Below, one piece after another: positions 1 to 64,000 of a stretch of DNA of 64,000 nt. The stretch spans positions 274,710 through 338,709 of the forward strand of contig ONNV01000003.1 of NCBI GenBank assembly GCA_900319225.1. The letters are read 5' to 3'. The translations under genes and the position numbers were made by a program. The notes beneath the pieces are model-generated. The model was not told the DNA's origin. It ran no database searches and was given only the letters and a program-made list of their open reading frames with translations. Every line of letters begins with the position of its first letter. Position 1 is the stretch's first letter. This stretch comes from an uncultured Prevotellaceae bacterium (GTDB taxonomy: Bacteria > Bacteroidota > Bacteroidia > Bacteroidales > Bacteroidaceae).

Positions 1-1245
1 TGAATAGTTGTTCAGCTCAGTGTAGTAAGCGTTAACGGGAGCGCTTATGAATGATGCCAGGAACACTACAACGAATACACCCAGAACCAGCTGGAGGCAC
101 TTGTTAGCCTTGAACTCCTGCCACATCTCACCGAATGAAACCGGCTTCTCAGGTGTGGTGGTGATGTTCTCCTTGCTGCCCATGAAGCAGAGGGTGAGCA
201 GGATGAAACCTACTATTGCAAAGATGCAGGTAACGGTGAACCAAGCCTTGGGATCTGTAGGCAGAGCTGACTCCTCGCTGGCAAGGTTGAATCCGATCAT
301 ACCCATTACCAGAGGAGTGATCCAACCTGCGATTGAGAAACCGGCCTTGAAGGCAACACCTGCAAGAGCGTTTACGGTAGCGGCGGGACGGTTACCGGTA
401 CGGTACTCGGCCTCAGTTACGACCTCAGGAACCAGAGCCCACATGAGTGAACCAACCAGCAGACCTACACCGGTCATGATCTTGGCGATCTGGATCACGG
501 TCTTGCACTCGGCAACGTTGAAGAACTTACCAACGGTGAACAGGATTGCGAAACCTACAAAACCTACGCAGAGCAGCAGGTAGTAAAGACCCTTCTTTCC
601 GAACCATCTCTTGAGGATAGGCAGTGAAGGCAGGATGATGAATGCGGGGATGGTACCGATAGCCATGAAGATAGCCTGGTTCCAGTTGATGGCTGAGTGA
701 ACGCACATAGCCAGACCTATGGGGAAACCGGCCTGAACTACGATCTGACCGATATTGGCGCATACCATACGGGTTGATGTGAGGATAAGTACCTCATCGT
801 TGTCACGGGTCATAGAGGCCATGATTGAGCCGTAAGGTATATTCACTACAGAGTAGATCATGCTAAGCAGGGTGTAGCTTACGGTAGCATAAACAATCTT
901 CATGCTCATGGACCATGTAGCTACTGTGGGAAGCATCAGGAAGCAGGCGGCAACAGTAAGGGGTATGCCACCGTAAAGAAGATAAGTACGATACTTTCCA
1001 AGCTTGGGATTGTGGTTATCAATGTATTTTCCAACTACAGGGCTCCAGAAGCAGTCAAGGAGTCTGACTCCAAGGATAAGACCGCTTACAAAAGCAGGGT
1101 TGATTTTGAGTACTGTGCACAGGTACAGCATCAGGAAACATGCAACCGTCTGGAAAATAAGATTCTGGGCAAGGTCACCTGAACCGAATCCGATTCTCTG
1201 GGCCCAACTCAGTTTGTAATAACCGTTGTTAACTTCGTTTGCCAT
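1..1245 (-). CDS. GPH-family sugar:cation symporter (MFS), 3' end beyond window
   Basis: The ATG at 1245 opens 415 codons with no stop before the window edge, so the C-terminus is missing. The protein starts MANEVNNGYYKLSWAQRIGF and continues with a glycine-rich first helix. It then has an RLLDCFWSPVVGKYID loop, the RxxDxxxxPxxGxxxD signature of glycoside-pentoside-hexuronide:cation symporters (MelB/XynP/YicJ group). At least nine hydrophobic segments follow. Such proteins take up mono- or oligosaccharides with Na+ or H+ across the inner membrane. The substrate cannot be read from the sequence. The gene is monocistronic on this side, with its own TAnnTTTG box at 1299-1306. Family assignment is firm; the exact sugar is open. 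Confidence 0.88.
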   Translation of the reverse strand, partial: MANEVNNGYYKLSWAQRIGFGSGDLAQNLIFQTVACFLMLYLCTVLKINPAFVSGLILGVRLLDCFWSPVVGKYIDNHNPKLGKYRTYLLYGGIPLTVAACFLMLPTVATWSMSMKIVYATVSYTLLSMIYSVVNIPYGSIMASMTRDNDEVLILTSTRMVCANIGQIVVQAGFPIGLAMCVHSAINWNQAIFMAIGTIPAFIILPSLPILKRWFGKKGLYYLLLCVGFVGFAILFTVGKFFNVAECKTVIQIAKIMTGVGLLVGSLMWALVPEVVTEAEYRTGNRPAATVNALAGVAFKAGFSIAGWITPLVMGMIGFNLASEESALPTDPKAWFTVTCIFAIVGFILLTLCFMGSKENITTTPEKPVSFGEMWQEFKANKCLQLVLGVFVVVFLASFISAPVNAYYTELNNYS

Positions 1246-1298
1246 AAAAATGAGTTTATTGATTAATAATTATTGGTTAAGTCTAAATTTTCAGCCCA

Positions 1299-1306
1299 CA
1301 AACTTA
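1299..1306 (-). promoter_or_regulatory. -7 box (TAAGTTTG) for the GPH symporter gene
   Basis: On the minus strand TAAGTTTG matches the Bacteroidetes sigma-ABfr -7 consensus TAnnTTTG and lies 54 bases before the symporter ATG. No clear -33 TTG is seen at the usual spacing; an AT-rich leader follows. Confidence 0.5.
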
Positions 1307-1361
1307 CAAAAAAATCGTTTGCTCCAGCCATTTAAGGTCTTATTATGTACATGGTACGGCA

Positions 1362-3011
1362 TCATTCACCCGTCTCCATATACTTTACCGCCCGCAGTAT
1401 GGTCTCATCCAGCTCCTGGATGACCTGATAATAGGCGTTCATGCCCCAGATAAGACGTGCTATGCTGGCCTTGAGCTGTGTCTTGAATATGGGCAGGCTC
1501 TCGTTGTACTGCTCCTCATCAAAATCAACCTTGGCGTCACTGGCCTTGTCCTGGAAAAGCTTAAGCACGTCATTGCCCACCTCAAAACCGCGGTTATAGT
1601 CAGCGAATGTCCTGTAACGGCGCTGCAGCATACGTCTGTTACGCTCTGTGTACTGCATGGAGGTGTTCAGGACCACGTTCTTGGCTGTCACCTTACGGTA
1701 ATACTGGTTGGTACGGGTTGTATCCAGCGGTACGAATATATCGGGCATGATACCGCCTCCGCCATATACGGTACGGCGCTCTATCATGGTGCTGTACTTG
1801 AGTGAATCGGGGAAATGTATGCTGTCCCTGTTGGTAAGTTCTCCATGGTTAAGACGCTCCAGAATGTCATCACCGTAATCCACATCCTTGCCGTAAGGTT
1901 TCTGGATGCATCGGCCCACGGGAGTATAATACTTGGCTACGGTAAGACGTATCAGCGAGCCGTCATGGAACTCAATGGGACGCTGGACCAGGCCCTTGCC
2001 GAATGAGCGGCGGCCTACGATCGTAGCACGGTCCCAATCCTGTACTGCGCCCGATACAATCTCGCTGGCCGATGCCGAGTACTCATCAACCAGCACCACC
2101 ACCTTACCGTCACGGAAACGGCCTCGTCCGTCGGCCATATAGGCGCTGCGGGGTGAGCGTCGGCCCTCGGTGTAAACCACCATCTGGTCACGGTTAAGGA
2201 ACTCATTGGCTATACCCACGGCAGCCATCAGCAGGCCACCTCCGTTACCCTGCAGGTCCAGGATAAGTGACTGTGCACCCTGACGGCGCAGGTCAGAGAG
2301 TTTCTCCTCAAACTCCTGCACCGTGGTGGCTCCAAAGCTGGATATCTTTATGTATCCTATGCCCGGACGGATCATGTATCCGGCATCGACGGTATTTACG
2401 GGTATCTTGTCACGTGTAACCGTGAAATGTATCAGTTCATCCACTCCGCGGCGGTTTATGCCCAATACCACCTTGGTGCCTTTGGGGCCGCGCAGACGTT
2501 TCATTATGCTCTCCTGTGACATCTTGACTCCGGCAATGGCCGTGTCATTCACGGTCACAATACGGTCTCCGGCCAATATGCCCACCTTCTCCGACGGTCC
2601 GTCTGGTATGGGCTGTACTATGAACAGCGTATCCTCAACCATATTGAACTGCACGCCTATGCCCTCAAATGATCCCATCAGGGTCTCGTTTGACTTGTCA
2701 TTCTCCTCGGGGGTAAGGTATGTAGAGTGCGGGTCAAGCTCCTCAAGCATGCCTCTTATGGCGCTCTCAACTATCTTTTTCTCATCAACATCCTCCACAT
2801 AAAGGGCCGATATGGCACCCTCGGCTACCAGCAGTTTCTGCAACTCGGCATCAATTGAGGTAGCCTGCTGCTGCATCTGGGGTTGACGCTGTATCTGGGG
2901 TTGCATCTGGGGTTGACGCTGCTGGATCTGCGGCTGTCCTATACGTCCCGGCTGGGCCATAAGAGCCTGTGTAATGCAGAATGCTATGATCAGTGTATAT
3001 ATCTTTCTCAT
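1362..3011 (-). CDS. S41 family C-terminal processing peptidase (CtpA-like), 549 aa
   Basis: Secreted serine protease of the CtpA/tail-specific family. Residues 1-20 form a signal peptide (MRKIYTLIIAFCITQALMAQ). A glutamine/proline-rich repeat stretch (about 24-50) follows, then a PDZ domain (about 113-200), then the S41 protease core. The catalytic dyad is Ser314 in SASASE and Lys339 in FGKG, with Gln343 four residues on, exactly the 25- and 4-residue spacings of CtpB/CtpA. A TTG codon nine bases upstream could also start the frame, but the ATG at 3011 gives a proper signal peptide and sits five bases after the coaD stop. It is the last gene of the acetyltransferase/parE/coaD operon. It probably processes periplasmic or lipoprotein substrates; the target is unknown. 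Confidence 0.93.
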   Translation of the reverse strand: MRKIYTLIIAFCITQALMAQPGRIGQPQIQQRQPQMQPQIQRQPQMQQQATSIDAELQKLLVAEGAISALYVEDVDEKKIVESAIRGMLEELDPHSTYLTPEENDKSNETLMGSFEGIGVQFNMVEDTLFIVQPIPDGPSEKVGILAGDRIVTVNDTAIAGVKMSQESIMKRLRGPKGTKVVLGINRRGVDELIHFTVTRDKIPVNTVDAGYMIRPGIGYIKISSFGATTVQEFEEKLSDLRRQGAQSLILDLQGNGGGLLMAAVGIANEFLNRDQMVVYTEGRRSPRSAYMADGRGRFRDGKVVVLVDEYSASASEIVSGAVQDWDRATIVGRRSFGKGLVQRPIEFHDGSLIRLTVAKYYTPVGRCIQKPYGKDVDYGDDILERLNHGELTNRDSIHFPDSLKYSTMIERRTVYGGGGIMPDIFVPLDTTRTNQYYRKVTAKNVVLNTSMQYTERNRRMLQRRYRTFADYNRGFEVGNDVLKLFQDKASDAKVDFDEEQYNESLPIFKTQLKASIARLIWGMNAYYQVIQELDETILRAVKYMETGE

Positions 3012-3016
3012 ATTGT

Positions 3017-3472
3017 TCAAAAATAGGGTTTGAATGTTTCTATAACCAGGTTATCCACCCCACGGCCATACAGGTGCAACTCACGTACCAGGCTGCTGCT
3101 TACATGCTGCATCTCCTTGCTTGCCACAAGCAGCACGGTCTCAACGCCGTCTATGGCACGGTTTATATCGGCCAGATTACGCTCTTTGTCATAATCCGAT
3201 ACTGAGCGGATGCCACGCAGCAGGGCATCGCAGCCTGCCTCACGCAGGGCATCCACGGTAAGGCCCTTGTACTCAGTCACCTTTACGCGGGGCTCATCCT
3301 TGTAGAAATCACTTATGGCCTGTTTACGTACGGCGGCGCTTAGCAGAGGCTTCTTCTCATCATTGACGCCTACGGCAATCACCACCTGGGTGGCCAGACG
3401 CAGCGCACGCTCCACCAGGTCGGCGTGTCCTATCGTGAAAGGGTCAAAAGAGCCCGGAAAAAACAGTTTCAT
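3017..3472 (-). CDS. coaD: phosphopantetheine adenylyltransferase, 151 aa
   Basis: Fourth enzyme of coenzyme A synthesis: converts 4'-phosphopantetheine and ATP to dephospho-CoA. The N-terminus MKLFFPGSFDPFTIGH carries the nucleotidyltransferase (T/H)xGH motif at residues 13-16. The C-terminal half has SSSLVRE, matching the ISSTxVR motif that binds the triphosphate. The length is normal. The ATG at 3472 is preferred over a TTG 12 bases upstream. It lies 12 bases after parE and five before the S41 protease start, so it is cotranscribed with both. Confidence 0.96.
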   Translation of the reverse strand: MKLFFPGSFDPFTIGHADLVERALRLATQVVIAVGVNDEKKPLLSAAVRKQAISDFYKDEPRVKVTEYKGLTVDALREAGCDALLRGIRSVSDYDKERNLADINRAIDGVETVLLVASKEMQHVSSSLVRELHLYGRGVDNLVIETFKPYF

Positions 3473-3484
3473 ACTACAATCCAA

Positions 3485-5443
3485 TTAGAATTTCTCACCT
3501 TCATCCTCATCCACGATATCCTCCTCTACCACAAGGTTATCAATGATAAAGTTCTGACGCTCCATGGTGTTCTTGCCCATATAGAATGAGAGCAGGTCAT
3601 CCACGGCATCGGTTTTCTTAAGGGTTACCAGCTCCAGACGCATGTCGGGGCCGATAAAGTTCTTGAACTCATCGGGCGATATCTCACCGAGTCCTTTGAA
3701 TCGGGTTATTTCAGGGTTGGGTGACAGCTTCTCAATGGCCTGGCGGCGCTCCTCCTCAGTGTAGCAGTAGATGGTCTCAAACTCACCCTTCTCTGTCACG
3801 ATTCCGTCCACATGACCGGCCGGGCCCTTTTTCTTCTTGCGTTTGTTACGTACGCGGAACAGCGGGGTCTGCAGGATGTAGACATGGCCCTTCCTGATAA
3901 GTTCCGGGAAGAACTGCAGGAAGAATGTTATCATCAAAAGACGTATGTGCATGCCGTCCACATCGGCATCGGTAGCTACTATTATCTTGTTGTAACGCAG
4001 GTCGTCCAGTCCCTCCTCTATGTTCAGGGCTGCCTGCAGCAGGTTGAACTCCTCATTCTCATAAACCACCTTCTTGGTGAGTCCGTAGCAGTTAAGCGGC
4101 TTACCGCGCAGGCTGAATACAGCCTGTGTGTTCACGTCACGGCTCTTGGTGATGGATCCGCTGGCGGAGTCACCCTCAGTTATGAATATGCAGCTCTCCT
4201 CCTGGCGGTCACCGCGGGCATCGTTCAGGTGGATGCGGCAGTCGGCCAGTTTGCGGTTGTGAAGGTTGGCCTTCTTGGCGCGCTCACGTGCCTGCTTGGT
4301 TATGCCGGCTATCTCCTTACGCTCCTTCTCTGATTCCAGGATCTTCTTGAGCAGCACATCGGCTATCTCAGGCTCCTTATGCAGCAGGTCATCAACCTCC
4401 TTCTTTATGAAATCACCCACGAACTTGTTGAGTGACACGCCTCCGTTAGGGCTCATGGTGGTAGAACCCAGCTTGATCTTGGTCTGGCTCTCAAACACAG
4501 GCTCCTCAACGTTAAGGGCAATCGCGGCAACTATACCGTTACGTACGTCACCCAGTTCAAAGTTCTTACCGTAGAACTCCTTTATGGTACGTGCTATATG
4601 CTCCTTGAATGCGCTCTGGTGGGTACCGCCCTGTGATGTGTACTGACCGTTCACGAATGAGTAGTACTCCTCACCGTACTGGTTGGTATGGGTGAACGCT
4701 ATCTCTATGTCAGTACCCTGCAGGTGGATTATGGGATAGAGGCTCTGGGCGCTCATACGCTCTCCCAACAGGTCCTCCAGACCGTTGCGTGACATGAACC
4801 TCTGGCCATTGTACATGATGGTAAGGCCGGTATTCAGGTAGGTGTAGTTACGCAGCATGGTCTCTATTATGGCAGGACGGAACTGGTAACCGGTAAAGAG
4901 CTGGTCATCGGGCTCAAACTTTACGCAGGTTCCGTGCTCATCGGCACTGGGCTGGGTCTCATCGGACTGCAGCTTGCCGCGCTCAAACTTTAGGGTGCGA
5001 ACCTTACCGTCACGCCAGCTGCTTACCTCAAAGTGCAGGCTCAGCGCATTCACGGCCTTAAGGCCCACACCGTTCAGGCCCACGCTCTTCTTGAAAGCCT
5101 TGCTGTCAAACTTACCGCCGGTATTGAGGATGCTGACAGCCTCCAGCAGCTTACCCTGAGGGATTCCACGGCCATAGTCACGCACCACCACACGGCCGGT
5201 ATCGACCAGGTCAATCTCGATGCGCTTGCCCGTGTTCATGCGGAACTCATCCACACTGTTGTCTATTATCTCCTTTAGCAGCACATAGATACCGTCATCG
5301 GCCTGAGATCCGTCACCCAGTTTACCGATATACATACCGGGACGCATACGGATATGCTCCATATCGTCCATGTGGCGGATATTATCCTCATTGTACTGCA
5401 CCTGTGGTGCCGCGGGGTCAAATAATTCCTCTGAGTCTGCCAT
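3485..5443 (-). CDS. parE: DNA topoisomerase IV subunit B (GyrB/ParE type), 652 aa
   Basis: ATPase subunit of the type IIA topoisomerase that decatenates replicated chromosomes. The GHKL ATP-binding fold shows Glu58 and Asn62 in [13 protein letters not shown] and the GRGIP box at 91-95. The transducer domain follows, then the TOPRIM domain with EGDSASGS at 423-430 and DADVDG at 492-497. The conserved PE(I/V)xRFKGLGE region is at the C-terminus, followed by an acidic tail (VDEDEGE). At about 650 residues it fits the Bacteroidales ParE group rather than a longer GyrB with an insertion. parC is not in the window. The gene follows the acetyltransferase-like gene by 46 bases and precedes coaD. Confidence 0.93.
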
Positions 5444-5489
5444 ATATCTGTATTATACTGTTTTCTGTCAATAATTAAATCCACCTGGG

Positions 5490-6632
5490 TCAGATGCTCT
5501 TGTAGAACACAGCCCTGCGGCGTACTATCTTTACATCCTTAAAGTAATCCCACTGGGACTGGACCTTTATGTTATCCTCCAGCTCCGGGTTGGACTCGCC
5601 GTAAACTATACCGGCCTCCTTGGACTGTTTGGTAAGCAGCCCGAAAGGCACTGCACTCACACCCTTGTTCTGATACTCGGGCTTGACTGCCACAAAAAGC
5701 ATCTCAAGCACCTCAGGGTGTTTCCATTTCAGGGCCTTGATTATATGCCACCAGCCAAACGGGAACAGACGTCCCTGCGCTTTCTGCAGCGCACGGGCAA
5801 GTGAGTACATAGCCAGCGTACCGGCCACCATATTGTCATCCTTGTCAAGCACGAACACCGCCAGACGCTTATCCAGAAGCGGCACATAACGGCGTGCAAA
5901 ATCCTCAATCTGCTTATCGGAGAAAGCCGAGTATCCGTACAGAGGAGCAAAAGACTCGTTCACCAGATGGAACAGCTTGCGGGCGTATATCCTGGCCTCG
6001 GCATTCTTACTGTGGCTGAACCGGGCCACATGCAGGTTGTATCGGTCAAGCACTATATCGGTAAGACGCGCCATTTTCTCAGGCACCCCGTAATTGGGGA
6101 CATGACGCTCCACCCATTTGGCCGATGGCTGCAACCCCAGCCTCTCCATATGCTGCGGATAATAGGGGTAGTTGTAGATGGTAGCCATGGTACCGATAAG
6201 GTCAAAACCATCGGTCAGCATACCCTCCGGGTCAAAATCAGTAAAACCGAACGGGCCCTCCAGCCTGTCCATTCCACGCTCCCTGCCCCATGCGGCTACC
6301 GCATCAAGCAGCGCTCCCGATACCCTGATGTCATCAATAAAATCTATCCATCCGAACCTAACGGTCTTTACCTTCCATACCTCATTGGCCTTACCGTTTA
6401 TGATGGCGGCCACACGACCCACCACCTTGCCGTCCATGAGAGCCAGAAAAGGCTGGGCCTCACAGAACTCCAACGCGGCGTTCCTGGATGGTTTGAAAGT
6501 ATTGACGGTATCCCTTATCAGGTCAGGAACCGCATAGGGATGGTTCCTGTACAGCTGCACATTGAACCGCGCAAAACGGCGCAGGTCCCTGCCGCTCCTT
6601 ACGGGTATGACGGATATTCTCTTATCGGACAT
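5490..6632 (-). CDS. GNAT-like conserved Bacteroidota protein, 380 aa
   Basis: Resembles a conserved Bacteroidota protein usually annotated N-acetyltransferase. Two GNAT-like halves can be seen. The first (about 5-190) has HPYAVPDL, a strand ending GKVVGRVAAI and the GPFGFTDFDPEGML segment. The second (about 200-380) has a strand VLEMLFVAVKPEYQNKGVSA that looks like a GNAT beta4-pyrophosphate loop region, with the Q/RxxGxG signature only partly kept. No substrate can be inferred. The ATG at 6632 is preferred to a GTG nine bases further out. It is the first gene of the operon that includes parE and coaD, and a TAATTTTG box lies 33 bases upstream. Not related to CoA or topoisomerase functions as far as I can tell. 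Confidence 0.75.
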   Translation of the reverse strand: MSDKRISVIPVRSGRDLRRFARFNVQLYRNHPYAVPDLIRDTVNTFKPSRNAALEFCEAQPFLALMDGKVVGRVAAIINGKANEVWKVKTVRFGWIDFIDDIRVSGALLDAVAAWGRERGMDRLEGPFGFTDFDPEGMLTDGFDLIGTMATIYNYPYYPQHMERLGLQPSAKWVERHVPNYGVPEKMARLTDIVLDRYNLHVARFSHSKNAEARIYARKLFHLVNESFAPLYGYSAFSDKQIEDFARRYVPLLDKRLAVFVLDKDDNMVAGTLAMYSLARALQKAQGRLFPFGWWHIIKALKWKHPEVLEMLFVAVKPEYQNKGVSAVPFGLLTKQSKEAGIVYGESNPELEDNIKVQSQWDYFKDVKIVRRRAVFYKSI

Positions 6633-6664
6633 TATCTCCACACAAATTCAATTCAGCGAAGATA

Positions 6665-6672
6665 CAAAATTA
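6665..6672 (-). promoter_or_regulatory. -7 box (TAATTTTG) for the GNAT-like/parE/coaD/S41 operon
   Basis: The minus strand reads TAATTTTG, a perfect TAnnTTTG match, 33 bases before the ATG of the first operon gene. The -33 region is not clear. It lies immediately downstream of the mirrored tRNA fragments described at 6684-6753. Confidence 0.5.
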
Positions 6673-6683
6673 CCCCCACAATT

Positions 6684-6704
6684 AGCCCTAGATGGCCCAC
6701 AAAA
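6684..6704 (+). repeat. far inverted copy of the CAT-tRNA 3' end (21 nt, perfect)
   Basis: This plus-strand 21-mer is an exact reverse complement of 6782-6802, that is, of the last 16 bases of the tRNA on the other strand plus its first trailer bases. It is the second of two mirrored tRNA-end fragments downstream of this tRNA. See the repeat at 6721-6753 and the similar arrangements at the tRNA-Pro and tRNA-Phe loci. Confidence 0.9.
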
Positions 6705-6720
6705 AATAAAAGCTCAAAAC

Positions 6721-6753
6721 CTCGGTCCCAGGTTCAAGCCCCAGATGTCCACA
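6721..6753 (+). repeat. near inverted, degenerate copy of the CAT-tRNA T-arm and acceptor
   Basis: The plus-strand segment contains GGTCCCAGGTTCAAGCCCC followed by AGATGTCCACA. It matches the T-arm and acceptor of the neighbouring minus-strand tRNA (GGTCCTAGGTTCAAGCCCT, AGATGGCCCACA) with a few substitutions and one deletion, but in the opposite orientation. The substitutions break the T-stem, so it is not itself a functional half-tRNA. Confidence 0.8.
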
Positions 6754-6756
6754 TAC

Positions 6757-6780
6757 AAAAAAAACCGCTTTCGGCGGTTT
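6757..6780 (-). terminator. intrinsic terminator after the CAT tRNA
   Basis: AAACCGC (6762-6768) and GCGGTTT (6774-6780) form a 7-bp stem with a 5-nt loop. On the minus strand it is followed by a run of eight Ts (6764 to 6757). It lies seven bases after the tRNA 3' end and between the tRNA and its mirrored copies. Confidence 0.85.
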
Positions 6781-6786
6781 CTTTTG

Positions 6787-6860
6787 TGGGCCATCTAGGG
6801 CTTGAACCTAGGACCTCCAGATTATGAGTCTGTTGCTCTAACCAACTGAGCTAAAAGCCC
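6787..6860 (-). tRNA. tRNA with CAT anticodon (elongator Met or Ile2), 74 nt
   Basis: A cloverleaf can be drawn. The acceptor GGGCTTT pairs with ATGGCCC with one T-T mismatch and one G-T pair. The D-arm is AGCTCAGTTGGTTAGAGC, the anticodon loop CTCATAA has anticodon CAT, and the T-arm is CTAGGTTCAAGCCCTAG. The discriminator is A and CCA is not encoded. The anticodon CAT fits either elongator methionine or the lysidine-modified isoleucine-2 tRNA. The loop CTCATAA occurs in both, so I leave the identity open. It is not an initiator (no CAT with three G-C pairs in the anticodon stem). Confidence 0.93.
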
Positions 6861-6904
6861 GGAGAAAGAATCATCGGCCCTGGGCCGACTGCTTCATTCG
6901 GGTG

Positions 6905-6935
6905 CAAAAGTACTTCATTAACCCGAATTTGCAAA
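6905..6935 (-). promoter_or_regulatory. promoter of the CAT tRNA (TTTG - 19 nt - TACTTTTG)
   Basis: On the minus strand a -33 TTTG (6935-6932) is separated by exactly 19 bases from a -7 TACTTTTG (6912-6905). This is a textbook Bacteroidetes housekeeping promoter, 45 bases before the tRNA 5' end. Confidence 0.75.
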
Positions 6936-6975
6936 GTTTTGAGCCAAAAAATTCCGTCGCCCCACTTATCTTGAT

Positions 6976-6983
6976 TACTTTTG
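6976..6983 (+). promoter_or_regulatory. -7 box (TACTTTTG) for ribF
   Basis: A perfect TAnnTTTG match 21 bases before the ribF ATG, implying a very short leader. It is divergent from the tRNA promoter. No good -33 box is visible. Confidence 0.5.
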
Positions 6984-7003
6984 TAATCCAAAAGCAAGCC
7001 CGT

Positions 7004-7909
7004 ATGACCATACCCGATCCGCAAAACACCAGATACGCCGCCACGATAGGTTTCTTTGACGGAGTACATCTGGGTCACGTGCACCTGCTGCGCCAGCTTA
7101 TGGATGCCGCAGCCAAGCGCGGTCTTAAGAGTATGGCCATCACATTCCCGGAGCATCCGCGTCAGATCCTGCAGTCTGATTACCGCCCGCGCCTGCTCTC
7201 CACCCCGGAGGACAAGATGAAACTGCTTGAGGCAACAGGTATTGACTACTGTTTCCCGCTCCATTTCACCACGGCTCTGGCCGCGATGGATGCCCGCAGT
7301 TTCATGACTGATTTCCTGCAGAAACGTCTGGGTGTGGATATGCTGCTGGTAGGCCATGACCACCATTTTGGCCATGACACCAACCTGGGCATTGATGATT
7401 ACAGGCGTATAGGCAGTGAGATTGGCATGGAGGTCATTCCGGCCGATGCATTCCTGTACAAGGATTCACCCATAAGCAGCTCCCGCATACGCCGTGAGCT
7501 CGTAGCCGGAAACGTAAAGGATGCGGGTGAGATGCTGGGATACCGATACACCATAAGCGGCACCGTGATACACGGTTTGCAGAACGGCCGCAAGATGGGA
7601 TTCCCCACCGCAAATCTGGGCCCCTACTGCGAGTTCATGCAGATCCCGGCCGACGGCGTCTATGCCGCTCTTGCCAGGATTGACGGTGAGACATGGCCCG
7701 CCATGCTCAACATAGGGTTCCGCCCCACGTTTGAGGGTAAGGCCCGTACCATCGAGGCTCACATCCTGGATTTTGACCGTGACATCTATTTCCACGAGCT
7801 TACACTGGAATTCGTGGAGTTCCTGCGCCCGGAGCGCCGTTTCAGCTCACCTCAGGAGCTGGCTGCACAGCTTGAGGCAGACCGCAACAAAGTAAGACAA
7901 ACCCTTTAA
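7004..7909 (+). CDS. ribF: bifunctional riboflavin kinase/FAD synthetase, 301 aa
   Basis: Makes FMN from riboflavin and then FAD from FMN. The N-terminal adenylyltransferase domain has GFFDGVHLGH (residues 16-25, the HxGH-type motif) and SSSRIRREL near residue 165 (the ISSTxIR-type motif). The C-terminal flavokinase domain has GRKMGFPTANLG and the NIGFRPTF box. The ATG at 7004 is used because it starts right before the conserved first strand; the longer frame from 6902 would run through the promoter. CPBP protease follows nine bases later and is probably cotranscribed. Confidence 0.96.
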   Translation: MTIPDPQNTRYAATIGFFDGVHLGHVHLLRQLMDAAAKRGLKSMAITFPEHPRQILQSDYRPRLLSTPEDKMKLLEATGIDYCFPLHFTTALAAMDARSFMTDFLQKRLGVDMLLVGHDHHFGHDTNLGIDDYRRIGSEIGMEVIPADAFLYKDSPISSSRIRRELVAGNVKDAGEMLGYRYTISGTVIHGLQNGRKMGFPTANLGPYCEFMQIPADGVYAALARIDGETWPAMLNIGFRPTFEGKARTIEAHILDFDRDIYFHELTLEFVEFLRPERRFSSPQELAAQLEADRNKVRQTL

Positions 7910-7918
7910 GCCACCTAT

Positions 7919-8674
7919 ATGGAGAAAATCAAAAAGACTCTCGTTACCCTGGGTCTCTGGTTGGGATTCCAGCTGATAGTTACGGCCGTATTCTACGCCA
8001 TATCCATCTTAAGACATATTGATTTTGACACATTGGTGGCACCTGCCCTGCTCATATCCGATGCACTGATTGCCGTTTCACTGATTGTAATCAGATACTG
8101 CAAGGTAAAGGATATGTTTACCCTGATTCCCAAGGATGCATTCACCATATCGGTAATAATGGCTTTAAGCGCACTCTTTGTGGTGGACATGCTGTCACAG
8201 AACCTTGACATACCCGATCTCTTTGAGGATCAGTTCACGGAGATGACCAAGACGCTGACCGGTTTTCTGGGCATCTGTATAGTAGGTCCCATAATGGAGG
8301 AGATCATGATGCGGCGTGTCATAATGACTGAGATATCTAAGGCAACCGGCCATGTGTGGTGGGGAATCATCATATCGGCCGCCATATTCGCGGTCATTCA
8401 CGGCAATCCCATACAGATAGTGTTTGCCCTGCCCGCAGGAATCATATTCGGTTGGCTCTACTACAAGACAGGCAGCCTGACGGTACCCATATCGATACAT
8501 ATCATCAACAACACCATATCCTTCTTTACCTTAAAGTACAGTCTGGACTTTAAGATAAACATCTCCACCACCTTGGGTGTAACGGTATTCCTGGTGCTTG
8601 TTATTATAACCCTCTGTTCAATAGTCTGGCTGAACAGATTCTACTCCGGTAAGGAGGAGGTTACAGAGCAATAG
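7919..8674 (+). CDS. CPBP family intramembrane glutamic endopeptidase, 251 aa
   Basis: Polytopic membrane protein with the Abi/CPBP (CAAX-protease-like) motifs: EExxxR at residues 127-132 (GPIMEEIMMRR), FAVIHGNP carrying the first metal- or base-type histidine, and the SIHIINNT helix with the last histidine. About seven hydrophobic helices can be counted. Homologues cleave membrane-bound substrates, and in some systems support bacteriocin maturation or immunity. The substrate here is unknown. Its end overlaps the convergent argB end by 14 bases. Confidence 0.88.
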   Translation: MEKIKKTLVTLGLWLGFQLIVTAVFYAISILRHIDFDTLVAPALLISDALIAVSLIVIRYCKVKDMFTLIPKDAFTISVIMALSALFVVDMLSQNLDIPDLFEDQFTEMTKTLTGFLGICIVGPIMEEIMMRRVIMTEISKATGHVWWGIIISAAIFAVIHGNPIQIVFALPAGIIFGWLYYKTGSLTVPISIHIINNTISFFTLKYSLDFKINISTTLGVTVFLVLVIITLCSIVWLNRFYSGKEEVTEQ

Positions 8675-9434
8675 TAGTTCCTGTAAGTTTGTCAAGTGAC
8701 TCGGCCTTGGTTATCAGGACCGATGACACTCCCGCCTGCAGTGCGTTGAAAGCGTTCTGTATCTTGGGAATCATACCGCCGCTTATGGTGCCGTCCTGTA
8801 CCAGACGCGGGAAATCATAGTATGATATATAGGGAATCACGCTGTTGTCATCATCCTCATGCATGAGCACACCCGGTTTCTCAAAGCAGAATATCAGGGT
8901 TACCTTGAACAGGCGTGCCAATGCCTTGGCGGCCTCACCGGCTATGGTATCGGCATTGGTATTGAGCAGCTGGCCCTTTCCGTCATGTGTAAGCGGAGCC
9001 AGCACGGGAACTATACCCTTCTCAATGATCGATGCAAGGAACTCGGCATTCACCTCCTTGGGGTCACCTACAAATCCGTAGTCAATCTCCTTGACGGGGC
9101 GCTTATCGGAGCGCATCACGTTGCAGTCTGTACCGGTCAGACCGATGGCGTTGATACCCTCGGCCTGCAGTTTGGCCACGATATTCTTGTTTACCAGACC
9201 ACCGTAGACCATTGTCACTACGTCAAGCATATCGGCATCGGTTATACGGCGTCCGTCAACCATCTTGCTCTCTATGCCCAGACGGGTGGCCATGGCTGTT
9301 GCGGAACGGCCTCCGCCGTGTACCAGCAGTTTCTTACCGGGTATGGCCTTGAAATCAGTGAGCAGACGCTCCAATGTCTCGGGCTGCTCAACAATCTTGC
9401 CGCCCACCTTTACTATGACAAGTGACTCTTTCAT
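8661..9434 (-). CDS. argB: acetylglutamate (N-acylglutamate) kinase, 257 aa
   Basis: Second step of arginine synthesis: phosphorylates the gamma-carboxyl of N-acylglutamate. It has the amino acid kinase motifs KVGGKIVE at the start, LLVHGGGRSATA (about 36-47), a central NTNADTIAGEAA box and the C-terminal GGMIPKIQNA. In Bacteroides the pathway is known to run on N-succinyl rather than N-acetyl intermediates, so the substrate may be N-succinylglutamate; that is inference here. It is the last gene of topA-aroK-argB (4-base gap after aroK) and lies far from the other arg genes at 49-54 kb. Confidence 0.94.
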   Translation of the reverse strand: MKESLVIVKVGGKIVEQPETLERLLTDFKAIPGKKLLVHGGGRSATAMATRLGIESKMVDGRRITDADMLDVVTMVYGGLVNKNIVAKLQAEGINAIGLTGTDCNVMRSDKRPVKEIDYGFVGDPKEVNAEFLASIIEKGIVPVLAPLTHDGKGQLLNTNADTIAGEAAKALARLFKVTLIFCFEKPGVLMHEDDDNSVIPYISYYDFPRLVQDGTISGGMIPKIQNAFNALQAGVSSVLITKAESLDKLTGTTIAL

Positions 9435-9438
9435 ATGG

Positions 9439-9975
9439 TCAGTCTTTATTAAGATTCAAAAGGTTTTCAATGTATTCTATTGTCTCAGATATCTGGTCAC
9501 GGCTCTCCAGACGGTCACCGGGGCAGATGTACTGTGCCCGCAGGTATCCCGGCTCACGGCGCTTGGTCTCGGACTCTATGAACAGGGCCAACTCATCATC
9601 GGTCTTGGATGCTATGAGCGGACGCTGTGAACGGGCGGTCTTGAGACGGCTGAGCAGGGTTTCATTACTGCATTTAAGATAAACTGTCTGTCCCTGAGAG
9701 AGCATGTAATCCATGTTATCGCCTATGAGTGGGGTAGATCCGCCGCATGATACTATCACGTTGTCAAACTCACCCACCTCACGCAGCAGACGGCTCTCAA
9801 TCTCACGGAACCCCTGCTCACCGCGTGTGGCGAATATCTGGCTCACGCTCTTCATGAAGCGTGACTCTATGTACTGGTCCAGGTCTATGAATGACACGCC
9901 CAGATGCGCGGCCAACGCCTTGCCCAGGGTTGTCTTGCCGGCTCCCATGAAGCCCATCAGGAAGACCCTAACCAT
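9439..9975 (-). CDS. aroK: shikimate kinase, 178 aa
   Basis: Phosphorylates shikimate to shikimate-3-phosphate in the chorismate pathway. The P-loop GFMGAGKTTLGK is at residues 8-19. The shikimate-binding aspartate and arginines appear in FIDLDQYIE and GEQGFREIESRLL, with the Walker B-like CGGST at about 78-82. The lid RSQRPLI follows. The length is normal. It lies two bases after topA and four before argB, so the three are one transcript. Confidence 0.95.
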   Translation of the reverse strand: MVRVFLMGFMGAGKTTLGKALAAHLGVSFIDLDQYIESRFMKSVSQIFATRGEQGFREIESRLLREVGEFDNVIVSCGGSTPLIGDNMDYMLSQGQTVYLKCSNETLLSRLKTARSQRPLIASKTDDELALFIESETKRREPGYLRAQYICPGDRLESRDQISETIEYIENLLNLNKD

Positions 9976-9977
9976 AC

Positions 9978-12308
9978 TTATTTCTTGGTCTTGAATATAC
10001 GGCGCTTGGGGGCGGAACCGGTCTTCTCAATCTGGCGCTTTATGATCTCCTGGCACTCCTCCTCAGTGAGTGTGGTGGGATCAGAGCTCTTGGGAATCTT
10101 GTAGTTGCTTCCCTGATAAGCTATGTAAGCACCGTAACGGCCGTTCATGATCTCCATGTCAGGATTGCCCGGGAATGTCTTGAGCACCTTTTTGGACTCA
10201 CTCTCACGCTTGGTTACAATCAGCTTCACAGCCTCGTCAAGTGTGATGGTAAGAGGATCGGCCACACCGCCTATGGATACATAGAACTTGTCATGACGGA
10301 TGTAAGGACCGAAACGGCCTGTACCTACGCTCACCTCCTGGCCCTCAAACTCACCCAGTGTACGCGGCAGACGGAACAGCTCCAGAGCCTCATCCAGTGT
10401 GATGGTCTCAATTGTCTGACCCTTTTTCATCTGTGCAAAACGGGGCTTGTCCTCATCCTCGGCGCTGCCTATCTGTACGATGGGGCCGTAACGGCCAATC
10501 TTTACCGATACAGGCTTGCCCGATATGGGATCGGTACCCAGGATACGCTCGCCAACCTTGTGCTCGTTCTTGAGCGTCATGGCGCTGTTTACGGCCGGGC
10601 TGAACTTGTCATAGAAGGTGCTGATTACGCTCTTCCACTGCTTGTCACCCTCAGCTATATCATCAAACTCCTTCTCCACCTGAGCGGTGAAGTTGTAGTT
10701 CATAATATCAGGGAAATACTCTATCAGGAAGTCATTTACCACCATACCTATGTCTGTAGGTACAAGTTTTGACTTCTCTGTTCCGTAAACCTCAGTTACG
10801 GTCTGCTCCTTTATCTCACCGTTCTCCAGACGCAGCATGTCGCACTCGCGCTTGCTGCCCTCAATATCCTCACGCAGCACATACTCACGCTGCTGGATGG
10901 TACCGATTGTAGGAGCGTATGTTGACGGACGTCCTATACCCAGCTCCTCCATCTTATGTACAAGAGCGGCCTCATTGAAACGCTGCGGATGCTGTGTGAA
11001 ACGCTCAAAAGCCGATATCTGGTTGAACTCCAGGTTCTGGCCCTTCTTGAACTCCGGCAGGCCCTGTACCTCCTGTGAATCGGCCGAGTCATCATCACGG
11101 CTCTCACGGTAAACGCGCAGGAAACCGTCAAACTTGATTGTCTCGCCGGTAACGGTGAACTCACCGTCAATCTTGGGTGATGTGATGGAAACAGTGGTCT
11201 TCTCTATCTCGGCATCGGCCATCTGGGATGCGATGGTGCGTTTCCAGATAAGCTCATAGAGGCGTTTCTCAGGGGCTGTACCGTCTATTGAGTGGTTCTC
11301 CATATATGTAGGACGGATAGCCTCATGAGCCTCCTGTGCGCCCTTGGCTTTCTGGGTGTACTGACGGCTCTTTACATACTCGTCACCCATGGACTCGGAT
11401 ATGACCTTACGGCATGAGTCTATGCAGAGGGTTGACAGGTTCACGGAGTCAGTACGCATGTATGTGATCTTACCGGACTCATACAGACGCTGTGCAAGCA
11501 TCATGGTCTGCATTACGGTAAATCCGAACTTTCGGGTTGCCTCCTGCTGCATGGTCGATGTGGTGAACGGGGCTGCAGGCAGTTTCTTGAGCGGCTTGGT
11601 GGTGATGTCCTTTACCTTGAACTCTGCACCGTTGCACTTCTCAAGGAATGCATAGGCCTCTTTCTTGGTCTTGAATCGGCCGTTATACTCGGCGCGGACC
11701 TCACTGCCGCCTTCCAGACGGAATGTACCTACTACGCGGTATGAAGCCTCGGGGACAAAGTTCTTGATCTCACGCTCACGCTCTACTATAAGACGTACGG
11801 CAACAGACTGCACACGTCCGGCAGAGAGTGACGGCTTAACCTTACGCCACAGGATGGGTGACAGCTTGAAACCTACTATGCGGTCCAGGACACGGCGTGC
11901 CTGCTGGGCGTATACCAGGTTGGTATCTATATCACGCGGGGTCTCAATGGCGTGGAGTATGGCGTTCTTGGTAATCTCGTGGAATACTATACGTTTGGTG
12001 TTCTCAGGCTTGAGTCCCAGGGTCTCAAACAGATGCCAGCTTATGGCCTCTCCCTCACGGTCCTCATCGGATGCCAGCCAGACCATCTGGGCTTTAGCGG
12101 CTGCGTCCTTGAGTTCGCTTACAACCTTCTTCTTATCGGTAGGGATCTCATATATGGGTTCAAACGTGTCTATGTTTATGCTCAGGTCCTTTTTCTTGAG
12201 ATCACAGATGTGTCCGTAACTTGACATTACCTTGTAATCCGGTCCCAAAAACTTCTCGATTGTCTTGGCCTTGGCCGGAGACTCAACAATTACCAGATTT
12301 TTCTGCAT
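9978..12308 (-). CDS. topA: DNA topoisomerase I, 776 aa
   Basis: Type IA topoisomerase that relaxes negative supercoils. The N-terminal TOPRIM domain has the acidic DEDREGEA motif. The 5Y-CAP-like active site is ITYMRTDS with the nucleophile Tyr283. The C-terminal part contains repeated TOPRIM-C segments (GRYGPIVQIG, GRFGPYIRH, GRYGAYIAY) instead of four-cysteine zinc fingers, the usual layout in this phylum. The tail is lysine/arginine-rich (RRIFKTKK). First gene of topA-aroK-argB; a TACTTTTG box lies 36 bases upstream. Confidence 0.96.
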   Translation of the reverse strand: MQKNLVIVESPAKAKTIEKFLGPDYKVMSSYGHICDLKKKDLSINIDTFEPIYEIPTDKKKVVSELKDAAAKAQMVWLASDEDREGEAISWHLFETLGLKPENTKRIVFHEITKNAILHAIETPRDIDTNLVYAQQARRVLDRIVGFKLSPILWRKVKPSLSAGRVQSVAVRLIVEREREIKNFVPEASYRVVGTFRLEGGSEVRAEYNGRFKTKKEAYAFLEKCNGAEFKVKDITTKPLKKLPAAPFTTSTMQQEATRKFGFTVMQTMMLAQRLYESGKITYMRTDSVNLSTLCIDSCRKVISESMGDEYVKSRQYTQKAKGAQEAHEAIRPTYMENHSIDGTAPEKRLYELIWKRTIASQMADAEIEKTTVSITSPKIDGEFTVTGETIKFDGFLRVYRESRDDDSADSQEVQGLPEFKKGQNLEFNQISAFERFTQHPQRFNEAALVHKMEELGIGRPSTYAPTIGTIQQREYVLREDIEGSKRECDMLRLENGEIKEQTVTEVYGTEKSKLVPTDIGMVVNDFLIEYFPDIMNYNFTAQVEKEFDDIAEGDKQWKSVISTFYDKFSPAVNSAMTLKNEHKVGERILGTDPISGKPVSVKIGRYGPIVQIGSAEDEDKPRFAQMKKGQTIETITLDEALELFRLPRTLGEFEGQEVSVGTGRFGPYIRHDKFYVSIGGVADPLTITLDEAVKLIVTKRESESKKVLKTFPGNPDMEIMNGRYGAYIAYQGSNYKIPKSSDPTTLTEEECQEIIKRQIEKTGSAPKRRIFKTKK

Positions 12309-12343
12309 GATATTCTATTAATGGTTAAGCCCTAAGGGCGCGG

Positions 12344-12351
12344 CAAAAGTA
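12344..12351 (-). promoter_or_regulatory. -7 box (TACTTTTG) for topA-aroK-argB
   Basis: A minus-strand TACTTTTG, 36 bases before the topA ATG, placed directly after the terminator hairpin of the upstream operon. A pyrimidine-rich stretch stands at the -33 position. Confidence 0.5.
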
Positions 12352-12372
12352 GAACAAAAAACAGATATAGAA

Positions 12373-12410
12373 AAGGTGGAAAGAGATAAAATATTCACTC
12401 TTTCCACCTT
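12373..12410 (-). terminator. intrinsic terminator of the SpmAB/ybeY/TPR/barrel operon
   Basis: AAGGTGGAAAGAG (12373-12385) and CTCTTTCCACCTT (12398-12410) are perfectly complementary over 13 bp with a 12-nt AT-rich loop. On the minus strand a TTTTC stretch follows. It lies about 100 bases beyond the barrel gene stop and just before the topA promoter. Confidence 0.75.
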
Positions 12411-12447
12411 ATTAATTATAAATTAATAAAAAAAGACGAGCTGCAAC

Positions 12448-12497
12448 AGGGACAGTCCCCCTGTGTCATTTCAAAATGTCACAGGGGGACTGTCCCT
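12448..12497. repeat. 24-bp palindrome with 2-nt loop, GGGACWGTCCC type
   Basis: The arms 12448-12471 and 12474-12497 pair over 24 bases with one T-T mismatch and only two unpaired bases between them, so a DNA cruciform or a very tight RNA hairpin. Each arm contains GGGACAGTCCC-like sequence. The same palindromic motif occurs at 27248-27327. It sits between the barrel gene stop and its terminator. Confidence 0.9.
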
Positions 12498-12507
12498 AAT
12501 GGGTCAT

Positions 12508-14151
12508 TCAAAACCTGTAGGTAGCGCCAACAAGTATGCTAGGCTTTATAGCGCGATACCCTGCATAGTAATACCAGTCGCCACCCGCAAGACGGCTGCC
12601 GGTAAGATAGAATGACAGGTTGGGGCGGAAATCATAGTCAACCGTAAGGGCCAGGTCATTGATCATGGGCATACGCTCACCCGCCTGCTTGCGGAATGTC
12701 ATCATGCGGTATGTGAGCATGGCGTCCAGTCCCGGCATTATATTCACCTTACCGAACAGCGATCCGTCAAACACCGGCTTGAATGCCAGGTTTCCGGGCT
12801 TATAATGACCTGTATATCCGTTGATTGTCATATCCATCTTAACCTGGGCGCGGTCAGCGAACTGCATATCGGCATCCACACGCAGATAGAATACATCCAG
12901 TGCTTCCTGATCCAGCATTGAGGATACTATAAGACTGTCACTTACGGTCTGGAAAAGCTCATCGGCAGTATGGCGGTAACCTCCCTTACCGGAGAGTGTG
13001 AGCCATGTACCCTGGCTGTATGATGCGCCTATCCATGCGTCAAACAGAGTGTAGCCGTCCTTAATGCGCTTGGCCTCAGACCAGTAAGGTGACAAACCTG
13101 CAAGCGTGCGCATGCTGTTGTCAATAATACCGCCGGTAACGCCCGATGTAAGACTGACACTCTCGTTTACGCTGTATGACGCGGTTACCATGGGTGACAT
13201 GAGGAACTTGCAGCCGGCTCCGTTACGGAAATCCAGGTTAAGTCCCAGGTTGGCATCCAGGTTACCCCATGAGTTCTTCCAATACGGAGTGATGGTGACG
13301 GCGGTAAAGTCTGAGTAGTTGCAACCGTACACGCCCTGCCAGTCATACGCGGCACTCTTCTGGCGGTATTCCAGTCCGCCTATACCTCCAATTGCACGGA
13401 CAGGCATTGAGATTCCGGCCTCAAGACGCAGCAGACGCTCGCTGTTGTCCCTTCTGGTACCGGCCAGTTTAAGACCGTTACGGGAGAGCCACTCCATTCC
13501 CAGGCTGGCATGCCACCCTATGCTGTCAATCTCTCCGGCACCCCATACGCCCAGACTCTCACGTCCTGTGTTCTGCATCAGCTTGCTTATATCCTCCATG
13601 GCGGGAGTAAGGGCTGTACCGGGTCTGTAATTGAAATGGGAGTGACCCAGCGATGCATCGGCACCAAGGGTGAACTGATCAAAACGGTGTGAGTAATCCA
13701 CATCAAGATCACCGTTCATCATCCTTGATTTCCATTTGCCGTCAGGCTTGGTAGCCCACGCATCCATCAGTCCGTAGACCTTGAGCTCATCACGGTCCGA
13801 TATACGCCAGTTAAAGTCCAGCAGGCCGTCATGCACGTTCCTAAGGCCCCAGCCAAAGCGTACCAGACCCTGGTATCGGGCCACGGTTACATCATCCGAG
13901 CTCTCTAAGAACGCACCCATGGGAGCACGCTTGAGGCTCTGCATGGGATTGGGCTCGGTAAGGTAGCTCACCTGGACAGCCTTGCGCTCCGATACCGGTT
14001 TCTGCGGTACCGGCATTATCTTCTCTGTCTTGGTGACGGTGGGGTTATATGCACCCTCAATGGTCAGTGACCTGGAGGGGAGTCCGTCCTGTCCATATGC
14101 TGCCGTACAGCATACAGCACCCAATATTGCCAGTATAGTATTTCTCATCAT
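12508..14151 (-). CDS. predicted outer-membrane beta-barrel protein, 547 aa
   Basis: I do not recognise a named family. A signal peptide (MMRNTILAILGAVCCTAAYG) leads into a conserved-looking periplasmic segment (SLTIEGAYNPTVTKTEKI, then a proline-rich part). The rest, from about residue 90, is alternating amphipathic strands rich in Tyr, Trp and Gly, ending in ILVGATYRF with a C-terminal phenylalanine, typical of outer-membrane barrels. It has no plug domain, so it is not a full TonB-dependent receptor. Its start lies five bases after the stop of the giant TPR gene, which suggests the two proteins act together in the envelope. Function unknown. Confidence 0.8.
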   Translation of the reverse strand: MMRNTILAILGAVCCTAAYGQDGLPSRSLTIEGAYNPTVTKTEKIMPVPQKPVSERKAVQVSYLTEPNPMQSLKRAPMGAFLESSDDVTVARYQGLVRFGWGLRNVHDGLLDFNWRISDRDELKVYGLMDAWATKPDGKWKSRMMNGDLDVDYSHRFDQFTLGADASLGHSHFNYRPGTALTPAMEDISKLMQNTGRESLGVWGAGEIDSIGWHASLGMEWLSRNGLKLAGTRRDNSERLLRLEAGISMPVRAIGGIGGLEYRQKSAAYDWQGVYGCNYSDFTAVTITPYWKNSWGNLDANLGLNLDFRNGAGCKFLMSPMVTASYSVNESVSLTSGVTGGIIDNSMRTLAGLSPYWSEAKRIKDGYTLFDAWIGASYSQGTWLTLSGKGGYRHTADELFQTVSDSLIVSSMLDQEALDVFYLRVDADMQFADRAQVKMDMTINGYTGHYKPGNLAFKPVFDGSLFGKVNIMPGLDAMLTYRMMTFRKQAGERMPMINDLALTVDYDFRPNLSFYLTGSRLAGGDWYYYAGYRAIKPSILVGATYRF

Positions 14152-14156
14152 AAATA

Positions 14157-17100
14157 TCAGTCAAGTCTGTCTTCAATCATCTGTGCTATATCATCATTCT
14201 CTGTGTAGTTGGATTTAAGTGAAAGCAGGTATTGGCGTGCCTCCACATCCTTACCCTGTGACTTGTAGATGTCACTGAGCAGTATAAAGCTGCGGGCCAG
14301 CCAGTACATGTGCGGGGTGCCCTCCTTTATGAAATCCATAACCACCTTCTCGGCACCGGCGGCATCACCGCCGTCAAACAGCAGCTGGGCAAGCAGGTAG
14401 TCAGACTCGGCACCATACTGTGAGCGGGTATCCTTGGAGAGATCCTCCAGCAGCCCACGGGCATCACTCCTGTGGCTGCCACCCAGCAGAGCCTTGGCCT
14501 TGCGGTATTTGACCTCAGTAATCTGGTCGGCGGGGAGCTGTGCCTGCAGTGCCTTATCGGCATACATGAGCACCGCATCATCCTCATCTATCTTTCCGGC
14601 GCTGCTTACTATGCAGTAGAGGCTGCGTCTCTGGCGGTCCACATTGGTGGTCTTGTCATACAGGCGGATATAGGTATCCATGGCTGTCTCCCAGTCACCC
14701 ACTGACCATGCCATTGATGCCGCATGATCCAGTGCGCTCTCCGAGAAACGGCTGTTCTCATTGGCGGCCACACGCATAAAGCTCTCATATGCGTTGTCAT
14801 AATCATTCTCCTCCTCAAGCAGCAGGCCCTGATAGTACCATGCATTCACTACAAAGGCACCGTTGGGGAACTGAGCCAGGTAATCCTTGAAACGGGCCTT
14901 GGCATCGGCTTTCTGACCGCGGCTGAACAGGCCCTCGGCTGCGGTGTACATGAGTGAGTCACGCTCCGTAGCTGCAATGGGAGCCGCACCCTGTATATTC
15001 TGGGTATACTCAACATATGCATTCACGTCACCCTTCTCCACGTAGATGGATTTGAGGTCAACCAGCGCCGTACGGGCCTCATCACTGCCGGGATAGTTGG
15101 CAATGACCTCCTTATAGGCCTTGATGGCATCATCGTAGCGGTCAGTCTGGTAGTAGATAAGGGCGGTCTCGGCTGCGGCCTTACGTGCCAGGTCAGTTGA
15201 CGGGAAATCACTTATTATGCGTCCGAACACCTTCACGGCCTGCTCGGGTTTGTCAGTCTGCTGGTAGGCGCGTCCCTCCTCATACAGGGCCGATGCCAGA
15301 TAAGCCGACTGCGGATAACCCTCAATGAGACGCTCCAGATCCATTATCTTACCGTTATAGTTACGCTGCAGACCGCTTACCAGAGCTATCTGGTAGAGTG
15401 CATAGTCTCCAACTGAGCGGTTCAGGTTGATTGCCATGCTGTAGTACTCCTTGGCCTGGTCATACTGGCGGCGGTAGAACATGCAGTCCGCAGCACGCAG
15501 GCTTGCATCGGCCACGATATCACTGCCCAGTCCGGCACGTGACGATGCCTCTATCACATTCCTCATATAGCGGTATGACAGGTCATACTCCTTACGGTCA
15601 AACATCATGTAACCCATGGCGTAATTAGCCAGTCCGTTGCAGAGCGTAACCTTGTTCTGGGTGTATGCCAGATAACGCAGGTAGTCAGTCTCGGCACGTG
15701 ACATATCGGACAGTCTGTAGAAAGCCTCACCGCGCCAGAACGTGGCCTCAAGAGCCAGGTCATGACCGTAACGGTCCAGCGCTATCACCTGGGTGAGCAG
15801 GTCCGGCACATTGTCATACTGTCCGGCAGCCATCAGGTCCATGGCCTTGTTGTAGAGCAGCTGCATCTTGGCTGCCAGTATCGAGGCTCCGGGGTTCTTG
15901 ATCTTGTCTATCGATGCCAGCGCCACATCATAGCTGGTGGTGCTCATATAGACATCCACAAGGTAACTGCTTACCTGGTCGGCATATTTTGAACCGGGAA
16001 ACTCATTGAGGAAACGCTCAAATGACGTGACGGACTCAGCAAACGGTGAGTATGACGTCTCATGGATTATCATGGCGTAGTTGTAAAGGGCCTGCTCCCT
16101 TACTGACGGATTGCCGGGCAGTGAAGCGGCACGCTCAAACCAGATACGGGCCAGATTCTTGTCCTTCATCTCCAGTGCAGCCAAACCTATATGCAGGGCT
16201 GCGTTCTGTGCCATCTGGTCATCGGCATCGGCCACCTTTGAGAGATACTCAACGGCACCCTCCATATTGCCGGTGTTGAAACAGGCCAGACCCAGCAGGT
16301 ACATGTCATGACGTGCATCGGCACTTATGTCCTGAGCCACATAACTGGTAAGCAGATCTGCGGCCTTGGCGTAATCACCCTTGCGGTACCAGTACTCACC
16401 CAGTATGCGCTCGGCCTCGGCCTCAAGCACGGGATCATCGCTCTCGCTTACCATTCTCTGGGCGGTCTCAAATGCGGTCTTGTGGTCACCGTTTCCCTGC
16501 AGGTCGATATCGGCCAGATAGAGCTGTGCCTCACCGGCATGGGTGCCCTCAAGTGAGTTTTCAAAGCCCTCACGTGCCTTATCGGTCTTGCCGTTCACAT
16601 AATCCACGTATGCGTTGTAGAACACTATGTCATCATCCTCATCGGGAGCATCTACCATACGCTCCAGTATGCTCAGCTGCAGGTAACCCTCCTGGGTACG
16701 GCCGCAACGTATCAGCGATATGGCATTATGGCGTACCAGACGGCGGCAGTCGCGTTCATCAAGCAGCAGCGGGTCACACTCATCAAAGCACTCGATTGCC
16801 TGCTGATACTCATGGACCGAGAAGTGCGCCGACCCCATAAGAGCCAGCATCCTGTTGTTGTATATGGACTGCGGATACCTGCTCATGAACGTCTCAATGG
16901 CAGGCATAGCGGTAGTCAGGTCACGCTCGGCGGCTATAACCACCTGCATGAACTCAATCTCCTCTGTCTTGACCGGGCTCTCCGGTACGGCAACCTTAGC
17001 CCACTCATCCAGCACTGAGCCGGCAGCGCTGTAATCACCCTGGCTGAACAGGGTACGGCACTCGTCCAGCAGACGTGACCCGGTATCGGTAAGACGTCCC

Positions 17101-17171
17101 TGGGCAGCCACATCCGTGCCAAGTCCTGCTGCCAGCAACAGGCAAGCGGGCACAATAAGTATCTTTCTCAT
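14157..17171 (-). CDS. large secreted tetratricopeptide-repeat protein, 1004 aa
   Basis: The ATG at 17171 gives a clean signal peptide (MRKILIVPACLLLAAGLGTD, then VAAQ); the longer frame overlaps ybeY and is not needed. The mature protein is almost entirely TPR-like helix pairs. Examples are LYNYAMIIHETSYSPFAESV, YLVDVYMSTTSYDVALASID and YYQGLLLEEENDYDNAYESF, all spaced about 34-40 residues apart. There is no enzymatic motif. It is likely a periplasmic scaffold for the barrel protein encoded five bases downstream. It follows ybeY by four bases. Found as a pair with a barrel protein here; the biological role cannot be deduced from the sequence. Confidence 0.85.
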   Translation of the reverse strand: MRKILIVPACLLLAAGLGTDVAAQGRLTDTGSRLLDECRTLFSQGDYSAAGSVLDEWAKVAVPESPVKTEEIEFMQVVIAAERDLTTAMPAIETFMSRYPQSIYNNRMLALMGSAHFSVHEYQQAIECFDECDPLLLDERDCRRLVRHNAISLIRCGRTQEGYLQLSILERMVDAPDEDDDIVFYNAYVDYVNGKTDKAREGFENSLEGTHAGEAQLYLADIDLQGNGDHKTAFETAQRMVSESDDPVLEAEAERILGEYWYRKGDYAKAADLLTSYVAQDISADARHDMYLLGLACFNTGNMEGAVEYLSKVADADDQMAQNAALHIGLAALEMKDKNLARIWFERAASLPGNPSVREQALYNYAMIIHETSYSPFAESVTSFERFLNEFPGSKYADQVSSYLVDVYMSTTSYDVALASIDKIKNPGASILAAKMQLLYNKAMDLMAAGQYDNVPDLLTQVIALDRYGHDLALEATFWRGEAFYRLSDMSRAETDYLRYLAYTQNKVTLCNGLANYAMGYMMFDRKEYDLSYRYMRNVIEASSRAGLGSDIVADASLRAADCMFYRRQYDQAKEYYSMAINLNRSVGDYALYQIALVSGLQRNYNGKIMDLERLIEGYPQSAYLASALYEEGRAYQQTDKPEQAVKVFGRIISDFPSTDLARKAAAETALIYYQTDRYDDAIKAYKEVIANYPGSDEARTALVDLKSIYVEKGDVNAYVEYTQNIQGAAPIAATERDSLMYTAAEGLFSRGQKADAKARFKDYLAQFPNGAFVVNAWYYQGLLLEEENDYDNAYESFMRVAANENSRFSESALDHAASMAWSVGDWETAMDTYIRLYDKTTNVDRQRRSLYCIVSSAGKIDEDDAVLMYADKALQAQLPADQITEVKYRKAKALLGGSHRSDARGLLEDLSKDTRSQYGAESDYLLAQLLFDGGDAAGAEKVVMDFIKEGTPHMYWLARSFILLSDIYKSQGKDVEARQYLLSLKSNYTENDDIAQMIEDRLD

Positions 17172-17175
17172 TCTG

Positions 17176-17604
17176 TCAGAATTGTTTCTTATACCACATA
17201 TCCAGGGCGCGGTTCTCGGCAGCCTCCATGATTGCACGTTCACCGCGTCCCTTGTCATTGATGCCGCACAGGTGCAGCACCCCGTGAATGATCACTCTCA
17301 TCAGTTCCTTATCCATAGACGTACGGAACTTGGAACTGTTACTCTCTACAGTGTCCAGACTTATGTACATGTCACCGCTCACAATACCCGGCTCACTGTA
17401 ATCAAACGTAATGATATCGGTATAATAGTCATGTCCCAGGAACTGGTTGTTGACCTCAAGTATACGCTCGTCATTACAGAATATATAGTTCAGGTTACCC
17501 ACCTTACGGCCGTCATAAGTGGCAGCCACGGCGGCAATCCAAGCCTTGACCGCCTTCTTGTCCAGACGGGGCAGCTTTACGTTTTCAGTTATGAACTCTA
17601 TCAT
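17176..17604 (-). CDS. ybeY: endoribonuclease YbeY (rRNA maturation factor), 142 aa
   Basis: Single-strand RNase needed for 16S rRNA 3'-end maturation and ribosome quality control. The ATG at 17604 starts MIEFITENVK; the upstream in-frame extension is the reverse of the preceding gene's end and was dropped. Conserved parts are DEVNxxFL-like LEVNNQFLGHDYYTDIITF and the metal site HGVLHLCGIND. His107 and His111 are present but the position of the third metal ligand (+10) is Asp117, not His. The same Asp appears in the Bacteroidota YbeY sequences I remember. Spacing is 13 bases after the SpmAB-like gene and four before the TPR gene. Confidence 0.92.
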   Translation of the reverse strand: MIEFITENVKLPRLDKKAVKAWIAAVAATYDGRKVGNLNYIFCNDERILEVNNQFLGHDYYTDIITFDYSEPGIVSGDMYISLDTVESNSSKFRTSMDKELMRVIIHGVLHLCGINDKGRGERAIMEAAENRALDMWYKKQF

Positions 17605-17617
17605 GATATCTGTTTGG

Positions 17618-18844
17618 TTATGCAAAGAAAAGATATGCCAGCAGTATGGCAGCCAGTATTCCGGCCAGGTCAGCCAGCAATCCGCAGCCCACGGCATAAC
17701 GGGTATTCTTAATGTTCACGCTGCCAAAGTATACCGCCAGTATGTAGAAGGTGGTATCAGTTGAGCCCTGGAACAGACATGCCAGACGGCCGGTAAACGA
17801 ATCCGCTCCGTATGTGGTCATGGCATCGATCATAAGGCCGCGGGCACCTCCGCCTGAGAGCGGTTTCATGAACGCGGTAGGCAGGGCTCCCACAAACTGG
17901 CTGTCCAGTCCGCATTTCTCAACGCACCAGCCTATTCCGTCCACCACAGCATCCATCGCTCCCGATGCACGGAACACGCCTATGCCCACCAGAATGGCTA
18001 TCAGGTAGGGTATTATCTTGACAGCTGTGGTAAAGCCGTCCTTGGCTCCCTCCACAAACGCCTCATAAACGTTGATTTTGGCCTTTATGCCCGATATCAG
18101 GAAACCTATTATCACCAGCATCAGGATTATGTTGGCTGCACTTGTGGATACCGGTCCAATCTTTACGGCAGGGAGTTGTGAGAATCCCCAGATTATGAGC
18201 GCCACTATCAGGCTCAGTCCGCCCACGAACGCAATCAGCACCTTGTCAAAACGTATCTTCTGCATCAGGCAGGTAACCAGCAGGCCCACAAGCGTTGAGA
18301 AGAATGTAGCCAGCAGTATGGGGATGAATACATCGGCCGGCTGTGCGGCGCCCATCTGAGCGCGGTATACCAGCACGCTTACCGGAATTATGGTCAGGCC
18401 CGATGTGTTGAGCACCAGGAACATTATCATGGCGTCCGATGCCACATCCTTCTTCTGGTTCAGCTCCTGCATACGCTCCATGGCCTTGAGTCCCATCGGG
18501 GTGGCGGCATTGTCCAGACCCAGCATGTTGGCTGCGATATTCATGAAAATATGGCCGTATGCCGGATCGTTCTTGGGCAGTGAGGGGAACAGACGTGAGA
18601 ACACCGGGCTCAGCCAGCGGGCAAACGTACCCACCAGTCCGCCTTTCTCACCGATTTTCATTATACCCAGCCAGAGTGACAGAACTCCGGTCAGTCCAAG
18701 TGATATCTCAAAGCCCGTCTTGGCCGATGAGAAAGTAGAGTCCATTATATCCTGGAACACACTTGCATCTCCCATGCAGAGCCGTACCACAGCCACTGCA
18801 AATGCAATAAGAAAGAATGAAACCCAGATCCAGTTAAGTACCAT
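17618..18844 (-). CDS. SpmA-SpmB fused nucleoside-recognition (Gate) membrane protein, 408 aa
   Basis: Two Gate/nucleoside-recognition domains in one chain. The first half (about 1-190) matches SpmA, with NIAANMLGLDNAATPMGLKA. The second half (about 215-408) matches SpmB, with PTAFMKPLSGGGARGLMID and GSTDTTFYILAVYFG. About ten hydrophobic helices. In Bacillus SpmA and SpmB are separate and act in spore-core dehydration. Bacteroidota do not sporulate, so the fused protein must do something else, possibly transport of a small solute. A near-consensus TATCTTCG lies 22 bases upstream (18866-18873). First gene of the ybeY/TPR/barrel operon. Confidence 0.88.
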   Translation of the reverse strand: MVLNWIWVSFFLIAFAVAVVRLCMGDASVFQDIMDSTFSSAKTGFEISLGLTGVLSLWLGIMKIGEKGGLVGTFARWLSPVFSRLFPSLPKNDPAYGHIFMNIAANMLGLDNAATPMGLKAMERMQELNQKKDVASDAMIMFLVLNTSGLTIIPVSVLVYRAQMGAAQPADVFIPILLATFFSTLVGLLVTCLMQKIRFDKVLIAFVGGLSLIVALIIWGFSQLPAVKIGPVSTSAANIILMLVIIGFLISGIKAKINVYEAFVEGAKDGFTTAVKIIPYLIAILVGIGVFRASGAMDAVVDGIGWCVEKCGLDSQFVGALPTAFMKPLSGGGARGLMIDAMTTYGADSFTGRLACLFQGSTDTTFYILAVYFGSVNIKNTRYAVGCGLLADLAGILAAILLAYLFFA

Positions 18845-18911
18845 ACGCGTCCCTTGTTATTTGCGCGAAGATACCATTTTTTACGCGGACTGCGAGCACG
18901 CAGCGGGGATA

Positions 18912-20102
18912 TTATTCAAACTCCACCCGCAGTATCAGCAAGTCGCCGTCTGACAGGGTGTTACGTGTCATGTAGCGGGAGATGTCACGGTATAGGGATT
19001 TCTGCCTGTCATCAAGTTTGTCCTGACTTGATTTAAGGACCTGATAAATATCCTTGGATATACGGAAATAGACGCTTTCACCGTCAGAATAAGTGGGTAT
19101 AAGATAATAGATCAGATTCTGCCATACGTCATCAGCGGTTACGTCAGAGGCATTCTCCACGTCAACAAACCGCTTTGGAACGAATGATTTGTAAAGAGTC
19201 TTGTAACGTTTGTCAAACAGGCAGGTCTTGGTTCCGTTTACTGATGAAAAATACTCAAACACCAGATATCTATCGGTTTCAGCCAGACTGCAGAATCCAT
19301 AGTCATAACCTCCTTTTGCCAGATCGGAACTCATATCAAGGGCATTCTGATGCAGACCTTCATGTTTCTTATAAAAACTTGAGGGTATGGGATTCTCGGC
19401 CACGAATTCAAATCTGGGAGTGAACTCTCCGTCTGACAGCGAGTAGATGGTGTAGTCATGTGACATGATAAACCTGAGGGAGTCCCTGAACACGTAAGAC
19501 GTGGGATTGAGTCCGAAAGATGAGCTGTTGTACTTGAAGAACTCATCCAGCTCCAGGAAACTGCCGGTCCGTTTAATTTCCTTGTCATACACGTATACGT
19601 AATCATCCCTGAAATTGGAAAGTCCTATAAAACCGTCGCCCAGTCCATACACATAATCAGCCCCGTCCTCAAACGTCAGCTTGGAGACATATTTTCCCTT
19701 TTCATCGTAAGAAACAAGGGTTCCGTCCCCATCATCAAAACAGTAAACCCTATTGTCCTGTGAAAAGACATTCTCAACAGAATTCAGTTCTCCCGGACCA
19801 CGTCCCTGGATTGAGCGGTCAACCACCTTCTTACCTTTCAGGTCATACATAAGCAGGCGTTTGGCGTACCTGTGCACAAAGACATAACGGTTGGCGGTCA
19901 TGGTCATCCTGGACTGGTTTATGTATGACCATGAGTCATCCACATCCAGATTCACCACCGATATGGATTTTATCTTCTCATCCACGCTGCCCGCACAGGT
20001 GCTCAAATCAATACGGTCCACACCTGTTACGGTTTCAACACTCTTTTGGCCGCATGCCGCAAACAGGAGTGACATTGCCACGAGCAACTCTTTTCTTTTC
20101 AT
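18912..20102 (-). CDS. 6-bladed beta-propeller lipoprotein, 396 aa
   Basis: A lipobox LLFAAC with Cys17 predicts a lipid-anchored envelope protein. The mature part holds repeated short blade motifs such as LMYDLKGKKVVD, GRGPGELNSVENVF and LVSYDEKGKYVSKL. They match the Bacteroidales 6-bladed beta-propeller family (the DUF4934/BF2992 type). No catalytic residues can be named; such proteins are probably ligand- or partner-binding. It starts nine bases after the alpha-2-macroglobulin stop, so the two are probably cotranscribed. A short weak hairpin (18890-18903) follows it. Confidence 0.8.
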   Translation of the reverse strand: MKRKELLVAMSLLFAACGQKSVETVTGVDRIDLSTCAGSVDEKIKSISVVNLDVDDSWSYINQSRMTMTANRYVFVHRYAKRLLMYDLKGKKVVDRSIQGRGPGELNSVENVFSQDNRVYCFDDGDGTLVSYDEKGKYVSKLTFEDGADYVYGLGDGFIGLSNFRDDYVYVYDKEIKRTGSFLELDEFFKYNSSSFGLNPTSYVFRDSLRFIMSHDYTIYSLSDGEFTPRFEFVAENPIPSSFYKKHEGLHQNALDMSSDLAKGGYDYGFCSLAETDRYLVFEYFSSVNGTKTCLFDKRYKTLYKSFVPKRFVDVENASDVTADDVWQNLIYYLIPTYSDGESVYFRISKDIYQVLKSSQDKLDDRQKSLYRDISRYMTRNTLSDGDLLILRVEFE

Positions 20103-20111
20103 CTCTTTCTA

Positions 20112-23100
20112 TTATTCAACGGTAATGACTGCCGATGTGGTGGTAGCGCGGAAAGCGGGAGCGTAGAGGCACTGCATCACGGCGTTTCCTACGGTGAAAC
20201 GGCCCGGTTTCTGTACGTTCACCTCATACTCAATCACGTAACTGCCCTTGCTGAGACGGTCAATATAGAATACCGTACGGGTATTGCCCGGAGCTGCATA
20301 ATAACCTATGTCATCACGCCAGTTGTAACGGTATCCGGCTCTGGTGCTTACAGGCTCCACTGCCGCGGCTCGCATATCGGACAGCTGCAGGTACTCAAGG
20401 TTACGGTCTGTGGTAAGTTCAAACTGAACCTTAAGCAGGTCTCCCACATGCAGTTTAGTTCCGGACTTGACCTCCTCAAGACGGTCTCCCTCTGATCCGC
20501 GTATTACACGCCAGATGGTACGCTTAAGCTGCATTCCGTTCTCAGTATGCTCAATCTTGTCCAGATCCTCGGTAAACGAGCGGTAAACGGCACCCCAGCT
20601 TATGCCAGGAGTCTTGCTCTCAACCTTTATATCGGCCTTGTCACGTCCTATGGGACCGTCCCATGTCCTGGTGGTATAACCCGCCGTTGCCTTGGAATCC
20701 GATGCACGCAGCGCATCCTTTCCTACGTATATGGTGATGTCCGGATCAGACTCCAGTTGGACATCGGACCCTGTAGCCATAAGTGCCACCACTGCGGCGG
20801 CTGTTGCGGCCGATGAGCACCAACCGGTGGTCTGACGCTGTTTGAGCAGCCATCGGGCAGCCTCCACGGCCTGGGTCTTGTTACCGGTGGCAAGCAGGGT
20901 GCGGATAATGAGTGACTGAGTCTCAATGGGAGCCTCATGCCACAGCAGTCCGCCCTCATTGTCACGCCAGTAACGGCCCATCTCATCGCTGTAGAGGGAG
21001 CGTTCCAGCAGTGTGGCGGCTATATGCTGTGCCTGCTCATTCTTACCCTCACGTGCCATAAGCAGAGCCAGCTGCGCACGGAACCAGAGGTTCAGGTCAT
21101 AGGTCTCCTTTTTATCGGCCAGACTCATGTAATAGTTGTAGCTATCACGGGTGTTTGCACTGAACTTATAATCCCTGTAATAGGAACGCATCATGAGATA
21201 GCTCAGTTCACTGTAACCCAGAGACTCAGGCTTGTGCTCCGCTTTATACAGTTTGTAGAAATATCCGTCCATAAAGTCAAGAGCCCTCTGTATAGTCTCT
21301 TTCACCCGCGGAGTGACATCCAGTATACCGTTCTCAATAAGCAGACCCAATCCCTGCAGTATCTCATCGGTGACATGAAGGCTTGATGATCTGTCCTCTA
21401 TCCAGGGCCAACCGCCGTCGGCTATCTGGGCGTCCATCAGTTTTGTGATGGCCTGCTCCAGGGACTGGGCGGTCTCTTCATCTGACAACGCGCTTGCCAG
21501 ATTGCGCAGACGGTCACGCTCACTGTTGCTGTTTAGCAGCCACGGAGTCTCCTCAAGCAGTGTGCCGGTCAGTTTCTGATTCTTTTCAAGCTGTGTCTGC
21601 CACTCCGATGCGGGCAGTGCGGCCCACTCGTCAAGCATCTCACGTATTGCCGGGTACCGGGAACTGAGATCCTGTGATATGGCGGCACCCATAAGGCTGT
21701 GCATGAGGCGCAGGTTACTGGGATCATCCAAACGTATCATTGAAGGCAGAGCCTGGATTGCATACCATATAGGCATGGAGCTGTACTCAAGGGTAAGCTG
21801 CTCATCGGCCATAGTGGTGGAGCGGGGCTTGTCAAGATCGGCAAAACGGAAAGTACGGGTCTCATCACCGTTGTTAAAGAGTGACAGAGCCTGGGTTACC
21901 TGTGTGCGGTTGGAGAGCACGGGGATGGTCTCCTCCATTCCGTCACTGTGACCCTTGGTACTGGCAGTGAGCCTGTAGGTCACGGCGGTAAGTCCGGCAG
22001 GCACCTTAACGGTAAATGACGTGCCTGTGCTGCCGCCGGCAGGAATGGAGACACTCTTCTTCAGAGCCCCCTCAATGATACCCAGAGCGCTGCCGGTTAC
22101 GGCATCGGTGAAAGTGAGTATGACATCGGCCTTGACCGGCTGGTCAGTAAGGTTGCTCACCTTGACCGTGAACTCCATACGGTCTCCCTGACGCAGGAAT
22201 CTGGGAGCGGCAGGCTCAACCATTATCTTCTTGCGGGTAACCATGGCGGTGTCTACGCGGCCCGAACTGAGAGAGTCAGTGAATGCTATGCCCTGAATCT
22301 TCCACTCTGTAAGCAGCTGCGGGGCGCGGAAACGGTATGTGGCAGCTCCGGTAGAGTCTGTAACCATATACCCGAACAGACCTGTGGGATTAAGGTCGGA
22401 ACGTATACTTACTGACTCCTGCTCCTTCACTCCGGCTACTACCCCCTGAACGGAGCGTGCACTGCCCTGGATGGAATTATCGGTATCCATAACTTCCAGG
22501 TCAAGCACTGTCGCCTCCAGTCCGTCATCTATTCCGGTCTGACGGGCCAGGTCACTCTGCTTGTCATAAGCCTTGACCTTTCTTATCATAGCCGCCGTCA
22601 GTTGCACCAGACTCACACTCTTGGGATTATAACGGAACGGATCTATAAGAGTACCCGTAACGGCACGTTTACCCTTATATTCATATTCCTGACCGAAAGA
22701 GTGATGCCAAGGAACATACTGATTGAAATAGATATGTCTGTTTTCCAGCATGTTCCAATATCTGATATATGTCGATCCGAACGGCTGGAACTGAATGCGG
22801 TTCACTCCGTAAACATCCAGTGCACGGTCATACATGTCAACCATTACGGCTGCCTGGACCGGATTGCCCTGCCAATCTGTGACACGGATCTTCCACTCCT
22901 CATCAGTATCAGGCTCCAGCACGCTGCGGAATGTCTCCAGCTCCATCCTGAGCTGACGTTTCCTGTCAGGAACCTCAAACTCATATCTGGCATTATTCAC
23001 TACTCCTTCATACAGTATGCAGGTGGTGACAACGAACTCTCCTATCAGTTCATCAGTTACCGGAATCTCAATAGTCTGCTGGCGGCCGTCACTTACCAGC

Positions 23101-26099
23101 ATGCCCTGGTCATACAGGCCGTATTTGTTGGCAACCATATAGTGGATAACCGCACCCTTACGGTTGCTGCCCAGTCTGATCCTGGCTGTATCGCCTGGCT
23201 CAACCTTACTGCCACCTGCCTGGAATCCCCATAACAGTCTGTTCTGCGGTACAAAAGCGTAATCATCCTCACGGCACAATACGAATTCGGCTGTCTGCTC
23301 ACAGCCCTCTGCGTTTGCCGTTACGCGGTAGACACCTGACTGCAGTCCGTCAAGTATCAGTTTTGATGTTTCCCAGTCATCCTTGTCAAACGGAACCACA
23401 CCCTCAAAGATGACCTTTTCAATTACATCTTCACCCTTAAAGTCAAAGTCATAACGCGGGAAACGCTCCTTAAGGTTCTGGTTATCGGCACTGGCCTGCA
23501 GTTCCTTTATTGTCTTGTTATAGTGTTCATCCTTAAGGATCTCAAACGGAAGCGGCAATCCGGGAGTCTCAAGCCAGCTAAGCCTGCTCACTTTAACGTT
23601 AATGCGTGCCGATGACAGCCCGTTGTTATTTTCAAAATTGAAATAGAAAGTATTCTCACCCTTGCTGTTCAGGGCACCCTGATCTGACCATATATCGATA
23701 TAACGTTCCGGTTTCTGGTCGGCATCGAACCTGGTCTGAGCATCATGCGTCTCACCGTTGATATCGGTTACTGATACCCTTACCTGAACATGGCTGCTGT
23801 TATTAATCATCCACTCTGACGGTACCGTGACATTGAAACTGAATGAACCGTCAGGTGCCGTATGAACCTCTCCCGCTCCTATCCTTATATTACCCCTATC
23901 ATCAGGGATGCAGAACGGGTGACATGAATATGAACTTACACCGGCATACCACCTTACGGTTGCCCCGTCCAAAGGAACCCCGGTATATGAATTGACCTTA
24001 CCTGTAATGGTGACAGGCTGATCATATTTTACCTCATCAGAGCAATTATTGAGTCTTACCTCAAATTTGGGCTGACGGAAAGATTCCACATTGATACTTA
24101 CGTATCCGTCAAAATCATAGTCACTGTCATCAACACTATACACTTCTATGTCATATCTGCCGGGCCTGCAGTTGGCAGGTATCCTGAAAGAACCCTTGAA
24201 AACGCCCATACTGTCAGTGACAAGGGAGTCAACACCCTCTTCCTCACTCTCGGCTGCTTCAAATTCGACCTCAAGTTTTACTCCGGCCAGAACATGACCC
24301 TTCTCTCCGTCCTTTGCATAGACCACACCGCTGTATTGGATCATATCTCCGGGCAGATATGTGTATCGGTCAGTATAGACCTTGGCAAACTCACGACTTG
24401 GCATATCGCTTATCCAGGGAATGTTGAATGTCTCATTACCCCTGTTACCCTGTGACTCAAGCTCAATACGGTAACGGTCATTTTTCATGCCCTCAATCCT
24501 GATTGCACCGTCAGCTCCTGTAATGCCGCTCGTAACCATCCTTACCTGCTCATCCTGGTTGTTGATTCTCCAAACGGAGTATTTGCAGTCCGGGACAGGC
24601 TTGCCGGTACGGGTATTCACCGCAACTCCGCAAAGCGTGCCGTTATCCTGTACCATTTTCATGAACCTTATGCCGTTGCACTCCAGATACTGGTACGATA
24701 TGCAGTCTCCGCTGTTAAAGTACGGACCCGTGGATGCCATAAGATAGTAGCAGCCCTGCATAACGGGTGACATGCCGAATATGGCGTTATGCTGCAGATA
24801 ATCACCCGGATCATTCAGGCTCATACTCCACTCCACAACCGCATTGCATTGATTGAGTTGTGACAACAGGGTTACCTCATCAATGAAATTGGTCAGCCTG
24901 CCGGGAACCTCAACTATCTTAAAGTAGGCAGTCTTGACATTGGTATAATACAAGCGGGCTATATTGCGCTCTCCAGGCAGCAGGTCCTGCGTGAGTTCTA
25001 TCCTTATGTCCTTGTGCTCAATCAAATCCTTGATGCCCATGCACTCATACGCACCCTCGCTCTTGGGCCATTTCTTCTGGGCTGCAATGCAGATGTCACG
25101 GGCCTGACGCCGCATATTCCGGGCCTTTTCATCGGACATTCTAAGGATGTTGTCCTCAATCTTAAGGGCAGCCATACTGTAAAGCATGGTGCTGAACTTG
25201 ACCTTTTTTGAGTAGGACTCTGCAAGCGCAACCGTTCCCTTGAGCCACTCCTCATCATTGCGGTTCCACTCACCGTCTGTGTCCAGATAATCATCAAGCA
25301 CCCTCATTCGCCTTATATCAATAGTGCAGCGGATATCGGGTTTGGCACCGTAATTGTGCTGGATAAGACGTCTGAGCACATAGAACTGCCACAGGTCCGG
25401 ATCATCGGGGGTAAGGTGACGGGTAGCCTCCAGATAATCCTGCATGGTGCCGTAAAGGCGGGGGTCATCAAAGAAAGTCCTCTTGCCCAATGTCAGGTCA
25501 GTGTCTGTTATGACCACCATGGCGTTGTCCATTAGCATATCCACCAGCATGGGACGCAGTTTCTGGCCGGCCTTGTTTCCACCCGGGAAAAACTCCAGGT
25601 AGTATCCTGATGACACATCACCCGCCAGATTTATGGACTGGTCCAGATGGTAACAGATGGTATCACATATCATCTTAGGTGTCCAGTGCTCCAAGGGAGG
25701 ATTGACCTCATCGGTAGGATTGTTGTAGCCGCCAAACATGTTCCAATACTGCATGTATCCCTTGGCCAGGAATGCATGACAGATGGCTTTATGTTCCTTT
25801 ACCTTGAGTTTGGGCAGGAGTGTCTTGAACAGTTCTATACCGGATTTGACGCCGTTCTCACTGTATGTCTGCTCCATCTGGGTAAGATAAGCTGTACTCT
25901 TAAGCATCTCGCGGCCGTTATTCTCCTTGGCCGCCATGTCCCAGATATTATTGATCTCTTTTGCAGCACTCTCCGGAAGGTCCTCTTTCATAAACTTTTC
26001 CACCTTCTTCCATGCGCGTGAATACTTATCCGCGCTGGCAGTCGCAGTAGTCAGTGTCATAATGATAATCAGAAACGATATTCTCAAAAGGTTTCTCAT
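20112..26099 (-). CDS. alpha-2-macroglobulin family protein without thioester, 1995 aa
   Basis: The ATG at 26099 starts a signal peptide (MRNLLRISFLIIIMTLTTAT). A helical N-terminal region (about 25-370) is followed by many macroglobulin-like beta domains, including carboxypeptidase-regulatory-like folds (GTVCGVAVNTRTGKPVPD-type) and the MG-type YLPGDMIQYSGVVYAKDGEK. The C-terminal half has the A2M core (LFGYMVTDSTGAATYRFRAP) and an alpha/alpha-toroid (ILDVTPRVKETIQRALDFMD). I find no CxEQ thioester motif; the toroid entry reads DDPSNLRLMHSLMGAAIS. Bacterial A2Ms trap proteases; without a thioester the trapping would be non-covalent. The promoter box overlaps the ruvB stop 81 bases upstream. 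Confidence 0.9.
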   Translation of the reverse strand: MRNLLRISFLIIIMTLTTATASADKYSRAWKKVEKFMKEDLPESAAKEINNIWDMAAKENNGREMLKSTAYLTQMEQTYSENGVKSGIELFKTLLPKLKVKEHKAICHAFLAKGYMQYWNMFGGYNNPTDEVNPPLEHWTPKMICDTICYHLDQSINLAGDVSSGYYLEFFPGGNKAGQKLRPMLVDMLMDNAMVVITDTDLTLGKRTFFDDPRLYGTMQDYLEATRHLTPDDPDLWQFYVLRRLIQHNYGAKPDIRCTIDIRRMRVLDDYLDTDGEWNRNDEEWLKGTVALAESYSKKVKFSTMLYSMAALKIEDNILRMSDEKARNMRRQARDICIAAQKKWPKSEGAYECMGIKDLIEHKDIRIELTQDLLPGERNIARLYYTNVKTAYFKIVEVPGRLTNFIDEVTLLSQLNQCNAVVEWSMSLNDPGDYLQHNAIFGMSPVMQGCYYLMASTGPYFNSGDCISYQYLECNGIRFMKMVQDNGTLCGVAVNTRTGKPVPDCKYSVWRINNQDEQVRMVTSGITGADGAIRIEGMKNDRYRIELESQGNRGNETFNIPWISDMPSREFAKVYTDRYTYLPGDMIQYSGVVYAKDGEKGHVLAGVKLEVEFEAAESEEEGVDSLVTDSMGVFKGSFRIPANCRPGRYDIEVYSVDDSDYDFDGYVSINVESFRQPKFEVRLNNCSDEVKYDQPVTITGKVNSYTGVPLDGATVRWYAGVSSYSCHPFCIPDDRGNIRIGAGEVHTAPDGSFSFNVTVPSEWMINNSSHVQVRVSVTDINGETHDAQTRFDADQKPERYIDIWSDQGALNSKGENTFYFNFENNNGLSSARINVKVSRLSWLETPGLPLPFEILKDEHYNKTIKELQASADNQNLKERFPRYDFDFKGEDVIEKVIFEGVVPFDKDDWETSKLILDGLQSGVYRVTANAEGCEQTAEFVLCREDDYAFVPQNRLLWGFQAGGSKVEPGDTARIRLGSNRKGAVIHYMVANKYGLYDQGMLVSDGRQQTIEIPVTDELIGEFVVTTCILYEGVVNNARYEFEVPDRKRQLRMELETFRSVLEPDTDEEWKIRVTDWQGNPVQAAVMVDMYDRALDVYGVNRIQFQPFGSTYIRYWNMLENRHIYFNQYVPWHHSFGQEYEYKGKRAVTGTLIDPFRYNPKSVSLVQLTAAMIRKVKAYDKQSDLARQTGIDDGLEATVLDLEVMDTDNSIQGSARSVQGVVAGVKEQESVSIRSDLNPTGLFGYMVTDSTGAATYRFRAPQLLTEWKIQGIAFTDSLSSGRVDTAMVTRKKIMVEPAAPRFLRQGDRMEFTVKVSNLTDQPVKADVILTFTDAVTGSALGIIEGALKKSVSIPAGGSTGTSFTVKVPAGLTAVTYRLTASTKGHSDGMEETIPVLSNRTQVTQALSLFNNGDETRTFRFADLDKPRSTTMADEQLTLEYSSMPIWYAIQALPSMIRLDDPSNLRLMHSLMGAAISQDLSSRYPAIREMLDEWAALPASEWQTQLEKNQKLTGTLLEETPWLLNSNSERDRLRNLASALSDEETAQSLEQAITKLMDAQIADGGWPWIEDRSSSLHVTDEILQGLGLLIENGILDVTPRVKETIQRALDFMDGYFYKLYKAEHKPESLGYSELSYLMMRSYYRDYKFSANTRDSYNYYMSLADKKETYDLNLWFRAQLALLMAREGKNEQAQHIAATLLERSLYSDEMGRYWRDNEGGLLWHEAPIETQSLIIRTLLATGNKTQAVEAARWLLKQRQTTGWCSSAATAAAVVALMATGSDVQLESDPDITIYVGKDALRASDSKATAGYTTRTWDGPIGRDKADIKVESKTPGISWGAVYRSFTEDLDKIEHTENGMQLKRTIWRVIRGSEGDRLEEVKSGTKLHVGDLLKVQFELTTDRNLEYLQLSDMRAAAVEPVSTRAGYRYNWRDDIGYYAAPGNTRTVFYIDRLSKGSYVIEYEVNVQKPGRFTVGNAVMQCLYAPAFRATTTSAVITVE

Positions 26100-26179
26100 A
26101 AGCTCTCTTTTTAAAATGTACTCTTTCCTGTTTTTGGATATAAAACCGGGAAAGAGGCAAAATGCGTCCCCGTGCGCTG

Positions 26180-26187
26180 CAAAATTA
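26180..26187 (-). promoter_or_regulatory. -7 box (TAATTTTG) for the alpha-2-macroglobulin gene
   Basis: The minus-strand TAATTTTG overlaps the ruvB stop codon (26185-26187) and lies 81 bases before the ATG at 26099. It gives the alpha-2-macroglobulin/6-bladed pair its own transcript. Confidence 0.45.
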
Positions 26188-27207
26188 CTCAAACAAGCCG
26201 CCCGGCATGGACTCGTAACGTGAACGGCCCAGATGCTTGTATGCCAGGTCTGTCACCTCACGGCCACGGGGAGTACGCTTAAGGAATCCCTCCTGGATAA
26301 GGAACGGCTCATATACATCCTCTATGGTACCGGCATCCTCACTAAGTGCGGTTGCAATGGTACCCAGGCCTACCGGACCACCCTTGAACTTGTCAATGAT
26401 GGTGGTAAGGATGCGGTTGTCAATCTCATCCAGTCCGTATTTGTCTATGTTGAGCGCCTCAAGGGCTATATTGGCTATTGAGAGAGTTATGCGCCCTGAT
26501 CCCTTGACCTGTGCAAAGTCACGCACACGGCGCAGCAGGGCATTGGCAATACGGGGCGTTCCGCGGCTGCGACCCGCTATCTCAGCGGCAGCATCCACGT
26601 CACAAGGTATGCCCAGTATACCGGCAGAACGGAGTATGATTTTCTGCAATGTCTTGGCATCATAATACTCCAGATGCATGTTTATTCCGAATCGGGCACG
26701 TAACGGAGCGGTAAGCAGACCGCTGCGGGTTGTGGCACCTATCAGGGTAAACGGATTAAGGTCTATCTGTATGCTTCGGGCGCTGGGACCCTTGTCTATC
26801 ATGATGTCTATGCGGTAATCCTCCATGGCCGAGTAGAGATACTCCTCAACCACGGGCGACAGACGGTGAATCTCATCGATAAACAGCACATCCTTGGGCT
26901 CCAGTGAGGTAAGGATACCTGCCAGGTCACCCGGCTTGTCCAGCACCGGACCCGATGTGATCTTGAAGCCCACGCCAAGCTCATTGGCAATGATGTTGCT
27001 CAGGGTTGTCTTTCCCAGTCCGGGAGGGCCGTGCAGCAACGTGTGGTCAAGTGACTCGCCACGCTGGCGGGCCGCCTCGACAAAGACGCGCAGGTTATCC
27101 ACGACCTTGCCCTGTCCGGCAAAATCATCAAACCTGAGCGGCCTCAAAGCATTATCCAGCTCCTTGTCGCTCGTTAATTGCTGTGCTCGTATATCAAACT
27201 CTTCCAT
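26185..27207 (-). CDS. ruvB: Holliday junction branch migration ATPase, 340 aa
   Basis: Motor of the RuvABC complex: hexameric AAA+ ATPase driving branch migration during recombination. The Walker [13 protein letters not shown] is at about 60-71, Walker B is FIDEIHRL, sensor I is GATTRSG, and the arginine finger region follows in LRARFGI. The C-terminal winged helix ends [14 protein letters not shown]. Length is typical. ruvA and ruvC are not in the window. It is preceded by the palindrome at 27248-27327. Confidence 0.97.
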
Positions 27208-27247
27208 CTTGCACCAAGAATCAACTCACCAAATTTTCCAGTTGCAC

Positions 27248-27327
27248 CGGGGACTGTCCCTTTTGGTCACCTGATAATCTCAGAATTAGTCACTTCGTCT
27301 AGCACGTGCCAAAAGGGACTGTCCCCG
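27248..27327. repeat. 19-bp GGGACWGTCCC-type inverted repeat between hisS and ruvB
   Basis: The arms 27248-27266 and 27309-27327 pair over 19 bases with a single central T-T mismatch, and pairing continues inward (GTCAC with GTGCC) past a one-base bulge. Each arm contains GGGACTGTCCC. The 42-nt interior has no obvious structure. The motif is shared with 12448-12497. REP-like palindromes of this kind are, from general knowledge, often moved by REP-associated Y1 transposases, but no such gene is in the window. Confidence 0.85.
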
Positions 27328-27378
27328 TGTGTCTGAGCGCTGAAAAGAAAAATACGCAGAACCTGCGTAAACTCAAAA

Positions 27379-28734
27379 TCAATTAACCGCCTCAACAAGA
27401 GCCGAAGCCTCAATCAACTGTTGCTCGCCGCTCTCCATATTCTTGAGAGTCACCTTGCCCTGAGCAAGCTCCTCGCTCCCCACAATAGCCACAAACGGAA
27501 CCGCACCCGCATTAGCATAAGACATCTGCTTCTTCATCTTAGCCGCATCAGGATAAATCTCGGCCGATACCCCAGCCCTGCGCAGCTGTGTAAGCAGCCC
27601 CATGCAGAACTGAGCCTCCTGCTCGCCCAGATTCAGGAACAGCACCTTTACGCCGCCCTGTGTCTCCTTGGGATAGAGGTCCAGTTGAGTCAGCACGTCA
27701 TAGATACGGTCAGCACCGAATGATATGCCCACGCCGCTCACACCCGGAAGTCCGAATATGCCGGTAAGGTTGTCATAACGTCCGCCACCGCTTATGGAGC
27801 CAATCTCAACATCCAGGGCCTTCACCTCAAATATGGCTCCTGTATAGTAGTTAAGACCACGTGCCAGGGTGAGGTCAAGCTCCAGCTGGTTCTTAAGACC
27901 CAGCCTGGTTGCACCGTCCAGAATGAAACGGCACTCCTCCACGCCCTTGAGTCCGGTCTCGCTGCCGGCCAGTACAGTGGCAATGGTATCCAGTTTATCG
28001 CTGTTGCTTCCGGTCAGTTTGATGATGGGCTGCAGTTTGTCAATTGCATCCTGCGGCAGGCCCTTATCGGCCAACTCGGCATTCACTCCGTCAAGTCCTA
28101 TCTTGTCCAGCTTGTCTATGGCTACCGTGATATCCACAATCTTATCGGATTGACCGATGGATTCAGCAATTCCTGCCAGAATCTTGCGGTTGTTCAGCTT
28201 GATTGCCACGCGGACTCCGAACTTGCTGAACACCATGTCTATCATCTGGATCAGCTCAATCTCATAGAGCAGCGAGTCACTGCCTACCACATCTGCGTCA
28301 CACTGATAGAACTCACGGTAACGGCCCTTCTGAGGACGGTCAGCACGCCATACCGGCTGTATCTGGAAACGCTTGAAGGGGAACTGCAGCTCCTCACGGT
28401 GCATCACCACGAAACGGGCAAACGGAACGGTCAGGTCATAACGGAGTCCCTTCTCGCAGAACTTGGATGCCAGACGGAGGCTGTTGCGTGAGAGCAGTTC
28501 CTCATCGGTCAGGCCACTCATGTAGTCACCTGAGTTCTGGATCTTGAACAGCAGTTTGTCACCCTCCTCGCCATACTTGCCCATCAGGGTGGAGAGGTTC
28601 TCCATAGACGGGGTCTCTATCTGGCTGTATCCGAACAGACGGAATACGCTGCGGATTGTATCAAAGATATAGTTACGGCGCGCCATCTCCACCGGAGTGA
28701 AGTCACGCGTACCTTTGGGAATTGACGGTTTCAT
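27379..28734 (-). CDS. hisS: histidyl-tRNA synthetase, 451 aa
   Basis: Class II aminoacyl-tRNA synthetase. It has motif 1 around [15 protein letters not shown], motif 2 [15 protein letters not shown], the histidine-specific [15 protein letters not shown] box at about 300-315 and motif 3 [14 protein letters not shown]. The anticodon-binding domain is C-terminal (from about 360). The length is slightly above average. It is the end of a leftward run HEAT/Fur-like/purA/zinc peptidase/hisS, four bases after the peptidase stop. Confidence 0.96.
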
Positions 28735-28738
28735 TGTA

Positions 28739-29452
28739 TCAGCGTCTTCTTGATGAATAAATCATTATGTAGTAAATGAGTGTGCCCAGCGAACTTACTG
28801 CAGCTACCACGTAGGTGTATGCGGCGGCCTTGAGTGCTTCACGGGCACCATCCATGGTTTCACGTCCCGCAACAGATGATTTCTGCAGCCATGCAAGGGC
28901 GCGGCTGCTGGCATCGATCTCAACCGGAAGGGTCACGAAACTGAACAGGGTGGTCATGCCGAACAGCACGATTCCTGCCAGCATCAGTGCCGGGAACGTC
29001 TCAATCATGAATATACCCAGTATCAGCACCCAGGTAACTATCTGCGATGAGAACTGGACCACGGGTACCAAAGCCGAGCGCAGCTTTACCGGGGCATATT
29101 GTGCGGCATGCTGTACTGCATGTCCGCATTCATGCGCAGCCACTGCAGCCGCCATGATGCTCCTGCCGTAATAGACATCGCGGCTCAGGTTGACCGTACC
29201 GTCCACCGGATTGTAGTGGTCAGTGAGTTTACCTTCCACGCAGGTGACCTTCACGTCACTGATGCCGTAACTTTGGAGCATGCGGCATGCTACCTCATAC
29301 CCGGTACTGCCGTCACGGGTAGGAACCTGGGAGTATTTGTTGAACTTGCGTTTCAGGTTACCATGCACTGAGAAACTGAGGATGGCTATCACAATGAACA
29401 GCACCCAGTAGAAAGCGTAGGGAGAAATTGTTGCGCCTGCAGTAGGATCCAT
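28739..29452 (-). CDS. zinc metallopeptidase of the YugP/Zn_peptidase_2 type, 237 aa
   Basis: Membrane-bound metallopeptidase-like protein. It has an N-terminal helix (about 12-30), the HECGH zinc motif at residues 107-111, two more hydrophobic helices (about 130-172) with an EIDASSRAL segment between, and a final helix near residue 215. This is the YugP family (putative neutral zinc peptidase). Substrates are unknown. Its ATG overlaps the purA stop by one base (TAATG), a usual sign of translational coupling, and hisS follows four bases later. Confidence 0.9.
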
Positions 29453-30726
29453 TATTCGCGAACAATTGTCTGGTTACGGTCAGGACCTACTGACACAATG
29501 CTTACGGGAGTCTCAAGGAACTCTTCCAGGAATGAGATGTAGTTGTTGAACTCCTCGGGGAATTCATCCTCATCATGAACCTTGGTCAGGTCTGTCTTCC
29601 AGCCCGGAAGCTCCTCATAAACGGGCTCTACGCCCTCGCAGTCAAACGGGAACTCATCAGTCTGTGTGCCGTCGGGCAGTTTGTAAGCCACGCAAGCCTT
29701 GATGGTGGGGAATACGTCAAGTACGTCACTCTTCATCAGGATCAGGTTGGTTACACCGTTCAGGCGTACTGCATAACGCAGGGCAACCAGGTCAACCCAA
29801 CCGCAACGGCGGCGACGGCCTGTTACTGCACCGAACTCCTGACCGCGGTCAGAGAGCTTCTCGCCATCGGCATCAAACAGCTCTGTGGGGAACGGACCGC
29901 TACCTACACGTGTGCAGTAGGCTTTCATGATTCCGTAAACCTTACCGATATTGCGCGGAGCGACACCCAGACCGGTGCAGGCACCTGCGCAGATGGTGTT
30001 TGATGATGTTACGAACGGATATGAACCAAAGTCTATGTCAAGCATTGTACCCTGGGCACCCTCGCAGAGGATGGTCTTACCCTCACGCAGCAGGTTAGCT
30101 ACAAAGTGCTCGCTGTCCACGAACTTGAACTGTTTCATGTACTCTATACCCTCACGCCATGCCTTCTCAAGGGGAGCCAGGTCATACTCAAAGTTCAGGC
30201 TCTTGAGAGTGCGCTCATGGGCTGCGCGTGCGGCTGCATAACGCTCCTCAAAGTCAGGACGCAGCAGGTCACCTACGCGCACACCTGTACGGGCCACCTT
30301 GTCGGTATATGTGGGGCCGATGCCACGACCTGTGGTACCAACCTTGTTGGATCCCTTTGATGCCTCAAGGGCACTGTCCATAAGACGGTGTGTAGGCAGT
30401 ATCAGATGTGCCTTCTTGGATATGAGCAGACGGCTCTTAAGGTCTATGCCAGCAGCCTCAAGAGCCTCGGCCTCAGCCTTGAAGAGGGCTGCATCCAGTA
30501 CCATACCGTTGCCAATGATATTCTGCTTGTTACCCTGGAATACACCTGAAGGGATGGACTTGAGCACGAACTTCTTGTTATCAAAGATAAGTGTATGGCC
30601 GGCGTTGGGACCACCCTGGAAACGGGCTACCACATCATAACGCGGAGTCAGCACATCCACTACCTTACCCTTGCCTTCATCACCCCACTGCAATCCCAGC
30701 AGGACATCAATCTTTTCTGTTTTCAT
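29452..30726 (-). CDS. purA: adenylosuccinate synthetase, 424 aa
   Basis: First step from IMP to AMP: joins IMP and aspartate with GTP. The N-terminal GTP-binding loop is GLQWGDEGKGKVVD. The family signature QGGPNAGHT(L/I) follows; catalytic Asp14-type and His41-type residues fall in these two segments. The central GRGIGPTYTDK and the C-terminal KTDLTK...FLE region are present. Overlaps the Fur-like gene end by four bases (ATGA) and the peptidase start by one. Confidence 0.97.
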   Translation of the reverse strand: MKTEKIDVLLGLQWGDEGKGKVVDVLTPRYDVVARFQGGPNAGHTLIFDNKKFVLKSIPSGVFQGNKQNIIGNGMVLDAALFKAEAEALEAAGIDLKSRLLISKKAHLILPTHRLMDSALEASKGSNKVGTTGRGIGPTYTDKVARTGVRVGDLLRPDFEERYAAARAAHERTLKSLNFEYDLAPLEKAWREGIEYMKQFKFVDSEHFVANLLREGKTILCEGAQGTMLDIDFGSYPFVTSSNTICAGACTGLGVAPRNIGKVYGIMKAYCTRVGSGPFPTELFDADGEKLSDRGQEFGAVTGRRRRCGWVDLVALRYAVRLNGVTNLILMKSDVLDVFPTIKACVAYKLPDGTQTDEFPFDCEGVEPVYEELPGWKTDLTKVHDEDEFPEEFNNYISFLEEFLETPVSIVSVGPDRNQTIVRE

Positions 30727-31211
30727 TTCTTGTCTTTATCTTTTTTGTTCAATCTATTCTGTTTTCTCTTTATGGCTGCCGAGCACTTGCTGCACAATCC
30801 GTACACGGTAAGTGACCAGCCTGCCATGGTAAACCTGCGCTTGCGCATGCTCTCAATCTGACGGCGTACCGAGTCATCGGTAACATCGGTCACACTGCCG
30901 CAGCTTGTGCAGGTAAGCCTTATGGTGCTCCTGTTTTTCCAGCACTTCTCATACCGGACCAGACCGCTAAGGCATATCTTTCTTACCAAACCGGCATCCT
31001 CAAGCAGTCCCAGGCCGTTGTAAACCGTAGCGCGGCATACCCTGAAATTCTGCCGGGACTCCATTATCTCCTGGAGAGTCTCAGGAGTGAACGGACCATC
31101 GGTCTGCAACACTGCATCCAGAACGGCCCTGCGCTCGGGAGTGTTCCTGAGATTCTGCAGACGCAAATGCTCTGCCAGCATCTCACGCATCTCCTGGTTC
31201 CTGTCACTCAT
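30723..31211 (-). CDS. Fur-family regulator lacking the histidine sensor motif, 162 aa
   Basis: Fur/PerR/Zur superfamily fold: winged helix with RVCRATVYNGLGLLEDAGLV (about 57-76) as the recognition helix, then the dimerisation domain. The structural zinc cysteines Cys101, Cys104, Cys140 and Cys143 are kept, as CTSC and CSKC. The stretch that is normally RYE...HHDHLxC reads RYEKCWKNRSTIRLTC, so the metal-sensing histidines of the HHDH motif are replaced by Asn-Arg-Ser-Thr-Ile-Arg. It may sense something other than Fe2+ or Mn2+, or be constitutive. A basic C-terminal tail follows. It overlaps the HEAT gene and purA by four bases each, an unusual place for a metal regulator. Confidence 0.88.
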   Translation of the reverse strand: MSDRNQEMREMLAEHLRLQNLRNTPERRAVLDAVLQTDGPFTPETLQEIMESRQNFRVCRATVYNGLGLLEDAGLVRKICLSGLVRYEKCWKNRSTIRLTCTSCGSVTDVTDDSVRRQIESMRKRRFTMAGWSLTVYGLCSKCSAAIKRKQNRLNKKDKDKK

Positions 31212-31762
31212 CCCTCAGCTACAAATCCCAGTGCGGTTCTGGCCGCCTGGGCGCACATCAGGTCAGAACCGTTGATGGCGGCCTGAGCCTGGTCTTTCAA
31301 TTCCTGAACATAACGCGGACCCATCTCACGCCCTGCGCGCAGCATATGAGCCAGCGTAAGGAAACCGCAATATCGGGTCATGTCGTTATCTGAAGCTATC
31401 CAGCGGAAAGCCGCCTCAGATGCTCCTTTCATCCGGCTGAAAAGGTACATGCTGCATACCTCAGCCAGGTCAGGATACTTAATCTGCTCTATCCAGAGGT
31501 CTGCCAGATCCGTCTGGAACTGGTCCTCGGGGTAGATAAGCGCCGCAAGAATCCTGCACTCGCGGATATCCTCTTTCCAGAGCGCAACCGCAAGTTCAGG
31601 ATCTTTACCCTGCTCTGATGCTATCTGTTTAAGTCCCGGCAATCCAACACCGAAATTAAGCTTATAACCCATGCCGGCCTCCCTCATGTCTGCAGAGGCT
31701 ATGCCGTTCATGTTAAGTCTCAGTTTCTGCTTAATCTCCAGAATACTTTCCCGGGTTGTCAT
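31208..31762 (-). CDS. HEAT-repeat protein, AlkD/DNA alkylation repair-like, 184 aa
   Basis: An all-helical protein of about five helix pairs. LAVALWKEDIRECRILAALI and DDMTRYCGFLTLAHML-type segments resemble HEAT-like repeats of DNA alkylation repair (AlkD) proteins. I cannot locate the AlkD catalytic aromatic residues with confidence, so the glycosylase activity is uncertain. It is the first gene of a four-gene overlapping unit (HEAT, Fur-like, purA, zinc peptidase). The AraC-type gene ends 25 bases upstream. Confidence 0.7.
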   Translation of the reverse strand: MTTRESILEIKQKLRLNMNGIASADMREAGMGYKLNFGVGLPGLKQIASEQGKDPELAVALWKEDIRECRILAALIYPEDQFQTDLADLWIEQIKYPDLAEVCSMYLFSRMKGASEAAFRWIASDNDMTRYCGFLTLAHMLRAGREMGPRYVQELKDQAQAAINGSDLMCAQAARTALGFVAEG

Positions 31763-31787
31763 TATAGTTCAGTGGCGTCTAAAAAGT

Positions 31788-32216
31788 TTATTTGGCGAGA
31801 TGGCGTTTCTTAAACTGATGAGGGGCCTCGCCCTTCTCCTTGAAGAATGCCGCATAGAACGACTGGCGGTTTGAGAACCCTGACATCGTTCCAATCTCCT
31901 CCATTGTCTTGTCCAGGTAACGCTTGTCAGTGAGGTAATGCACTGCGTCGCGTACTCTGAATTCATTCACCAGACTGGAATAGTTCATTCCGAATCTTGA
32001 ATTGATCACGGCCGACAGGTATCTGGGGTTGGTATTCAGATCCTCGGCCAGCTGCTTTGCCGAATAATCCGGATCGCGGTACTTCTTCTGTGCAACCACG
32101 ATTGTCAGGATACCGTCATACAGCTCATCGGCAAGTTCTGCACGGATAAGGCCCCTGTAACCAGCTTCCTTTTCGGCCTTTTCCCTGATTTTGTAAGGCT
32201 TAGTGTTAGTTTCCAT
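31788..32216 (-). CDS. AraC-type HTH transcriptional regulator (HTH only), 142 aa
   Basis: Two helix-turn-helix units of the AraC/XylS fold make up the C-terminal 100 residues: QLAEDLNTNPRYLSAVINSR (first) and EIGTMSGFSNRQSFYAAFFK (second). The remaining N-terminal 40 residues are one or two helices and no ligand domain. Such short AraC-type proteins are common in Bacteroidota and may need a partner for sensing. It is divergent from dnaG. Target unknown. Confidence 0.85.
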   Translation of the reverse strand: METNTKPYKIREKAEKEAGYRGLIRAELADELYDGILTIVVAQKKYRDPDYSAKQLAEDLNTNPRYLSAVINSRFGMNYSSLVNEFRVRDAVHYLTDKRYLDKTMEEIGTMSGFSNRQSFYAAFFKEKGEAPHQFKKRHLAK

Positions 32217-32335
32217 AATGTAAATTTACGTCACAAAATAAATGATTTTCCCGCAGAGTACGCACGCGCAAACGTCAATATTATTTAAAAAAGGCACAAC
32301 TGCCCGAACATGACTTCCAAACCATGGATTTTTTG

Positions 32336-32343
32336 TAATTTTG
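32336..32343 (+). promoter_or_regulatory. -7 box (TAATTTTG) for dnaG
   Basis: A perfect TAnnTTTG match 23 bases before the dnaG ATG. A T-rich run (TTTTTTG) precedes it; the -33 box is weak. The region 32217-32335 between the AraC-type gene and this box has no other feature that I can name. Confidence 0.5.
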
Positions 32344-32366
32344 GCATCAATACACCTACCCCCTGA

Positions 32367-34400
32367 ATGATAGACCAGCTCACAATAGAAAAGATACTCG
32401 ATGCTGCCAACATTGTTGATGTGGTATCGGAATTCGTGACCCTGCGCCGCCGCGGTGTCAACTATGTGGGACTGTGTCCGTTCCATAACGAGAAGACCCC
32501 GTCATTCTACGTCTCTCCGTCCAAGGGGATCTGCAAGTGTTTCAGTTGCGGCAAGGGCGGCAACGCCATCCATTTCCTTATGGAGCATGAGCAGATGTCA
32601 TTCCAGGATGCTGCCGAGTGGCTGGCAAACAAATACGGAATTCCGTTCCGCAAACGTGAGCTCACCGAGAGTGAGAAAGCCCTGCAGAACGAGCGCGAGT
32701 CACTGTTCATCACCAATCAGTTTGCACTGGATTTCTTTAAGGACACCCTGCTCAACACTGACAAGGGCCGAGCCATAGGTCTGGCCTATTTCCGCAAGCG
32801 CGGATTCCGTGATGACATACTTGAAAAGTTCTATCTTGGTTACTGTCCCGATGAGCCCGATGCGCTGGCACGTACCGCTCTGGCCAAAGGCTACACCAAG
32901 GAGAACCTGATTAAGACAGGACTCTGCTACGCGAAAGACGACAACGGAGCCTTGCGTGACCGTTTCCGCGGCCGCGTGATATTCCCGGTCCACTCCATAT
33001 CGGGCAAGGTGGTGGCATTTGGAGGCCGCATAATGAGCGCCGAATCCAAGGTAGCCAAATACGTGAACTCGCCCGAGTCAGTGATATACTCCAAAAGCCG
33101 TGAGCTCTACGGACTCTATCAGGCCAAGCAGGCCATAGTACGCAAGGACCGCTGTTTCCTGGTTGAGGGTTATGCCGATGTCATAAGCATGTTCCAGAGC
33201 GGAGTGGAGAACGTGGTCGCATCCAGCGGCACGTCGCTCACACCCGGCCAGATACGTCTGATACACCGTTTCACCAATAACATAACCGTACTTTATGACG
33301 GTGACAAGGCCGGCATCAAAGCCTCTCTGCGCGGCATTGACATGCTGCTGGCCGAGGGCATGAACGTAAAGGTCCTGCTGCTGCCCGACGGCGAGGACCC
33401 CGACAGCTTTGCACAGGGCCGCGGCGCCACCGCGTTCCAGCAGTACATTGACACCCATCAGGTAGATTTCATCCGCTTCAAGGTGAACCTGCTTATGGAG
33501 GATGCGGCCGATGACCCCTACAGTCGCAGTGAGCTTATCAAGAGCATAACACAGAGCATATCGGTCATACAGGATCCCATTGTACGCTCAGTCTATATAA
33601 CTGAGTGCAGCCAGATAATGAAGATTGATGAGCGTCTGCTCATTAATGACGTGAACCGCCGTCAGCGCGAGCAGGCACAGGCCGCTGCACAGCCCACGCG
33701 CCCAGCCCAATCACCCGATGAAAACGGACAAAATCCTGAACCCACAGAGGTGGAAACAGATAATCCCGACGCTCCCGCAGAGCCCGCACCCGAGCCGGAG
33801 ATATCGGCCGAGGATAAGCTGCGTCAGGATATACGCGCGCTCAAACGTGAAGGTCTGGGCCCCATGATGGAAAAGGAGCGTCTGCTGTCACAGCTCATTG
33901 TAAGATACGGCGGCAAGGTGATGTGCACCTATCAGGATGATGAGGGTCAGGAGCTGGATATGACCGTAGGGCAGTTCATAGTAGGCTCACTCCAGAATGA
34001 CGGACTTGAATTCCGCCATCCGGTCTACAAGCGTTTTGTGGAGATCATGGCAGAACATCTTGAGGATAAGGATTTTAATTCCCAGAAGTTCTTCATGTCC
34101 CACCCCGAGACATTCGTAAGTCTGACCGCTGCCAGCCTCATGGAGGAGCGCTACCAGCTAAGCAACATATTCAAGGACAGCAAACCCGCTGATGATGAGA
34201 CGCAGCTGCTCAAGCTGACACGCCATATCATGGCCGATTACCAGATGGAGGTGGTTCGGCTGGAGATAAAGGATGTGGAGAAAAAGATCCAGGAGGCTGA
34301 GGTTGGGGATCTGGCCGAATTGCAGACCCGGTACCAGCAGCTTCTTATGGCTCGCGCCCAGCTGTCTAAGGAATTGGGGGAGCGAATAATCAATCTTTAG
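32367..34400 (+). CDS. dnaG: DNA primase, 677 aa
   Basis: Synthesises RNA primers for replication. The N-terminal zinc ribbon CPFHNEKTPSF...CFSCGKGGN has Cys37, His40, Cys58 and Cys61. The TOPRIM core follows with EGYADVISMFQSGVENVVAS and the acidic DGDKAGIKAS. An unusual low-complexity linker rich in Pro, Glu and Ala (about 435-490) separates it from the C-terminal helicase-binding domain. The transcript ends in the 36-bp palindrome at 34400-34499, the first base of which is the last base of the stop codon. Confidence 0.96.
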   Translation: MIDQLTIEKILDAANIVDVVSEFVTLRRRGVNYVGLCPFHNEKTPSFYVSPSKGICKCFSCGKGGNAIHFLMEHEQMSFQDAAEWLANKYGIPFRKRELTESEKALQNERESLFITNQFALDFFKDTLLNTDKGRAIGLAYFRKRGFRDDILEKFYLGYCPDEPDALARTALAKGYTKENLIKTGLCYAKDDNGALRDRFRGRVIFPVHSISGKVVAFGGRIMSAESKVAKYVNSPESVIYSKSRELYGLYQAKQAIVRKDRCFLVEGYADVISMFQSGVENVVASSGTSLTPGQIRLIHRFTNNITVLYDGDKAGIKASLRGIDMLLAEGMNVKVLLLPDGEDPDSFAQGRGATAFQQYIDTHQVDFIRFKVNLLMEDAADDPYSRSELIKSITQSISVIQDPIVRSVYITECSQIMKIDERLLINDVNRRQREQAQAAAQPTRPAQSPDENGQNPEPTEVETDNPDAPAEPAPEPEISAEDKLRQDIRALKREGLGPMMEKERLLSQLIVRYGGKVMCTYQDDEGQELDMTVGQFIVGSLQNDGLEFRHPVYKRFVEIMAEHLEDKDFNSQKFFMSHPETFVSLTAASLMEERYQLSNIFKDSKPADDETQLLKLTRHIMADYQMEVVRLEIKDVEKKIQEAEVGDLAELQTRYQQLLMARAQLSKELGERIINL

Positions 34401-34499
34401 GGGCACAAAGGGGACGGTTCTATCTGTGCCCTTTTGGAGCTGATTCAAATTTGCAGAATAAAAAAAAGGGCACAGATAGAACCGTCCCCTTTGCGCCCC
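34400..34499. repeat. 36-bp palindrome made of two inverted 31-nt AAGGGG-loop hairpins
   Basis: The arms 34400-34435 and 34464-34499 pair over 36 bases with one mismatch, interior AT-rich. Each arm also contains its own smaller hairpin: at 34401-34431 GGGCACA and TGTGCCC enclose a 17-nt loop starting AAGGGGACGGTTC. The same holds, inverted, for 34468-34498. This 31-nt hairpin is the same family as the ones at 58931-58961 and 60484-60514. The stem lies between the convergent dnaG and folE ends and can terminate both transcripts. Confidence 0.9.
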
Positions 34500-34528
34500 A
34501 CGCAGGTGCGATAGTATTGTTTAGATTT

Positions 34529-35122
34529 TTATTTGCGGGAGATGAGGTTCATGAACTCCTCGCGGGTCTTGGCCTGGTTGAATGCTCCGGTAAAATCAGA
34601 TGTGGTTGTAACGGAGTTCTGTTTCTCTACGCCGCGCATCTGCATGCACATATGGCTGGCCTCTATGACAACCATAACGCCAAGCGGCTGTAGGGTATTC
34701 TGAATACAATCCTTGATCTGGGATGTCATGCGTTCCTGTACCTGGAGACGGCGTGCAAAAACATCAACCACACGAGCTATCTTGCTGAGTCCGGTAATGT
34801 AGCCGTTGGGGATATAAGCCACGTGAGCCTTGCCGTAGAACGGCAGCATATGGTGCTCACAGAGTGAGTAAAAGTCAATATCTTTTACTATCACCATCTG
34901 TCTGTAATCCTCCTTGAACATGGCAGATTTAAGTATTGCCGACGGGTCCATCTCATAACCGCTGGTAAAATCCAGCAGAGTCTTGGCCACACGCAGCGGA
35001 GTGCGCACCAGGCCCTCACGGCCTGCATCGGGCTCTATAAGTTTAAGAATCTCCTCGTAGTGATGCTTGAGCGCAAGGAATTTCTCCGAGTTCTCATCGG
35101 AGTATGGTATCAGTGAACTCAT
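34529..35122 (-). CDS. folE: GTP cyclohydrolase I, 197 aa
   Basis: First enzyme of tetrahydrofolate (and pterin) synthesis, converting GTP to dihydroneopterin triphosphate. Zn-binding and catalytic residues are in [20 protein letters not shown] and, near the C-terminus, the second half-motif [10 protein letters not shown]...[17 protein letters not shown]. Its ATG overlaps the SPOR gene by four bases, making it the last gene of the tpiA operon. Confidence 0.96.
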
Positions 35123-35568
35123 AACGGAACGGTAATCTCCTGATTGCGTAAAATGATCATGCCCTTGTAAGGCGTTTCTTTTCTGAGTTTGCGCAGGGTC
35201 TCGAAGGCCTCCTCATAATAGAGGAAATCGCCCACCGTGCAACGCCAGCGCGGGTTGCGGAACTCTGTATGCACAGGCAGGTCTGGATAATGTGAGCGAA
35301 TATACTTATCCACCTCATTGGCCCTCTCTTTCGATGCACGTGTATTGTTTCCGGCAAAGACCTGGACACGGTATCCGATGGCTTTTATCTTGGTACCAGA
35401 CTGAAGCTGGGATACCTTACCGATAAGACTGTCCAGACGCACATCACGCTCGATGCGTATCTGACCCTTGCCCGGGACATCCCTCTCCAGCTCCTGGACC
35501 AGCGTCGTTTGGGCGCTGGCCAGAGCCGTAAAGAGAGCCAGGAATACTGTTAATCCTGTCTTTTTCAT
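35119..35568 (-). CDS. secreted SPOR-domain protein, 149 aa
   Basis: A signal peptide ([20 protein letters not shown]) is followed by a helical spacer and a C-terminal SPOR fold (about 65-140: [37 protein letters not shown]). SPOR domains bind denuded peptidoglycan, often at the division site. Its position between tpiA and folE is the same as I recall for Bacteroides (BT_3930 region). Overlap with folE is four bases. Confidence 0.88.
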
Positions 35569-35578
35569 ATTGTTTTAA

Positions 35579-36340
35579 TTACTTTTTCCAAGCATCGATA
35601 ATTCCCTTGAAATCAGCTACCTTCAATGAGGCGCCGCCAATCAAGCCACCATCGATGTCAACCTTTGAGAACAGCTCAGGAGCGTTTGAAGCCTTGCATG
35701 AGCCACCGTAAAGGATTGAAGTATCCTCAGCAACCTGCTTGCCATACTTGTCGGCAATCACTGAGCGGATATAAGCGTGAATCTCCTCAGCCTGATCGGC
35801 AGTAGCGGTCTTACCGGTACCGATAGCCCAGATAGGCTCGTAGGCGATTGTGATGTTCTTGAACTCATCGGCTGAGAGGTTGAATACTGAACCCTCAAGC
35901 TCAGCCTTAACGATCTGGTTCTGGATACCCTTCTCGCGCTCGTCGAGTGACTCACCGATGCAGAAGATTACCTTAAGACCGTTGGCAAGAGCCAGCAGAA
36001 CCTTCTCCTTAAGGATATCATATGTCTCGTGATAGTACTCACGACGCTCTGAGTGACCCAGGATTACATACTCAGCACCAGTTGACTTAACCATGGCAGC
36101 TGATACCTCACCGGTATAAGCACCAGACTCCTTGTCAGCGCAGTTCTCGGCAGAAAGACCGATAACCTTGTGGTCAATGATATCAGAGATCTTTGCAAGA
36201 TGGATGAACGGGGTGCCGATGATAACGTCGCAGTTGGGTTTGTCAGCAGCCAATACCTCATTCAGCTCTGTAGCAAGAGCAATACCTTCCTGGAGAGTCT
36301 TGTTCATCTTCCAGTTTCCGGCAACAATTTTCTTTCTCAT
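35579..36340 (-). CDS. tpiA: triosephosphate isomerase, 253 aa
   Basis: Interconverts dihydroxyacetone phosphate and glyceraldehyde 3-phosphate. The fold markers are GNWKMNK near the N-terminus (Asn and Lys of the active site), the catalytic His in LGHSERR at about 96, and the catalytic Glu in [14 protein letters not shown] (loop 6). The phosphate-binding LIGGASLK is near the end. Ten bases separate it from the SPOR gene, 26 from BT_3928-like upstream. Confidence 0.97.
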
Positions 36341-36366
36341 TTCAAATAGTATTAAAAACGTTATTG

Positions 36367-37500
36367 TTATTGTATCATTCTCTTAAGTCTGTCTATCAGC
36401 ACCACCATGAACAGCGGCAGCAGGAACAGAACGCATACCGCCCACGGGGTACGCAACGGATCCGGATCCGGCAGCTGGCCCACCTTGATTACGTCAAGCG
36501 GTCCTGACAACTCCTCATCGCTAGGTATACGGACGTCACTCCACTTGTTCACTATCACTCCGTTCCTGAGCAGTATGAGGCCGGGATTGGAACGTACCAT
36601 GGTCTGCAGCGGAATCTCATCACAGAACAGGAACGGGATCTCGGCCCCGGCATTCTCGGTCCACTGCTTTATGACATCCTCACTTGACGAGGTCAGTCCT
36701 ATTATCTTATATCCGTAATGACCGCAATAGTCAAATACGTCATCAATCAAATCAAGATTGCTCTCACTTGCATTCTCCAGATGGGCCGATACCAACAGGA
36801 ACGTGTAGCTGCTGTCTGACAGCAGGTCTGCGGTCAGGTCATTCATATCGGCATCCATGACTGAGAAGTCCGCCATGGCGGGATTTCTGTTCTCCAGAAC
36901 CTCAGTGCGCAGGTCCGTGCCAACCTTGTAGGCCCTGAAATCCAGAACCGGCAGGCTGTTGATATTGGCCGTCATGAACCTTACGGCTATCAGGGTGACG
37001 ATAAGTGTTATCACCCAGTGGCGTCTGCCCTCAACAAACGGCACGATGGCCTTGCGTTTGATGAATACCAGCAGAGCCAGCAGAAGCAGGAATATGTTCT
37101 TGTAGAATGTCTCCCAGTTGGTAAGTACCAGAGCATCGCCAAAACAGCCGCACTCCTCGACAGGATTGTTGAGCGCAATATAGAGGGTGAACGGGGTGAG
37201 CAGCACCATCATTACAAGTACCACCAGAGACGTGCCCTTGGGGAACGCGCCCACCAGCAAGTATGCTCCTACAAGAATCTCCAAACCGGCCAGCAGACAG
37301 GCCAGTATAATCAGAGTAGAGTCCAGCAGATATCCTCCCATGCCGAACGCATAGAGGTAATCTGACAGCTTAATCTGGGTGCCCACGGGGTCAATCGCCT
37401 TGACCACACCCGAGAACATGAAAGTCAGGCCCAGCAATACCCGGCAGAAATTGACAAGTATCTTAGCCGGCAGCCCTATCTTTTTTGCCTCGTCACTCAT
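36367..37500 (-). CDS. BT_3928-type membrane protein (DoxX/MauE plus thioredoxin-like), 377 aa
   Basis: Residues about 15-155 form the DoxX/MauE-like four-helix membrane domain, with [11 protein letters not shown] as a loop Cys pair typical of MauE. One more membrane helix (about 165-185) leads to a periplasmic thioredoxin-like domain without a CxxC (about 215-330: [35 protein letters not shown]). A final helix anchors the C-terminus. The family is specific to Bacteroidota and named after BT_3928. The role is probably linked to envelope redox chemistry, but this is inference. Operon with DUF1599 and tpiA. Confidence 0.88.
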
Positions 37501-37512
37501 TTGGTTCTCTAT

Positions 37513-38085
37513 TTATTTTTCCGCTCCGCTCTCTATCACAGTCTTTATGAGACCGAATACGGCGTAGTTGATCATATCCATGTAGTTGGCGTCAATACCT
37601 TCCGATACAACCGTCTTGCCGTCATGACTCTCTATCTCCTTGGTACGGTTTATCTTGGTAAGTATCAGGTCCGTGTATGATGTGGTACGCATTCCGCGCC
37701 ATGCCTCGTCATAGTCATGATTCTTCTTTTTCATCAGCTCCAGGGCAGCGTTGGCGTATTTGTCATACTCACTGATGGCCCAGTCAGAATCCTTGTCAAC
37801 GGTATCGGAGAAACCGTGTTCCAGCTGGATGAGAGCAATGATGCCGTAATTCACGATACCTATCAGCTCTGAGCGGATACCCTCATCAATGAGTGATACG
37901 CCCTTGGTCTCAATGCTGCGTATGCGCTTGGCCTTGATGAATATCTGGTCAGTCAGTGACTCGGGGCGCATGATACGCCATGATGCACCGTAATCCTGCA
38001 GTTTCTTGACATAGAGTGCGCGGCACATCTTTATCACCTCATCAAACTCCTTGTTGGTATCGGCCTTACAGTTCTGCTCTTTCAT
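37513..38085 (-). CDS. DUF1599 protein, two tandem copies of one domain, 190 aa
   Basis: Matches DUF1599 (nucleotide modification associated domain 1). Two halves, about 12-95 and 105-185, look like a duplication. Both run tyr-rich helix, then W-R-x-M-R (SWRIMRPESLTDQI and AWRGMRTTSYTDLI), then KxxRxxEI and a final INYAVxxLI helix (VNYGIIALI and INYAVFGLI). The activity is unknown; the name comes from guilt by association with modified-nucleotide phages. It is 12 bases after the M23 gene and 12 before the BT_3928-like gene. Confidence 0.88.
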   Translation of the reverse strand: MKEQNCKADTNKEFDEVIKMCRALYVKKLQDYGASWRIMRPESLTDQIFIKAKRIRSIETKGVSLIDEGIRSELIGIVNYGIIALIQLEHGFSDTVDKDSDWAISEYDKYANAALELMKKKNHDYDEAWRGMRTTSYTDLILTKINRTKEIESHDGKTVVSEGIDANYMDMINYAVFGLIKTVIESGAEK

Positions 38086-38097
38086 TTCAGTTCAGTT

Positions 38098-38934
38098 TCA
38101 GTTTACCCTCAGCGTCTGCCCCACCTTGATCACGGCATTACGTGAAATGCCGTTAAGCTTGCAGATATTGCCGATGGTAGTCTCATTCTTAATTGCGATC
38201 CTGCTCAGAGTATCGCCTTTCTTTACGGTGTAGTATATCTCACGTGTATCCTTGGCATAGATGAAATAATCCGTCACCGCTGTCTGATGCGGGAAATCAA
38301 ACATATAGGCGGGATTGATTGCGTTGCCAAGCACGCGTGTCTCAAAATGCAGATGTGACCCTGTGGAACGGCCGGTATTTCCGCCCAGACCGATGGGATC
38401 GCCCGCATGAACTATGTCATTCTCAGCCACCAGTTTCTTGGACAGATGTCCGTACACGGTCTCCAGTCCGTTGGGATGACGTATCACCAGGTAGTGGCCG
38501 TAACCGCGGCGCTCATAACGTGATATGCGGACCTTGCCGTCAAATGCCACACGGATGGTATCGCCGGTCTTGACCTTGATGTCAATTCCGTAATGGTTAC
38601 GTCCGCGGTTGGAGCGGTAACCGTATCTGTCTGTGATTCGGGTGCTGTCAGTAGGCATCACATAGCCCTTCATCGAGATGATGACCGTATCCGGAAGCTC
38701 CACATTCTCAAACTTGTGCACATAGGCGTTGCTCCACTCCGGATAGAGATATGATGCGGGATTATCCAGGTCAACAGCCAGTCCGGGATTTACATGAGCG
38801 GGCATGTAAACGCGGTCCATAGGCGTGACAGGCATGGCAGGAGCCGGTTTGGCATCCTGTGCCCAAACAAATGCACATTCCGATGCAAGCATCAGAACCA
38901 CTGTAAGCAACCTGTTCAAGAACCTGTTATACAT
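38098..38934 (-). CDS. M23 peptidoglycan endopeptidase with LysM domain, 278 aa
   Basis: A signal peptide (MYNRFLNRLLTVVLMLASEC, continuing to FVWAQ) precedes an M23/LytM metalloprotease domain. It contains HYGIDIK (His and Asp ligands, about 117-123) and GSHLHFE (the second His pair, about 195-201). A single LysM (YTVKKGDTLSRIAI...) occupies the last 45 residues. It cleaves or binds peptidoglycan. It is 34 bases after recG, and DUF1599 follows 12 bases on. Confidence 0.92.
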   Translation of the reverse strand: MYNRFLNRLLTVVLMLASECAFVWAQDAKPAPAMPVTPMDRVYMPAHVNPGLAVDLDNPASYLYPEWSNAYVHKFENVELPDTVIISMKGYVMPTDSTRITDRYGYRSNRGRNHYGIDIKVKTGDTIRVAFDGKVRISRYERRGYGHYLVIRHPNGLETVYGHLSKKLVAENDIVHAGDPIGLGGNTGRSTGSHLHFETRVLGNAINPAYMFDFPHQTAVTDYFIYAKDTREIYYTVKKGDTLSRIAIKNETTIGNICKLNGISRNAVIKVGQTLRVN

Positions 38935-38968
38935 CTTTTTATTTTCAAGTCGCGAAGTTACTTATTTT

Positions 38969-41065
38969 TCATGAGATTGATGACCAGTCATACTCACTTT
39001 TCTTGAGACGGCTGAGCATGCGGGCCATCAGGACATTCTGCGGGAGCACCAGTTCAGGGTCATCGGCAATGATCCCCTTGGCTATCTCACGAACATGCTC
39101 TATCAGCGCTCCGTCACGTGCTATATTGGCCAGATGCAGGTCAAATGCCATACCGCTCTGCTGCGTTCCCTCCAGGTCACCGGGGCCTCGGAGCTTAAGG
39201 TCAGCCTCGGCAATCTCAAATCCGTCACATGTGGCGGTCATTATCTCAATGCGCTTGCGTGTATCCTCACTGAGCTGGTACGGAGTGATGAGCAGGCAGA
39301 ACGACTGGTCAGCGCCACGGCCCACGCGGCCGCGCAGCTGGTGCAGCTGTGAGAGTCCGAACCGGTTGGCGTTCTCAATCAGCATGATGCTGGCATTGGG
39401 CACGTCCACGCCCACCTCAATCACGGTGGTGGCCACCATAATCTGGGTCTCATTACGCTTGAACCGCTGCATCTCGGCATCCTTCTCGGCCGGTTTCATA
39501 CGTCCGTGCACCTTGCTCACTCCATATCCGGCAAACCTCTCACAGACGGTCAGATAACCCTCCTCCAGGTTCTTGAGGTCAATCTTCTCACTCTCCTCGA
39601 TGAGCGGATAGACAATATACGCCTGGCGCCCTTTCTTAAGCTCGCGGTCCAGGAACGCATAGACCGATGTATGGTTGCCGTCATAGTAATGCTCGGTCCG
39701 TATGGGCTTGCGTCCGGGAGGCAGTTCATCTATGACCGATACATCCAGGTCGCCGTACAGTGTCATGGCCAGCGTACGCGGTATGGGTGTGGCCGTCATG
39801 ACCAGCACATGGGGAGGCATCTTGCTCTTGCTCCACAGACGCGCCCTCTGGGCCACGCCGAACCGGTGCTGCTCATCAATCACCACAAATCCCAGACGGT
39901 TGAACTCCACCGGATCCTCAAGTACGGCATGGGTGCTGACAAGTATGTTCACGCTACCCTCCTTGAGCCCCTTGAGTATGCTCTCACGGCGCTTTCCCTT
40001 GATACTGCCGGTAAGCAGTTCCACCCTGAGCCCAAGCCCCTCTATGTATCTGGAGATGTTTGCAAAATGCTGCTCTGAGAGTATCTCGGTAGGTGCCATT
40101 ATGCAGGCCTGATAGCCGTTGTCAATGGCTATGAGCATGGTCATCAGGGCCACCATAGTCTTGCCGCTGCCCACATCACCCTGCAGCAGACGGTTCATCT
40201 GGCGGCCGCTGCCCATATCGTTACGGATCTCACGTATCACACGTTTCTGGGCATTTGTCAAGCTGAACGGCAGTTTCTCATTATAGAACCGGTTAAAGTA
40301 ATCACCCACCTTGCTGAACACGTAGCCCTTGAACTTACGCTGGCGGTCACTGGCATATCGGGCCAGGTTAAGCTGTATGTAAAACAGCTCCTCAAACTTG
40401 ACTCTGAGCTGTGCCAGACGCAGCTCCAGGGGTGTGCGGGGATTATGCAGCACCTTAAGGGCATCGGTCAGGGGCATGAGATGCTCCTTCTCCTTGAGCC
40501 AATCGGGCAGAGTCTCAGGCAGGGGCTCCACAATGAGAGCCATCAGGTTGTTTACCAGCTTGCGTATGGCGGCGGAATTCAGGCCCGCCTTCTTCATCTT
40601 CTCAGTGGTGTTGTAATAGGGCTGCATGCCCATCTCCTGCAGGTTCAGGTTGGCCTCCTGGTCTATCTCCGGATGGGCTATATTCACCCTGCCGCCAAAT
40701 ATCGTAGGCTTGCCGAACACCACATACTCCACCCCGGGGCGGTAACGGTCAAGTGTATATTTTATTCCGCTGAACCACACCAGGTCGGCCACTCCGGTTC
40801 CGTCACTGAAATGGGCCACCAGACGCTGGCGTCTGCCCTCACCTATCTGCTCAAAACTCAGTATCTTACCTTTGAGTTGGATATAGGGCATGGTACCGTC
40901 CACCTCCCTTACCTGGAAGATGCGGCTGCGGTCAATGTATTTGTAAGGAAAATAGTAAAGCAGATCCTGCAGCGTGCTTATCTGGAGCTCACCTTTAAGG
41001 AGGGCGGCTCTTGCCGGGCCTACACCGGGCAGATACTTGACGTCACGCAGTGCAAGATCAAGCAT
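38969..41065 (-). CDS. recG: ATP-dependent DNA helicase RecG, 698 aa
   Basis: Reverses stalled replication forks and branch-migrates Holliday junctions. The N-terminal OB-fold wedge (about 1-170) is followed by helicase domain 1, with Walker A QGDVGSGKTMVA and the DEQHRFGVAQR box, and domain 2, with VATTVIEVGVDVPNA and RVGRG. The family's C-terminal TRG region is present. Its ATG overlaps the stop of the DJ-1 gene by one base (TGATG). Confidence 0.96.
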   Translation of the reverse strand: MLDLALRDVKYLPGVGPARAALLKGELQISTLQDLLYYFPYKYIDRSRIFQVREVDGTMPYIQLKGKILSFEQIGEGRRQRLVAHFSDGTGVADLVWFSGIKYTLDRYRPGVEYVVFGKPTIFGGRVNIAHPEIDQEANLNLQEMGMQPYYNTTEKMKKAGLNSAAIRKLVNNLMALIVEPLPETLPDWLKEKEHLMPLTDALKVLHNPRTPLELRLAQLRVKFEELFYIQLNLARYASDRQRKFKGYVFSKVGDYFNRFYNEKLPFSLTNAQKRVIREIRNDMGSGRQMNRLLQGDVGSGKTMVALMTMLIAIDNGYQACIMAPTEILSEQHFANISRYIEGLGLRVELLTGSIKGKRRESILKGLKEGSVNILVSTHAVLEDPVEFNRLGFVVIDEQHRFGVAQRARLWSKSKMPPHVLVMTATPIPRTLAMTLYGDLDVSVIDELPPGRKPIRTEHYYDGNHTSVYAFLDRELKKGRQAYIVYPLIEESEKIDLKNLEEGYLTVCERFAGYGVSKVHGRMKPAEKDAEMQRFKRNETQIMVATTVIEVGVDVPNASIMLIENANRFGLSQLHQLRGRVGRGADQSFCLLITPYQLSEDTRKRIEIMTATCDGFEIAEADLKLRGPGDLEGTQQSGMAFDLHLANIARDGALIEHVREIAKGIIADDPELVLPQNVLMARMLSRLKKSEYDWSSIS

Positions 41066-41613
41066 CAGGCACGGCCGAACATCATCTTTTCACAAACCGA
41101 GGCTGTGACCTCGTCACCGCGAAGCAGGCTGATGATAGCCTTTGCAAACTCTACAGCAGCGGCGGGACCGCATGCGGTAATCAGGTTTCCGTCCTTCTGG
41201 ACGAATGTCTCCTTGCAGTCGGCACCCTTAAGCATACTCTCGCATCCGGGATAGCAGGTGGCCTTGCGTCCCTGCAGCAGTCCGTGCTTGCCCAACACCG
41301 TGGGAGCGGCGCAGATGGCGCCTACAGGCAGATTCTTGGCCATAGCCTCACGCAGCAGGGCCTCCAGCTCCTTATGCTTGCCCAGGTTGGTCGATCCGGG
41401 CTGTCCGCCGGGCAATATCAGCATCTCGGCATCACTGAAATCAGTGTTCTCAAACAGGTCATCGGCCTGAACAGGAATTCCCTGACTGCTCTTGACCAGG
41501 AACTCATCAGATATGGAGATGGTGTTGACTTCTATTCCGGCGCGGATAAGCATATCCAGCGGAGTGATTGTCTCTATTGCCTCAAAGCCTTCGGCAAGGA
41601 AAATGTAAACCAT
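41065..41613 (-). CDS. DJ-1/PfpI family protein, 182 aa
   Basis: Class I glutamine-amidotransferase-like fold of the DJ-1/ThiJ/PfpI group. Conserved Glu11 (AEGFEAIE) and the nucleophile elbow Cys101 in GAICAAPTVL are in the expected places, with a His-like partner not obvious. This points to the redox/deglycase DJ-1 subgroup rather than a protease. It comes two bases after the TonB gene, and its stop is shared with the recG start. The substrate is unknown. Confidence 0.92.
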   Translation of the reverse strand: MVYIFLAEGFEAIETITPLDMLIRAGIEVNTISISDEFLVKSSQGIPVQADDLFENTDFSDAEMLILPGGQPGSTNLGKHKELEALLREAMAKNLPVGAICAAPTVLGKHGLLQGRKATCYPGCESMLKGADCKETFVQKDGNLITACGPAAAVEFAKAIISLLRGDEVTASVCEKMMFGRA

Positions 41614-41615
41614 GA

Positions 41616-42413
41616 TTATTTCAATTTGAAATAGTAGGTGATGGTACCGGTCTGGTTGTTCTCACCTCCTATTGCGTTGAACTTTGTTCGCTTGGCAGCC
41701 TGCTCAGCAGCCTGACGCAGCTGCAGGTTGGTGGTATTGGTACGGTTGTTGATTCTTGTGTCAACAACGTTTCCGTCAGGGTCAACGGTGATGGTAACCA
41801 CAACTCGGCCCTCCTCCTGGATGCTGTATGCAGGACGGGGCAGCTCACCCAGCATGTCACGGCCTCCCAGATCCCATGTACCGTAGTTTCCTACACCGGT
41901 AGCCTTGCCTTGGGTTGCATTGCCCTCGGTAGAGCCTGGTACGCCCTGTACATCAGCGTTTGTATCGGCCGATGTGCTGGCCTGCATGGAACTGCTGCGG
42001 CCAAATGCGTTTGCCATCAGGTTCTGGGCCTGCTCGGCAGCCTGACGCTCCTGCTCTGCACGGATCTCCTCAGGTGTGGGCTGACGGGGGGTCTCCACGG
42101 GCTTGACGGGTTTCTCCTTCTCACCGCTCTCAATGGCTACCGTCTCCTCCATGTCCTGTGTTATGGCAGGCTCTGCCTGGGGTGCCACAGGTGTGGGAAC
42201 CGCAGCAGGTGCGGGAGCCGGCATTGAGTTGACCTCAGTGAACTCATAGTCAGTATCCAGGTTACCCATATTGCCCAGCATGACGGGGACGCCGCTCTCG
42301 GCCTGAGCCAGAGGTCTGGTCATGTGCAACACCAGCAACAACCCTATGACGCAGGCGTGAACCAGCAGGGTCCACAACAGTGAGAATATGTTGAACTCTC
42401 TGTTCTTCTTCAT
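41616..42413 (-). CDS. TonB-family energy transducer, 265 aa
   Basis: One N-terminal membrane helix (about 12-30: LWTLLVHACVIGLLLVLHM) leads to a Pro/Glu-rich periplasmic rod (about 60-135, with PAPAPAAVPTPVAPQAEP and many EEs). The C-terminal TonB-like domain has RPAYSIQEEGRVVVTITVDP and a final TGTITYYFKLK. It shuttles the proton-motive force from ExbB-ExbD to outer-membrane receptors. exbD is five bases upstream and exbB two bases before that, so this is a complete Exb-TonB motor unit. Confidence 0.9.
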   Translation of the reverse strand: MKKNREFNIFSLLWTLLVHACVIGLLLVLHMTRPLAQAESGVPVMLGNMGNLDTDYEFTEVNSMPAPAPAAVPTPVAPQAEPAITQDMEETVAIESGEKEKPVKPVETPRQPTPEEIRAEQERQAAEQAQNLMANAFGRSSSMQASTSADTNADVQGVPGSTEGNATQGKATGVGNYGTWDLGGRDMLGELPRPAYSIQEEGRVVVTITVDPDGNVVDTRINNRTNTTNLQLRQAAEQAAKRTKFNAIGGENNQTGTITYYFKLK

Positions 42414-42418
42414 AAGAA

Positions 42419-42832
42419 TTATTTCCTGTCAGGACGGCGTGTGGCAAGTACCACCTTGAACTGATTCTCGTTAGCTATGTTCAGTACCTTTACAATCTCC
42501 TTGTAAGGTACGGACTCATCGGCATAAAGGGCCACGTACATATCGGGCTCCTTCTGTGAACAGTCAATCAGGAAATCTGTCAGTTCCTCAAAGACTATAG
42601 GCATCTCGTCATCATTGCCGAACGCGGTGTAGTAATTCAGGTCGCGGTCTATGATGACGCGGGTCAGCGGTTTGGCCGATGTCTGCTGCGAACTCTGAGG
42701 CAGCAGCACCTTGATGGCGTTGGGGCTGACCATCGTGGATGTTATCATAAAAAATATCAGCAGCAGGAATATGATGTCAGTCATGGACGACATGCTGAAC
42801 TGCGGTGATACCTCGTTACGTCTCTTCAACAT
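42419..42832 (-). CDS. exbD: ExbD/TolR-family biopolymer transport protein, 137 aa
   Basis: A single membrane helix with the critical Asp19 in SMSSMTDIIFLLLIFFMI; periplasmic domain after about residue 40 (LTRVIIDRDLNYYTAF...YVALYADESVPYKEIVKVLN). It forms the proton channel with ExbB. Length typical. One base separates it from exbB and five from tonB. Confidence 0.94.
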   Translation of the reverse strand: MLKRRNEVSPQFSMSSMTDIIFLLLIFFMITSTMVSPNAIKVLLPQSSQQTSAKPLTRVIIDRDLNYYTAFGNDDEMPIVFEELTDFLIDCSQKEPDMYVALYADESVPYKEIVKVLNIANENQFKVVLATRRPDRK

Positions 42833-42833
42833 A

Positions 42834-43532
42834 TCACTTACCCAGATTTACGGTAAAGTCCTGAATGAATGATTCCATCTCATTTGCTATGGCGTCAACA
42901 CGTGACACCAGATAGTTGTAGGCAAACAGAGCTATGATACCTACAATCAGACCGCCTACGGTGGTGATCATGGCCTCATAGATTCCGCTTGACAGCAGTG
43001 AGACGTCTATGTTGTTACCTGCATTGGCCATCTCCCAGAAAGCACGTACCATACCGATTACGGTTCCAAGGAAACCAATCATCGGGGCGGCACTTGCTAT
43101 TGTTGACAGGCCTTTCAGACCCTTCTCAAGCTTGGCAATCTCAACGTTGGCGGCATTCTCCATACCCAGCTGGATATCCTTTGCGTCGTGATCGGCCAGA
43201 CCTACACCCTTCTCAACGATACGGCTGACGGGTGATGCTGTTGCCTGACAGAATATCTGGGCGGACTTGACCTCACCGTTCTTCATGTAATCGTTGATAC
43301 GGTCCATAAAGTGCGGGTCCTTGATATCGGCCTTACGGTATACCGCAATACGGTTAAAGAAGATGTAGAAACAGAGTATTGACAGCAGCAGGAGTACCAG
43401 CATTATCCAGCCTCCCTTGAGTGCCATGTCAAAAAGATTCATCTTATCAGCAGTCTCCTCTGCCAACTGTACGGCAACCTGGCTCTGAGCCGTGGTGTCA
43501 CCTAATGCCTGTGCAAGTGTTTGTAAGAACAT
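42834..43532 (-). CDS. exbB: ExbB/TolQ/MotA-family proton channel protein, 232 aa
   Basis: Three membrane helices, at about 38-60, 140-170 and 185-210. The conserved core is GLKGLSTIASAAPMIGFLGT followed by VIGMVRAFWEMA, and GIYEAMITTVGGLIVGIIAL in the last helix. It pairs with ExbD. pdxJ is two bases upstream, so a vitamin B6 gene and the Exb-TonB motor share one transcript. Confidence 0.94.
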   Translation of the reverse strand: MFLQTLAQALGDTTAQSQVAVQLAEETADKMNLFDMALKGGWIMLVLLLLSILCFYIFFNRIAVYRKADIKDPHFMDRINDYMKNGEVKSAQIFCQATASPVSRIVEKGVGLADHDAKDIQLGMENAANVEIAKLEKGLKGLSTIASAAPMIGFLGTVIGMVRAFWEMANAGNNIDVSLLSSGIYEAMITTVGGLIVGIIALFAYNYLVSRVDAIANEMESFIQDFTVNLGK

Positions 43533-43534
43533 AT

Positions 43535-44251
43535 TCAGATAATGCAGTTTTTATATTCGCTAATTGTTTTCTCCAGTCCCATATAGAGGGCGTCACATAC
43601 CAGGGCATGGCCTATTGACACCTCATCCAGCCATGGAATCTGCTCCTTGAGGAACTTAAGGTTCTTAAGGCTCAGGTCATGTCCGGCGTTAAGTCCCAGT
43701 CCGCATTCGCGTGCCTTACGGGCAGCCTCCACGAACGGTTTTACCGCCGTTTCAGGATCCAGCGCCTCATAATTGGTGGCGTAGGGCTCAGTATACAGCT
43801 CCACGCGGTCAGCTCCCGCCTTGGCAGCCAGCTCCACCATCATGGGGTTGGCATCCACAAATATCGATGTGCGGATTCCGTTGTTCCTGAACTCTGACAC
43901 CACATCGGTCAGGAAGTCCTGGTTGTTCAGCGTATCCCAGCCGTGGTTTGATGTGATCTGGTCAGGTGAATCAGGTACCAGAGTTACCTGTGCAGGCTTG
44001 ATCTTGCATACCAGCTCCATGAAAGCCGGTGCGGGATAACCCTCTATGTTGAATTCCGTCGTGAGAACCTTCTTAAGGTCATAGACATCCTGACGGCGTA
44101 TATGGCGCTCATCGGGACGGGGGTGTACGGTAATGCCGTCAGCTCCAAACCTCTCGCAGTCAAGCGCAACCTTGACTACGTCAGGGTTGTTGCCGCCTCG
44201 TGCGTTACGTATGGTAGCTATCTTGTTGATATTAACACTTAATCTCGTCAT
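43535..44251 (-). CDS. pdxJ: pyridoxine 5'-phosphate synthase, 238 aa
   Basis: Condenses 3-amino-1-phosphonooxypropan-2-one and 1-deoxyxylulose 5-phosphate in the DXP-dependent vitamin B6 pathway. Conserved: [17 protein letters not shown] at the N-terminus, [13 protein letters not shown] (catalytic Glu and His) at about 38-50, [18 protein letters not shown] in the middle, and the final [10 protein letters not shown]. Length is normal. It heads the long leftward operon to folE; its promoter lies 76 bases upstream in a region that also carries the opposing nadK promoter. Confidence 0.96.
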
Positions 44252-44278
44252 ATGTCATTTCACTTGAATAAAATGAAC

Positions 44279-44286
44279 TATCTTTG
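44279..44286 (+). promoter_or_regulatory. -7 box (TATCTTTG) for nadK
   Basis: A perfect TAnnTTTG match on the plus strand, 87 bases before the nadK ATG. It faces the minus-strand pdxJ box at 44327-44334, so their transcripts would overlap. Confidence 0.5.
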
Positions 44287-44326
44287 CCGCGAGCAGCGGT
44301 ACTTTGTACCCACTATGCTCAATCAG

Positions 44327-44334
44327 CAAAGATA
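44327..44334 (-). promoter_or_regulatory. -7 box (TATCTTTG) for the pdxJ operon
   Basis: A minus-strand TATCTTTG, 75 bases before the pdxJ ATG, identical in sequence to the oppositely oriented nadK box 40 bases away. Confidence 0.5.
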
Positions 44335-44373
44335 GGAATAATTCCTCTCTTATGCGCTTAAAAATAGATAAAT

Positions 44374-45246
44374 ATGCGTTTTGCGATATTCGGAAATCCG
44401 TCGTCCGACAAGACCTGCGGCCAGGAGCCACAGTTCTTCAGTCTGCTCCACTCACTGGGTAGCCAGATAGCTGTCGATAGCCGCTACCTGCGTTTCCTCA
44501 AGTCCGATATGGGATGGGATATTCCCTCAGACAGCGTGATAGAAGGTGATGATTTTACTGCCGATGCCGTTATCAGCATAGGCGGTGACGGTACGTTCCT
44601 GCGCACTGCAACCCGCGTAGGCAGCAAGGGCATCCCCATGGTAGGTATCAACACCGGCCGTCTGGGATTCCTGGCCGATATCACCTGCTCCCGTATGGAG
44701 GATGCCATACGCAGCATCTGTGACGGCAAGTACACTCTTGAGAACCGCAACCTCCTGCAGATAAGCATGGACGGCCTGCCTCTGGGTCATACTCCCTACG
44801 CCCTGAATGATATCGCAATCCTTAAGCATGATATCTCATCAATGATCCAGATATCCACCAGCGTTGGCGGCACACCCATGATCACCTATCAGGCCGACGG
44901 TCTGGTAGTGGCCACACCCACCGGCTCAACAGCCTACTCCCTGAGTGTGGGCGGCCCCATCATAGCTCCGGGCACCAACGTGATCTGCCTCACTCCGGTT
45001 GCCCCGCACAGTCTCACCATGCGTCCGCTGGTACTGTCGGCCGACCAGACCATCCGTCTGGACGTAACCAGCCGCAGCCACAGCTTCCTGGTATCAATTG
45101 ACGGCAACAGTTTCAGCTGTCGTGAGCACACCACCATTGAGATAAGCCGCGCTCCCTTCCAGATCAGCGTCATCAAACCCTGCGGAGGCGATTTCTTCAG
45201 CACCCTCCGCGAAAAGATGCTCTGGGGTACCGACTCAAGAAAGTAA
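44374..45246 (+). CDS. nadK: NAD kinase, 290 aa
   Basis: Phosphorylates NAD to NADP. The diacylglycerol-kinase-like GGDGT (residues 70-74) is followed by FLRTA, and the NTGRLGFLAD and DGLVVATPTGSTAYSLSVGG boxes contact the dinucleotide. The C-terminus KPCGGDFFSTLREKMLWG is the family's usual end. It reads convergently toward the secreted-adhesin gene; its stop codon (44-46 of 45,2xx) directly abuts the long palindrome at 45247-45408, which probably serves as its terminator. Confidence 0.96.
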   Translation: MRFAIFGNPSSDKTCGQEPQFFSLLHSLGSQIAVDSRYLRFLKSDMGWDIPSDSVIEGDDFTADAVISIGGDGTFLRTATRVGSKGIPMVGINTGRLGFLADITCSRMEDAIRSICDGKYTLENRNLLQISMDGLPLGHTPYALNDIAILKHDISSMIQISTSVGGTPMITYQADGLVVATPTGSTAYSLSVGGPIIAPGTNVICLTPVAPHSLTMRPLVLSADQTIRLDVTSRSHSFLVSIDGNSFSCREHTTIEISRAPFQISVIKPCGGDFFSTLREKMLWGTDSRK

Positions 45247-45408
45247 GGGGAAAAAGAGAGAGCATACTCCCGGGAGAACGCCCTCCCACAACGAAAAATA
45301 TCTATTCCGAAACTAATCGTTCCAGAATAGATATTTTTAGTCGCGGGTCCCTCCCACTGGTCTCGCGTGGGTGCGAGACTCCCGCGAGTATACTCTCTCT
45401 TTTTCCCC
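45247..45408. repeat. structured element copy A: ~100-bp core inside a 31-nt palindrome
   Basis: The outer arms 45247-45277 and 45378-45408 pair over about 31 bases with two mismatches and a ragged end (left arm begins GGGGAAAAAGAGAGAG). They enclose a core at 45278-45377. In the core, AAAAATATCTATTC and GAATAGATATTTTT form a 14-bp stem, and TCTCGC-GTGGGT-GCGAGA forms a 6-bp hairpin; CCCTCCCAC occurs twice. The core is about 93% identical to the reverse complement of 49122-49225, but the outer arms are unrelated to those there. It also separates the convergent nadK and adhesin-like genes and can terminate both. Confidence 0.9.
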
Positions 45409-45420
45409 TCTAGCCTGCGG

Positions 45421-48400
45421 TTATTCTATCATAACCTTGCGGCTATTGTTGAGGTAGAGGCCTGTGGCTGATGGAGCGGCATCAAGCTTGCGGCCGTCCA
45501 TACCATACCACTCATCAATGGTAATCTCACCTGTTTTTGTATTGACAGTTCCGACTGCAGTCTCAGTGCCCTCTGATGTTTTAAGGGTTACCTTTATGCG
45601 TTCGGGAACAGTCGTATTTACGCCTGTGTATTTGAGGAATGCATAGAAGGGTTTGACAGAGTCATCGGCTCCGGCCATGACAAACTCGCCGCCGGTTGCA
45701 CTGTACACGTTGCCATTAAACGGCTCCGTACCGTAAGACTTGGCTGAGTAGGAACCAATGAGACTCCAGTCACCCACTGTGCTCCATCCTCCCTCAAGAT
45801 CGGCAGGAACAGAGGTGATCAATCCGCTAAAGGTTACATTACCCGTAGCGCTGGGAATAAAGATATAGGGTCTGTTTACCTTGGTTGCCGAATCGGCCGG
45901 GCTTACCAACTGCAGTCTGGCCACCCATCCGTCAGTCTTGTCATAATCCACGCCGGCAAACTCATACAGTGTACCGCCCTGGACATCGGTCATGGCAAAA
46001 GGCACGCACACGGTCGATGCCTTATCCTGCTCAAAAGAACGGACAAGTGAGACCCAGGCCTTATCATTCAAATGTCTGCTTATTAGCTTTATAACGCCAT
46101 CTGTTTCTGTAAGTCTCACACTGCCTGCATCCTGATGGGTTTTGATTCCATGAGTGGGCATGACAGGGTAAGAGATCTTTCCTAGTGAACGGAACGAAGA
46201 ATTCGAGACCTCACTTGAGTATATCAGTGAACCAGGAGACTCGGCCCAAATGAATGCACCCTCACCCGGAGCCAGTGCTACAGAACCAATAAACAGGTCA
46301 AAATCATAACCTGAAGGTCCGGGTTTAAGGAAGACAGCACCTCCTTGTTTGCTGAACGATATCTTACAGTTGCAGGTGTAAGGATTGCCCACAAGCTTAT
46401 ATCCCTTGAATTCATCAGTGGATTTTAAATCAAAGACAAATGGCTCACTTATCTCATTCATGTAACTGGAATATGTAAAGCCGGTGTATGTAAAGCTGTG
46501 ATCTTCCTTGTATGAATAATAGTAGGCATTACCCCATTTCATACCGCCCTTAAAGAGGTCAAAGTCACAAGTGCGATAGTAATCCGTGATCTTACCGTTT
46601 ACCCATTCCTCCTCACAAGTAGGATCAAAGGCATACAAATCATAATAATCATCATTCTCAATCAGATTATCGACACAATAAGAGCCGAATCCCATCCAGT
46701 TTATGGGTTCCCTGTCAATTATAGGGCTGGAGATAAGATTGTCCGATCCGCCCGTAACGCTCTTCTTCATATTCACCATCAGGGCCGATGAACCATGCTT
46801 GAGCTGACCGCCCTCATCAATGGTAATTACGCCATCTTTCTTAAGGATAATCTTACGGGCCTGGGCAATCACACCATCAGGAATGGTTACCTCACCCTCA
46901 ATGATCACCTTATTGTCATATGTGGGAACGCCCACGGGAGCCCAACCATCAGCATCATCCCAGCTGCCATTTCCGCTGAACACCTTAAGGTTATCGGGAC
47001 TCATGAATGATGATGCCACCCAGTTGCTCTTCTCACCACCTTCTACGGTCCTGACTCTCCATGAATAAGGATTATCAATTATGACGGCAGTCTTATAGGA
47101 ATTGGCGTCAACATTTACCGTATCAGCTGCATCAGGACATACATATACGCCAAAGTTCTCCTTATGCGTTATCTCATCATAGGTTCTGGCATACAGAGTA
47201 AGCGTTCCGCCCAGTTTTACGCCCGATATAACCAACCAGTCATCAGGCATCAGGTCGCCGGCATACTCTCTCCAGCTGTCTGAGTCCATTCCGCCCTTTC
47301 CGTTGAAATAACGGTGGCCGTGAGCATCTGTCTCTTCTCCATAGAAGCCATAATCCCAGCAGTAACCATCACCATCCAGATCCCTGAATGATATGACCGA
47401 TGAGATTGTATCGGCCTCAAAGTCCTCAGAGAAGATTATGTTTCCCTCACTGTCGGTCAATACTATATCATCAATGAGCAGGCGAATCTGACCGGTTATG
47501 TCATAGTGACGGATAGCGATTGATCCCTTGCCGCTGAAATTGCTCAAGTCAAAGCTGTACTGGGTCAGTTCATCGGCCGTAGCTACATCCTTACCTGCCT
47601 GGAGCCACGGCTTGATCTCAAGCTGATAGCTCATGTTGTTTCCGTCCCAGCTGAGCAGCACGCTGTCAGAACCTACTGCAGTTGCACTGAGATTGGTGGG
47701 TGCCACGCACGGCATGGCTGTTGAGTTGCAGTCGACATCATAATAGACGGGATTCTGGAGTGCTCCCTCACCCGAGAATATCTCCAGGCCGTTATGGTTC
47801 TTGACCACATATGAACACTCATAGTCATACTGGCTGTGACCATACTGGCTCTTGCTCCATATGAACTCTATCTCTTTACCATCGGGAACATTCATTGTCA
47901 CGGTCTTAGACGCCCAGCGCTCCTCAAATGTAACCTTTCCCAGAACAAAGCCGTCATCGGCCACCATCACGATAATGGCCGATTCGTCCCATCCGTCGCC
48001 GCCGCCGTCAGATAGCTCAAACGTAATCTGGCACATGCCTTCGGGAGCACAGTATGGCATTATAAAGATAATGGAGTCAGACCATTCACTCACATTATCG
48101 CCATCCTTGGCACGTACCCTTATCGTATCGGAACTCTTGTACTGAAGACCCTCCAACTTGTAAGTGTAACCTGTGATGACGGTATTCTGTATATGTCCGT
48201 TCACGCTCAATTCAAAGGTTGACTCACTGCTGAGCCAACTCAGCTCCACCTCAGAGCCATCAATCAGTCTTGCGGTGAGCCCTCTGGGCTTTGCAATTTC
48301 ATCTGCGGCATTGATGCGGATCTGGTTCTTGTAATAACCGGTTGACACCCATCCTCCGTAAGAGTTTGAAGGATCAAAATCAAGAGGATCCACTGTGGTT

Positions 48401-48960
48401 TCTCCAGTACCGTCATCCTGGATGTATAAGCACTGTCCGTCACCGTCATACGCAAGAAAAGGCAGATAGTCCAGATTCTCTTTGGTCTTATCATAAACAG
48501 CAATCACAATGTTACTGCTGCCGTCATAGGCGAAAGGATTATCCAACGTAATTGTTGTCCATTCATCGGCTTTAAAAGTCACGCTGCCACTGAAACAGAG
48601 GTCAGATGATGTGACGCTTACCCAATCATTCTCATCATCAAATGCGGTCTTGTCCGTACTGACGATATAGATGTCCAATGTACGGGTAAACTCATCAATA
48701 GGCTCCCAAGCATATTCGTCTTTCTGATAATAGAAGCCTATATTCACGATGGCACCAGCGGTAGTTCCCAGCTCACTTGCAGTATAAAGCTGCTGCGTAT
48801 AGGAGTAGTCACAATAAGCATAAGTGGGGAAATCGCCACTTGTTTCAGTTCCCGAACCTATCGTAACCGTAGGTATAGGATCTGTTGTCTGTGCTGCCAC
48901 ATTCAAGGTAAGCATCGACAGCATTACCCAAACTAACTTTGAAAAGGACTTCATTTTCAT
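45421..48960 (-). CDS. secreted multidomain adhesin-like protein, likely type IX-type C-terminus, 1179 aa
   Basis: Starts at ATG 48960 with a signal peptide (MKMKSFSKLVWVMLSMLTLN, then VAAQ). There is an N-terminal beta domain (about 25-215) and two fibronectin type III-like modules (around PRGLTARLIDGSEVELSW and PTNLSATAVGSDSVLLSW). A segment between them reads CQITFELSDGGGDGWDE. A cleaved-adhesin-like (gingipain K domain) module follows, with FSEDFEADT...DGDGYCWD and DDWLVISGVKLGGTLTLYAR. The C-terminus has EWYGMDGRKLDAAPSATGLY, close to the short C-terminal sorting tails of Prevotella/Bacteroidales type IX secretion. No catalytic site seen. Flanked by inverted copies of a structured core (45278-45377 and 49122-49225). 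Confidence 0.82.
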   Translation of the reverse strand: MKMKSFSKLVWVMLSMLTLNVAAQTTDPIPTVTIGSGTETSGDFPTYAYCDYSYTQQLYTASELGTTAGAIVNIGFYYQKDEYAWEPIDEFTRTLDIYIVSTDKTAFDDENDWVSVTSSDLCFSGSVTFKADEWTTITLDNPFAYDGSSNIVIAVYDKTKENLDYLPFLAYDGDGQCLYIQDDGTGETTVDPLDFDPSNSYGGWVSTGYYKNQIRINAADEIAKPRGLTARLIDGSEVELSWLSSESTFELSVNGHIQNTVITGYTYKLEGLQYKSSDTIRVRAKDGDNVSEWSDSIIFIMPYCAPEGMCQITFELSDGGGDGWDESAIIVMVADDGFVLGKVTFEERWASKTVTMNVPDGKEIEFIWSKSQYGHSQYDYECSYVVKNHNGLEIFSGEGALQNPVYYDVDCNSTAMPCVAPTNLSATAVGSDSVLLSWDGNNMSYQLEIKPWLQAGKDVATADELTQYSFDLSNFSGKGSIAIRHYDITGQIRLLIDDIVLTDSEGNIIFSEDFEADTISSVISFRDLDGDGYCWDYGFYGEETDAHGHRYFNGKGGMDSDSWREYAGDLMPDDWLVISGVKLGGTLTLYARTYDEITHKENFGVYVCPDAADTVNVDANSYKTAVIIDNPYSWRVRTVEGGEKSNWVASSFMSPDNLKVFSGNGSWDDADGWAPVGVPTYDNKVIIEGEVTIPDGVIAQARKIILKKDGVITIDEGGQLKHGSSALMVNMKKSVTGGSDNLISSPIIDREPINWMGFGSYCVDNLIENDDYYDLYAFDPTCEEEWVNGKITDYYRTCDFDLFKGGMKWGNAYYYSYKEDHSFTYTGFTYSSYMNEISEPFVFDLKSTDEFKGYKLVGNPYTCNCKISFSKQGGAVFLKPGPSGYDFDLFIGSVALAPGEGAFIWAESPGSLIYSSEVSNSSFRSLGKISYPVMPTHGIKTHQDAGSVRLTETDGVIKLISRHLNDKAWVSLVRSFEQDKASTVCVPFAMTDVQGGTLYEFAGVDYDKTDGWVARLQLVSPADSATKVNRPYIFIPSATGNVTFSGLITSVPADLEGGWSTVGDWSLIGSYSAKSYGTEPFNGNVYSATGGEFVMAGADDSVKPFYAFLKYTGVNTTVPERIKVTLKTSEGTETAVGTVNTKTGEITIDEWYGMDGRKLDAAPSATGLYLNNSRKVMIE

Positions 48961-49094
48961 ATTCAAACAAATATTGACTAAATGGACTATTTATGTATTC
49001 TAGGGGAACTTAAGAAGATGTAATCTCTGAAATTAAGCTCCGCCGGTACTTCAGTTTGGGGACGCAACGTTCCGCTCACCGAGGATCATTTCCA

Positions 49095-49252
49095 CGGGAC
49101 TGGGGTTTTGTCTCTCGGGGACTCTCGCACCCACGCGAGACCAGTGGGAGGGGCCCGCGACAAAAGATATCTATTCTGGAACGATCAGTTTCGGAATAGA
49201 TATCTTTTGTTGTGGGAGGGCATTGTCCCAGAGAGACAAAACCCCAGTCCCG
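49095..49252. repeat. structured element copy B: same core, unrelated palindromic arms, inverted
   Basis: The outer arms 49095-49121 and 49226-49252 pair over 27 bases with one mismatch (left arm begins CGGGACTGGGGTTTTG). They enclose a 104-base core (49122-49225) that is the reverse complement of copy A with about seven changes. One of these is a compensatory A-T to G-C change in the long stem. The outer arms share nothing with those of copy A. The remaining intergenic sequence (48961-49094) has nothing I can name. Confidence 0.9.
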
Positions 49253-49262
49253 TTTGATAAAA

Positions 49263-50387
49263 CTACTTTATAACCTTGGAGTAGGACTCCAGGAAGCGGT
49301 CGGCATCCTGTTTGGTGATGCACAGAGGCGGGAGCAGACGGATTACGTTGGTACCGCTTACGCCGGTAAAGATGTGCTCCTCAAAGAGCAGGCGCTGACG
49401 GATCTCCTTGATGGGCTGCTCAAACTCCATGCCTATCATGAGGCCGCGACCACGAACCTCCTTGGGTCCGGGAATCTGTTTAAGCTGCTCCAGCAGGTAT
49501 GAACCTACGTTAGCTGCGTTCTCTACCAGATGCTCCTTCTCAATCACGTCAAGCACGGCCATTGCAGCGGCGCAAGCCAGATGGTTGCCGCCGAATGTGG
49601 TACCCAGCTGACCGATGACGGGCTGGAACATCGGGCTGATAAGCAGTCCGGCGCAGGGCAGACCGTTGGCGATACCCTTTGCTACGGTGATGAGGTCAGG
49701 CTTGATGCCGTTGTACTGGTGAGCAAAGAACTTGCCGCTACGGCCGTAACCGCTCTGGATCTCATCCAGAACCATTACAGTGCCGTTTGCTGTACAAGCC
49801 TCACGCAGTCCTTTCATATAATCATCGGAAGGTACCTGAATACCTCCTACGCCTTGTATTCCTTCAATTATCAGGGCAGCTACATCACCCTTGGCAAGCT
49901 CGACCTTGGCAGCCTCCAGGTCACCCCACGGCAGATAGGTCACATGACCGCATGCGTTGATGGGAGCGATAATCTTGGGGTTGTCAGTAACCTCGACAGC
50001 CAGTGATGTACGGCCGTGGAATGCTTTCTTGAGTGAGAGCACACGGCTGCGTCCGGTGTGGAACGATGCCAGCTTGAGGGCATTCTCGTTGGCCTCGGCA
50101 CCGCTGTTGATCATGAACAGGCTGTAATCCTCATAGCCCGATACACGACCCAGATGCTCGGCCAGCTGCTCCTGCAGACGGTTGATCACTGAATTAGAAT
50201 AGAATCCCAGTGTGGCAACCTGACGGCTCACAGCCTCAACGTAATGAGGATGTGCGTGACCTATGCTGATCACTGCATGACCACCGTAAAGGTCCAGATA
50301 CTCCTGACCTTTGTCATCCCACACTTTCTGTCCCTGTCCCTTAACTATATTAACCGGGAACAGGCTATATACTGGAAATAATTTCAT
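49263..50387 (-). CDS. argD: acetylornithine (N-acylornithine) aminotransferase, 374 aa
   Basis: PLP enzyme of arginine synthesis, transaminating N-acylglutamate semialdehyde. The PLP lysine sits in LITVAKGIANGLP (about 225-240), preceded by DEIQSGYGRSGKFFA (the aspartate binding the pyridine N). The N-terminus YLDLYGGHAVISIGHAHPHY matches the class III aminotransferases. Bacteroides uses N-succinyl intermediates, so the substrate may be N-succinylornithine. Last gene of the operon, separated from argC by a 91-base gap with hairpins. Confidence 0.93.
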   Translation of the reverse strand: MKLFPVYSLFPVNIVKGQGQKVWDDKGQEYLDLYGGHAVISIGHAHPHYVEAVSRQVATLGFYSNSVINRLQEQLAEHLGRVSGYEDYSLFMINSGAEANENALKLASFHTGRSRVLSLKKAFHGRTSLAVEVTDNPKIIAPINACGHVTYLPWGDLEAAKVELAKGDVAALIIEGIQGVGGIQVPSDDYMKGLREACTANGTVMVLDEIQSGYGRSGKFFAHQYNGIKPDLITVAKGIANGLPCAGLLISPMFQPVIGQLGTTFGGNHLACAAAMAVLDVIEKEHLVENAANVGSYLLEQLKQIPGPKEVRGRGLMIGMEFEQPIKEIRQRLLFEEHIFTGVSGTNVIRLLPPLCITKQDADRFLESYSKVIK

Positions 50388-50412
50388 CTTTACTATATGA
50401 TTACGTTCCTAT

Positions 50413-50448
50413 AGCGCGGCCGGAGGCCGCCCCGTTTGCGGAGCAAAC
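50413..50448 (-). repeat. paired GRA-loop hairpins in the argC-argD gap
   Basis: GCGGCC-GGA-GGCCGC (50416-50430) is followed by GTTTGC-GGA-GCAAAC (50434-50448), then CTAAAAAAA. Both are 6-bp stems with a GGA loop. The same two-hairpin unit, with different but still complementary stems, occurs at 60633-60685. Confidence 0.7.
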
Positions 50449-50470
50449 TAAAAAAATGTCGAGAAACGAG

Positions 50471-50507
50471 GTTTGAAATTAAAAACCGGAGGGTTTTAAT
50501 TTTAAAC
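50471..50507 (-). other. long AT-rich hairpin spanning the argC stop codon
   Basis: AAATTAAAAACC (50476-50487) and GGTTTTAATTT (50492-50502) with flanking GTTT and AAAC form a stem of about 16 bp with one bulge and a GGAG-type loop. The argC stop codon (50479-50481) lies in one arm. It could retard or terminate transcription before argD. Confidence 0.5.
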
Positions 50508-51447
50508 CGGTAGTTTCCTTAAGATTAAACAACAAATTCATATTATGCACTGCTGTGCCGCTTGCACCTTTCAGGAGGTTATCAATGCAGGATACTATAA
50601 GCAGCTTGTCACCGTGTTTCTCCAGATGGATAAGACACTTGTTGGTGTTGACAACCTGCTTAAGGTCTATAGGCTCATCCACGATGTGTACGAATGAGTC
50701 GGCCTCATAGTATTCGCGATAGATCTTGTATATCTCCTCAATGTCAACTGCATTCTTTACCACTACGGTTGCAAATATGCCACGGGCAAAATCACCACGG
50801 TAGGGAATGAAATTGATATCTGAGTTGAAGCTGCTCTGCAGGTGCTTTACAGACTGTATGATCTCGGGCAGGTGCTGGTGCGTGAACGGCTTGTAGATGC
50901 TGATGTTGTTGTTACGCCAGCTGAAGTGCGTGGTTGCACCCGGCTTTACGCCTGCACCGGTACTGCCGGTGATGGCATTCACGTAGATGTCATCATTGAG
51001 CATCAGGTTACGTGCCAGCGGCAGCAGTGCCAGCTGGATGGCTGTGGCAAAACAGCCCGGGTTAGCCACGTACTGGCTCTTGCAGATGGCACGGCGGTTA
51101 AGCTCCGGCAGACCATAGATGAACGGATTGTCCTCTGACTCCAGACGGTAGTCCATGGAGAGGTCTATCACCTTAAGACCCTCGGGCAGTGTGTTGGCCT
51201 CAAGGAACTTGCGGGTATCACCATGTGCGGTGCAGAAAAACAGTACATCTATAGTATCAAGCGGCAGCTGATCGGTAAAGGTCATATCGGTCTCACCTAT
51301 CAGGCCCTCATGTACGGCGCTCAGCTTGTTACCGGCATTACTGGAACTGTTCACGAACACGATCTCTGCATCGGGATGTCCCAGCAGAATGCGGATAAGC
51401 TCGCCGGCCGTGTAACCGGCACCTCCTATTATACCTACCTTTATCAT
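50479..51447 (-). CDS. argC: N-acetyl-gamma-glutamyl-phosphate reductase, 322 aa
   Basis: NADPH-dependent reduction of N-acylglutamyl phosphate to the semialdehyde. The Rossmann start is GIIGGAGYTAGELIRIL (4-20). The catalytic cysteine is in NPGCFATAIQLAL (about 130). The semialdehyde-dehydrogenase loop GSTGAGVKPGATTHF is near 160-175. Its ATG overlaps the stop of the PspC-type gene by four bases. The last codons are part of a long AT-rich hairpin. Confidence 0.95.
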   Translation of the reverse strand: MIKVGIIGGAGYTAGELIRILLGHPDAEIVFVNSSSNAGNKLSAVHEGLIGETDMTFTDQLPLDTIDVLFFCTAHGDTRKFLEANTLPEGLKVIDLSMDYRLESEDNPFIYGLPELNRRAICKSQYVANPGCFATAIQLALLPLARNLMLNDDIYVNAITGSTGAGVKPGATTHFSWRNNNISIYKPFTHQHLPEIIQSVKHLQSSFNSDINFIPYRGDFARGIFATVVVKNAVDIEEIYKIYREYYEADSFVHIVDEPIDLKQVVNTNKCLIHLEKHGDKLLIVSCIDNLLKGASGTAVHNMNLLFNLKETTGLKLKPSGF

Positions 51448-51635
51448 TTGTCAGCGGGCATTACCAGTGCGCAGATGAGATATGCCCAAAGGCCTAAGCT
51501 CCCGGCAAAAAACAATATCAGGAAAATGATGCGCATGATAGTCACATCAACATCAAAATACTCAGCGAAGCCACCGCATACGCCAAAGATTTTCTTGTTC
51601 TTTGAAGAACGACAAAGCTTTTTTACGTCTGACAT
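51444..51635 (-). CDS. small PspC-domain membrane protein, 63 aa
   Basis: The PspC family is clear from KIFGVCGGFAEYFDVDVTIMR followed by one membrane helix (about 38-57, FLILFFAGSLGLWAYLICAL). The N-terminus is basic and cytosolic. Other PspC proteins control envelope-stress or sigma responses. It overlaps argC by four bases (ATGA), so translation of argC may depend on it. Why an envelope-type protein sits in an arginine operon is unclear. Confidence 0.88.
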   Translation of the reverse strand: MSDVKKLCRSSKNKKIFGVCGGFAEYFDVDVTIMRIIFLILFFAGSLGLWAYLICALVMPADK

Positions 51636-51682
51636 AGTCTTTAATTTTAATTGTTAGTAAACAAGGGTTAATATGGTAAATT

Positions 51683-52885
51683 TTATCTCTCTTCATCCGG
51701 ATGCACGCTATAGTAGGCACGCAGCGGAGTTGATGTGATCTTGATGAATCCCTTGGCGTCATCGGCAGTCCAGGCCTTGGCACCCTCACCGTACTCACCC
51801 AGCTTGTTGTGTACCAGGTCATCGGGAGTGTCACAACCTACGGTCTGGAAGCTGTAGGGACGGAGTTCCAATGTTACGGTACCGTTCACGTTACGCTGTG
51901 AGCTGGCCAGCATTGCCTCGATATCGGGCATTACAGGCTCCAGGTACTGTGACTCATGCAGGAACATGCCGTACCAGTTTGAAACCTGATCCTTCCAGTA
52001 CTGCTGCCACTTGGACAGGGTGTACTTCTCAAGGAAACGGTGTGCGCCGATGATCAGCATGGGGGCGGCAGCCTCAAAGCCCACGCGGCCCTTGATACCG
52101 ATGATGGTGTCACCAACATGGCAGTCACGGCCGATGGCATATGCGGCGCCAATCTTCTCAACCTCCTGGATAGCCTTGATACGGTCATCAAACTTCTTAC
52201 CGTTTACGGCAACCAACTCACCCTTCTCAAAGCCCAGACTCAGGATCTCAGAGCCCTCCTTGGTGGGGTGCTTAAGGTATGCGCTCTCAGGCAGGCCCTG
52301 CTTGCTGTCCAGTATCTCACCGCCGCAGATTGATGTACCCCAGATACCTACGTTGTAAGAGTACTTGAGTTTGGTGAAATCTGCACTGAAACCGTTGGCG
52401 TTCAGGTAGTCAATCTCCTCCTTACGGCTCAGGTTGCGGTCACGGGTAAGAGTGATGATCTCTACGCCGGGAGCCTTTACCAGGAATGTCATGTCAAAAC
52501 GGATCTGGTCGTTGCCGGCACCGGTTGAACCGTGTGCTATTGCATCGGCACCAATCTCATTGGCATACTTGGCAATGGCCAGAGCCTGGAAGATTCTCTC
52601 TGAAGAGACGGATATGGGGTAGCAGTTGTTACGCAGAACATTGCCAAAAACCATATATTTGAGTGACTTCTCATAATACTCCTGAGTCACGTCCAGAGTC
52701 ACATATTTAACGGCGCCCAGCTTGTAGGCGTTCTCCTCATTCTTCTTGAGCTGCTCGGGGCTGAAGCCACCGGTATTGGCACATGCGGCATAAACCTCAT
52801 ATCCCATCTCCTTTGTCAGGTACATTACGTTATAGCTGGTATCCAGACCTCCGGAAAAAGCTACTACAACTTTCTTCTTGCTCAT
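51683..52885 (-). CDS. argG: argininosuccinate synthase, 400 aa
   Basis: Joins citrulline and aspartate with ATP. The N-terminal PP-loop AFSGGLDTS is at 9-17, the citrulline/aspartate site includes GSTGAGNDQIRFD (about 115-127), and the rest follows the family at normal length. Its ATG is eight bases after the GNAT gene. Part of the ArgR-headed operon. Confidence 0.96.
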   Translation of the reverse strand: MSKKKVVVAFSGGLDTSYNVMYLTKEMGYEVYAACANTGGFSPEQLKKNEENAYKLGAVKYVTLDVTQEYYEKSLKYMVFGNVLRNNCYPISVSSERIFQALAIAKYANEIGADAIAHGSTGAGNDQIRFDMTFLVKAPGVEIITLTRDRNLSRKEEIDYLNANGFSADFTKLKYSYNVGIWGTSICGGEILDSKQGLPESAYLKHPTKEGSEILSLGFEKGELVAVNGKKFDDRIKAIQEVEKIGAAYAIGRDCHVGDTIIGIKGRVGFEAAAPMLIIGAHRFLEKYTLSKWQQYWKDQVSNWYGMFLHESQYLEPVMPDIEAMLASSQRNVNGTVTLELRPYSFQTVGCDTPDDLVHNKLGEYGEGAKAWTADDAKGFIKITSTPLRAYYSVHPDEER

Positions 52886-52893
52886 ATCTATTC

Positions 52894-53493
52894 TTATTTT
52901 TTGTTATCCAATTCCTTTATTCTCTTGAGTACGTCCTCAGACAGCTTGGCGGGAAGATACTCCTCAGGATCATAAAGCATACCTGTGCATATGCAGTACT
53001 TTCTGTTTGTGCGGTGCAGGATATCCACATTTACGCAACCCTCACAGCCTTTCCAGAAAGCCTCATCCTGGGTAAGGTCGGCAAATGTAACCGGTTTGTA
53101 ACCCAGCTGAGTGTTCATGGCCATCACCGCAGCACCGCTTGTAAGCGAGAATATCTTGGCGTGCGGCCAGCGAGTGCGGGCCAGAGTGAATGTCATATCC
53201 TTAATACGTTTGGCAAGTCCGCGTCCACGGTAATCGGGATGAACGATCAGGCCCGATGTGGTCACGTATTTCTTGTCCTGCCATGTCTCGATGTAACTGA
53301 ATCCGGCGAACTTGTCACCATCCAGCGCTATTACAGCCTTAGCTTCACGCATCTTGTTTGCCACGTACTCGTGGGTACGCTTAGCTATTCCGGTTCCGCG
53401 AACCTTAGCTGCTTCAGAAATGGTTTCCAGGATGGTGTCAACATACTTCTCGTGTGACTCATCAGCAACCACTACATCAATTACGTTTTCCAT
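52894..53493 (-). CDS. GNAT acyltransferase in the arginine operon; candidate glutamate N-acyltransferase, 199 aa
   Basis: GNAT fold with the acetyl-CoA signature in VHPDYRGRGLAKRIKDM (about 90-106) and a conserved YKPV-type end of the fold. The C-terminal 60 residues hold six cysteines, in CEGC, CIC and others, which is unusual. ArgA/ArgJ are absent from the operon. The gene sits between argR and argG, where in Bacteroides genomes a GNAT gene of the same length also lies. It is therefore the best candidate for the first step, N-acylation (succinylation) of glutamate. That activity is inference; it might instead acylate another amino group. Confidence 0.85.
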   Translation of the reverse strand: MENVIDVVVADESHEKYVDTILETISEAAKVRGTGIAKRTHEYVANKMREAKAVIALDGDKFAGFSYIETWQDKKYVTTSGLIVHPDYRGRGLAKRIKDMTFTLARTRWPHAKIFSLTSGAAVMAMNTQLGYKPVTFADLTQDEAFWKGCEGCVNVDILHRTNRKYCICTGMLYDPEEYLPAKLSEDVLKRIKELDNKK

Positions 53494-53522
53494 AATATAC
53501 CTTAAGTATAATGTCTGTATTT

Positions 53523-54005
53523 TTAGAGTGAAATAATTATCGGTTCAAGCAGGCGCTTTATCTCCATACGGTTGGCACCCTCGGCCAGAACAATAAGCAG
53601 GGTGTCATCGCCGGCTATGGTTCCCAGTACGCCGGGCAGGTTGTGGTTGTCAACGTCATATGCAAGGCTGCTTGCATATCCGGGCTTGGTCTTGATTACA
53701 GCCATATTGCCCGAGAAGTTCAACGATACGAAACCGTAACGGGGCTGGTTCATGGCTACCTCCTCCTGAGTGCTACCGGAGTTCTTTTTCTGCAGCAGAG
53801 CATGATTGGGCAGTACATATAAATAGTCACCATATGTATTGGCTACCTTTGAGATCTTCATTTTCTTAAGGTCTCTGGACAATGTTGCCTGGGTTACAGA
53901 GTAACCGCGTGCGTTGAGAACCTGCAGAAGCTGGTCCTGATTCTTGATATCCTGTTCCGATATGATCAGGCGGATAGCCTCCAAACGATTGTTCTTATTC
54001 TTCAT
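53523..54005 (-). CDS. argR: arginine repressor, 160 aa
   Basis: The ATG at 54005 starts MKNKNNRLEAIRLIISEQ; the TTG-start extension was dropped. The N-terminal winged helix has the ArgR recognition helix SVTQATLSRDLKKMKI (about 38-53). The C-terminal hexamerisation/arginine-binding domain ends with GTIAGDDTLLIVLAEGANRM. In most bacteria it represses arg genes with arginine as corepressor. Heads the arg operon; AT-rich upstream sequence with an inverted repeat (54069-54089) may be its operator. Confidence 0.93.
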   Translation of the reverse strand: MKNKNNRLEAIRLIISEQDIKNQDQLLQVLNARGYSVTQATLSRDLKKMKISKVANTYGDYLYVLPNHALLQKKNSGSTQEEVAMNQPRYGFVSLNFSGNMAVIKTKPGYASSLAYDVDNHNLPGVLGTIAGDDTLLIVLAEGANRMEIKRLLEPIIISL

Positions 54006-54032
54006 ATTGCATAAATATTCTCGTTTCGGGTG

Positions 54033-54040
54033 CAAAATTA
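54033..54040 (-). promoter_or_regulatory. -7 box (TAATTTTG) for the argR operon
   Basis: A minus-strand TAATTTTG, 28 bases before the argR ATG. Upstream DNA is almost pure AT, with no distinct -33 box. Confidence 0.5.
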
Positions 54041-54068
54041 GAGATAAAATTTATTCATTATACATTAA

Positions 54069-54089
54069 TTTGCCAAATAAATATGCAAA
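54069..54089 (-). promoter_or_regulatory. candidate operator: imperfect inverted repeat upstream of argR
   Basis: The sequence TTTGCC then AAATAAATA then TGCAAA is a short imperfect inverted repeat in an AT-rich tract just upstream of the argR -7 box. ArgR boxes are AT-rich palindromes of about 18 bases, so this is plausible, but the E. coli consensus is not met. Low confidence. Confidence 0.3.
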
Positions 54090-54100
54090 AATCCTTTAAA

Positions 54101-54138
54101 TACAACGAGAGGCGGCCGTTCTGCCACCTCTCGTTGTA
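54101..54138 (-). terminator. intrinsic terminator of the inositol-phosphate synthase gene
   Basis: TACAACGAGAGG (54101-54112) and CCTCTCGTTGTA (54127-54138) pair perfectly over 12 bp with a GC-rich loop. On the minus strand TTTAAAGGATTTTT follows. It lies 30 bases after the synthase stop. Confidence 0.8.
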
Positions 54139-54168
54139 TACACTATCTATTGTATATTCCTATGTATA

Positions 54169-55494
54169 TCAATCCAATTCCTGATCGGCCTCATAGCCGC
54201 CAAGCAGACGTATCTGGTTCTTGAGCATTGCAAACTGCTGGAACAGGTCATGCACGGGGCGCTCATCATCATAGGTCATAGGTTTCTTGACGTAGAATGA
54301 GAGCCACTCCTGGACACCTGTAAGTCCGGCCCTCAGGGCCAGATCGGTAAAGAGCATCAGGTCCAGGCAGATGGGAGCTGCCAGTATCGAGTCACGGCAC
54401 AGGAAATTGACCTTTATCTGCATGGGATAGTTCATCCAGCCGAATATGTCAATATTGTCCCAACTCTCCTTGTTGTCCTTACGCGGAGGATAGTAGTTGA
54501 TCTTTACCTTATGATATATATCAGAGTAGAGTTCAGGATACTGATCCTGTTCCAGAATCCACTCTATTGATGAAGCCTTGCTTATGCGCTTGGTCTCAAA
54601 GTTATCAGGGTGCTCAATCACCTGACCGTCACGGTTACCAAGGATATTGGTTGAGAACCAGCCCTCTACACCCAGCATGCGGGTACGGAATATGGGAGCC
54701 ATGGCACTCTTCATCATGGTCTGGCCGCTCTTGAAGTCCTTACCTACTATAGGAAGGCCCTGTTTCTTGGAGAGTTCAAAGAATGCGGGTATGTCAACGC
54801 ATACGTTTGGAGCACCCATAATGAAGGGGCAACCCTCCATCAGTGCTGCGTATGCATAAATCATGCTTGGAGGCAGGTGCTTGCGGTCATCGGCCTTCAT
54901 GGCAGCCTCAAATCCGGCAAGTGAGCCGTGAACCTGCTCGTTACGCGGGGTATAAGACTCCGTGCTGGCAATCCAGAACACGATCACGCGGCTGCAGCCG
55001 TTCTCCTTCTTAAAATTCTGGATATCGCGGCGCAGGTTCTGGGCGTAGTTCCAGCGGGTATCATCGGGCATAGCCCAGAGCGGATCGGGCACGCGGCCGA
55101 ATGAGGGGTCCACCAGGTTATGCGCAAAATTCTCATCAAAGCAGGCCTTCATAGGCTTGATGCGCTCCAACTCGTCACGCACCGGCTCAATATCCTCACG
55201 CTTAAGTACCTGGCAGTAGAGAGCGCTCTCATATGCGTTGTCGGTAAATACATCCCAAGCTCCAAATACCACATCCTTGAGGTCTGCCATGGGAACAATC
55301 TCACCCACATGCTTGTACTGCTTGTTCTCACCGCGTCCCACACGCATCTTACCCAGCTGCGTGAATGAACCTACAGGGTTGGCAAGTCCTTTCCTAGCCA
55401 TCAGAGTACCGGTAATGAAGGTAGTCGTAACCGCACCAAGTCCTACACACAGCACTCCAAGCTTACCCTCTGCCGGCTTTATATTCATTGTCAT
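54169..55494 (-). CDS. myo-inositol-1-phosphate synthase, 441 aa
   Basis: Converts glucose 6-phosphate to inositol 3-phosphate in an NAD-dependent reaction. The start MTMNIKPAEGKLGVLCVGLG leads into the dinucleotide-binding glycines (GLGAVTTTFITG). Conserved parts are RNAQNL-type RRDIQNFKKENG, WIASTESYTPRNEQVHG, and the C-terminal DSILAAPICLDLM. In Bacteroides the homologue (BT_1526) feeds inositol-lipid synthesis. No PI synthase or other inositol gene is beside it. A second ATG six bases downstream is possible. The transcript ends in the 54101-54138 terminator. Confidence 0.94.
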   Translation of the reverse strand: MTMNIKPAEGKLGVLCVGLGAVTTTFITGTLMARKGLANPVGSFTQLGKMRVGRGENKQYKHVGEIVPMADLKDVVFGAWDVFTDNAYESALYCQVLKREDIEPVRDELERIKPMKACFDENFAHNLVDPSFGRVPDPLWAMPDDTRWNYAQNLRRDIQNFKKENGCSRVIVFWIASTESYTPRNEQVHGSLAGFEAAMKADDRKHLPPSMIYAYAALMEGCPFIMGAPNVCVDIPAFFELSKKQGLPIVGKDFKSGQTMMKSAMAPIFRTRMLGVEGWFSTNILGNRDGQVIEHPDNFETKRISKASSIEWILEQDQYPELYSDIYHKVKINYYPPRKDNKESWDNIDIFGWMNYPMQIKVNFLCRDSILAAPICLDLMLFTDLALRAGLTGVQEWLSFYVKKPMTYDDERPVHDLFQQFAMLKNQIRLLGGYEADQELD

Positions 55495-55518
55495 GTCTTT
55501 TCTGCTCTTTATAACAAG

Positions 55519-55526
55519 CAAATGTA
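55519..55526 (-). promoter_or_regulatory. -7 box (TACATTTG) for the inositol-phosphate synthase gene
   Basis: A minus-strand TACATTTG, 25 bases before the first ATG. The 83-bp tandem array begins 78 bases further upstream. Confidence 0.5.
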
Positions 55527-55603
55527 CTTCAAAAAACCGACATTGTCCATTTATTTTCCAAGAATATGCATTTTCTGTCCGCCTACCCCCTGACCTTACC
55601 GCC

Positions 55604-56345
55604 CACCTTAGGGATGAAAATGGCTGTACCTGCGTTGTAGATCCCTAAGGTCAAGGGGTAACGCAGGTACGAGCGTATTTACGGCGCACCTTAGGGAGAA
55701 AAATGGCCACACCTGCGTGCTGGCTCCCTAAGGTCAGGGGGCTGCGCAGGTACGAGCGTATTTCCTGCTCACCTTAGGGAGAAAATAGGCTCCACCTGCG
55801 TTCTGGCTCCCTAAGGTCAGGGGGTAACGCAGGTACGAGCGTATTTACGGCCCACCTTAGGGAGAAAAATGGCCACACCTGCGTTCTGGCTCCCTAAGGT
55901 CAGGGGGTAACGCAGGTGCGAGCGTATTTCCTGCGCACCTTAGGGAGAGAAATGGCTGTACCTGCGTTCTGACCCCCTAAGGTCAGGGGGCAACGCAGGT
56001 ACGAGCGTATATCCTGCTCACCTTAGGGAGAGAAATGGCCACACCTGCGTTGTGGCTCCCTAAGGTCAGGGGGTAACGCAGGTACGAGCGTATTTACGGC
56101 GCACCTTAGGGAGAAAAATGGCCACACCTGCGTTCTGGCTCCCTAAGGTCAAGGGGGTAACGCAGGTTCTGGCGTATTTACGGCCCACCTTAGGGAGAGA
56201 AATGGCCACACCTGCGTTCCAGCTCCCTAAGGTCAGGGGTACACCCGCGAAAAAACCATTCTTCGGCTCACGTTGGGGACGAAAAATGGCTTCTACGCTG
56301 TATGATTCCCTAAGGTCAGGGGGCGTTGAAGAGAATTTACACCAT
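55604..56345. repeat. nine tandem 83-bp units with interleaved palindromes
   Basis: Units start at 55604, 55687, 55770, 55853, 55936, 56019, 56102, 56186 and 56269; all are 83 bp except the seventh (84), and the ninth is degenerate. In a unit, ACCTTAGGGA (positions 2-11), ACCTGCGTT (25-33), TCCCTAAGGT (39-48) and AACGCAGGT (57-65) make two perfect palindromes in the order 1-2-1'-2'. Linkers alternate between TTTACGG and TTTCCTG types in the first four units. A partial inverted unit (55584-55598) starts the array. It fills the 880-base gap between two divergent genes. No coding frame is credible in it. Confidence 0.95.
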
Positions 56346-56370
56346 AATGAGTTAGAAAAGCAGAAATGAT

Positions 56371-56378
56371 TACCTTTG
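56371..56378 (+). promoter_or_regulatory. -7 box (TACCTTTG) for the DUF1648-type gene
   Basis: A plus-strand TACCTTTG, 24 bases before the ATG at 56402. It also shows that the in-frame upstream ATG at 56366 is not the start, because it lies before the promoter. Confidence 0.5.
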
Positions 56379-56401
56379 CTGAGGACTATAAAATACATAA
56401 T

Positions 56402-56824
56402 ATGAAATGGCGTAAGTACGGATGGATGGTGCCGGTAATCATCATCATTGTGAATGTGTGTGCAATATGGATAAGGTGGAGTGCCCTGCCCCATGTGCTT
56501 CCGGCCCACTTTGACCCCGCAGGCAATGCCAGTGGATCCATGGACAGGACAACGCTGATATACTACCCCATTATCAGCCTCATGCTGTGCCTGGTTACAT
56601 ACGGTATTTATACCTTGGCCAACAACATGTTCAAATTAAGGCCCGATGAAAAAGGCCTGCGCCTTTGCGGACTACACGTGTTTGCATCCTGTCTGGCGCT
56701 CACCGTCCTGAGCTCAACACTCGTAACGCTCACCATGGGCACCAACCCGCTCTTTATGTTTGCCGAGCCGGTACTCATGCTGGCCGGAATAATCACCTTG
56801 ATAATCTGCCTGATAAAAAAGTAA
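56402..56824 (+). CDS. DUF1648-type small membrane protein, 140 aa
   Basis: Four hydrophobic helices. The N-terminal stretch contains LPAHFDPAGNASG, the usual DUF1648 signature (SdpI/SdpR-type proteins). Helices are at about 6-25, 45-65, 80-100 and 110-130. DUF1648 proteins include immunity proteins such as SdpI, but most members are uncharacterised. A second small membrane protein follows seven bases on. Confidence 0.8.
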   Translation: MKWRKYGWMVPVIIIIVNVCAIWIRWSALPHVLPAHFDPAGNASGSMDRTTLIYYPIISLMLCLVTYGIYTLANNMFKLRPDEKGLRLCGLHVFASCLALTVLSSTLVTLTMGTNPLFMFAEPVLMLAGIITLIICLIKK

Positions 56825-56831
56825 TATTGCA

Positions 56832-57131
56832 ATGCTGATCGCTTTCATAGTCATTGAGATTATTAGCCTTGTTATGGCAACGCTTATCCTGTCGGGTAAG
56901 ATGGATAACTTTATCCGGAACAGTTTTGAGTTAACACCCAAAGATGCCGGGAAGTTTGACATCAGACGTCTGAGGATTCTTATGGGTGCATTCTTTTTAA
57001 TCCTGATACCTATATCCTGTCTCCTCCTTTTCACTGAAAGCACAAATTGGGCAGGACACGCGTTAACCGCATCCACATTCTTTCTGGTTATAGTATATTA
57101 CATACTTGTCTATACGTGGGCTAAAAAATAG
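56832..57131 (+). CDS. small integral membrane protein, DUF3784-like, 99 aa
   Basis: Three membrane helices (about 3-22, 50-68, 76-95) with a hydrophilic loop NFIRNSFELTPKDAGKFDIRR between the first two. It resembles the small DUF3784-type membrane proteins of Bacteroidota, but I would not insist. It is seven bases after the DUF1648 gene and probably cotranscribed. Its end overlaps the convergent GH97 gene end by 11 bases. Confidence 0.65.
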   Translation: MLIAFIVIEIISLVMATLILSGKMDNFIRNSFELTPKDAGKFDIRRLRILMGAFFLILIPISCLLLFTESTNWAGHALTASTFFLVIVYYILVYTWAKK

Positions 57132-58881
57132 CCACGAATCCACCACGGGCGGGAAGCACTAACTTATCGGCTTTAACGTTTTGGCCGATGTCAAAACCCT
57201 GGCCGGGCTCGCTGCCTCGGTCGGTGATTAGAGTCTTGAGCACAACCGACTTGCCGATTCTGGAGTAATCAGGCTCAATAGTGAGTTCCTCATTTGTGCC
57301 GTTGATGCCTGCAATGTACCAGGTATCGCCATGTCGGCGCGCAATCACGGCGCTCTTTCCGGGATAGCCGGCCAGCAGGCGGGTATCGTCCCAGGCCGAT
57401 GGCAGACCGGACAGCAATGAACGCACCTGCTCAGGCAGGTTCAGGTATGCCTCGGGGCGGTCAGCCATATGCTGCAGGCCGGACTCAAAGAGGATGGGCA
57501 GTGCCAGCTCATGACAATCGGTAGTGATATGCGGGTTCTGGCTGTCGGTAAAGGTGCAAGGCGTATAATCCATCGGACCTATTACATTGCGGGTAAAAGG
57601 CAGCGTGGCGTTGTGTGCAGCGGCGGCATTCGTCATGCGGCGGTTGTTGTTGTACCACTCGGCGCCATAGACTGCCTCCATAGACATCAGGTTGGGCCAG
57701 GTGCGGCTCCATCCGCGCGGAATGGTGCATCCGTGGAAATCAACCAGCAGATGGTGTCGGGCCGCATCCTCCAGTATATCCAGATAGTAATCTACCATCT
57801 CGTGGCCGTCGGGAAGGAAGAAATCCACCTTGATGCCGGTGGCTCCCATCTGCTCCAGGCGGGTCATCTCACGCTCACGGGCCTCACGGGTGCGCAGACG
57901 GTCCTGCGGGCCGGGAGCGCCGTTTCCAATCCACGATGTGCCGGAGTTGTACCAGAGATTAACCTTGACACCCTTCTCACGGGCGTAGGCCATAGCGTCC
58001 TCTATAGCACCGCCGCCGGCCATCTCATCCCACTCCCAGTCAATCAGAGTATAGGGCCAGCCCATATCGTGTGCCAGGTCAATGTACTCCTTGACCTTCT
58101 GGAAATCCTTTGAGCTGTGGTTGTAAGCCCAGTAAATCCATGACGATACGCCCGGCTTGATCCAGGATTTATCGGTAACGGTGCCTCCGCCGGCCACATC
58201 GGTCACAAGCGTGGATTCAACGATATCGGCCAGCGAGCCCAGCATCAGGATACGCCACGCATGGACATCGGTCTCATCATTATCGGTGTAAGTCACAGTG
58301 TAGCGGTCGCCGCTGCAGGTCAGGTATGAGCAGCTGTTACCATGATTTATGCCCGACTCCGTTATCAGCCCAAACATGCCGTCTGCATATTCCACGAGTG
58401 CAGGATAGCTGTATTTGCCGTCTGCGGCCTGCGAGCTCTCAGGGTAGAATCCCTCATAATCAGTTTTCTGACGCTGCAGCCAGCGTTTGGTGCCGTCGGG
58501 GATTACGAACGAAACATGCTCATCGGCCCCGTTGAAACGGAACGCCACGCCGTCATTTGATACCCTTACAAGCAGATTCTTTCCCTGGGCGTCACTGCAT
58601 GACATCGCCCTGTATTTATAGGTGCATTCCCTGCGCTTGCCGGAGAGCATGGTGTATCTCTCCTCAACCGTCTCCACAATCCGGGAACTCTCAGTCCAAA
58701 AGTTGTCACCTATCCTGATGGTCTGCACCACCTTACCGCCATATCTGACTGTCATTATGCTGTCCGATACAGACACCCTGATATTCTTATCGGGCGAACT
58801 GATTTGGGCAATCCTGGTGTAACAACTCTCCAAAAGCAATGCTCCAAGCAACGCTACCACTGAAAACAATCTGATTCTCAT
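57121..58881 (-). CDS. glycoside hydrolase family 97 lipoprotein, 586 aa
   Basis: A lipobox LLESC (Cys20) gives a lipid-anchored enzyme. The N-terminal beta-supersandwich (about 25-220) has SSPDKNIRVSVS and NDGVAFRFNG. The barrel has GVSSWIYWAYNHSS, YTLIDWEWDE and the nucleophile-type Asp353 in GIKVDFF, which is the arrangement of retaining GH97 alpha-galactosidases rather than of the inverting SusB-type glucosidases. The C-terminal beta domain ends GGFVAIF. At 586 residues it is shorter than the usual 640-700. The sugar specificity is inferred. Confidence 0.9.
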   Translation of the reverse strand: MRIRLFSVVALLGALLLESCYTRIAQISSPDKNIRVSVSDSIMTVRYGGKVVQTIRIGDNFWTESSRIVETVEERYTMLSGKRRECTYKYRAMSCSDAQGKNLLVRVSNDGVAFRFNGADEHVSFVIPDGTKRWLQRQKTDYEGFYPESSQAADGKYSYPALVEYADGMFGLITESGINHGNSCSYLTCSGDRYTVTYTDNDETDVHAWRILMLGSLADIVESTLVTDVAGGGTVTDKSWIKPGVSSWIYWAYNHSSKDFQKVKEYIDLAHDMGWPYTLIDWEWDEMAGGGAIEDAMAYAREKGVKVNLWYNSGTSWIGNGAPGPQDRLRTREAREREMTRLEQMGATGIKVDFFLPDGHEMVDYYLDILEDAARHHLLVDFHGCTIPRGWSRTWPNLMSMEAVYGAEWYNNNRRMTNAAAAHNATLPFTRNVIGPMDYTPCTFTDSQNPHITTDCHELALPILFESGLQHMADRPEAYLNLPEQVRSLLSGLPSAWDDTRLLAGYPGKSAVIARRHGDTWYIAGINGTNEELTIEPDYSRIGKSVVLKTLITDRGSEPGQGFDIGQNVKADKLVLPARGGFVAIF

Positions 58882-58930
58882 GACTGTACTAATGTAAACT
58901 GCGCCCTAAAATTAGATAATTTTGAAAAAA

Positions 58931-58961
58931 TGACGCAAAGGGGTCGTTTAGTTTTGCGTCA
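58931..58961 (-). repeat. 31-nt AAGGGG-loop hairpin (copy 1)
   Basis: TGACGCA and TGCGTCA close a 17-nt loop AAGGGGTCGTTTAGTTT. The last three bases are the stop codon (minus strand) of the neighbouring membrane-protein gene. Same family as 60484-60514 and the two halves of 34400-34499. Confidence 0.85.
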
Positions 58962-59906
58962 CTTCTTGCGGGTATTCTTAAACACTGTATAGAAAATATA
59001 TACAGTGAATGCCAACATAAAGAGTGACTTCCGGTCAAACATATTACCATCACTGATACCCATTACTATGTAATCAATGATGAAAAGAACTATTGATATG
59101 GTAAAAAGCACCAATAAGACAGTAGCATGTCTGAATTTCTCTCCTTTTACAATTCTCTCTATTGCAAAGGCTATTCCTACGGCTGCACATGCAAGGGTTA
59201 AAGGCATTGTAACACCTATCCATGTCAAACCGGTTTCAGGATAAGTCTTAAAAATGGCTATGGTATAAAGGACAATTCCGGCAACAATTATGAGTAATAC
59301 TATTGACAGCAATATGATTCCTACATTCTGACCGAACCGTCTGGCTGGCGAAGGCTCCACATCAATCCTTCCCTGCAACCCCTCTTTGTATGCCTTGACA
59401 AAGGTGCTGTAAAGCATAGGAAAACTAATCCCAAATAAAATGATAGAAATCATGATACCTGATGCCACACCTAAGAAAACAAACGTGAATGCCGCAATGA
59501 ATACGTCAGACATTGCCAATGTAATCAGAAAAGTCCTTCTGTATCTCTTCTCTCTGGTAAGAAGAGTGTTCAGGTCCAGTCTGACAAAATCCTTACGGGT
59601 GATTCTCCTGAGCAGGAAGGCTCCAATCAGAACGGTAACAAGACAATATATGCCTCCTGTAAGCAAAGCAACTTTTGACAGCCCTTCAAAACAATATAAG
59701 AAAGCCATAAAAACCAGGAAGGCAATAGGGATGCCTGATATAAGAGTAGATTTCAGTTCCGTCTCAAGAAGGCCCACCTTCTCCATAGTAGCCGCGCGTA
59801 TCTGGTCAGGGGTTACAATCTCCTGAGTATCCAGTTTCTCATCCATCAGTCTGATAGTATCCTTGAACTCTTCAAGCTCATCAATCTTTATATTCTCACT
59901 AGTCAT
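58959..59906 (-). CDS. multi-helix membrane protein encoded with an ECF sigma factor, 315 aa
   Basis: No named family that I recognise. A charged cytosolic N-terminus of about 55 residues (ENIKIDELEEFKDTIRLMDE) precedes eight hydrophobic segments (about 57-75, 78-98, 125-145, 148-168, 195-222, 230-248, 265-280, 290-310). The N-terminus shows no anti-sigma signature, but its position 12 bases after an ECF sigma gene is typical of a membrane-bound anti-sigma factor or sensor in Bacteroidota. The gene pair is flanked by direct copies of a 31-nt hairpin. Confidence 0.75.
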   Translation of the reverse strand: MTSENIKIDELEEFKDTIRLMDEKLDTQEIVTPDQIRAATMEKVGLLETELKSTLISGIPIAFLVFMAFLYCFEGLSKVALLTGGIYCLVTVLIGAFLLRRITRKDFVRLDLNTLLTREKRYRRTFLITLAMSDVFIAAFTFVFLGVASGIMISIILFGISFPMLYSTFVKAYKEGLQGRIDVEPSPARRFGQNVGIILLSIVLLIIVAGIVLYTIAIFKTYPETGLTWIGVTMPLTLACAAVGIAFAIERIVKGEKFRHATVLLVLFTISIVLFIIDYIVMGISDGNMFDRKSLFMLAFTVYIFYTVFKNTRKK

Positions 59907-59918
59907 AGCACAAACATT

Positions 59919-60401
59919 TTAATTGTTAGACATTGATTTGAGCTGCTCCTTGATGCGGAACAGACGACTCGTAACAGCCTGGGTGCTTATACCCACAATG
60001 GCTGCAATCTCATCATAACTCATGCTTTCAAGCCACAGAAGAATGATTGCCCTGTCAAAAACCTCCAGTTTGTTGATCCTGTCATACAGCATCTTAACCT
60101 GTCGGCCCACCTGGTCTTGTTCACTGAACAGGTCCCTGTCGATGGCAAGCGGAACGGTTGGTACACTGCGGCTGTTCCTTTTCTGAATGGAGCAACAGGT
60201 GTTAAGACTGATTCGCCAGATCCATGTCTTTGGGCTGCTCTCGTTACGGAACTCAGGAAATCCTTTCCATAGATTAACCAACACCTCTTGGAAAAGGTCA
60301 TCGACAACTGTCGGATTGTCAGAGAAGAAATAACACACCGAATATATTGTCTTGCGGTGCTCTCTGACCATTTTTGTGAATTGTAATTCTAAATCTTTCA
60401 T
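59919..60401 (-). CDS. ECF-type RNA polymerase sigma factor, 160 aa
   Basis: Region 2 is VDDLFQEVLVNLWKGFPEF with the following WIWRISLN; region 4 is RAIILLWLESMSYDEIAAIV then GISTQAVTSRLFRIKEQLK. The ATG at 60401 is preferred to a GTG 45 bases upstream because it starts MKDLELQFTKMVREHRKTIY, the usual family N-terminus. It is likely to drive its own operon and its membrane partner. An imperfect palindrome (60411-60444) lies just upstream. Confidence 0.92.
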   Translation of the reverse strand: MKDLELQFTKMVREHRKTIYSVCYFFSDNPTVVDDLFQEVLVNLWKGFPEFRNESSPKTWIWRISLNTCCSIQKRNSRSVPTVPLAIDRDLFSEQDQVGRQVKMLYDRINKLEVFDRAIILLWLESMSYDEIAAIVGISTQAVTSRLFRIKEQLKSMSNN

Positions 60402-60410
60402 CTGTGTTTT

Positions 60411-60444
60411 GAAAACATCGTTTGTACATTTAGACAACGTTTTC
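60411..60444 (-). promoter_or_regulatory. imperfect palindrome upstream of the ECF sigma gene
   Basis: GAAAACATCGTTTGT (60411-60425) and ACAACGTTTTC (60434-60444) form an imperfect inverted repeat ten bases before the ATG. Possibly an autoregulatory site or leader hairpin. Function not proven. Confidence 0.4.
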
Positions 60445-60483
60445 ACGGATTCCTTTCAAAAATATTGCATTTTTTTCAAAAAG

Positions 60484-60514
60484 TGACTCAAAGGGGTCGT
60501 TTAAGAATGCGTCA
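60484..60514 (-). repeat. 31-nt AAGGGG-loop hairpin (copy 2)
   Basis: TGACTCA and TGCGTCA (one mismatch) close the loop AAGGGGTCGTTTAAGAA. It is a direct repeat of 58931-58961 and lies upstream of the ECF sigma gene. The gap 60402-60746 holds this element, two tRNA-Pro-end copies (60541-60575 and 60693-60727) and two GRA-loop hairpins; I see no gene in it. Confidence 0.85.
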
Positions 60515-60540
60515 CGGCAGCAAGTACCAGAAATAAAAGG

Positions 60541-60575
60541 AGGCTTACGCCTCATTTCGACAGAAAAGGGGATCC
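60541..60575 (+). repeat. far inverted copy of the tRNA-Pro 3' end and trailer
   Basis: The 25 bases at 60548-60572 match the reverse complement of 60735-60759 (tRNA-Pro end plus trailer) with one change. The flanks AGGCTTA and the downstream GGATCC are nearly the same as in the near copy at 60693-60727, so the two are direct repeats about 152 bases apart. Confidence 0.88.
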
Positions 60576-60632
60576 CATAATTGACACTCAGGTGCAATTG
60601 TATTGGGGCGAGTGAATGCTTGGAACGAGAAC

Positions 60633-60685
60633 GCGGACCCGGAGGGCCGCCAAGCGACCAGAGGGAGCGCGTTTACGAAGTAAAC
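60633..60685 (+). repeat. paired GRA-loop hairpins (second locus)
   Basis: GCGGACCC-GGA-GGGCCGC (about 60633-60650) and GTTTAC-GAA-GTAAAC (60671-60685), then CTAAAAA. It is homologous to 50413-50448, where the second stem is GTTTGC/GCAAAC; the change A-T to G-C keeps the pair intact. Confidence 0.65.
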
Positions 60686-60692
60686 TAAAAAT

Positions 60693-60727
60693 AGGTTTAC
60701 GCCTCATTCCGACAGAAAAGGGGAACC
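60693..60727 (+). repeat. near inverted copy of the tRNA-Pro 3' end and trailer (25-bp perfect stem)
   Basis: The stretch 60700-60724 is a perfect reverse complement of 60735-60759. The first 13 bases of the pair correspond to tRNA-Pro nucleotides in the acceptor and T-stem, the other 12 to its trailer. With the 10-nt loop between them (60725-60734) it makes a 25-bp hairpin that ends in a T-rich stretch on the minus strand, so it also works as a terminator. Confidence 0.92.
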
Positions 60728-60746
60728 TAATGGCTCCCCTTTTCTG

Positions 60747-60819
60747 TCGGAATGAGGCGACTCGAACGCCCGACCCCTACGTCCCGAACGTAGTGCGCTA
60801 CCAACTGCGCTACATTCCG
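60747..60819 (-). tRNA. tRNA-Pro (anticodon CGG), 73 nt
   Basis: The acceptor CGGAATG pairs with CATTCCG. The D-arm is AGCGCAGTTGGTAGCGC. The anticodon stem CTACG/CGTAG has the loop TTCGGGA, so the anticodon is CGG. The T-arm is GGGCGTTCGAGTCGCCT-like. Discriminator A; CCA is not encoded. Transcribed leftward, divergent from tRNA-Phe. Confidence 0.95.
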
Positions 60820-60838
60820 ATCCTGTCGTTTGACGATG

Positions 60839-60846
60839 CAAAGGTA
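60839..60846 (-). promoter_or_regulatory. -7 box (TACCTTTG) for tRNA-Pro
   Basis: A minus-strand TACCTTTG, 20 bases before the tRNA 5' end. A poly-A/T run lies in the spacer; the -33 box is weak. Confidence 0.55.
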
Positions 60847-60887
60847 GTGTTTTTTTTGATGAGGAGAATATTTTTGCTCCTAAAAAC

Positions 60888-60917
60888 TTGCCGGAGTTAA
60901 AAAAGTGCGTATCTTTG
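60888..60917 (+). promoter_or_regulatory. promoter of tRNA-Phe (TTG - 19 nt - TATCTTTG)
   Basis: TTG at 60888-60890, a spacer of exactly 19 bases, then TATCTTTG at 60910-60917: the canonical Bacteroidetes promoter, 27 bases before the tRNA. Confidence 0.8.
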
Positions 60918-60943
60918 CACCCGCATTTGAGACAGAATGTTCT

Positions 60944-61016
60944 GGTGTCATAGCTCAGTTGGTAGAGCAAAGGACTGAAAATCCTTGTGTCCCTGGTTCG
61001 ATTCCCGGTGGCACCA
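60944..61016 (+). tRNA. tRNA-Phe (anticodon GAA), 73 nt
   Basis: The acceptor GGTGTCA pairs with TGGCACC with one G-T pair. The D-arm is AGCTCAGTTGGTAGAGC, the anticodon stem AAGGA/TCCTT has the loop CTGAAAA, so the anticodon is GAA, and the T-arm is CCTGGTTCGATTCCCGG. Discriminator A; CCA is not encoded. The next bases start a hairpin whose far arm repeats the tRNA end in reverse. Confidence 0.96.
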
Positions 61017-61062
61017 CAAAAAGAAAGAGACGCATAAGCGCCTCTTTCTTTTTATGGTGCCA
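61009..61062 (+). terminator. terminator hairpin of tRNA-Phe that reaches into the acceptor
   Basis: 61009-61029 and 61042-61062 pair over 21 bases with one mismatch. The inner part is GAG-A-CGC-ATAA-GCG-C-CTC; the outer part is the A-tract/T-tract AAAAAGAAA against TTTCTTTTT, and then the tRNA acceptor TGGCACCAC against the reverse copy ATGGTGCCA. The stem's last eight pairs involve tRNA bases. Confidence 0.88.
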
Positions 61063-61222
61063 ATTTGTGGCCACTCTTTTTATTTCGCTTATGCGAAAGC
61101 GCTCACCGTGTTCGCTTGCGGCCACAGGCCGATCTACGGGCTAAAGTCCTTCGATGAAAAGAAGAGACGCATGAGCGCCTCTTTCTTTTTGCGGTGCCAA
61201 TTTGTGGCAGCTCTTTTTAAAA
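61018..61222 (+). repeat. duplicated block downstream of tRNA-Phe
   Basis: Blocks at about 61018-61085 and 61153-61222 are direct repeats. Each has the AAAGAAGAGACGC-type hairpin, CTTTCTTTTT, GGTGCCAATTTGTGGC and a T-tract. The second copy has a reverse tRNA-Phe end at 61179-61199 (one change). The 67-base spacer has no gene that I can identify. Confidence 0.8.
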
Positions 61223-61996
61223 TTCTTCAATGATATCAAAACAACTCCATCCAGGTGCATTCTGATATGCGTTTAGTGAACCATAAGGAACATACAAGGT
61301 TCTTAACAGATCAAGCTCAGAATCATGCGGCCCAATGAATTGAAAACTCCAATCCAATACTTCAGACATTGTATTATCTGTGTACTCAACATCTATTTTG
61401 GGAGGAGTTGAAGATTGACAATAAACTTCAGTCAATGTTCTTAGTGAAGCAAAAGCACTACTGCCTATAATCTTAACTTTCTCAGGAATAACTATCTTTT
61501 GCAATGAATTGCCATCAAAAGCCCAATTGCCTATAGAAGTAACATTTTCCCCTATTATCAGAGATGTAAGTTTAGATGATTCTTTTACAGAATCATTTGA
61601 TAATAGGTATTCTGTTATTGTTTCAATGAATGAGTCCGGTATTTCTTTTATAAGAGGAGGCAATTTTAGCGTCTCAATATTAGTACATCCTTGAAAACAA
61701 GCTCTTTCTATCTTCTCAACAGTCATTGGCAAAGACACATAAACAAGTGACTTACAATGATTAAAGCCTCCAATAGATATAGTCCTGTATTTGATTCCTT
61801 TTATATCATATGATTCAGGAATAATAAGAGAATCTAATTGAAAAGAATCACGGTTCTCAGGACCAATAACCTTTGCCGTTTTATTAAAATAAGAAATATT
61901 TACCGTTACTTCGTCAAAAACCACCTTCCTTGCACATACAGGAGTAGTAATAATTGCCAATAAAACAATTGATGATATGTATACGTGAGCTTTCAT
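61217..61996 (-). CDS. BspA-type leucine-rich repeat secreted protein, 259 aa
   Basis: A signal peptide (MKAHVYISSIVLLAIITTPV, then CA) is followed by leucine-rich repeats of the BspA/LRR_5 type: SLVYVSLPMTVEKIERACF, NIETLKLPPLIKEIPDSF, LTSLIIGENVTSIGNWAFDG and LQKIVIPEKVKIIGSSAF. The C-terminus has YVPYGSLNAYQNAPGW, the usual BspA capping motif. Such proteins bind host or bacterial partners. It is the last gene of the AT-rich right-end operon, five bases after the papain-like lipoprotein. Confidence 0.88.
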   Translation of the reverse strand: MKAHVYISSIVLLAIITTPVCARKVVFDEVTVNISYFNKTAKVIGPENRDSFQLDSLIIPESYDIKGIKYRTISIGGFNHCKSLVYVSLPMTVEKIERACFQGCTNIETLKLPPLIKEIPDSFIETITEYLLSNDSVKESSKLTSLIIGENVTSIGNWAFDGNSLQKIVIPEKVKIIGSSAFASLRTLTEVYCQSSTPPKIDVEYTDNTMSEVLDWSFQFIGPHDSELDLLRTLYVPYGSLNAYQNAPGWSCFDIIEEF

Positions 61997-62001
61997 TGTT
62001 C

Positions 62002-62886
62002 TTATTGATATACATTGAAGATAGTATCACCACATGCAGTTACTATGGGAAATTTTTTTCGATTAATTACAATAGGGATCGGATTCAAAGCTTCATATGA
62101 AGGATCCGAATAAAAAAGGTAAAGTGGTCCAAAAAGACCCGAACGTTCGACATAGTGTATAACATGCATATGTCCTATTTTCACTCCATTATCATTGCCG
62201 GTGAAATAAGCAAATGCGCCATTAATCGTAACATCTGTTTGTAGTTTATCATCATTACAATTTAATCCCCCATTTATACTACATTCTTGTGCCGCTGTAG
62301 GAATATCACTAAAGACCAAATCACCATCATCATATTTCTGACCAAATTTTTGGCGCAATGTGTTATCTGTAGCAATTCTTAAAGCTGCATCATATGTAAC
62401 ACCATTTCTGAGAGATTTAATATAAGCAAGTGTGAAACACGGACAATTTTTTTTATTATATTTTATATCAGCTTGCTCCCTATCTCCTCTTTTGATACGA
62501 GCCAGTTTTTTAGCACTTGAAAAATTATAATAAATTGCATTACTTTCTCTAACCCGGTCAGAAATATATTGAAATAATCTTTCCGAGATATTTATTTCAG
62601 AGCCATTTTTGACAGATGTAATCAGCTGACCATCTCTCATGGTATATTGGCATCTTTCATATGCCGAAAGAAATAATTGTCTTTCTTCATGCGTCGCATT
62701 AATTAGCAAACCATCATAATTCCAATCTAGGAACACGTCGAAATCATTAATTGATAGATGGGAACTATTATCTAATAAATAGACATCTTCAAATCCAAAA
62801 AAATCATCATTACTACAGCTAATAGCTGCAATTGAAAATAGCGAGGCAAGTAACGCCAACTTCAAACAATTACCAATTGATTTCAT
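62002..62886 (-). CDS. lipoprotein with possible papain-like cysteine peptidase residues, 294 aa
   Basis: No family that I recognise. The lipobox AISC has Cys24. In the middle, NCPCFTLAYIKSLRNG (Cys148 and Cys150) resembles a nucleophile helix. Further on, KIGHMHVIHYV carries His239, His241 and His244, followed after 17 residues by YLFYSDPSY (Asp261). A Cys-helix followed by a His strand and an Asp/Asn-Pro strand is the order of papain-like C39/C58-type peptidases; the match is by eye only. Low GC, six bases after the O-antigen-ligase-like gene. Confidence 0.55.
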   Translation of the reverse strand: MKSIGNCLKLALLASLFSIAAISCSNDDFFGFEDVYLLDNSSHLSINDFDVFLDWNYDGLLINATHEERQLFLSAYERCQYTMRDGQLITSVKNGSEINISERLFQYISDRVRESNAIYYNFSSAKKLARIKRGDREQADIKYNKKNCPCFTLAYIKSLRNGVTYDAALRIATDNTLRQKFGQKYDDGDLVFSDIPTAAQECSINGGLNCNDDKLQTDVTINGAFAYFTGNDNGVKIGHMHVIHYVERSGLFGPLYLFYSDPSYEALNPIPIVINRKKFPIVTACGDTIFNVYQ

Positions 62887-62892
62887 ATTCTT

Positions 62893-64000
62893 TTAATTAC
62901 TAGTAAATATAACACTTTCTTTTTTCTCACTTTCACTAAACAACAAATTCAAAGCTGTACTCTTTATCTGTTCCACCCTGAAAGACTGTACTTTCACAGG
63001 CTTGTTTACAATCTCTTGAGCTATCTTAATTGCACTAAGAGTATCGCCTTGTCCCCAATAAAGAGTCATCATATTTTCTAATGGCTCAAACCTGCAGGGT
63101 ATCATATGTAACGCATGTTGATATGCATTAATAGCCTGATCAATTTGCCCGGTATTCTCCAGATTATCCGCCAACAGCATCTGAACATCATAGTCATTCC
63201 ACCCTAATCTGCACTCCTCAGTAATCATCAGGCTTTCCTCATATCGCCCAATGTAATTGAGCTCGGCGGCATAATTATATAAGAACAGAGGGTTATGCTT
63301 CATCTGCGGTTTCATCTTCTCGTAATAGGGTAGCATTCGCTCCGTATGACCGGCAAGTGAACGCTTGGACATTTCTGCCCACTTAAGATCCAGATACATC
63401 ATACGTAATACAACCGCAAGCAATACAGAAAACAGTATTGGAAGAGTAATTCGCAAATTTTTAGGTGTTTCCCATACCTCGTTCCCTTCACCTTCACTAA
63501 AGAAAGCTGGGATGATGGCTATTGCAGATATAAACCAGACTGCCGCATAGTGGAACGGATAAGAGAACTGGCACATGACAAATACTGATGCTGTTACAGC
63601 CAATCCTATCACTTTGACATTCTCTCTGGAATTAAGCAAACGCTTAATCGTAAATACAAGCAGACACAAAGATATAGTAAGACCAACCAGTCCATAGTTA
63701 ACAGTAAGCTTTATGTATTCGTTAAACGGGTGTGTCACATTATCGGCCAGCATCACATACTGGGAATCCGGATGTATACTGAAATATGTAGCCTGAGCAT
63801 CCATATAGTGTTTCTCTATTCCACCTATCCCATAGCCAAAGAGAGGACGTTCCTTTATCATGTCCCAACATATTGACCAGACAAACAGGCGGCCATTAGC
63901 AGAACCAGTTTTAACGCGGTAAAGCAAAAAGGATAAAGCAACTGCTACTAAAACCAGTACTACCCATAACCATTTATGAGTCTTGAATAATGACAGAACC
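62893..64000 (-). CDS. O-antigen ligase/polymerase (Wzy_C) with C-terminal TPRs, 5' end beyond window
   Basis: The frame is open to the window edge (63999 is a codon boundary), so the N-terminus lies outside. The visible part starts after hydrophobic helices and has the conserved periplasmic loop with FGYGIGGIEKHYMD and HPFNEYIKLTVNYGLVG, the usual Wzy_C signature. Two or three more membrane helices follow. The last 150 residues are TPR-like (NYIGRYEESLMITEECR, NTGQIDQAINAYQHALHMIP). Such proteins ligate or polymerise surface glycans, or glycosylate proteins. It is the first of three tightly spaced genes. Confidence 0.85.
   Translation of the reverse strand, partial: VLSLFKTHKWLWVVLVLVAVALSFLLYRVKTGSANGRLFVWSICWDMIKERPLFGYGIGGIEKHYMDAQATYFSIHPDSQYVMLADNVTHPFNEYIKLTVNYGLVGLTISLCLLVFTIKRLLNSRENVKVIGLAVTASVFVMCQFSYPFHYAAVWFISAIAIIPAFFSEGEGNEVWETPKNLRITLPILFSVLLAVVLRMMYLDLKWAEMSKRSLAGHTERMLPYYEKMKPQMKHNPLFLYNYAAELNYIGRYEESLMITEECRLGWNDYDVQMLLADNLENTGQIDQAINAYQHALHMIPCRFEPLENMMTLYWGQGDTLSAIKIAQEIVNKPVKVQSFRVEQIKSTALNLLFSESEKKESVIFTSN

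Follow-up and report, generated by a model that had tools for sequence, protein, structure and literature searches.

A tandem array of hairpin modules upstream of ino1 in an uncultured Prevotellaceae bacterium probably belongs to a REP-like family served by a divergent RAYT at the recA locus

Dispersed palindromes linked to a transposase-like gene are known from E. coli and Pseudomonas, where REP and REPIN sequences accompany RAYT (TnpA-REP) genes. In P. fluorescens the REPINs are reported by Bertels and Rainey to form ordered tandem clusters, with three higher-order clusters situated beside RAYTs (PMC3116915). REP dissemination is described as poorly understood (PMC8266576). A TnpA-Y1 subclass 2.6, mostly from Bacteroidetes, is characterised by Quentin et al. 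(2018, PMC6006769) as being flanked by atypical structures without GT[AG]G that have copies elsewhere in the genome; according to the same paper other TnpA-Y1 subclasses, not REP-associated, have a large conserved C-terminal domain. Finally, the BrickBuilt element of Porphyromonas gingivalis is presented as a minisatellite-containing MITE (PMC4596501).

The locus considered here is an intergenic array of hairpin modules within a stretch of 64,000 nucleotides (the window) from an uncultured Prevotellaceae bacterium. It consists of the following features, listed with the two neighbouring genes:

54169 to 55521, minus strand: left neighbour, inositol-1-phosphate synthase (ino1; PF07994/PF01658)
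55584 to 56324, plus strand: whole array, nine modules and an outer half-module, spacing 83 bp, once 84 bp
55584 to 55598, plus strand: outer edge TACCCCCTGACCTTA, a degenerate half-module complementary to TAAGGTCAGGGGGTA (inverted repeats)
55604 to 55651, plus strand: module 1 hairpin with A (CACCTTAGGGA), a 27-nt loop containing B, and A' (TCCCTAAGGT)
55652 to 55686, plus strand: spacer 1, CAAGGGG followed by B' (AACGCAGGT) and GCGTATTT
55687 to 55769, plus strand: module 2 and spacer
55770 to 55852, plus strand: module 3 and spacer
55853 to 55935, plus strand: module 4 and spacer
55936 to 56018, plus strand: module 5 and spacer, one change in the A' arm (CCCCCTAAGG)
56019 to 56101, plus strand: module 6 and spacer
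56102 to 56185, plus strand: module 7 and spacer, 84 bp
56186 to 56268, plus strand: module 8, its spacer of the CCGCG type and diverged
56269 to 56324, plus strand: module 9, degenerate terminal module
56366 to 56824, plus strand: right neighbour, DUF1648 protein (28.8 bits against a cut-off of 28.7, just reached)

Tandem Repeats Finder called the array from 55596 to 56239 with a period of 83, 7.7 copies and 87% matches. The nine hairpin modules, the ninth of them degenerate, share one orientation and start at intervals of 83 bp with a single spacing of 84 bp (left coordinates of modules 1 to 9 above), which bears out the nine tandem 83-bp units, and their coordinates, in a first-pass annotation of this DNA. 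That annotation had also proposed two palindromes interleaved as 1-2-1'-2', linkers of alternating type over the first four units and inositol-phosphate synthase and DUF1648 genes as neighbours. All three points were recovered, the last by Pfam matches and the first as the order A-B-A'-B' in each module, with A arms ACCTTAGGGA / TCCCTAAGGT and B arms ACCTGCGTT / AACGCAGGT. A module thus runs from A through the B-bearing loop to A' and is followed by the B'-bearing spacer. The A hairpin has a 10-bp stem and a loop of 27–28 nt, making a module of 48 nt, and the spacer comprises about 35 nt; spacers 2–7 of the window resemble spacer 1. TAAGGTCAGGGGGTA, the sequence complementary to the outer edge, is the stretch covering A' and the start of the spacer in several units. 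Since the array opens with A and closes with A', a build shared by most other arrays of the genome, n hairpins enclose n-1 spacers. The longest unbroken B stem measures 7–11 bp in seven of the eight window units scored and 3 bp in the other (unit 9 scored too low to pass the filter).

Several known kinds of repeat were considered and rejected. Coding repeats were ruled out, as only short open frames cross the array, and because 83 is not a multiple of three no single frame reads alike through successive units. A known RNA family was rejected after a search of positions 52000–60000 gave no Rfam match at E<=1. The anatomy rules out a CRISPR array, as the spacers are themselves repeated and not unique. 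The palindromes of integron attC sites are nested as 1-2-2'-1', and the order 1-2-1'-2' found here led us to reject this candidate as well.

The array belongs to a genome-wide family. Two units of the window used as query gave 62 matches in the window's own genome (G000; 2.53 Mb in 17 contigs, 85% complete), and 19 arrays were delimited (20 table rows, one being the inverted end module of the array at L027). Within an array, 99 bases at the end of contig C7 are identical to those at the start of contig C5, so that the arrays represent about 18 loci. The perfect A hairpin is present 79 times in the genome, the reversed control pattern not at all. The arrays occupy intergenic DNA and run no more than 22 bp into the end of a gene, with open frames picked by length instead of by a gene caller and short frames inside the arrays set aside. 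Genes flank 16 arrays on both sides, in divergent (4), convergent (6) or co-directional (6) arrangement, and the three others reach a contig end; these mixed orientations argue against a dedicated promoter or terminator role.

Within each array the units are co-oriented, the only inverted module being the one at an end of the L027 array. Units are more alike within arrays than between them, both in the hairpin (0.88 versus 0.80) and in the spacer (0.73 versus 0.60). In 113 distinct complete units from several genomes 98.2% of the A-stem pairs are Watson–Crick, and the stem reaches at least 9 bp in 78 of the 88 units of the own genome that scored above 40 with a near-complete start (weaker ones such as window module 9 were dropped). 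Among 90 pattern-matched hairpins, GT[AG]G occurs within 6 nt on the 5' side in one and C[TC]AC within 6 nt on the 3' side in two; within 14 nt on the 3' side, i.e., in the spacer, GT[AG]G is found in 39. Super-units of 166 or 249 bp occur in some arrays, and some arrays have clearly changed by plain tandem duplication or deletion, for which no transposase is needed. A 64-bp unit with a 19-nt loop deletion (L024, 4082–4142) and a 99-bp unit with a 16-bp duplication (L021, 7749–7843) are ordinary indel decay inside arrays. Contig ends are situated inside arrays at the start of C5 and at the ends of C7 and C8; together with the C7/C5 overlap this indicates that the repeats break the assembly.

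On contig C8 a 322-aa open frame (L021, 4512–5480, minus strand) is located between tex and recA with an array on each side. The protein matches the NCBIfam model NF047646, REP-associated tyrosine transposase, at E=7.6e-7 with 29.1 bits, which is below the cut-off of 80; eight of ten relatives match this model at E<=0.01. Pfam gave nothing at E<=0.001 for the 322-aa protein, Y1_Tnp reaching only E=0.019, and eight of the ten relatives match Y1_Tnp at E<=0.1 (best 0.00074). With the single sequence the sole PDB match at E<=1 is TnpA-REP, 4er8 (E=0.062); by profile TnpA-REP is the best match (E=0.4). The AlphaFold model is weak (mean pLDDT 45.6) and uninterpretable in its C-terminal half; residues 1–110 show the order strand-helix-strand-strand-helix-strand-helix. 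With this low-confidence model all 30 Foldseek matches at E<=0.001 are titled transposase (ISDra2, IS608, IS200 and others), and 4er8, in which TnpA-REP is bound to a REP hairpin, ranks 23rd. H50, H52 and Y107 are invariant in all ten aligned relatives. From its place in the motif, which reads Y-x-L-[RK]-N-[PG], Y107 is probably the catalytic residue. The protein also carries a long conserved C-terminal region. A second group of RAYT relatives has longer frames of about 380–400 aa (G036:C4:87120-88247, G006:C14:2413-3543 and similar), with additional in-frame stretches after query residues of about 60 and 138.

This RAYT gene is present in one copy in G000. When 295 genomes sampled from the order were searched with a profile of the ten relatives, two had a match at E<=1e-15, namely G000 and one other. 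A Y1_Tnp search of the own genome listed a different gene, the 322-aa gene being absent from the result. This second Y1_Tnp gene (L038, G000:C11:92882-96244; match 1501–1863, minus strand) has a 379-aa frame with NHVH and YIHQN motifs. Inverted repeats of the form GGGGACGGTTC...GAACCGTCCCC lie to either side of it, with motifs at 1032/1077 and 1973/2018. The same or similar GGGGACWGTCCCC motifs are also present in L022, L028, L032, L035 and L037 and upstream of ino1 in G012 (L103). The L038 gene and its inverted repeats are perhaps a second, independent RAYT-repeat system.

The unit was also looked for in other genomes, as the first-pass annotation had suggested. It was found in 18 of 61, all belonging to one genus that is represented by 37 genomes. 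By protein search, an orthologue of the RAYT with at least 89% identity is present in six of the 61 genomes (G000 included), again all of this genus. All six are repeat-positive, among 18 of 37 (p=0.008), and the repeat matches listed number from at least 4 up to 46 in them versus 0–14 in the other 31 (Mann–Whitney p=5e-5); these statistics are rough, the genomes being related and many of them incomplete and the counts per genome being lower bounds. Twelve of the 31 genus genomes without a close orthologue still hold the repeat, with up to 14 matches listed, which could reflect gene loss, assembly gaps or remnants. In some genomes the orthologue occurs together with more distantly related proteins. 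In all six orthologue genomes the gene lies beside recA and has arrays on both sides in its own orientation, the first downstream A arm starting 23–31 bases past the last sense codon. The named relatives are metagenome-assembled genomes from yak reticulum and water-buffalo omasum as well as RUG-numbered ones, which we take to be from the rumen.

Diverged RAYTs are accompanied by hairpins of their own. Relatives with 62% (L045), 53% (L046) and 52% (L047) identity have tandem arrays nearby whose period is 83 or 84 bp and whose outer stems are different; the downstream array of L046 is inverted and about 1 kb from the gene. A relative at 48% (L048) has on each side a pair of hairpins 84 bp apart, a number that the tandem-repeat finder does not pick up. 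The arms begin with ACGT, ACGA, AGGA or ACGA, and ATGT, respectively (62, 53, 52 and 48%), each time in front of TAGGGA, and the 3' arms mostly match; the stem changes are compensatory. At 42% identity (L065) tandem units of 95 bp are found on both sides (1138–1412 and 2454–2901) with the unrelated stem GCGGACACTA/TAGTGTCCGC, and no tandem array was found beside the genes of relatives at about 40% (L049–L052, L066, L067). RAYT-like genes with 27% identity have 52-bp tandem arrays nearby (L058, 942–1230 and 2582–3029; L060, 829–999 and 3491–3611).

For a covariation analysis 19 hairpins were chosen by hand from five genomes. In this set 98.4% of the A-stem cells pair, compared with 31–50% in slid registers. 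There are 14 double-change cells (shuffled mean 4.0) and the covariation score is 0.233 (shuffled 0.062), values that none of 500 shuffles reached. Two further measures are weaker, namely three pairs with two-sided changes (reached in 124 of 500 shuffles) and a count of five further pair types (13 of 500), and six of the ten A-stem pairs never vary. Part of the covariation signal is between-genome descent. Hairpins of the pattern TAGGGA-N26..30-TCCCTA number 87, 20, 43, 37, 6 and 38 in G000, G031, G016, G034, G013 and G036, the corresponding controls 0, 0, 2, 0, 0 and 0; among the matches listed, such hairpins recur elsewhere in the genomes of the relatives.

The occupancy of the window's site differs between species. 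Thirty ino1 loci were fetched, 27 with 1.5 kb of upstream sequence and three with almost none. No module is present in 22 of the 27, and the occupied sites have 9 (L097, the window genome), 4 (L101), 3 (L098), 2 (L114) and 1 (L104), the last four counted by eye. Variation in copy number, which had been proposed as a check between strains, is found among five species at one site. The five occupied loci share a block directly upstream of ino1 and their arrays start at the same place beyond it; in four of them, the window and three relatives, a similar degenerate module ends the array. These arrays are best read as one old insertion in which the number of units changed later. L104 (G026) has a single hairpin without tandem copies at this site, with ino1 on the other strand, and is a candidate for a founder or a collapsed state. 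Upstream of prs an array at a distance of about 0.1 kb was found in one of 30 loci, that of the window genome; in one relative, L134, two modules lie at a distance of about 1 kb. An empty site with a target motif was not precisely defined.

The order of genes around recA varies as well. L127 and L128 read tex(-), array(-), recA(+), array(+), RAYT(+), array(+), and L129 and L130 have the same order without the first array. In L131 recA is inverted, and the window genome (L021) shows the order expected from inverting the recA–RAYT segment of an L131-like order. On this reading, and if the assemblies are right, recA and the recA–RAYT segment were inverted between species with breakpoints in oppositely oriented arrays; all these orders come from draft metagenome assemblies, in which misassembly is possible.

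We consider it likely that the window array is a member of a REP-like tandem hairpin family served by the divergent single-copy RAYT at the recA locus. What was observed directly is the genome-wide spread of the family, the gene bracketed by its own repeats, the co-change of enzyme and hairpin with compensatory stems, and differences among species in site and copy number. Mobilisation by the RAYT, the strand used and the cut site are what we infer. In this reading the A hairpin is the working unit. The RAYT would bind it in single-stranded DNA, e.g., in the lagging-strand template, and would cut and rejoin near its foot, by which hairpins would be seeded in further intergenic regions. Re-insertion beside an existing hairpin or, as likely, slippage and recombination among the units would then extend such a seed into a tandem array. 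On this view the window array would not specifically serve ino1 or the DUF1648 gene, though it may affect both.

An alternative centred on the second helix is that each unit toggles between A and B hairpins, or forms an H-type pseudoknot, and in this way controls the transcription of its neighbours. In the 113 distinct complete units the B register pairs to 82.4% with G-T included (71.0% strict) versus 23–47% in slid registers, and position 27-63 changes from C-G (37 units) to G-C (31), along with G-G (30), C-C (12), A-C (2) and G-T (1). Spacer shuffles lower the pairing by 1.0–1.5 points. The observed value is matched in 6 of 1000 shuffles across all loci and in 1 of 1000 when spacers stay within their locus; with strict pairs only it is matched in 56 of 1000, which speaks against coupling. 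The mean B stem is 5.07. It drops to 4.71 when spacers are exchanged among all units, a length of 5.07 not being attained in any of 300 shuffles; exchange within arrays gives 4.97, with 13 of 300 attaining it, and this again counts against coupling. Loop and spacer fold at -11.05 kcal/mol, compared with -7.34 with scrambled spacers, and the A and B folds are similar in computed stability: in a pseudoknot-free DNA model the minimum-energy fold is the A hairpin in three of seven units and the competing B hairpin in four. In the analysis of loop plus spacer the B hairpin is the more stable fold in 51 of 58 units with CGCAGGT spacers and in 15 of 44 with CCGCG spacers. The window array also lies directly upstream of the block conserved before ino1. 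Against such a switch, the exact B pair CCTGCG/CGCAGGT is present in only 17 of the 88 own-genome units, 41 having the CCGCG spacer; a perfect second helix is confined to one type of spacer, the other type giving a partial one, so that a pseudoknot is possible without being the conserved core. Folding energy does not suffer when units exchange their spacers (57 of 60 shuffles over all units and 12 of 60 within loci are at least as stable), a duplex comparison between families found the own spacer best in one of ten rows with no consistent cognate preference, and RNAalifold gave almost no consensus structure for the B region. The evidence for B coupling is thus weak and mixed, and with no coupling in energy swaps and between-family duplexes we rejected the pseudoknot as conserved core. 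What stands of the pseudoknot proposed by the first-pass annotation is a near-invariant, covarying A stem and a partly retained B. Since, moreover, arrays occur between convergent, co-directional and divergent genes alike, most relatives have no array at the same site and the Rfam search mentioned above was negative, we regard a regulatory switch as very unlikely.

Passive minisatellites, i.e., hairpin-prone repeats that grow and shrink by replication slippage and recombination beside an incidental transposase, would account for the homogeneity within arrays, for the super-units and deleted units and for the range of one to nine modules at one site. They leave unexplained the dispersal to about 18 intergenic sites, the flanking of the RAYT in six of six genomes and the compensatory stems beside diverged RAYTs, and we judge this explanation to be unlikely on the whole, though slippage and recombination may be the main route of tandem growth once a site has been seeded. 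BIMEs of E. coli have been proposed as chromosome-structure sites. By analogy, the arrays could be putative sites for gyrase, IHF or a nucleoid protein at supercoiling or loop boundaries; they are intergenic, 83 bp corresponds to about eight helical turns, and 83–84 bp is kept in diverged families. Site occupancy is poorly conserved between species, however, and other spacings exist: one further family has units of 95 bp, and two that are more distant have units of 52 bp. As a primary explanation this is the least probable of all, while as a secondary role it is compatible with the RAYT reading.

Going beyond the RAYT reading, the system might represent an undescribed RAYT branch of rumen-type Bacteroidales, in which a Y1 enzyme with a dedicated C-terminal region builds and maintains uniform head-to-tail arrays with a lineage-specific stem code and in which inverted arrays, as recombination sites, flipped recA and the recA–RAYT segment; we put this forward tentatively, as somewhat less probable than its opposite. 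One genus offers closely related enzyme–repeat pairs with five stem codes, and more distant pairs with other unit lengths, so that recognition is directly testable by swapping pairs. Three further features stand out: an ino1 site that holds 1, 2, 3, 4 or 9 modules depending on the species, a GTAG-less repeat family next to an enzyme that has an additional region and, provided that the assemblies are correct, arrays at the points where DNA around recA was inverted.

Compared with known systems, the arrays resemble REPs and BIMEs in being dispersed, high-copy, extragenic palindromes able to form hairpins as single strands. With the REP/REPIN–RAYT systems of E. coli and Pseudomonas (PMC2817692, PMC3116915, PMC3733652, PMC6006769, PMC8266576) they share a single-copy HUH/Y1 gene flanked by its own repeat and a separate repeat type for every gene lineage, and with the REPINs reported for P. 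fluorescens the ordered tandem clusters beside RAYTs. The first-pass annotation knew of no described element of this form and had named a match to a described REP family as speaking against its view; through the linked RAYT gene the array largely is such a match, though the GTAG foot is missing, and the claim is not supported. In open-licence papers, consulted mostly at abstract level, we found no account of 83/84-bp hairpin arrays with a RAYT in Bacteroidales. As for the gene, the HUH and tyrosine residues are placed on a Y1 fold in the low-confidence model and the score stays below the NCBIfam curated cut-off, while the single copy, the stable place and the own flanking repeats are found beside recA in six of six genomes. 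In contrast to REPs and REPINs, the GT[AG]G foot is absent from the arrays (1 of 90 hairpins), the module is 48 nt long with a loop of 27–28 nt, and the units, which are not inverted pairs, follow one another uniformly head to tail at 83/84 bp; unlike known RAYTs, the protein has 322 aa with a conserved C-terminal region. The IS200/IS605 family has the catalytic fold, the HUH/Y1 residues and same-orientation hairpins on both sides of the gene in common with this system; here, however, the repeats are multicopy and the gene is not, with one copy in G000 and a place beside recA in six of six genomes. BrickBuilt likewise consists of dispersed tandem repeats in a Bacteroidales genome; it is described as a MITE that contains a minisatellite (PMC4596501). 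TnpA-Y1 subclass 2.6 shares the occurrence in Bacteroidetes, flanking structures without GT[AG]G and dispersed copies; it is tabled at apparently 179 aa with YIH[QN]NP, whereas the protein found here has 322 aa and Y-x-L-[RK]-N-[PG] (PMC6006769). The L038 Y1 gene with its YIHQN motif looks nearer to this subclass than the 322-aa gene does. Unlike in the subclasses that have a large conserved C-terminal domain and are not REP-associated (PMC6006769), a long C-terminal region and flanking repeats co-occur here. With uniform direct arrays, a larger hairpin, no GT[AG]G at the foot and an enzyme with a long C-terminal region, the family is not one that we class as canonical REP; it looks like a new variant that works like REP rather than an unknown class of element.
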